This document shows, one piece after another, positions 1-20,150 of a DNA stretch of 20,150 bases (position 1 is the first letter of the stretch; every line of letters starts with the position of its first letter). Under the pieces are notes generated by a model. It did not search any database and was not told where the DNA came from. It saw nothing but the letters and a program-made list of their open reading frames with translations. This DNA comes from a virus, in the IMG/VR virus record IMGVR_UViG_3300010885_004765, positions 1 to 20,150 of that record, one strand, 5' to 3'. The translations under genes were made by a program, and so were the position numbers.

Positions 1-1
1 T

Positions 2-208
2 ACGGCTTTTGAACCAACCGTTCAGAACCGTTTCATCATGTATATTGACGGTATCCCTTCATTTATGATCAAAAGTGCAACTGCACCAAACATCAACTTG
101 AACGAAGTTAAAATTGACCATATTAACGTTTACCGCAAGATTAAGGGTAAGGCTGAGTGGCAGGATATGACTTTAAATTTATATAATCCAATTTCTCCTT
201 CAGGCTAA
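2..208 (+). CDS. 19: Tail tube protein (gp19-like), N-terminal part, cut by window edge and ended by in-frame TAA
   Basis: This is the reading frame that enters from the left edge. It encodes the front part of a T4 gp19-type tail tube monomer, which stacks as rings to form the inner tube of a contractile tail. The frame reads FEPTVQNRFIMYIDGIPSF, later EWQDMTLNLYNPISPSG, and then meets TAA at 206-208. The next codons (209 onward, QAVMEW) continue the same protein in the same frame, so this and the following entry are one gene. PSG-x-QAVMEW is the junction I expect in uninterrupted tube proteins from memory. Codon choice (CGT and CGC for Arg) fits a highly expressed structural gene. The true start lies left of the window. 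The tail tube call is strong; whether the gene is really broken is uncertain. Confidence 0.8.
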   Translation, partial: TAFEPTVQNRFIMYIDGIPSFMIKSATAPNINLNEVKIDHINVYRKIKGKAEWQDMTLNLYNPISPSG

Positions 209-217
209 CAAGCCGTA

Positions 218-454
218 ATGGAATGGATTCGTTTATCACATGAATCAGTAACTGGCCGTGACGGTTATTCTGACTTCTATAAGAAAGACCTTAACCTATC
301 AATCTTAGGTCCAGTAGGTGATGTAGTTTCTGAGTGGATCATTAAAGGTGCATTCATTAAGACATCAAACTTCGGCTCTTACGACTGGTCAAATCAAGAT
401 GCAATCACAATCGAGTTAGGTATTGGAATGGATTACTGTATCCTTAACTATTAA
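218..454 (+). CDS. 19: Tail tube protein (gp19-like), C-terminal part after the in-frame TAA
   Basis: This is the second part of the gp19-like tail tube protein, 78 residues from the first Met after the stop. It contains MEWIRLSHESVTGRDGYSDF and a C-terminal stretch ending MDYCILNY, the typical ending of phage tube proteins. It is in phase with the upstream part; only TAA (206-208) separates them, and codons 209-217 (QAV) also belong to the protein. The ATG at 218 has no ribosome-binding site and is probably an internal Met rather than a start. Alone, this piece lacks half of the tube fold and is unlikely to assemble. Explanations are a nonsense mutation (CAA to TAA is one transition), a sequencing or assembly error, or readthrough. 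A strong terminator follows directly. Confidence 0.8.
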   Translation: MEWIRLSHESVTGRDGYSDFYKKDLNLSILGPVGDVVSEWIIKGAFIKTSNFGSYDWSNQDAITIELGIGMDYCILNY

Positions 455-472
455 TCGATTAAGAATATTAAG

Positions 473-498
473 AAAGCCGCCTTTTTGGCGGTTTTTTT
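473..498 (+). terminator. Rho-independent terminator after the tail tube gene
   Basis: CCGCC (477-481) pairs with GGCGG (487-491) across a TTTTT loop and is followed by seven T residues (492-498). The preceding AAAG can extend the stem against the T run. It sits 18 bases after the tube stop codon, so it probably sets tube transcripts apart from the baseplate and tape measure genes. Confidence 0.88.
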
Positions 499-514
499 AT
501 GTAAAAAGTTAAAC

Positions 515-530
515 TCTATATATTTATAGA
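515..530 (+). promoter_or_regulatory. Candidate promoter-like AT motif (TATTTATA) before the gp26-like gene
   Basis: TATTTATA at 521-528 lies between the terminator and the start at 551, where a new transcript must begin if the terminator works. The same octamer occurs before the genes at 1599 and 12773. It is the reverse complement of the T4 late promoter box TATAAATA. The role is inferred only from position and recurrence. Confidence 0.3.
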
Positions 531-550
531 TATATAACTAAATTAAGATT

Positions 551-1312
551 ATGGAACAGACTAAATTTAATCTCCCAACAGAGACTATCGAGCTACCTTC
601 AAGAGGATTATTATATCCTACAGAAAATCCCCTTTCTTCCGGTACTATCGAAATGAAGTACATGACAGCTAAGGAAGAAGATATTTTATCAAATCAAAAC
701 TACATTAAAAGCGGTACAGTATTTGATAAATTATTTCAATCCCTTATTGTATCTAAAATTAACTACGACGACTTAACTGTAGGCGATAAAAATGCTATTT
801 TAATTGCAGCACGTATTTTAGGCTACGGTAAAGATTATGAAGTTAAGTATCCTCATCCAGTAACAGCAGAAGATGAAACAGTAGTTATAGATTTATCTGA
901 ACTTAAGAATAAAGAGTTAGATGAAACTTTATATAATAACTCAAACGAGTTTACTTTTACACTACCTAAATCCCAAAATGAAGTAATCTTTAAAGTATTA
1001 ACTCATAGAGATGAAAAGCAAATTGAAGTTGAGTTAAAAGGACTTAAGAAAGTAAATTTATCTGCAGAAGTTACAACAAGATTAAAGCAATCTATCATTG
1101 CTATTAACGGTAATAGAGAAAAGAAAGATATTAGAGAATTTATAGATAATTACTTATTAGCAGCAGATGCTAGAGCTTTGAGAGAGTATATGAGAAAAGT
1201 AACTCCAGATTTAGACCTAACCTTTACATTCGTCGGCTCTGACGGCTACACAAAGGAGGGTGTAGATCTTCCGATAGGAGTTTCCTTTTTTTACCCTAAC
1301 GCCGGAATATAG
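551..1312 (+). CDS. 26: gp26/T4_baseplate-family protein, probable tail assembly chaperone (short product)
   Basis: A 253-residue protein resembling the phage T4_baseplate (gp26-type) family: the N-terminus carries LPSRGLLYP (residues 15-23), and the end has DLPIGVSFFYPNAGI. It is predicted soluble, acidic and helical, with no membrane segment. It lies between tail tube and tape measure, the place where tail assembly chaperones sit in long-tailed phages. It ends at TAG (1310-1312) just after a run of seven T (1286-1292), while another open frame (+1) continues through 1577 with a protein-like sequence. I infer that this is the short form of a frameshifted pair. T4 gp26 is called a baseplate hub component; which role applies here is not settled by sequence. 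The start ATG at 551 follows an A/T-rich leader without a Shine-Dalgarno site. Confidence 0.68.
   Translation: MEQTKFNLPTETIELPSRGLLYPTENPLSSGTIEMKYMTAKEEDILSNQNYIKSGTVFDKLFQSLIVSKINYDDLTVGDKNAILIAARILGYGKDYEVKYPHPVTAEDETVVIDLSELKNKELDETLYNNSNEFTFTLPKSQNEVIFKVLTHRDEKQIEVELKGLKKVNLSAEVTTRLKQSIIAINGNREKKDIREFIDNYLLAADARALREYMRKVTPDLDLTFTFVGSDGYTKEGVDLPIGVSFFYPNAGI
1283..1293 (+). other. Candidate programmed ribosomal frameshift site (+1 or -2)
   Basis: The zero frame reads TCC TTT TTT TAC. Skipping one base (or slipping back two) at the T7 run enters the frame that is open from 1278 to 1577. The fusion would be about 341 residues: 247 from the first gene, then TLTPEYRSGLFTQIHE and onward. Slippery T runs and frameshifting between tube and tape measure are known in long-tailed phages (-1 in lambda G/GT, -2 in Mu, +1 in Listeria phage PSA). 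Confidence 0.5.
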
Positions 1313-1379
1313 ATCTGGTCTTTTCACTCAGATTCACGAAATAGTCTTTTTCGGAAAAGGAGGTTATGATTGGGATACT

Positions 1380-1577
1380 GTGTATAATATGCCTATTTGG
1401 CTTCGTAAATTTACTTTTAATAATATGAATGAATTTTACGAGAAAGAACAAGCGGAGTATAAGAAAGCAACAAATAAGGGAGAATTAGTAACTGCAAACA
1501 GGCCTCTTGCTAAACCAAACGTACCTGATTTATCCAATATAAAACCAACCTATACGAGTAAAGTGTCTAAAAAATAG
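1380..1577 (+). CDS. C-terminal extension of the gp26-like/tail chaperone protein, probably reached by frameshift
   Basis: Read as a separate gene this would start at GTG (1380) and give 65 residues beginning MYNMPIWLRKFTFNNMNEFY, with a Lys/Pro-rich tail. However the same frame is open from 1278, and the upstream part reads as good protein: RSGLFTQIHEIVFFGKGGYD, then WDT directly before the GTG. No ATG lies upstream in frame. I therefore think it has no start of its own and is made as the tail of a frameshift fusion with the gene at 551. Its place directly before the tape measure gene fits the T domain of a GT-type chaperone, which contacts the tape measure during tail assembly. As a stand-alone small protein it remains possible, since AAGGAGG lies at 1357-1363, but the spacing is too long. 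Confidence 0.6.
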   Translation: MYNMPIWLRKFTFNNMNEFYEKEQAEYKKATNKGELVTANRPLAKPNVPDLSNIKPTYTSKVSKK

Positions 1578-1586
1578 GCACTTTCT

Positions 1587-1595
1587 CTATTTATA
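1587..1595 (+). promoter_or_regulatory. CTATTTATA motif before the tape measure gene
   Basis: CTATTTATA lies in the 21-base gap after the TAG at 1577 and three bases before the ATG at 1599. The identical nonamer is at 12764-12772, directly before another start. If it were a promoter box, transcripts would begin near or after the 1599 ATG, which would favour the in-frame ATG at 1623. Function unproven. Confidence 0.25.
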
Positions 1596-1598
1596 TAC

Positions 1599-3860
1599 AT
1601 GGAATCATTACGTAAATTTTATATGGCTGATCCTGCTGGAGGAAATGGTAATCCTAAAGATCAAATGAATGATTTGAAGGAGACTGTAGCTGATCTTAAA
1701 GATGCCTTTGTAAGCATTGGGCAAATTATTAAGCGTGAGATCACAGGTAATATTAGTGAAGCAGATCAAGCTACCAAGCAGTACGGTAAGTCGATTGCTA
1801 ATAGTCTCGAAGCTACCCTTAAGAGTTTAGGGAAAAATAGCCAAGACGTACTAGATAATATGAAAGGACTTCAAGATGGGTCCTTAAAGTTAACTTCAAT
1901 ACTTAAGCAACAAGATGCACTTGAAAAAAAGCGATTACAAGCTGAACTAGATATTAAAAACGCTTATAAGAACGGCGTCATTTCTTTAACTAGAATGAGA
2001 ACGCTTAGTGGAGAGTTAGCAGAAAAAACAAAAGAACAGAATGCATTATTAGCACAGCAAGGATTAGAAGCTGATAGGATTGAAAAGTCGATGGGTAATT
2101 TAGGTAAGATTTTTAAGGGACTTACTCAAATACCTATAGTGGGGCAGCTTGTAGATGCAGAAAAAGTAACAAAGAAAATGCAGCAAGCCGCTGCAGACGG
2201 TGGTGGAAAGTGGAAAACTTTTGGAGCAGGTATAAAAGCAACGTTCGCATCTATAGGAGAAAGTTTAACCGATCCACTTACTCTCGTAAAAGGACTTTAT
2301 GAAGGACTTAAAAAAGCTGTTCAATTAGCAACTGAGTTTCAATCTAAGCAATTTGAAACAGCTAAAGACTTAGGAGTTAGTGTACAGAGAGGAAAAGAAT
2401 TAAGAGAAAATTTTGTAGCTTTAGCAAAAGCTAATTTAAGTCTTGGAGTAACTGCCGATCAATTACAAAAATCATACGCTGGAGTACAAAACGAACTAGG
2501 AATAATAGTTAAGCAGAGTGACGAATTTAATTTAAGTTCTACCTTAATCGAAAGAAGAACAGGTGCTACTGCAGAGAATATGGCAACCTTACAGTTCGCA
2601 TCAGGTAAGATGGGTAAATCATTGATGGAAGCCTATCAAACAATTCAAGGATCAGCAAAAGCAGAAGGCGGTAGAGTAAAGCTTGCTATGTCAGAAAAAC
2701 AGATACTAGAAGGTATTTCGAAAGTATCTGCTACAGTATACCAAAACTTTAAAGGCAATTATAAGCAATTAGCAGCCGCTGTTATAGAGGCTAAAAAGCT
2801 AGGACTTACTTTAGATCAAGTTAATGGAACTCAAGATCAATTTTTAGATTTTGAATCTAGTATAGCAAAGCAATTTGAAGCAGAAGTTTTAACAGGAAGA
2901 CAGTTAAATTTAACTAGAGCAAGAGAACTTGCTTTAGCTCACGATACTAAAGGTTTAATGGAAGAAATGACCAAGCAGCTTGGTTCACAGAATGAATGGA
3001 ATAACTTAAATACTATTGCACAGCAAAGTTTAGCAGAATCTCTAGGTTTAAGTAGAGATGCTGTTAACCAAATGTATATGGATCAAGAAAAAGCAAAAGT
3101 ACTAGGTGCAGCTGCAGGAGAGGACTTAAAAACTCAGTACGATACTTTAGTAGCCCAAGGACTTGAAAAGAAAGAAATAGTAAGGTTACTAGGTCAAGAA
3201 AGTGTAGCGAGTGCACAACAAGCTTCTATAGCTGAAAAAACAGCAGCTACTATGGATGCTATAAAAAATAGTATTGCAGAAGCATCTACTATTTTATTAC
3301 CGATGATTGAAAAAGTATCTAGCTGGCTTGCTGATACAAAGCACCTTAAATTATTATTTACTGGAATAGTAGGTGTAATGGCTTCTATAGCAGCATATAG
3401 CGTAACAATGAAGATGGCGTCAATGGCGCAAGTAGCAGCACAGATTACCTTGCTAAAAACGCAAGTAGCACAGAATGTTCAATTGCAAAAAAATGTTGTA
3501 GCGCAAGGTATAATTACCGAAGAAGAGATTGTAGGTGCTGGTGCAGCAGCGACAGCAGGGTCGGCATACTTAGGACCTGGTGCATTGGCGGTAGGTGTTG
3601 GAGTTATTGCAGCTCTAGGTGCTTATATAGGAATGAGCGCTATGGGATCTTCATCAACACCGTCTGAAACAAGTATGACTAGACCTATAAATCCTGCAAC
3701 CGCCGCTGCTGATACTTCTTCTTCAGCAGGAAGTATTAAGAAAGAAGCAGAACCAATCTACTCTTTCGTACACGTTACTCAATTAGACGGTCAAGTTCTT
3801 ACAAAAAATGTTACAAAAGGAGTATTAACAACACAAGGACAGGGAAATACCATTAAATAA
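1599..3860 (+). CDS. Tail tape measure protein
   Basis: A 753-residue, strongly helical, Ala/Lys/Gln-rich protein placed directly after the tail tube and chaperone genes, where the tape measure gene lies in long-tailed phages. The tape measure fills the tail tube, sets its length and is released during genome injection. Long heptad-like stretches cover about residues 20-190. Two hydrophobic segments near residues 583-605 (LLFTGIVGVMASIAAYSV) and 656-683 (Gly/Ala-rich) could insert into the host membrane, as is common for this class. The end is a compact segment (about 720-753, SFVHVTQLDGQVLTKNV) after a Ser/Thr/Pro linker. T4's equivalent, gp29, is shorter (590 residues), so this tail may be longer. 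The start could be ATG 1599 or the in-frame ATG 1623 (MADPAGG). No sequence family is named with certainty; the call rests on position, length and composition. Confidence 0.78.
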   Translation: MESLRKFYMADPAGGNGNPKDQMNDLKETVADLKDAFVSIGQIIKREITGNISEADQATKQYGKSIANSLEATLKSLGKNSQDVLDNMKGLQDGSLKLTSILKQQDALEKKRLQAELDIKNAYKNGVISLTRMRTLSGELAEKTKEQNALLAQQGLEADRIEKSMGNLGKIFKGLTQIPIVGQLVDAEKVTKKMQQAAADGGGKWKTFGAGIKATFASIGESLTDPLTLVKGLYEGLKKAVQLATEFQSKQFETAKDLGVSVQRGKELRENFVALAKANLSLGVTADQLQKSYAGVQNELGIIVKQSDEFNLSSTLIERRTGATAENMATLQFASGKMGKSLMEAYQTIQGSAKAEGGRVKLAMSEKQILEGISKVSATVYQNFKGNYKQLAAAVIEAKKLGLTLDQVNGTQDQFLDFESSIAKQFEAEVLTGRQLNLTRARELALAHDTKGLMEEMTKQLGSQNEWNNLNTIAQQSLAESLGLSRDAVNQMYMDQEKAKVLGAAAGEDLKTQYDTLVAQGLEKKEIVRLLGQESVASAQQASIAEKTAATMDAIKNSIAEASTILLPMIEKVSSWLADTKHLKLLFTGIVGVMASIAAYSVTMKMASMAQVAAQITLLKTQVAQNVQLQKNVVAQGIITEEEIVGAGAAATAGSAYLGPGALAVGVGVIAALGAYIGMSAMGSSSTPSETSMTRPINPATAAADTSSSAGSIKKEAEPIYSFVHVTQLDGQVLTKNVTKGVLTTQGQGNTIK

Positions 3861-3867
3861 GATTACT

Positions 3868-4098
3868 ATGGCATTAATAGAGCAAATAAAAAAATCACAG
3901 TTAAGTAAGCAAGGTAGAACTAGTACTACAGGTATCTTTGAAGGTACACCTGAGAATGTTATTATTACTCAAAGAGGGTACTCTGTACCTTTAGCTGATA
4001 GTATAATACCTGTAAGCCAAGCTCCAATAGATGTTGTGTATGGTGCAAAACCACAACCAACTTATTTAGATTACTTAAAGACTGTTAACAAAGTATAA
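3868..4098 (+). CDS. Small protein of unknown function between tape measure and baseplate genes
   Basis: A 76-residue protein, seven bases after the tape measure stop and one base before the next start, so it is cotranscribed with tail genes. It begins MALIEQIKKSQLSKQGRTST, has no Cys, no membrane segment and no signal peptide, and ends YLDYLKTVNKV. I do not recognise the family. Its tight packing and codon use like its neighbours make it a real gene. A minor tail or baseplate component, or an assembly factor, is the natural guess from context only. Confidence 0.6.
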   Translation: MALIEQIKKSQLSKQGRTSTTGIFEGTPENVIITQRGYSVPLADSIIPVSQAPIDVVYGAKPQPTYLDYLKTVNKV

Positions 4099-4099
4099 G

Positions 4100-6154
4100 A
4101 TGCCATTAATAAATTTTAAAACTGATTTTACTAGCTTAAAATTTGGTGCAGATCAACCAGGAGGAGGTGATAGTGGTCAGCCATTCGTTCAAGCCCCTAT
4201 CGAGACTGCTAATACCCCTACAGATATTAAGAACTTCTATCAACTTAATAGAACTAGTTTAGATTTTCCAATAAGAGGGGGAGCGATAAGCTCTCTAGTA
4301 GACGGAGGATATACAACACAAGCAGCTATTGTAGATGCCGATCGCATTAAGCAGTTTTTTAAATCTGCACCTCGCGGTACTGCTTTTATTGAAAAACAAA
4401 AAGGACTACAGTTAACTAATCCACTAACACAGGTTCCTAACTCATTACAATTTGTAGGTGTAGGATTAGGTAATGCTGTTATACCTGTAACCTGGGTTTA
4501 TAACCCTAAAAACACTCTCGCACAGGTAGGCGTACAGGGAAATGGAACACATTTCAATAGACACGGGGTTAATCCTAGTGTTTATGAATCAGTTAGAACT
4601 ACCTACCAGTATATTGTAGGTGCTCCTCAAAATAATACAGCAACAACCAATAGACTTGCTATTTTAAAAGCTTTAAAACTCGATTTAAATAGTAATCTTA
4701 ACTTTACAACAAATTCGAATCCAAATAACGGAATTAGTATCGATCCCGCTTTAGTTGACCGTCTAGGTATTTCAACAATACAAAGTCAGCTATTTAATTA
4801 TCCAGGAGGTCCAGGGTCAAACTACGGCATTGGTTTTACAAGAATTTTTAGAGCTACCAATTCACAAGGTGCAGCAATATCAACACAACCTGTTGCAAAT
4901 CCTATTACAGAGGTTAAGTATTCTACAATGGCCTTTACTTATGGTCAATTAGCAATACAAAACGAACAAAGAGGTTGGGGTAATGCATTTCCTAAAGTAC
5001 AAGACTTTAGATGGCAACTAGACCAAAATGGGCACTATCCTGAAGTTGCCTGGTCTGACTATGCTAATTTAAATATTGAAACAAGATTGGGAGTTGGTAA
5101 TCCGGGTGCTTACGATACTAGACTATTCTACTTTGACACCTCGAAAGAAACAGCTGTCGATCAAGTAAACATAATTAATCCTTTCTTTTTTGATCCGAAA
5201 TCAGACCCATGGGAGGCAGCAAAGACTGAAACTCCTGGAAAACCAGCATCAAGGCCAGATGATATGATTAAATTTGCTTTTGAGTGTATGTCTAATGATG
5301 CCCCTCAAGGTGCAGATCAATCTGCAGGCCAATCTGTTGCTTTAATTTTTAGAGCTTTCCTTGAAGGTTCAATAAGTGATTCAAATACTGCTGAGTTTAG
5401 TTCTTTTAAGTACTTAGGTAGAGGTGAAACTTTCAGAACATACCAAGGTGCAGATAGAAGTATCAGTTTTTCTTTTAAAATATTTACACAGACCAGACAA
5501 GAGATGAGACCTCTTTATAAAAAGTTAAATTGGCTTATATCTCAAGTTTACCCTGATTATTCACCAACTTACGGTTTAATGAGAGGAAATGTTGTTAGAG
5601 TGACAATTGGTGATTATATTTATAGGATGCCAGGCTTTTTAGAAAATGTAAATGTATCTATTGATAATAGTAATACTCCTTGGGAAATACTATTAGCTGA
5701 AAATGGTATAGAAAACGAAGAAGATGTAAGACAGTTACCTCATATGGTTACTGTACAGTGTAGCTTCAAACCTATTATGGACTTATTACCTAGAAGAGAG
5801 AAATACGGAGACGACTTCGTACCGTTTATTGCAAATAGAGATCGTTACTTAGCTCCACCTTCTCCTATAAGATCTAGAAACCTAGACGCAAGTCCTATAC
5901 CAGCTGGAAGAACTACCCCGCCTAGTATTGTAGCTCCACAAACATTTACAGGGACTATTCCAAACATACAACCTCAGCAATCAGTATCTAAGACGAATAC
6001 TAAAAAAGCAGCAGAAAAATTACCTAAAAAAGGTAAAGGTAATAGAAAGCCAAAAGGCTCAGGCTTAACTCTAAGTACAGCAACATCTTCTGGAACATTT
6101 AATCCTACTACCAAACTAGCTCCTGGACTACCGTCTGCAACACTAACTCCGTAA
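4100..6154 (+). CDS. Large baseplate structural protein, possible tube initiator/cap (gp48/gp54-like) domain
   Basis: A 684-residue protein without membrane segments. The N-terminal part is rich in Asn, Gly and Pro (for example residues 15-30) and is followed by a long region I do not recognise. Residues about 436-560 look like a tail-tube-type beta domain: FRTYQGADRSISFSFKIF, a helix (MRPLYKKLNWLISQVYP), GDYIYRMPGFLENVNVSID, and MVTVQCSFKPIMDLLP. This layout recalls T4 gp54 and gp48, which start and cap the tube on the baseplate, and T4 also places them just after the tape measure gene. The last about 95 residues are Pro/Thr/Lys-rich and probably disordered. The gene starts one base after its neighbour's stop. 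A structural baseplate role is fairly safe; the gp54/gp48 link is inference from pattern and order. Confidence 0.55.
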   Translation: MPLINFKTDFTSLKFGADQPGGGDSGQPFVQAPIETANTPTDIKNFYQLNRTSLDFPIRGGAISSLVDGGYTTQAAIVDADRIKQFFKSAPRGTAFIEKQKGLQLTNPLTQVPNSLQFVGVGLGNAVIPVTWVYNPKNTLAQVGVQGNGTHFNRHGVNPSVYESVRTTYQYIVGAPQNNTATTNRLAILKALKLDLNSNLNFTTNSNPNNGISIDPALVDRLGISTIQSQLFNYPGGPGSNYGIGFTRIFRATNSQGAAISTQPVANPITEVKYSTMAFTYGQLAIQNEQRGWGNAFPKVQDFRWQLDQNGHYPEVAWSDYANLNIETRLGVGNPGAYDTRLFYFDTSKETAVDQVNIINPFFFDPKSDPWEAAKTETPGKPASRPDDMIKFAFECMSNDAPQGADQSAGQSVALIFRAFLEGSISDSNTAEFSSFKYLGRGETFRTYQGADRSISFSFKIFTQTRQEMRPLYKKLNWLISQVYPDYSPTYGLMRGNVVRVTIGDYIYRMPGFLENVNVSIDNSNTPWEILLAENGIENEEDVRQLPHMVTVQCSFKPIMDLLPRREKYGDDFVPFIANRDRYLAPPSPIRSRNLDASPIPAGRTTPPSIVAPQTFTGTIPNIQPQQSVSKTNTKKAAEKLPKKGKGNRKPKGSGLTLSTATSSGTFNPTTKLAPGLPSATLTP

Positions 6155-6167
6155 AAATAAAAGAAGC

Positions 6168-6473
6168 ATGGCATCAAGATATCAAAACGTACCGATAACC
6201 AAGGCAAATGTAACTGGTAGTACATACTATCAAACTAATATTTACCCTGAAATTCCCCCGGTAAATGATGATTACTACATAACGACTACTGTAGGGGATA
6301 GACTTGATTTAATTGCATATGACTTTTATCAAGATTCGAGCTTGTGGTGGGTTATTGCTTCTGCAAATTCCTTACCTGGAGATTCAATCTACGCACCAGT
6401 AGGAATTCAATTAAGAGTTCCAGTAAATCTACAAACAGTTATAAACGAATATAATTTAGCAAATAATGGCTAG
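6168..6473 (+). CDS. 53: Baseplate wedge protein, gp53-like with LysM-type fold
   Basis: A 101-residue protein with a central LysM-like segment at about residues 44-84: GDRLDLIAYDFYQDSSLWWV, then IASAN and a C-terminal strand QLRVP. The pattern (a helix starting D-x-L-x-x-I-A, then WWxIAxAN) is typical of tail protein X and T4 gp53 type proteins, which tie baseplate wedges to the central hub. T4 gp53 is about twice as long, so only the core is present. It overlaps the next gene by eight bases: ATGGCTAG carries both the hub start and this stop, suggesting translational coupling. In T4, gene 53 also directly precedes the hub lysozyme gene 5, which supports the call. Confidence 0.72.
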   Translation: MASRYQNVPITKANVTGSTYYQTNIYPEIPPVNDDYYITTTVGDRLDLIAYDFYQDSSLWWVIASANSLPGDSIYAPVGIQLRVPVNLQTVINEYNLANNG

Positions 6474-9400
6474 CGAACAACTCTCTAACGTAATTGGCGC
6501 TCCCTTTGCAGAGCATGTACTAACGCAGTTAAATCTTAGAGCTGCACACAACAGTACAGGAGATGGGACACTACCTACTAGAAGTAATGATGAGATTTTA
6601 TTTCTAGCTAATAAAATGTCGTGGGTAAAGTTAACTTCGTCTGTTGGAGTTTTAGCTGAAAATAATAACGGCATTCCTGTACCTATATCAGAATACTATA
6701 AAAAACTAGGGTTAGATTACGCAAATGCAGATGATCTTGCAAAGAATTGGACACTACAAGCTGGTACTTCAAAAGCAAAAGGCGCAGAAATTGACTTAAG
6801 GTACGGAGTAGGTCCCGATGGAGCATACGGTTTAGGAGGTACAGAAGAATTAGGTTATAGACCAATGCCTGGTCTAACTTCTGTTAATATCGATACAAAA
6901 GGTGCTTTAGGTTCTTTAAGAGAGGCTACTATACAGTTTAAAGTTTGGAATATGAATCAACTTAATATAGTTGAAGCTTTATATTTCAGACTCGGGTATT
7001 CAATGTTACTTGAATGGGGACATAATCAATTTTATACTAATGTAAATAAAGAAGGTAGCGGTGGTACTTTTACTACTAACACCTACGGTATAAATCCATT
7101 CCAAGGAAATTTGAGAAAAGAAAAAGTACAGCAGCAAATAGCACAGAGATCTTACGCTTTGAGCGGTAATTACGACGGTATGCTAGGAGTAGTTACAAAT
7201 TTTCAATGGTCATTTAATCAAACAGGCGGCTACGATTGTACACTTAGACTTATAGGACTAGGTGCAATAATGGATTCTTTAAGAATTAACTTGTCCTATA
7301 CAATGCCTTCCTCTATATTTCAGGAGTACAAAAAACAAGCTGAAACCTTACAGAAGTTAAAGGAGCGCGAAGATCAAATTAAAGCACAGCAAGAAGAAGC
7401 TAAAAAAAGAACAGATGCAGGTCTACCGGATACTATTCCTGCAACACCCAGTAATCCTAAAGAGATTTACACTAATATATACACTGCAGATAAAGGTTCT
7501 TCGTCTCCACCCCCAGGTCAAGATACTTTCCTATCAGATATAGCACTTCCAATTGCCTATACTTTTGCTGGCGGAACAGACCGTTCTAAAGATGCTATCA
7601 ATACAATTTACGATTATTATTATAAAGCTGAAAAAGGAGGTAAATATGGATCTGCATTTATAACTGAACTTAATACTAAGAAAACTGGATTATTTTTAAA
7701 TTCAATACCGAATTTAAGATCTACATGGCAAGTAGTACCTGCAGAAAATTACCCTGCAGTAACTTTATCAGCAGGACAACTTAACGCAACTGCTACTAGA
7801 GCAAATTTAGGTTATATAGATTTTAATAGTAAAGAGCTATTAGGTGCGAATGCGTTTATTAAGACTTTTGATAACGCTTTATATCATTATCCTGCAGGTA
7901 AGTCATACCTTAGCGCAGTTACCGACCTAATAACCGGCCGTACTACTACCTACGCTCCTGACGATCTCGTATATCCGCAATCAGAAGCTCTTATTGTCGA
8001 GATTAGACAATTCGCATCTGTATTAGATCCAATAGCGAAAAGTAATAAAGAGAAGATTTTTGACCTTAAGATAACATACACTGCTGCAGCACTTCCTCCA
8101 GAAGGTGATAAAGAGTTAGCAGCAGCAGACAAGCTATCAAGACCGAAGAGAAAGGAGATTATAGCTGCATTAGAAAATTGGTTTTTAAATAGTAGGACAG
8201 TTCAAATACTTTCTATAGAACCGACTAGCAATAGTCCTAAGCAGGTTACAGTAAAGGGAACTATAACATTCCCTATACCTAATAAAGGTGTTGAAGTAAT
8301 TTTAGATATAGAGTTTACAAACACTGCCCTAATACAGTCTGTTTTACCGCCGCCTGTACCTAAAGGAACTCCTCAAAGTACTGCACAAAGCGGTAGTGCT
8401 GGTGATAACGGTGGTATCGATAACAACTCAGAACCTACACAAACTGATCCCGGATTTAAATTTGCTTCAGCCTTACATGCAATGCTTGCAGTAGCTAAGA
8501 GTCAGGTAGAGTATAACATGAGTACAAATCAAGAAGGAGTAGTTACTATACCTTTAGTAGAGGTAACGAAAAAATTTTATGAAGGAAGTATACTAGAAAA
8601 ACTTTTTGATACTCAAGAAAATCCAAATACAACTGAATTTGACTTAATACAGTATGCAAAGAAAGGCTTTAATAGTAGTTTAATGGTAAACTATAAAAAA
8701 GATCCTACATTATTTGGACGTGTGGAATCGGTTAAGTTTAATGAATTGTGTTTAGCTTACGGTATTAGATGGACTATACAGGGTGATGATAATAAAACTA
8801 GTCATCCAACATACATTAAATTAGGATACCTACTATCTTTTTTAAATGCTATGTGTCTAGTTTATGACTCAACTGTAAACACTGATAAGCATCCTTATGT
8901 GTATCTAGATTTTAATCCATATACAAATTTCTGCTTAACTATGCCACAGCATATGTCTGTGGATCCGTTCACCTGTATGATTCCTTATCAAGGAGATCAA
9001 ACAGATTACTTAAAGTTATTTCCACCAGATGTAGCTCCTAATCCAGACCCTAGAAGCCCTGTTCTCTTTAACGACAGTATTAATGCCGTATCCGGCTGGT
9101 TACCTAAGTTTAAAGCAAGTAGTAATGCATATCAAGGCAGTACAATGGAAATTTTATTAAATATAGACTTTCTAATAGGTATTTTAAATGCAAGAACAAC
9201 TAGTAGTTCAGATCATACAGTAGATTTAAAAGGGTTTTTAGACGATATCATGACTGGTATAAACAAAGCAACAGGTAACTTAAATTCTTTTAGAGTAGCT
9301 TATAGAGACGATAGTAATACAGTCATTATTAAAGATGATCAGTTTGTACCTCCTATGAAGCAGGAAGAGACTAAAGAAACCTATGCAATGACTACTCAAG

Positions 9401-10761
9401 CTACTAACGGTATAGACGGAGAAAATTACGGTGTACCAAACGGAGTTAATGTGCCTAAGTACGGACAGTTACCTATATTCGGAAAATATAGTTTAGTGAG
9501 AGAGTTAAAGTTTGAAACAGATATGTCTACGAAAATGTCTAATGTAATAGCTATTTCCGGACAATCTAATACAAATTCTGTTAACTCAACAGACCACTCT
9601 TCCTTTAGTTGGCTAAATACTAACTTTCAAGATAGATATAAACCTTTAGTATCTGATTCCTCTGAGGTCGGTTCAAAGAGTAATAATAAGACTACAGAAG
9701 AAGATAAAAAGAAACAAGAAAAAGAAGCTAATAAAGCAGCAAGTGAATTTAATCAACATGTTGTAAGTATATACAAAGGAGAAAGTGTAGCATTATCTAA
9801 AGAAATGGTTCCTGCAGCGATAAACTATTACATAAACGGTATAGCGCAAGTTAAGTCAAGAGACGGACTTACATTAGCTGCTCCTTTTATTCCTGCTAAC
9901 CTCAGTATGACAATAGACGGTATCGCTGGTATTATAATGGGCAATGCTTTTACAATCCCTGAAGATAGATTACCTTTATCTTTAAGAGGACAGGCGGGAA
10001 TAGATAAAAATACTAAAGTCGGTTTTGTTGTTGTAGGACTAACACATTCTCTTGATAATAATCAATGGCTTACGAAAATTAGAGGTCAGATGATTAAGTT
10101 AAGAGATAGTAGTGAGTATGGAGTTGTTAAGCAGTTAGAAAAATTAAAACTTAATTTTCCTACCACTACTACCGTTACAACTAGCACTACTCCTACTTTT
10201 ACAGGAGATGCATTCGAAAGTGCGCTTAATTTTGTAAAAGCACAGGAGGCTTTAGCCTCTATACAAAAATTAGATACCTCTAGTAGAAATAGAAGAATAT
10301 TTTATGCTCCTAGGAATCCAAGTCCAAACTTAATCATATACCCTTACAACTTAGAAGGTAACGTAAGAGCAGATGGAACTCCTAGATTAACTATAGGATG
10401 GGGTACTTACGATGTATATAGAGCAGGACCTAAAGCAGGTCAAATTATTGCTCCTAATGATACAATAACCGCTCAACTAGCAGAAGAAAATTTGAGAGTA
10501 GAATTAGCAAGTTTATATAAAATACTACTTGACGCTGCAAAGAATAACAATGTAACCCCAACAACCGGTCAGGTAGTTGCACTACTAGACTTAGGTTATA
10601 ATGCTGGGCCAGGAGGAATGAGAAGTTCAACACTATGGAAAGCTCTTCTAGGTAAACAAACTCCTAATAAAAACGAGTTTATAAGCTATAGAGTACCGGC
10701 AGACTTTGCAGGACCTCTAGCAAAAAGAAGAGCTTTAGAATACAATACATTTATAAGTTAA
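6466..10761 (+). CDS. Baseplate hub protein with C-terminal GH24 lysozyme domain
   Basis: A 1431-residue protein. Residues about 150-270 resemble hub/tube-initiator domains (ATIQFKVWNMNQLNIVEAL, MLLEWG, then GVVTNFQWSF and GGYDCTLRLIG). A charged coiled coil follows at about 287-316 and another at 1075-1095. Residues 1144-1209 hold a second hub-like block (NLSMTIDGIAGIIMGNAF and FVVVGLTHSLDNNQWLTKI). After a Thr-rich linker (about 1231-1246) comes a GH24 phage lysozyme domain: likely catalytic Glu in FVKAQEAL (E1261), LTIGWGTYD (1308-1316), QVVALLDLGYNAGPGG (1369-1384), SSTLWKALLG, and LAKRRALEYNTF at the end. This would combine the jobs of T4 gp27 and gp5: forming the hub and cutting peptidoglycan during injection. 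The Glu-to-Thr spacing is much wider than in T4 lysozyme, so the catalytic Glu assignment is uncertain. The start overlaps the gp53-like stop. Confidence 0.75.
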   Translation: MASEQLSNVIGAPFAEHVLTQLNLRAAHNSTGDGTLPTRSNDEILFLANKMSWVKLTSSVGVLAENNNGIPVPISEYYKKLGLDYANADDLAKNWTLQAGTSKAKGAEIDLRYGVGPDGAYGLGGTEELGYRPMPGLTSVNIDTKGALGSLREATIQFKVWNMNQLNIVEALYFRLGYSMLLEWGHNQFYTNVNKEGSGGTFTTNTYGINPFQGNLRKEKVQQQIAQRSYALSGNYDGMLGVVTNFQWSFNQTGGYDCTLRLIGLGAIMDSLRINLSYTMPSSIFQEYKKQAETLQKLKEREDQIKAQQEEAKKRTDAGLPDTIPATPSNPKEIYTNIYTADKGSSSPPPGQDTFLSDIALPIAYTFAGGTDRSKDAINTIYDYYYKAEKGGKYGSAFITELNTKKTGLFLNSIPNLRSTWQVVPAENYPAVTLSAGQLNATATRANLGYIDFNSKELLGANAFIKTFDNALYHYPAGKSYLSAVTDLITGRTTTYAPDDLVYPQSEALIVEIRQFASVLDPIAKSNKEKIFDLKITYTAAALPPEGDKELAAADKLSRPKRKEIIAALENWFLNSRTVQILSIEPTSNSPKQVTVKGTITFPIPNKGVEVILDIEFTNTALIQSVLPPPVPKGTPQSTAQSGSAGDNGGIDNNSEPTQTDPGFKFASALHAMLAVAKSQVEYNMSTNQEGVVTIPLVEVTKKFYEGSILEKLFDTQENPNTTEFDLIQYAKKGFNSSLMVNYKKDPTLFGRVESVKFNELCLAYGIRWTIQGDDNKTSHPTYIKLGYLLSFLNAMCLVYDSTVNTDKHPYVYLDFNPYTNFCLTMPQHMSVDPFTCMIPYQGDQTDYLKLFPPDVAPNPDPRSPVLFNDSINAVSGWLPKFKASSNAYQGSTMEILLNIDFLIGILNARTTSSSDHTVDLKGFLDDIMTGINKATGNLNSFRVAYRDDSNTVIIKDDQFVPPMKQEETKETYAMTTQATNGIDGENYGVPNGVNVPKYGQLPIFGKYSLVRELKFETDMSTKMSNVIAISGQSNTNSVNSTDHSSFSWLNTNFQDRYKPLVSDSSEVGSKSNNKTTEEDKKKQEKEANKAASEFNQHVVSIYKGESVALSKEMVPAAINYYINGIAQVKSRDGLTLAAPFIPANLSMTIDGIAGIIMGNAFTIPEDRLPLSLRGQAGIDKNTKVGFVVVGLTHSLDNNQWLTKIRGQMIKLRDSSEYGVVKQLEKLKLNFPTTTTVTTSTTPTFTGDAFESALNFVKAQEALASIQKLDTSSRNRRIFYAPRNPSPNLIIYPYNLEGNVRADGTPRLTIGWGTYDVYRAGPKAGQIIAPNDTITAQLAEENLRVELASLYKILLDAAKNNNVTPTTGQVVALLDLGYNAGPGGMRSSTLWKALLGKQTPNKNEFISYRVPADFAGPLAKRRALEYNTFIS

Positions 10762-10762
10762 T

Positions 10763-11431
10763 ATGGCATTAAGATACTACCCAGAAACAAGAATAAGAAC
10801 AAACCTTTACACGAGGGGTAATGAATTCACTACCCCCGACGGTAAAACATATGCTGGAAGATACTACTTAACTTATGATAATAAAGCTTTTGTAGGTATA
10901 AACCCAGTACTAGGCACTAATGAAGAATTAACTACTATATCAACAACTGCCAATCTCAGTAATAGTAACAACTCTACTAATAACACGTACCTTGCAGCAA
11001 GTACTCAAAATACACAGAAAAAAGTAAAAGAATCTAATGTAACACTTTCTGAAATAGATTCTTACTTTCCTGTACCTGTTGCTAGTGATTATGCAAGAGG
11101 ATACTTTACAAGATATTTTGCAAAAAGCGTTTCTGGTCCTCAGTTTATTACAGAAATTTCTCAAATGGACTATTCTCAATTGCAAAACGGAAATGTTTCA
11201 CCTACTATCTTAGGTTATCAGTCAACAAGTATGCTCTGGCAGTTAACTGGACCGCTACACGACACAAGAGTATCTCAGTATCAAGTTAAAGGAGGTGTTT
11301 ACGATACAAATAAAAGAGTAACAGAAGCAAAACAGGTAGGATTTAGAGGTATAGTAGAGTTTATTGGAGGAGATTATGTTAAATTCGCACAAATAACTCC
11401 AGGATCAGTTGCTATTTCGGGAAGTAGGTAG
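10763..11431 (+). CDS. Probable virion structural protein, function unknown
   Basis: A 222-residue protein starting one base after the hub gene stop. It begins MALRYYPETRIRTNLYTRGN, and residues about 20-50 (FTTPDGKTYAGRYYLTYDNK) look like a beta-rich module. A Ser/Asn/Thr-rich low-complexity linker lies at about 55-85, and the C-terminal half contains QVGFRGIVEFIGGDY. No Cys, no membrane segment. It is the last gene of the structural block and is likely a baseplate or tail accessory protein by position. I do not recognise a named family. Confidence 0.55.
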   Translation: MALRYYPETRIRTNLYTRGNEFTTPDGKTYAGRYYLTYDNKAFVGINPVLGTNEELTTISTTANLSNSNNSTNNTYLAASTQNTQKKVKESNVTLSEIDSYFPVPVASDYARGYFTRYFAKSVSGPQFITEISQMDYSQLQNGNVSPTILGYQSTSMLWQLTGPLHDTRVSQYQVKGGVYDTNKRVTEAKQVGFRGIVEFIGGDYVKFAQITPGSVAISGSR

Positions 11432-11433
11432 TA

Positions 11434-11448
11434 TATTTACTGTAAATA
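11434..11448. promoter_or_regulatory. 15-bp palindrome at the boundary of structural and replication genes
   Basis: TATTTAC and GTAAATA form perfect 7-base arms around a single T. It lies in the 23-base gap before the polymerase-like gene, where the window switches from tail to replication genes. It could be an operator, a promoter element or chance in AT-rich DNA. Confidence 0.3.
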
Positions 11449-11454
11449 AATGTT

Positions 11455-12750
11455 ATGTACTTTATCGTCGAGACAGAAGAACAGCTTTTGCAGCTACCTA
11501 GACCTGAAAAATGTTTTATCGAACTAGTATCTCTATCAGAGCATACTCATCCGACCCTAACTACACCGTGCGTCCTTTATTATAACGATTTCCACAAAGG
11601 ATACGTAATTCCTATTAATCATTCAGAAGGATTTTCAATTAAATTAGAGTCTATAGAAAACTTTCTTAAGGAGATACCGAAAGTTTACCTACTGGATAAA
11701 AAATGGCATTCCTATTACCTAGATTTACCTCATTCGATCGATCTTTATTTTACTGTCTTAGACGTAGAGGGTAAGATTAAGGACTTTCAATGTTACACAC
11801 CTGTTCATTTAGACTTTTACGAAAAGCTAAAATACCTACCGCAGGTAAATACCTATATTCCAATATCAAAGCATTATGAAAGATGTGAATGTATGTTTGA
11901 ACTAGTAAAGGGATATGTTGGAAGAGAAGTAAATACCGAATGGCATAATAGATTTACAGAAGTATATAAATGGGTAGAAGAGCAGGGAATCTTAGTAGAC
12001 GAAAAGCTCTTTGATAAGTACTTTGAAACTCCATGGAAAGGAAGATCTCTAAGGGATAGTAGGGTTTATTCAAGTTATAACCTATATAATATAACTTCAC
12101 GTCCGACTAATGCTTTTAATAGTATAAACTTCCTTGCTTTTAATAAAGAGAACGGTTCTAGAACGGCTTTTATACCGGAAAACGATGCTTTTGTAGAGTT
12201 TGACTTTGATGGATACCACTTAAGGTTAATTGCTAACAAAATGGGAACTGAAATACCGCAAGACGAGTCAATTCACGAGTATTTAGGTAAGCAGTACTTT
12301 GAAAAAAGCGAATTAACACCGGAAGAATATCAAGAAGCTAAGAAGATTACTTTTAGACAGATGTATAATGGAGTAGAAGAAGAGTTTAGGCATATTGAGT
12401 TTTTTGAAGACGTAGCAATTGCAGTAGATGCTATGTGGAGCACCTATAAAGGTAACGGTTTTTTAGAGCTACCTAATAAAAGAAGACTTGTATTAGAGAA
12501 TGCTAATCCTCAAAAGCTATTTAACTACTATATTCAGTGCCTAGAGACGGTAAATAACGTTAAAAAACTAGATAAACTAAAAAACTATCTTCAAGGTAAG
12601 CAAAGTAAAGTACTTTTAGTGGTATACGATTCAATATTAATCGATTATGCAGCCTCAGACGGAAAAGGTACCTTATCACACATTAAAGACATCTTAGAAG
12701 CCGACAACTTCAAGGTAAAAGCTAAAAAGAGCAATAACTACAATTTTTAA
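11455..12750 (+). CDS. Divergent family A DNA polymerase-like protein, polymerase domain only
   Basis: A 431-residue protein whose C-terminal half carries the three family A motifs. Motif A is VEFDFDGYHLRL with D250 matching catalytic D705 of E. coli Pol I; the usual steric-gate Glu (E710) is H255. Motif B is AKKITFRQMYNG with K296, F300 and Y304 matching K758, F762 and Y766, but R754 is Y292. Motif C is VVYDSILID: catalytic D882 is D392, while the His and Glu of HDE are Tyr and Ser. The stretch ITSRPTNAFNSINF before motif A recalls TGRLSSxxPNLQN of Pol I. The N-terminal about 180 residues are unrecognised and I see no 3'-5' exonuclease motifs. It lies upstream of gp32, UvsX, FEN and helicase genes, so a replication role is likely. 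Whether it polymerises normally is open. Confidence 0.68.
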   Translation: MYFIVETEEQLLQLPRPEKCFIELVSLSEHTHPTLTTPCVLYYNDFHKGYVIPINHSEGFSIKLESIENFLKEIPKVYLLDKKWHSYYLDLPHSIDLYFTVLDVEGKIKDFQCYTPVHLDFYEKLKYLPQVNTYIPISKHYERCECMFELVKGYVGREVNTEWHNRFTEVYKWVEEQGILVDEKLFDKYFETPWKGRSLRDSRVYSSYNLYNITSRPTNAFNSINFLAFNKENGSRTAFIPENDAFVEFDFDGYHLRLIANKMGTEIPQDESIHEYLGKQYFEKSELTPEEYQEAKKITFRQMYNGVEEEFRHIEFFEDVAIAVDAMWSTYKGNGFLELPNKRRLVLENANPQKLFNYYIQCLETVNNVKKLDKLKNYLQGKQSKVLLVVYDSILIDYAASDGKGTLSHIKDILEADNFKVKAKKSNNYNF

Positions 12751-12763
12751 CTTTAAGACCGAA

Positions 12764-12772
12764 CTATTTATA
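12764..12772 (+). promoter_or_regulatory. CTATTTATA motif directly before a start codon
   Basis: The nonamer is identical to 1587-1595 and abuts the ATG at 12773. The gap between genes here is only 22 bases. It may be a transcription or translation signal; unproven. Confidence 0.25.
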
Positions 12773-13192
12773 ATGGAATTTATCAAGTTAACGCAAGACC
12801 AATTGAAAAACAAGTTATTCTGTACTTTTTCCCCTAAGGATAAGTTAGATATTACATTAGATACCATTATAGGGGAATATACTATTATGTATAGTAAGAT
12901 TTTCGTCCTAGAGTCTGAGGATTCTGACGAGTATTTGTGTACATATAATATTGAGGTTCAAGATACTACAACAAGAGTACTTCCAAACACGATATTATTA
13001 CATAGAAAGAAGGAAACTAATACGTTATACACGATTAACAGTTTAAACCTTCTAATTAAGTCCCTAAACGAGGGAATCTTAGATACGTCCTTTAGAGTAG
13101 AGTGGCAAAATTACAGAAATACTGTACTTTTAACTCAAGGCGATGATCTAAGAAAACTTTCTACAAAAATCCACAAAATAGTTAACTTATAA
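12773..13192 (+). CDS. Unknown protein between polymerase-like gene and gp32
   Basis: A 139-residue protein beginning MEFIKLTQDQLKNKLFCTF. The middle is beta-like (LDTIIGEYTIMYSKIFVLES, then YLCTYNIEVQD), and the C-terminus is a basic helix (DDLRKLSTKIHKIVNL). No membrane segment or known enzyme motif is seen. In T4 the small replication and late transcription factors (genes 59 and 33) lie next to gene 32, so an accessory role at the fork or in transcription is possible, but I see no sequence link to either. It ends 67 bases before the gp32 start. Confidence 0.55.
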   Translation: MEFIKLTQDQLKNKLFCTFSPKDKLDITLDTIIGEYTIMYSKIFVLESEDSDEYLCTYNIEVQDTTTRVLPNTILLHRKKETNTLYTINSLNLLIKSLNEGILDTSFRVEWQNYRNTVLLTQGDDLRKLSTKIHKIVNL

Positions 13193-13259
13193 GTTGCTAA
13201 TTCGGATCTTTCTTCTTACATTTCTGTATAAGTAAATTTTTAAACTAAAACAATAAGTT
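13193..13259 (+). promoter_or_regulatory. Leader of the gp32 gene, candidate promoter and translation control region
   Basis: This 67-base gap is among the longer ones in the window. It holds a TATAAG box (13227-13232) and an A-rich stretch before the ATG (TAAACTAAAACAATAAGTT). Gene 32 products are needed in bulk, so its own promoter is plausible. No matching -35 element at 17 bp is evident. Confidence 0.3.
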
Positions 13260-14078
13260 ATGGCAATGGACCTATCTGCGATTAAGTCGAAACTTAGTTC
13301 GCTACAAAACCAAAAATCAGGCGGTCAAAAAAGAGACATGTCTTTGATTTTATGGAAGCCTACAGTAGGCAAGCATTCAGTTCGTATTGTTCCAGCAACA
13401 TGGGACAGATCAAATCCTTTTAAAGAGGTATTAGTACATTACGGTATTGGTAACCGTACAATGATTTCATTAGTTAACTTTGGTGAAAAAGATCCAATTG
13501 TTGAATTTGCTAAGCAATTAGCAACAGCAGGCGATAAAGAAAACTGGGTTATGTCTAAGAAATTAGAACCGAAGATGCGTGTATTCGCTCCTGTCATCGT
13601 TAGAGGTGAAGAAGAGAAGGGCGTACGTTTATGGGAGTTCGGTAAACAAATTTATGCCGAATTGTTATCATTAGCTGATGATCCTGATGTAGGAGATTAT
13701 ACAGACGTAATTGAAGGTCGTGACATTACGATCGAAACTACAGATGCAGCAACTAACGGTACTGGTTATAACCAATCTAAAGTACGTGTTCGTACTAAAA
13801 CAACTTCTTTATCTGAAGATGCACAAGAGGTAGAAAAATGGTTAAATACTCAACCAGAAGTATTTACTATCTTTAAGAAATATTCTTACGATGAGATGAA
13901 AGAGTCTTTATTAAGCTGGCTACACCCAGAAGCAGCTACAGATGAACCTGCAGCTCCTGCAGCACCGGTAGCTCCTGTAGTAGAGGTATCGACACCAGCT
14001 AATAAACCAGCATCTTTTGCTTTAAATACTAAACCTAAAGCAAGTATTGACGACGAGTTCGACGAATTATTTAAATAA
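13260..14078 (+). CDS. 32: Single-stranded DNA-binding protein (gp32-like)
   Basis: A 272-residue protein that coats ssDNA during replication, recombination and repair. After a basic N-terminal arm (AIKSKLSSLQNQKSGGQKRD) the core begins MSLILWKPTVGKHSVRIVPA with a following HYGIG, as in phage gp32-like cores. The C-terminus has an Ala/Pro linker (about 222-250) and ends in the acidic SIDDEFDELFK, the tail that recruits partner proteins. There is no Cys in the whole protein, so the zinc site of T4 gp32 (one His, three Cys) is absent. Arginine is mostly CGT (8 CGT against 3 AGA by my count), unlike most neighbours, which fits high expression. UvsX follows eight bases downstream. The family call is good from sequence pattern, order and tail. 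Confidence 0.83.
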   Translation: MAMDLSAIKSKLSSLQNQKSGGQKRDMSLILWKPTVGKHSVRIVPATWDRSNPFKEVLVHYGIGNRTMISLVNFGEKDPIVEFAKQLATAGDKENWVMSKKLEPKMRVFAPVIVRGEEEKGVRLWEFGKQIYAELLSLADDPDVGDYTDVIEGRDITIETTDAATNGTGYNQSKVRVRTKTTSLSEDAQEVEKWLNTQPEVFTIFKKYSYDEMKESLLSWLHPEAATDEPAAPAAPVAPVVEVSTPANKPASFALNTKPKASIDDEFDELFK

Positions 14079-14086
14079 ACAATTAT

Positions 14087-15163
14087 ATGGCCAAAGGAAC
14101 GAAAGCTTCTCTTAATGAGAGTATAGCAGGTGCTTTAAAAGGTACCTTTAATCTAGATAGCTTTAAAGAAGCAAAAAACTTATCTAGTACTTCTATTAAG
14201 ATGAAGACTCAGAGATGGATTCCTTTGTCACAAGCTTTTCAAGATTGTTTATCTATTCCTGGCATACCACAAGGACATATTACCTTATTAAGAGGACACT
14301 CTGATACCGGTAAGACAACAGCTCTATTAGAAGCAGCAGTAAGCGCCCAGAAAATGGGCGTCTTACCTGTTTTTATTGTAACGGAGATGAAATGGAATTG
14401 GGAGCATGCCAAGCAAATGGGACTACAGTATGAAGAGGTTGCTGACGAAGATGGAGTAGTTAAAGATTATAAAGGATTCTTTCTGTATATCGATAGAGAG
14501 AAGTTGAATAGTATTGAAGACGTAGGTGCGTTTATTGCAGACCTATTAGATGAGCAGAAAGGCGGTAAGTTACCTTACGACTTATTATTTTTATGGGATT
14601 CAGTAGGTAGTATACCTTGTGAAATGTCTATAAACTCTAATAAGAATAATAACGAATGGAATGCAGGTGCTATGTCTAAGACATTTGGTAACTTTATTAA
14701 TCAAAAAATTGTATTATCACGTAAAGAGAGTCAGCCCTATACTAACTCAATGCTAGCAGTTAATAAAATCTGGGTAGCTAAGGCAGAAAATATTATGGCA
14801 CAGCCTAAAATGAAAAATAAAGGCGGAGATACAATGTACTTCGATGCTTCTTTAATTGTTACTTTTGGTAATGTTACTAGCTCAGGTACAAATAAAATTA
14901 AAGCCACTAAGAACGGTAAGGATGTAGAGTTTGCAAAGAGAACTAAAGTTAGTTGTGATAAAAACCACGTTAACGATGTAACATCTGCCGGAAGAGTTAT
15001 TATGACTGCACATGGATTCATTGACGATACTAAACAAGCTATTGATGCATATAAAAAACAGTATTCTAAAGACTGGTTAAAGACTTTAGGTACTACTGAT
15101 TTTGATGTAGTCATAGAAACTGACGATGATAGTAGAGATATTTTTGATACCTCAGAAGAATAA
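14087..15163 (+). CDS. uvsX: UvsX-type RecA-like recombinase
   Basis: A 358-residue ATP-dependent strand-exchange protein that forms filaments on ssDNA, displacing gp32, and drives recombination-dependent replication. Walker A is GHSDTGKT (residues 70-77), the Walker B strand is LLFLWDSVG with D171, and VIVTEMKW-like signals follow the P-loop strand (FIVTEMKWNWEHAK). A loop rich in Asn/Gly (about 182-200) corresponds to a DNA-binding loop. The C-terminus is acidic (ETDDDSRDIFDTSEE), as in UvsX and RecA. Its place directly after gp32 supports UvsX rather than host RecA. It ends one base before the likely start of the exonuclease gene. An 11-bp bulged hairpin lies inside the gene at 14339-14366. 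Confidence 0.9.
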   Translation: MAKGTKASLNESIAGALKGTFNLDSFKEAKNLSSTSIKMKTQRWIPLSQAFQDCLSIPGIPQGHITLLRGHSDTGKTTALLEAAVSAQKMGVLPVFIVTEMKWNWEHAKQMGLQYEEVADEDGVVKDYKGFFLYIDREKLNSIEDVGAFIADLLDEQKGGKLPYDLLFLWDSVGSIPCEMSINSNKNNNEWNAGAMSKTFGNFINQKIVLSRKESQPYTNSMLAVNKIWVAKAENIMAQPKMKNKGGDTMYFDASLIVTFGNVTSSGTNKIKATKNGKDVEFAKRTKVSCDKNHVNDVTSAGRVIMTAHGFIDDTKQAIDAYKKQYSKDWLKTLGTTDFDVVIETDDDSRDIFDTSEE

Positions 15164-15164
15164 T

Positions 15165-16202
15165 ATGAATAAAGATTATAGCAAAATATTCGAGCAAATA
15201 GAAAAGGAAAAAAATGAGACCCTGCACAAAAATAGCAGGGTCCTTATTGTAGACTCGTTAAATACCTTTCTTCGTAGCTTTGTAGCAATACACCACATCA
15301 ATCCTGCAGGTAACCATGTAGGGGGATTAGGAGGTTTCTTAAAATCAATTGGCGCAGTTATAAAGCAATTACAACCTACTAGGGTTATTTTAGTCTTCGA
15401 TGGCGTTGGCGGTTCTACAAATAAAAGGTACTTGTATCCTGAGTACAAAGCTAACAGACATATTACTAAAATATCAAACTGGGATGCTTTTGATAATCAG
15501 GAAGAAGAGTCCGAATCTATCACCAATCAAATATTACGTTTAGTAGCTTACTTAAAATGTCTGCCTGTTGATTTAATTGCAATAGACAAGATTGAAGCAG
15601 ATGACGTAATTGGATATCTTGCAACTAGGCTTCCAGAAAAGATTATTATACTTTCTACCGACCAAGACTACCTACAACTCGTATCGGATAACATATCAGT
15701 ATACTCGCCAGTTAAGAAGATAATTTACGATCCTGCTAGAGTGTTAAAAGAGTACGGAATTACACCTCAAAACTTTTTAGTAGGTAAAGTTATACTAGGA
15801 GATAAAGGCGATAATGTTCCTGGTGTAAAAGGTATCGGTGCTAAGACGTTAATTAAACTTTTTCCTCAATTAAAAGAGGAAGATAAGTTTAGGTTAGTAG
15901 TTTTACTAGAACATGCTAAGCAAAATATAGCAAAGAGTAAACATTACGGTGATATACTTAACTTCTCTTATCAATTAGATATAAACAGGAAGCTAATGGA
16001 TTTACATAGTCCTAACATACCTGAAGAAGATAAAGTTGAGATAGATCATTTATTAAATAATCCAAATAACGGATACGATCCTACTAAGTTTGTAAAGCTA
16101 TACGGAGAGGATTTGATGGGAAAAACTTTACTTAGTCCTCAAATATGGCTAGGTGAAACTTTTGCAAAACTTTTACAGTATGAGTTGAAAAATCAAGAAT
16201 AG
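15165..16202 (+). CDS. FEN-type 5'-3' exonuclease (T4 RNase H-like)
   Basis: A 345-residue flap/5' nuclease that would remove RNA primers and flaps. Numbered from ATG 15165, acidic metal ligands are all visible: D30 (VLIVDSLNTF), D79 (LVFDGVGG), E144-D146-D147 (EADDVIG), D166 and D168 (STDQDYL), and D213 and D216 (LGDKGDNVPG), followed by the helix-hairpin-helix GVKGIGAKT. The frame also has an ATG at 15126, but that overlaps uvsX by 38 bases; ATG 15165 lies one base after the uvsX stop, as expected for coupling, so I prefer it. Residues 1-23 form a charged N-terminal extension ahead of the usual start of the fold. A perfect 8-bp hairpin (15218-15242) lies near the 5' end. It is not the polymerase's own domain, although Pol I carries a similar one. 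Confidence 0.88.
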   Translation: MNKDYSKIFEQIEKEKNETLHKNSRVLIVDSLNTFLRSFVAIHHINPAGNHVGGLGGFLKSIGAVIKQLQPTRVILVFDGVGGSTNKRYLYPEYKANRHITKISNWDAFDNQEEESESITNQILRLVAYLKCLPVDLIAIDKIEADDVIGYLATRLPEKIIILSTDQDYLQLVSDNISVYSPVKKIIYDPARVLKEYGITPQNFLVGKVILGDKGDNVPGVKGIGAKTLIKLFPQLKEEDKFRLVVLLEHAKQNIAKSKHYGDILNFSYQLDINRKLMDLHSPNIPEEDKVEIDHLLNNPNNGYDPTKFVKLYGEDLMGKTLLSPQIWLGETFAKLLQYELKNQE

Positions 16203-16234
16203 TTTACTATATTAAAGAATAAAGAGAATCAGTT

Positions 16235-17611
16235 ATGGCAGTTTTAAATCAGTTGAATCAATACGGAGTAGGCTTTCAAGTAAAAGTACTATCAAGCTTA
16301 CTTAGACATAAAGAATTTTTACAAAATATACACGATATATTAGAAGAGGGTTATTTCGATAATCCAGCTCATAAATGGATTGTAGAAGAGATTTTAAAGT
16401 ACCATTATAGGTACAATACTACTCCGTCTCTTGATGCATTACAAGTAGAAGTTAAAAAGATTGATAACGAAGTTTTGAAAGTATCTGTTATCGAGCAATT
16501 AAAAGAAGCTTATAAAGCATCTAATGAGGACCAAGAATATGTAGAGCAAGAGTTTGCTAACTTTTGTAAAAACCAGCAGCTAAAAAAAGCTTTATTATCT
16601 TCGGTTGATTTATTAGAAAAAGGACAGTACGATGATATCAGATATTTAATCGATTCTGCGTTAAAGGCTGGAATGGATAAAAACCTAGGTCATGAATACG
16701 AAAAAGATACTGAAACTCGTTATAGAAACGAAGATAGAAATCCTATACCAACACCTTGGCCTCATATTAACGAAATGCTACAGGGAGGATTGGGTTCAGG
16801 CGATGTAGGAATTATTTTTGGTAATCCAGGAGGGGGTAAGAGTTGGATGCTAACTGCATTAGGTGCAATGCCAGTATCATTAGGCTATACTGTAGCTCAT
16901 TATACCCTAGAATTATCAGAAGGATATATGGGTAGAAGGTACGATGCTACATTTACAGGACTTAAAGTACAAGAATTAGGTTTACATAGACAAGAGGTTA
17001 ATGAGATGATTGAGAAGCTTAAAGGTAAGTTAATCATTAAGGAATTCTCTATGGGGAAAGCATCTATATCAAGTATTGAAACTCATATTCAAAAAATGAC
17101 CGATCTTGGGTCGCGTCCAGATTTAGTCATTATTGACTACGTAGATTTATTGAAATCAAAACGTAAGTCTGTTGATAGAAAGGATGAAATCGATGATATT
17201 TATATCTCCACAAAGGCTTTAGCAAGAGATTTGAAGCTTCCAATATGGACTGTATCTCAAGTTAATAGAGCTGGTGCTAAAGACGATGTAATTGAAGGCG
17301 ATAAAGCAGCGGGATCGTATAATAAAGTTATGATTGCTGATTTTGCAATGTCTTTATCGAGAAAGAGGTTAGATAAGATGAATGGAACTGGAAGAGCACA
17401 TATTATGAAAAACCGATATGGTGGTGATGGTATGACCTATCCGGTGAAGATTAATACTGAAAATGGTAATATAGAAATACTAGAGAAAGAAATGGAAGAG
17501 GGTGAATTTACCGTAGAAAGTGGTAATCAAGGACCTAAAGCTCCTACTACTAATTTTAGTGCAGAAGAACGTAATTATTTACAACAAAGGTTCTTTGAAT
17601 TAGGTAAATAA
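16235..17611 (+). CDS. 41: Replicative DNA helicase (gp41/DnaB-like)
   Basis: A 458-residue hexameric 5'-3' helicase of the DnaB/gp41 class, which unwinds the fork and partners with a primase (none seen here). The N-terminal helical domain spans about 1-150. The RecA-like motor has Walker A GNPGGGKS (196-203), catalytic Glu in LELSEG (E226), Walker B DLVIIDYVDLL (D301), and the sensor segment WTVSQVNRAG, then an arginine-rich MKNRYGGDG as in DnaB-type helicases. The C-terminus (about 420-458) is acidic and Asn/Gln-rich and may bind partners. It sits 32 bases after the exonuclease gene in the same direction. The family call is firm; the T4 gp41 name follows from phage context. Confidence 0.9.
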   Translation: MAVLNQLNQYGVGFQVKVLSSLLRHKEFLQNIHDILEEGYFDNPAHKWIVEEILKYHYRYNTTPSLDALQVEVKKIDNEVLKVSVIEQLKEAYKASNEDQEYVEQEFANFCKNQQLKKALLSSVDLLEKGQYDDIRYLIDSALKAGMDKNLGHEYEKDTETRYRNEDRNPIPTPWPHINEMLQGGLGSGDVGIIFGNPGGGKSWMLTALGAMPVSLGYTVAHYTLELSEGYMGRRYDATFTGLKVQELGLHRQEVNEMIEKLKGKLIIKEFSMGKASISSIETHIQKMTDLGSRPDLVIIDYVDLLKSKRKSVDRKDEIDDIYISTKALARDLKLPIWTVSQVNRAGAKDDVIEGDKAAGSYNKVMIADFAMSLSRKRLDKMNGTGRAHIMKNRYGGDGMTYPVKINTENGNIEILEKEMEEGEFTVESGNQGPKAPTTNFSAEERNYLQQRFFELGK

Positions 17612-17641
17612 TGCTATTTATTACTACAAAAGGTATTTTAT

Positions 17642-17857
17642 ATGAGTTTAACTGCATTATACAAAGAAAAAAAGACAGCATTTGCACCTCCCGTAAATCA
17701 AGAAACTTACGAAGAGTTTGTTTTTAATATGGAGAAAAACGGTACTAATGATCTAGTAGAAAGAGATATGATTGATCCAACTTTTAGACCCCCTTTAGTC
17801 TCAAATTCATATCAAGCTCAAATATTCGCAGAAGGAGCTAACCAAAACGCACAGTAA
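17642..17857 (+). CDS. Small protein of unknown function after the helicase gene
   Basis: A 71-residue protein beginning MSLTALYKEKKTAFAPPVNQ and containing EEFVFNMEKNGTNDLVERDM. It is soluble and has no Cys or membrane segment. The 30-base leader has CTATTTATTA at 17614-17623 and a purine stretch AAAAGG before the ATG, which is one of the better ribosome-binding candidates here. By position it may be a helicase or fork accessory. I do not recognise a family. Confidence 0.5.
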   Translation: MSLTALYKEKKTAFAPPVNQETYEEFVFNMEKNGTNDLVERDMIDPTFRPPLVSNSYQAQIFAEGANQNAQ

Positions 17858-17882
17858 TTTAACAAAAGGTTGTAGACTTTAA

Positions 17883-17902
17883 CGGTAGGTAAAGACCTAT
17901 CG
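17883..17902 (+). other. Hairpin in the leader of the ribonucleotide reductase gene
   Basis: CGGTAGGT and ACCTATCG pair over eight positions (one G-T) around an AAAG loop. No T run follows directly, so it is not a standard terminator. A 14-bp palindrome (TATTTTT/AAAAATA, 17914-17927) lies just downstream, then an A-rich leader to the ATG at 17946. The 88-base gap is too short for a usual cobalamin riboswitch. Confidence 0.45.
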
Positions 17903-17945
17903 AACGATATATCTATTTTTAAAAATATAAAAAACAGAAAAAGGC

Positions 17946-20001
<2,056 letters not shown>

Positions 20002-20019
20002 TTTTATAAAAATACAGTT

Positions 20020-20150
20020 ATGAGTACATTTCAATCAACAAAATTATACGACGGCTTTAGTACCGTCTTTCGTCAATGGGCTGCAGAAGGTACACACTGC
20101 AGATTCTTACATGGATACGATATTGAGTTTAAAATTACTTTCGAAGGAGA
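20020..20150 (+). CDS. queD: QueD/6-pyruvoyl-tetrahydropterin synthase-like protein, N-terminal part (cut by window edge)
   Basis: Forty-three residues are visible from ATG 20020, reading MSTFQSTKLYDGFSTVFRQW and THCRFLHGYDIEFKITFEG. The latter matches the CxxxHGH region of the tetrahydropterin synthase family (T-fold), which in QueD makes 6-carboxytetrahydropterin for queuosine and 7-deazaguanine synthesis. Against cellular QueD the first zinc His (FSAAH) is Phe here, and the second His of HGH is Tyr, while the Cys and the first His remain. Similar FRQW...CRFLHGY forms occur in T4-like cyanophages, as I recall. The rest of the protein lies beyond the window, so activity cannot be judged. Confidence 0.72.
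   Translation, partial: MSTFQSTKLYDGFSTVFRQWAAEGTHCRFLHGYDIEFKITFEG

Follow-up and report, generated by a model that had tools for sequence, protein, structure and literature searches.

Among long-tailed phages, the tail-assembly frameshift has been reviewed as widely conserved 'except T4' (PMC5009743), and T4 gp26 and gp51 are themselves listed as hub assembly chaperones (PMC3004832). In the 2010 survey of Sullivan et al., cyanophage gp51 is described without its first ~200 residues, and the word frameshift is absent from that paper (PMC3037559). We found no papers joining gp26/gp51 to frameshifting in the open-licence literature, although an earlier mention is not excluded. Here we consider a stretch of viral DNA of 20,150 nucleotides (the whole of which we call the window), and hold it very likely that its gp26-like gene, together with the relatives of that gene, gives rise from one start to both a short and a +1-frameshifted long tail assembly chaperone of the G/GT type. 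What has probably come to light is a conserved slippery end of gp26-type genes, with a probable one-base skip and a second domain, shared by this phage with 150 relatives or more.

The gp26-like locus and its second frame

The gene order in the window is tail tube, gp26-like gene and, by position, tape measure, all on the + strand, and the annotated order in Flavobacterium phage immuto agrees. Directly 5' of the gp26-like gene lies the gp19-like tail tube gene (2..454), whose match to PF06841 (E 0.0013) is under the curated cut-off. This tube gene is broken by an in-frame TAA at 206-208 (SPSG*QAVMEW); nearly all relatives carry Ala, Gln or Thr in that column and the window has the sole stop, which is therefore probably a sequencing or population variant. 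Directly 3' lies the probable tape measure gene (1599..3860, 753 aa), so named for its position and length; no family match was found for its product, and the gene at the equivalent position in phage immuto bears the annotation tail tape measure.

Between them, the gp26-like zero-frame ORF (551..1312) encodes a G-type product of 253 aa with the C-terminal end GVSFFYPNAGI*. It passes the curated cut-off of PF12322 (E 1e-8, 35.7 bits vs 24.5) and matches phrog_150, labelled 'baseplate hub', at E 6e-15. Close to its end is a run of seven T (T7, 1286..1292), read in the zero frame as TTT TTT TAC, and the +1 frame is open from 1278 to 1577 (EFPFFTLTPEYRSGLFTQIHEIVFFGKGGYDWDTVYNMPIWLRKF..., stop codon 1575-1577), its earliest ATG, GTG or TTG in the window being GTG 1380. 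The two frames share a dual-coding overlap (1293..1312), read as YPNAGI* in the zero frame and TLTPEYR in the +1 frame, and translation after the shift, from 1293 to the stop at 1575-1577, would add a T-type extension of 94 aa. The earlier note had described this arrangement, with the gp26-like gene ending just past T7, and its coordinates are right; its fusion of about 341 residues becomes exactly 341 when a +1 shift is placed on the second TTT of T7. A Shine-Dalgarno-like element, AAGGAGGG (1253..1260), lies 26 nt 5' of T7, and no usable start codon follows it in the window. Its GGAGG core is kept in relatives, at a spacing (~26 nt 5' of the slip site) that is beyond the usual stimulator distance.

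Conservation, selection and homology

Sequence comparison shows that both overlapping frames are under selection, that the slip-capable site is conserved and that the two parts are homologous to T4 gp26 and gp51. An IMG/VR scan provided a close-relative set of 80 relatives, with 69 non-redundant loci used for the selection tests; kinship among loci inflates simple counts. All 80 metagenomic relatives carry the second part in the +1 frame, with an overlap onto the end of the first, and all of them have T7 except L068 (TTT_CTT_T); amongst the non-redundant loci, T7 is kept in 68/69. The same layout is present in two isolates, Microcystis phage Mel-JY01 (T7) and phage immuto (TTT_CTT_T), and so is not an artefact of metagenomes or assembly; both records list the second part as a small hypothetical gene, which in immuto is truncated.

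The wider set comprises 154 distinct sites, mostly TTT TTT (81), TTT CTT (56) or TTC TTT (13), more rarely TTT CTA (2), TTC TTG (1) or TTC CTT (1), and in all of them the next codons are Trp or Tyr, then CCT/CCA. A zero-frame UUU is followed by U or C at 152 of the 154, so that tRNA-Phe can move +1 with full pairing. A T segment was detectable in 152 distinct loci, and 149 of these have it in the +1 frame with an overlap onto a slip-capable site. Two of the remaining three are without UUU-U/C and have T in a different frame with its own ATG; the third is L290, in which the gp26-like gene stops prematurely, before the usual site. The slip site is lost in L250 (2678-2740) and L254 (2680-2740), where the T domain has its own ATG, a different frame and an N-terminal extension of ~25 residues; these two loci are mutually related and may represent one event.

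The synonymous conservation that the earlier note proposed to compare around the site proves to be strongest exactly there. The five-codon window FFWPD carries the strongest constraint of the gene (Z 6.5, 34 disjoint nearest pairs), and the top five windows all fall on the T7 site and the overlap codons. The Phe-Phe codons are TTT TTT in 68/69 loci, the share of TTT amongst Phe codons elsewhere in the genes being 0.80, and the overlap codons are CCT in 68/69 loci and GAC in 57/69. The SD-like patch (1253-1260) forms a second constrained patch (Z 4.2), where Glu is encoded by GAG 47 times vs GAA 6 times, against 285 vs 1177 in the whole genes. Against the frameshift reading, neither side of the site showed a consistent RNA structure (mean z between -0.3 and -0.9).

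Across the T segment, the +1 frame is open in all 69 non-redundant loci, a state reached by ~0.1% of composition-matched shuffles. In T codons 10-33, which lie 5' of GTG 1380, codon positions 1/2/3 account for 104/56/291 differences, and this third-position excess argues for protein-coding constraint; the earlier note had reported protein-like sequence well upstream of that codon. The same note would have been refuted by homologues in which the 1278-1380 segment is not conserved, or in which the second part always begins at a good start codon; the segment is conserved, and no start of the second part is conserved across the window group. A start codon stands in the GTG 1380 column in only 6/69 loci, most loci have no ATG, GTG or TTG for ~33 codons past the slip site, and the only start column common among them is the methionine of an NMP motif within the T domain. 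GTG 1380 was rejected as the start of the second part, being unconserved and lying within the conserved domain.

As judged by profile comparison, the extension shares ancestry with cyanophage gp51 and, by way of the cyanophage profile, with the C-terminus of T4 gp51. With hhalign, the T domain of the window group matches that of cyanophage gp51 with a probability of 92% (P 8e-7), and the latter matches the C-terminus of T4 gp51 with a probability of 91% (P 9e-7), the P values coming from single pairwise comparisons and not from a database search. Window-group profiles set against the single T4 gp26 and gp51 sequences (hmmsearch, hhalign) gave nothing useful, hence the need for the cyanophage profile as a bridge. 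One alignment (A1) was left out because MAFFT had misplaced its short T rows. Tail-assembly-chaperone families were matched only weakly by the T segment (best phrog_32580, E 0.04), and no credible Pfam family was found for the +1 segment alone: MRP-L51, DUF4222, DUF6760 and Phage_TAC_13 were set aside as weak matches, near chance. DUF6760, a family known from contractile injection systems, was weakly matched by 7 of 38 window-group T segments (best E 0.002); perhaps contractile injection systems with DUF6760 have a comparable chaperone pair.

No PDB relative was found by sequence for T4 gp51 or for the fusion. Structure prediction of the fused protein gave pLDDT >90 across most of the G part and a weaker C-terminal part; modelled alone, the T segment is predicted as three helices (mean pLDDT 73). 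In VIA-align the first rank went to the HK97 tail assembly chaperone 2ob9_B, a modest match (Z 4.9, rmsd 4.0, 96/104 residues), and in Foldseek the HK97 chaperone came second by E-value (E 1.5) with the highest probability among the matches listed. The predicted fold of the gp26 part thus bears some likeness to that of the HK97 tail chaperone, which is suggestive and not proof. The G/GT role that the earlier note assigned to gp26-type proteins gains support, as a comparative inference only, from gene position, gp51 homology, this modest match and the listing of T4 gp26 and gp51 as chaperones (PMC3004832).

How the second frame would be reached

We posit that most ribosomes would read through to 1312 and yield the 253-residue G-type protein, whilst a minority would slip +1 with tRNA-Phe on the second UUU of TTT_TTT_T (1286-1292), the P-site tRNA re-pairing from UUU 1289-1291 to UUU 1290-1292. 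The shifted ribosomes would go on to 1577, so that the GT-type product would have 341 residues and end in a helical T domain. If the pair acts as lambda gpG/gpGT do, the tape measure protein would be coated by the short form, tube subunits would be brought in through the T domain of the long one, and neither form would remain in the virion. The slippage, its direction, the ratio of products and any chaperone action on tape measure or tube are inferred, without expression or mass-spectrometry data.

The earlier note had left the direction as '+1 (or -2)': if tRNA-Phe moved back two bases on T7, the same frame would be reached with one extra Phe (342 aa). Cognate re-pairing after such a step is possible on T7, with UUU on T2-T4, and a -2 shift is what phage Mu employs in a gene of this kind (PMC5009743). 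However, the +1 layout is kept at TTC_TTT_TGG (13 sequences), TTT_CTA_TGG (2) and TTT_CTA_TTC (LR756508), three variant sites at which a -2 step would leave the P-site tRNA on a non-cognate codon, whereas a cognate +1 step is possible in all of them. The +1 half of that claim is therefore the one to which these sites lean, and we regard -2 as improbable.

It can also be supposed that no fusion is made, and that the second part is a separate protein, translated by reinitiation or from an internal start past the gp26 stop. Elsewhere in the family this view is favoured by the ATG that immediately follows the stop in cyanophages (the annotated gp51), the ATG or AUU at the gp26 stop in Ackermannviridae and the clear ATG of the T part in L250/L254. 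In the window group, on the other hand, conservation of the T sequence starts right at the slip site, with ~33 codons free of ATG, GTG and TTG in most loci and no common start column before the NMP methionine. Moreover, the T-rich site is under selection, and it is lost where the T part has its own ATG. For the window group a separate protein has, in our judgement, only a slim chance of being right, although covalent fusion seems not to be strictly needed everywhere, the T part being apparently separate in Ackermannviridae and L250/L254.

Slippage of RNA polymerase on T7, giving mRNAs of changed length and so a fusion, is scarcely credible: T runs can provoke it, but T7 is short for bacterial transcriptional slippage, and the +1 layout persists at sites with an interrupted run (56 sequences with TTT_CTT_T, 13 with TTC_TTT_T), which speaks against it. 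As far as sequences alone can tell, the evidence fits +1 slippage of tRNA-Phe better than either a -2 or a transcriptional slip.

The wider family and known chaperone pairs

The profile phrog_150 (282 positions) spans T4 gp51 in one frame, from 3 to 281, and T4 gp26 to 236 only, and in P-SSM2, S-PM2, HTVC008M and phiM12 its two ends fall in two overlapping frames. The profile phrog_634 detects the second part in these four phages and in phiW-14, Vi01 and T4 gp51, the match in phiW-14 likewise being divided between two frames. Members of the cyanophage-type branch have the second part in the -1 frame, with a heptamer T_TTT_TTY at the FF motif in 77/77 distinct sequences and, in most, GAGGG a short way 5' of it, an upstream arrangement known at other bacterial -1 sites. 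By eye, XacN1 and LR756511 were assigned T_TTT_TTY with a -1 second frame, and SP-15, LIS04, GXN1 and LR756508 a +1 second frame; a locus in an Erysipelotrichaceae MAG (L228) has EFF with a +1 frame. When bacterial genomes were scanned with the branch from Gram-positive phages, a single locus turned up. In the Ackermannviridae (L102, L207-L224), the T part apparently begins at an ATG or AUU overlapping the gp26 stop (TAATG / TAATT), AUU in most; restart is inferred here, and a rare AUU start or a stop-hop is possible.

T4 gene 26 ends TTC TTT GAG TTA CTA TAA, without a slip site and with no T domain after it. In the family alignment every G protein, including T4 gp26, stops close to the conserved FF, and gp51 alone runs on; in related Straboviridae contigs gp51 occupies one frame, except in L237, where its reading is broken at residue 120. 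We propose that T4 has two paralogous genes instead of frameshifting, with gp26 stopping at FF and gp51 representing the unshifted long form. More broadly, it seems to us likely, with less assurance than we attach to the paired products of the window gene, that the ancestral gene of the family gave both a short gp26 and a gp26 extended by frameshifting into the gp51 C-terminal domain. The direction of the shift would have changed at a fixed Phe-Phe, being +1 at UUU-U/C and -1 at U_UUU_UUY, and the shift would have been lost at least twice, through gene duplication in T4 and through the gain of a separate start codon by the T domain, so that T4 would be no exception to the lambda-type rule.

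This offers one answer both to the T4 'exception' (PMC5009743) and to the short cyanophage gp51 (PMC3037559): if true, what cyanophage gp51 lacks is supplied by gp26 through frameshifting, and T4 has its short form in gp26 and its long form in gp51. The roles of gp26 and gp51 become directly testable, +1 and -1 recoding would have been exchanged at one motif within homologous genes, and the genes labelled 'baseplate hub' and 'baseplate hub assembly catalyst' in many phages would need re-annotation.

How, then, does this locus stand beside the systems already described? Like lambda gpG/gpGT and its counterparts in Mu, P2 and HK97, the gene lies just 5' of the tape measure and has a short product and, as proposed here, a longer frameshifted one. 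It also has the overlap of two conserved frames expected of G/GT genes, and a slip-capable site close to where the first one stops. The canonical -1 pattern (X_XXY_YYZ) does not apply, since the offset is +1 in the window and in 80/80 relatives and the heptamer is limited to the cyanophage branch. Unlike lambda, the shift here would be +1 on UUU-U/C and not -1, and unlike lambda G the G part has ~250 aa and belongs to PF12322; no sequence similarity to the lambda-type G/GT chaperones of lambda, Mu, P2 or HK97 was found here. The gp26 and short gp51 of cyanophages (P-SSM2, S-PM2) come closer, with adjacent genes, overlapping frames, a T-rich site at FF and a homologous T domain, although they differ in their -1 frame with T_TTT_TTC, their upstream GAGGG and the ATG after the stop. 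In T4 itself, the zero-frame product has its aligned counterpart in gp26, which stops close to the same FF, and gp51 aligns to the fused length, T domain included, but unlike in the window these are two separate, divergently placed genes. Our best reading of these likenesses is that the two products form a pair of G/GT-type tail assembly chaperones, which for the T4 gp26/gp51 family would be new.
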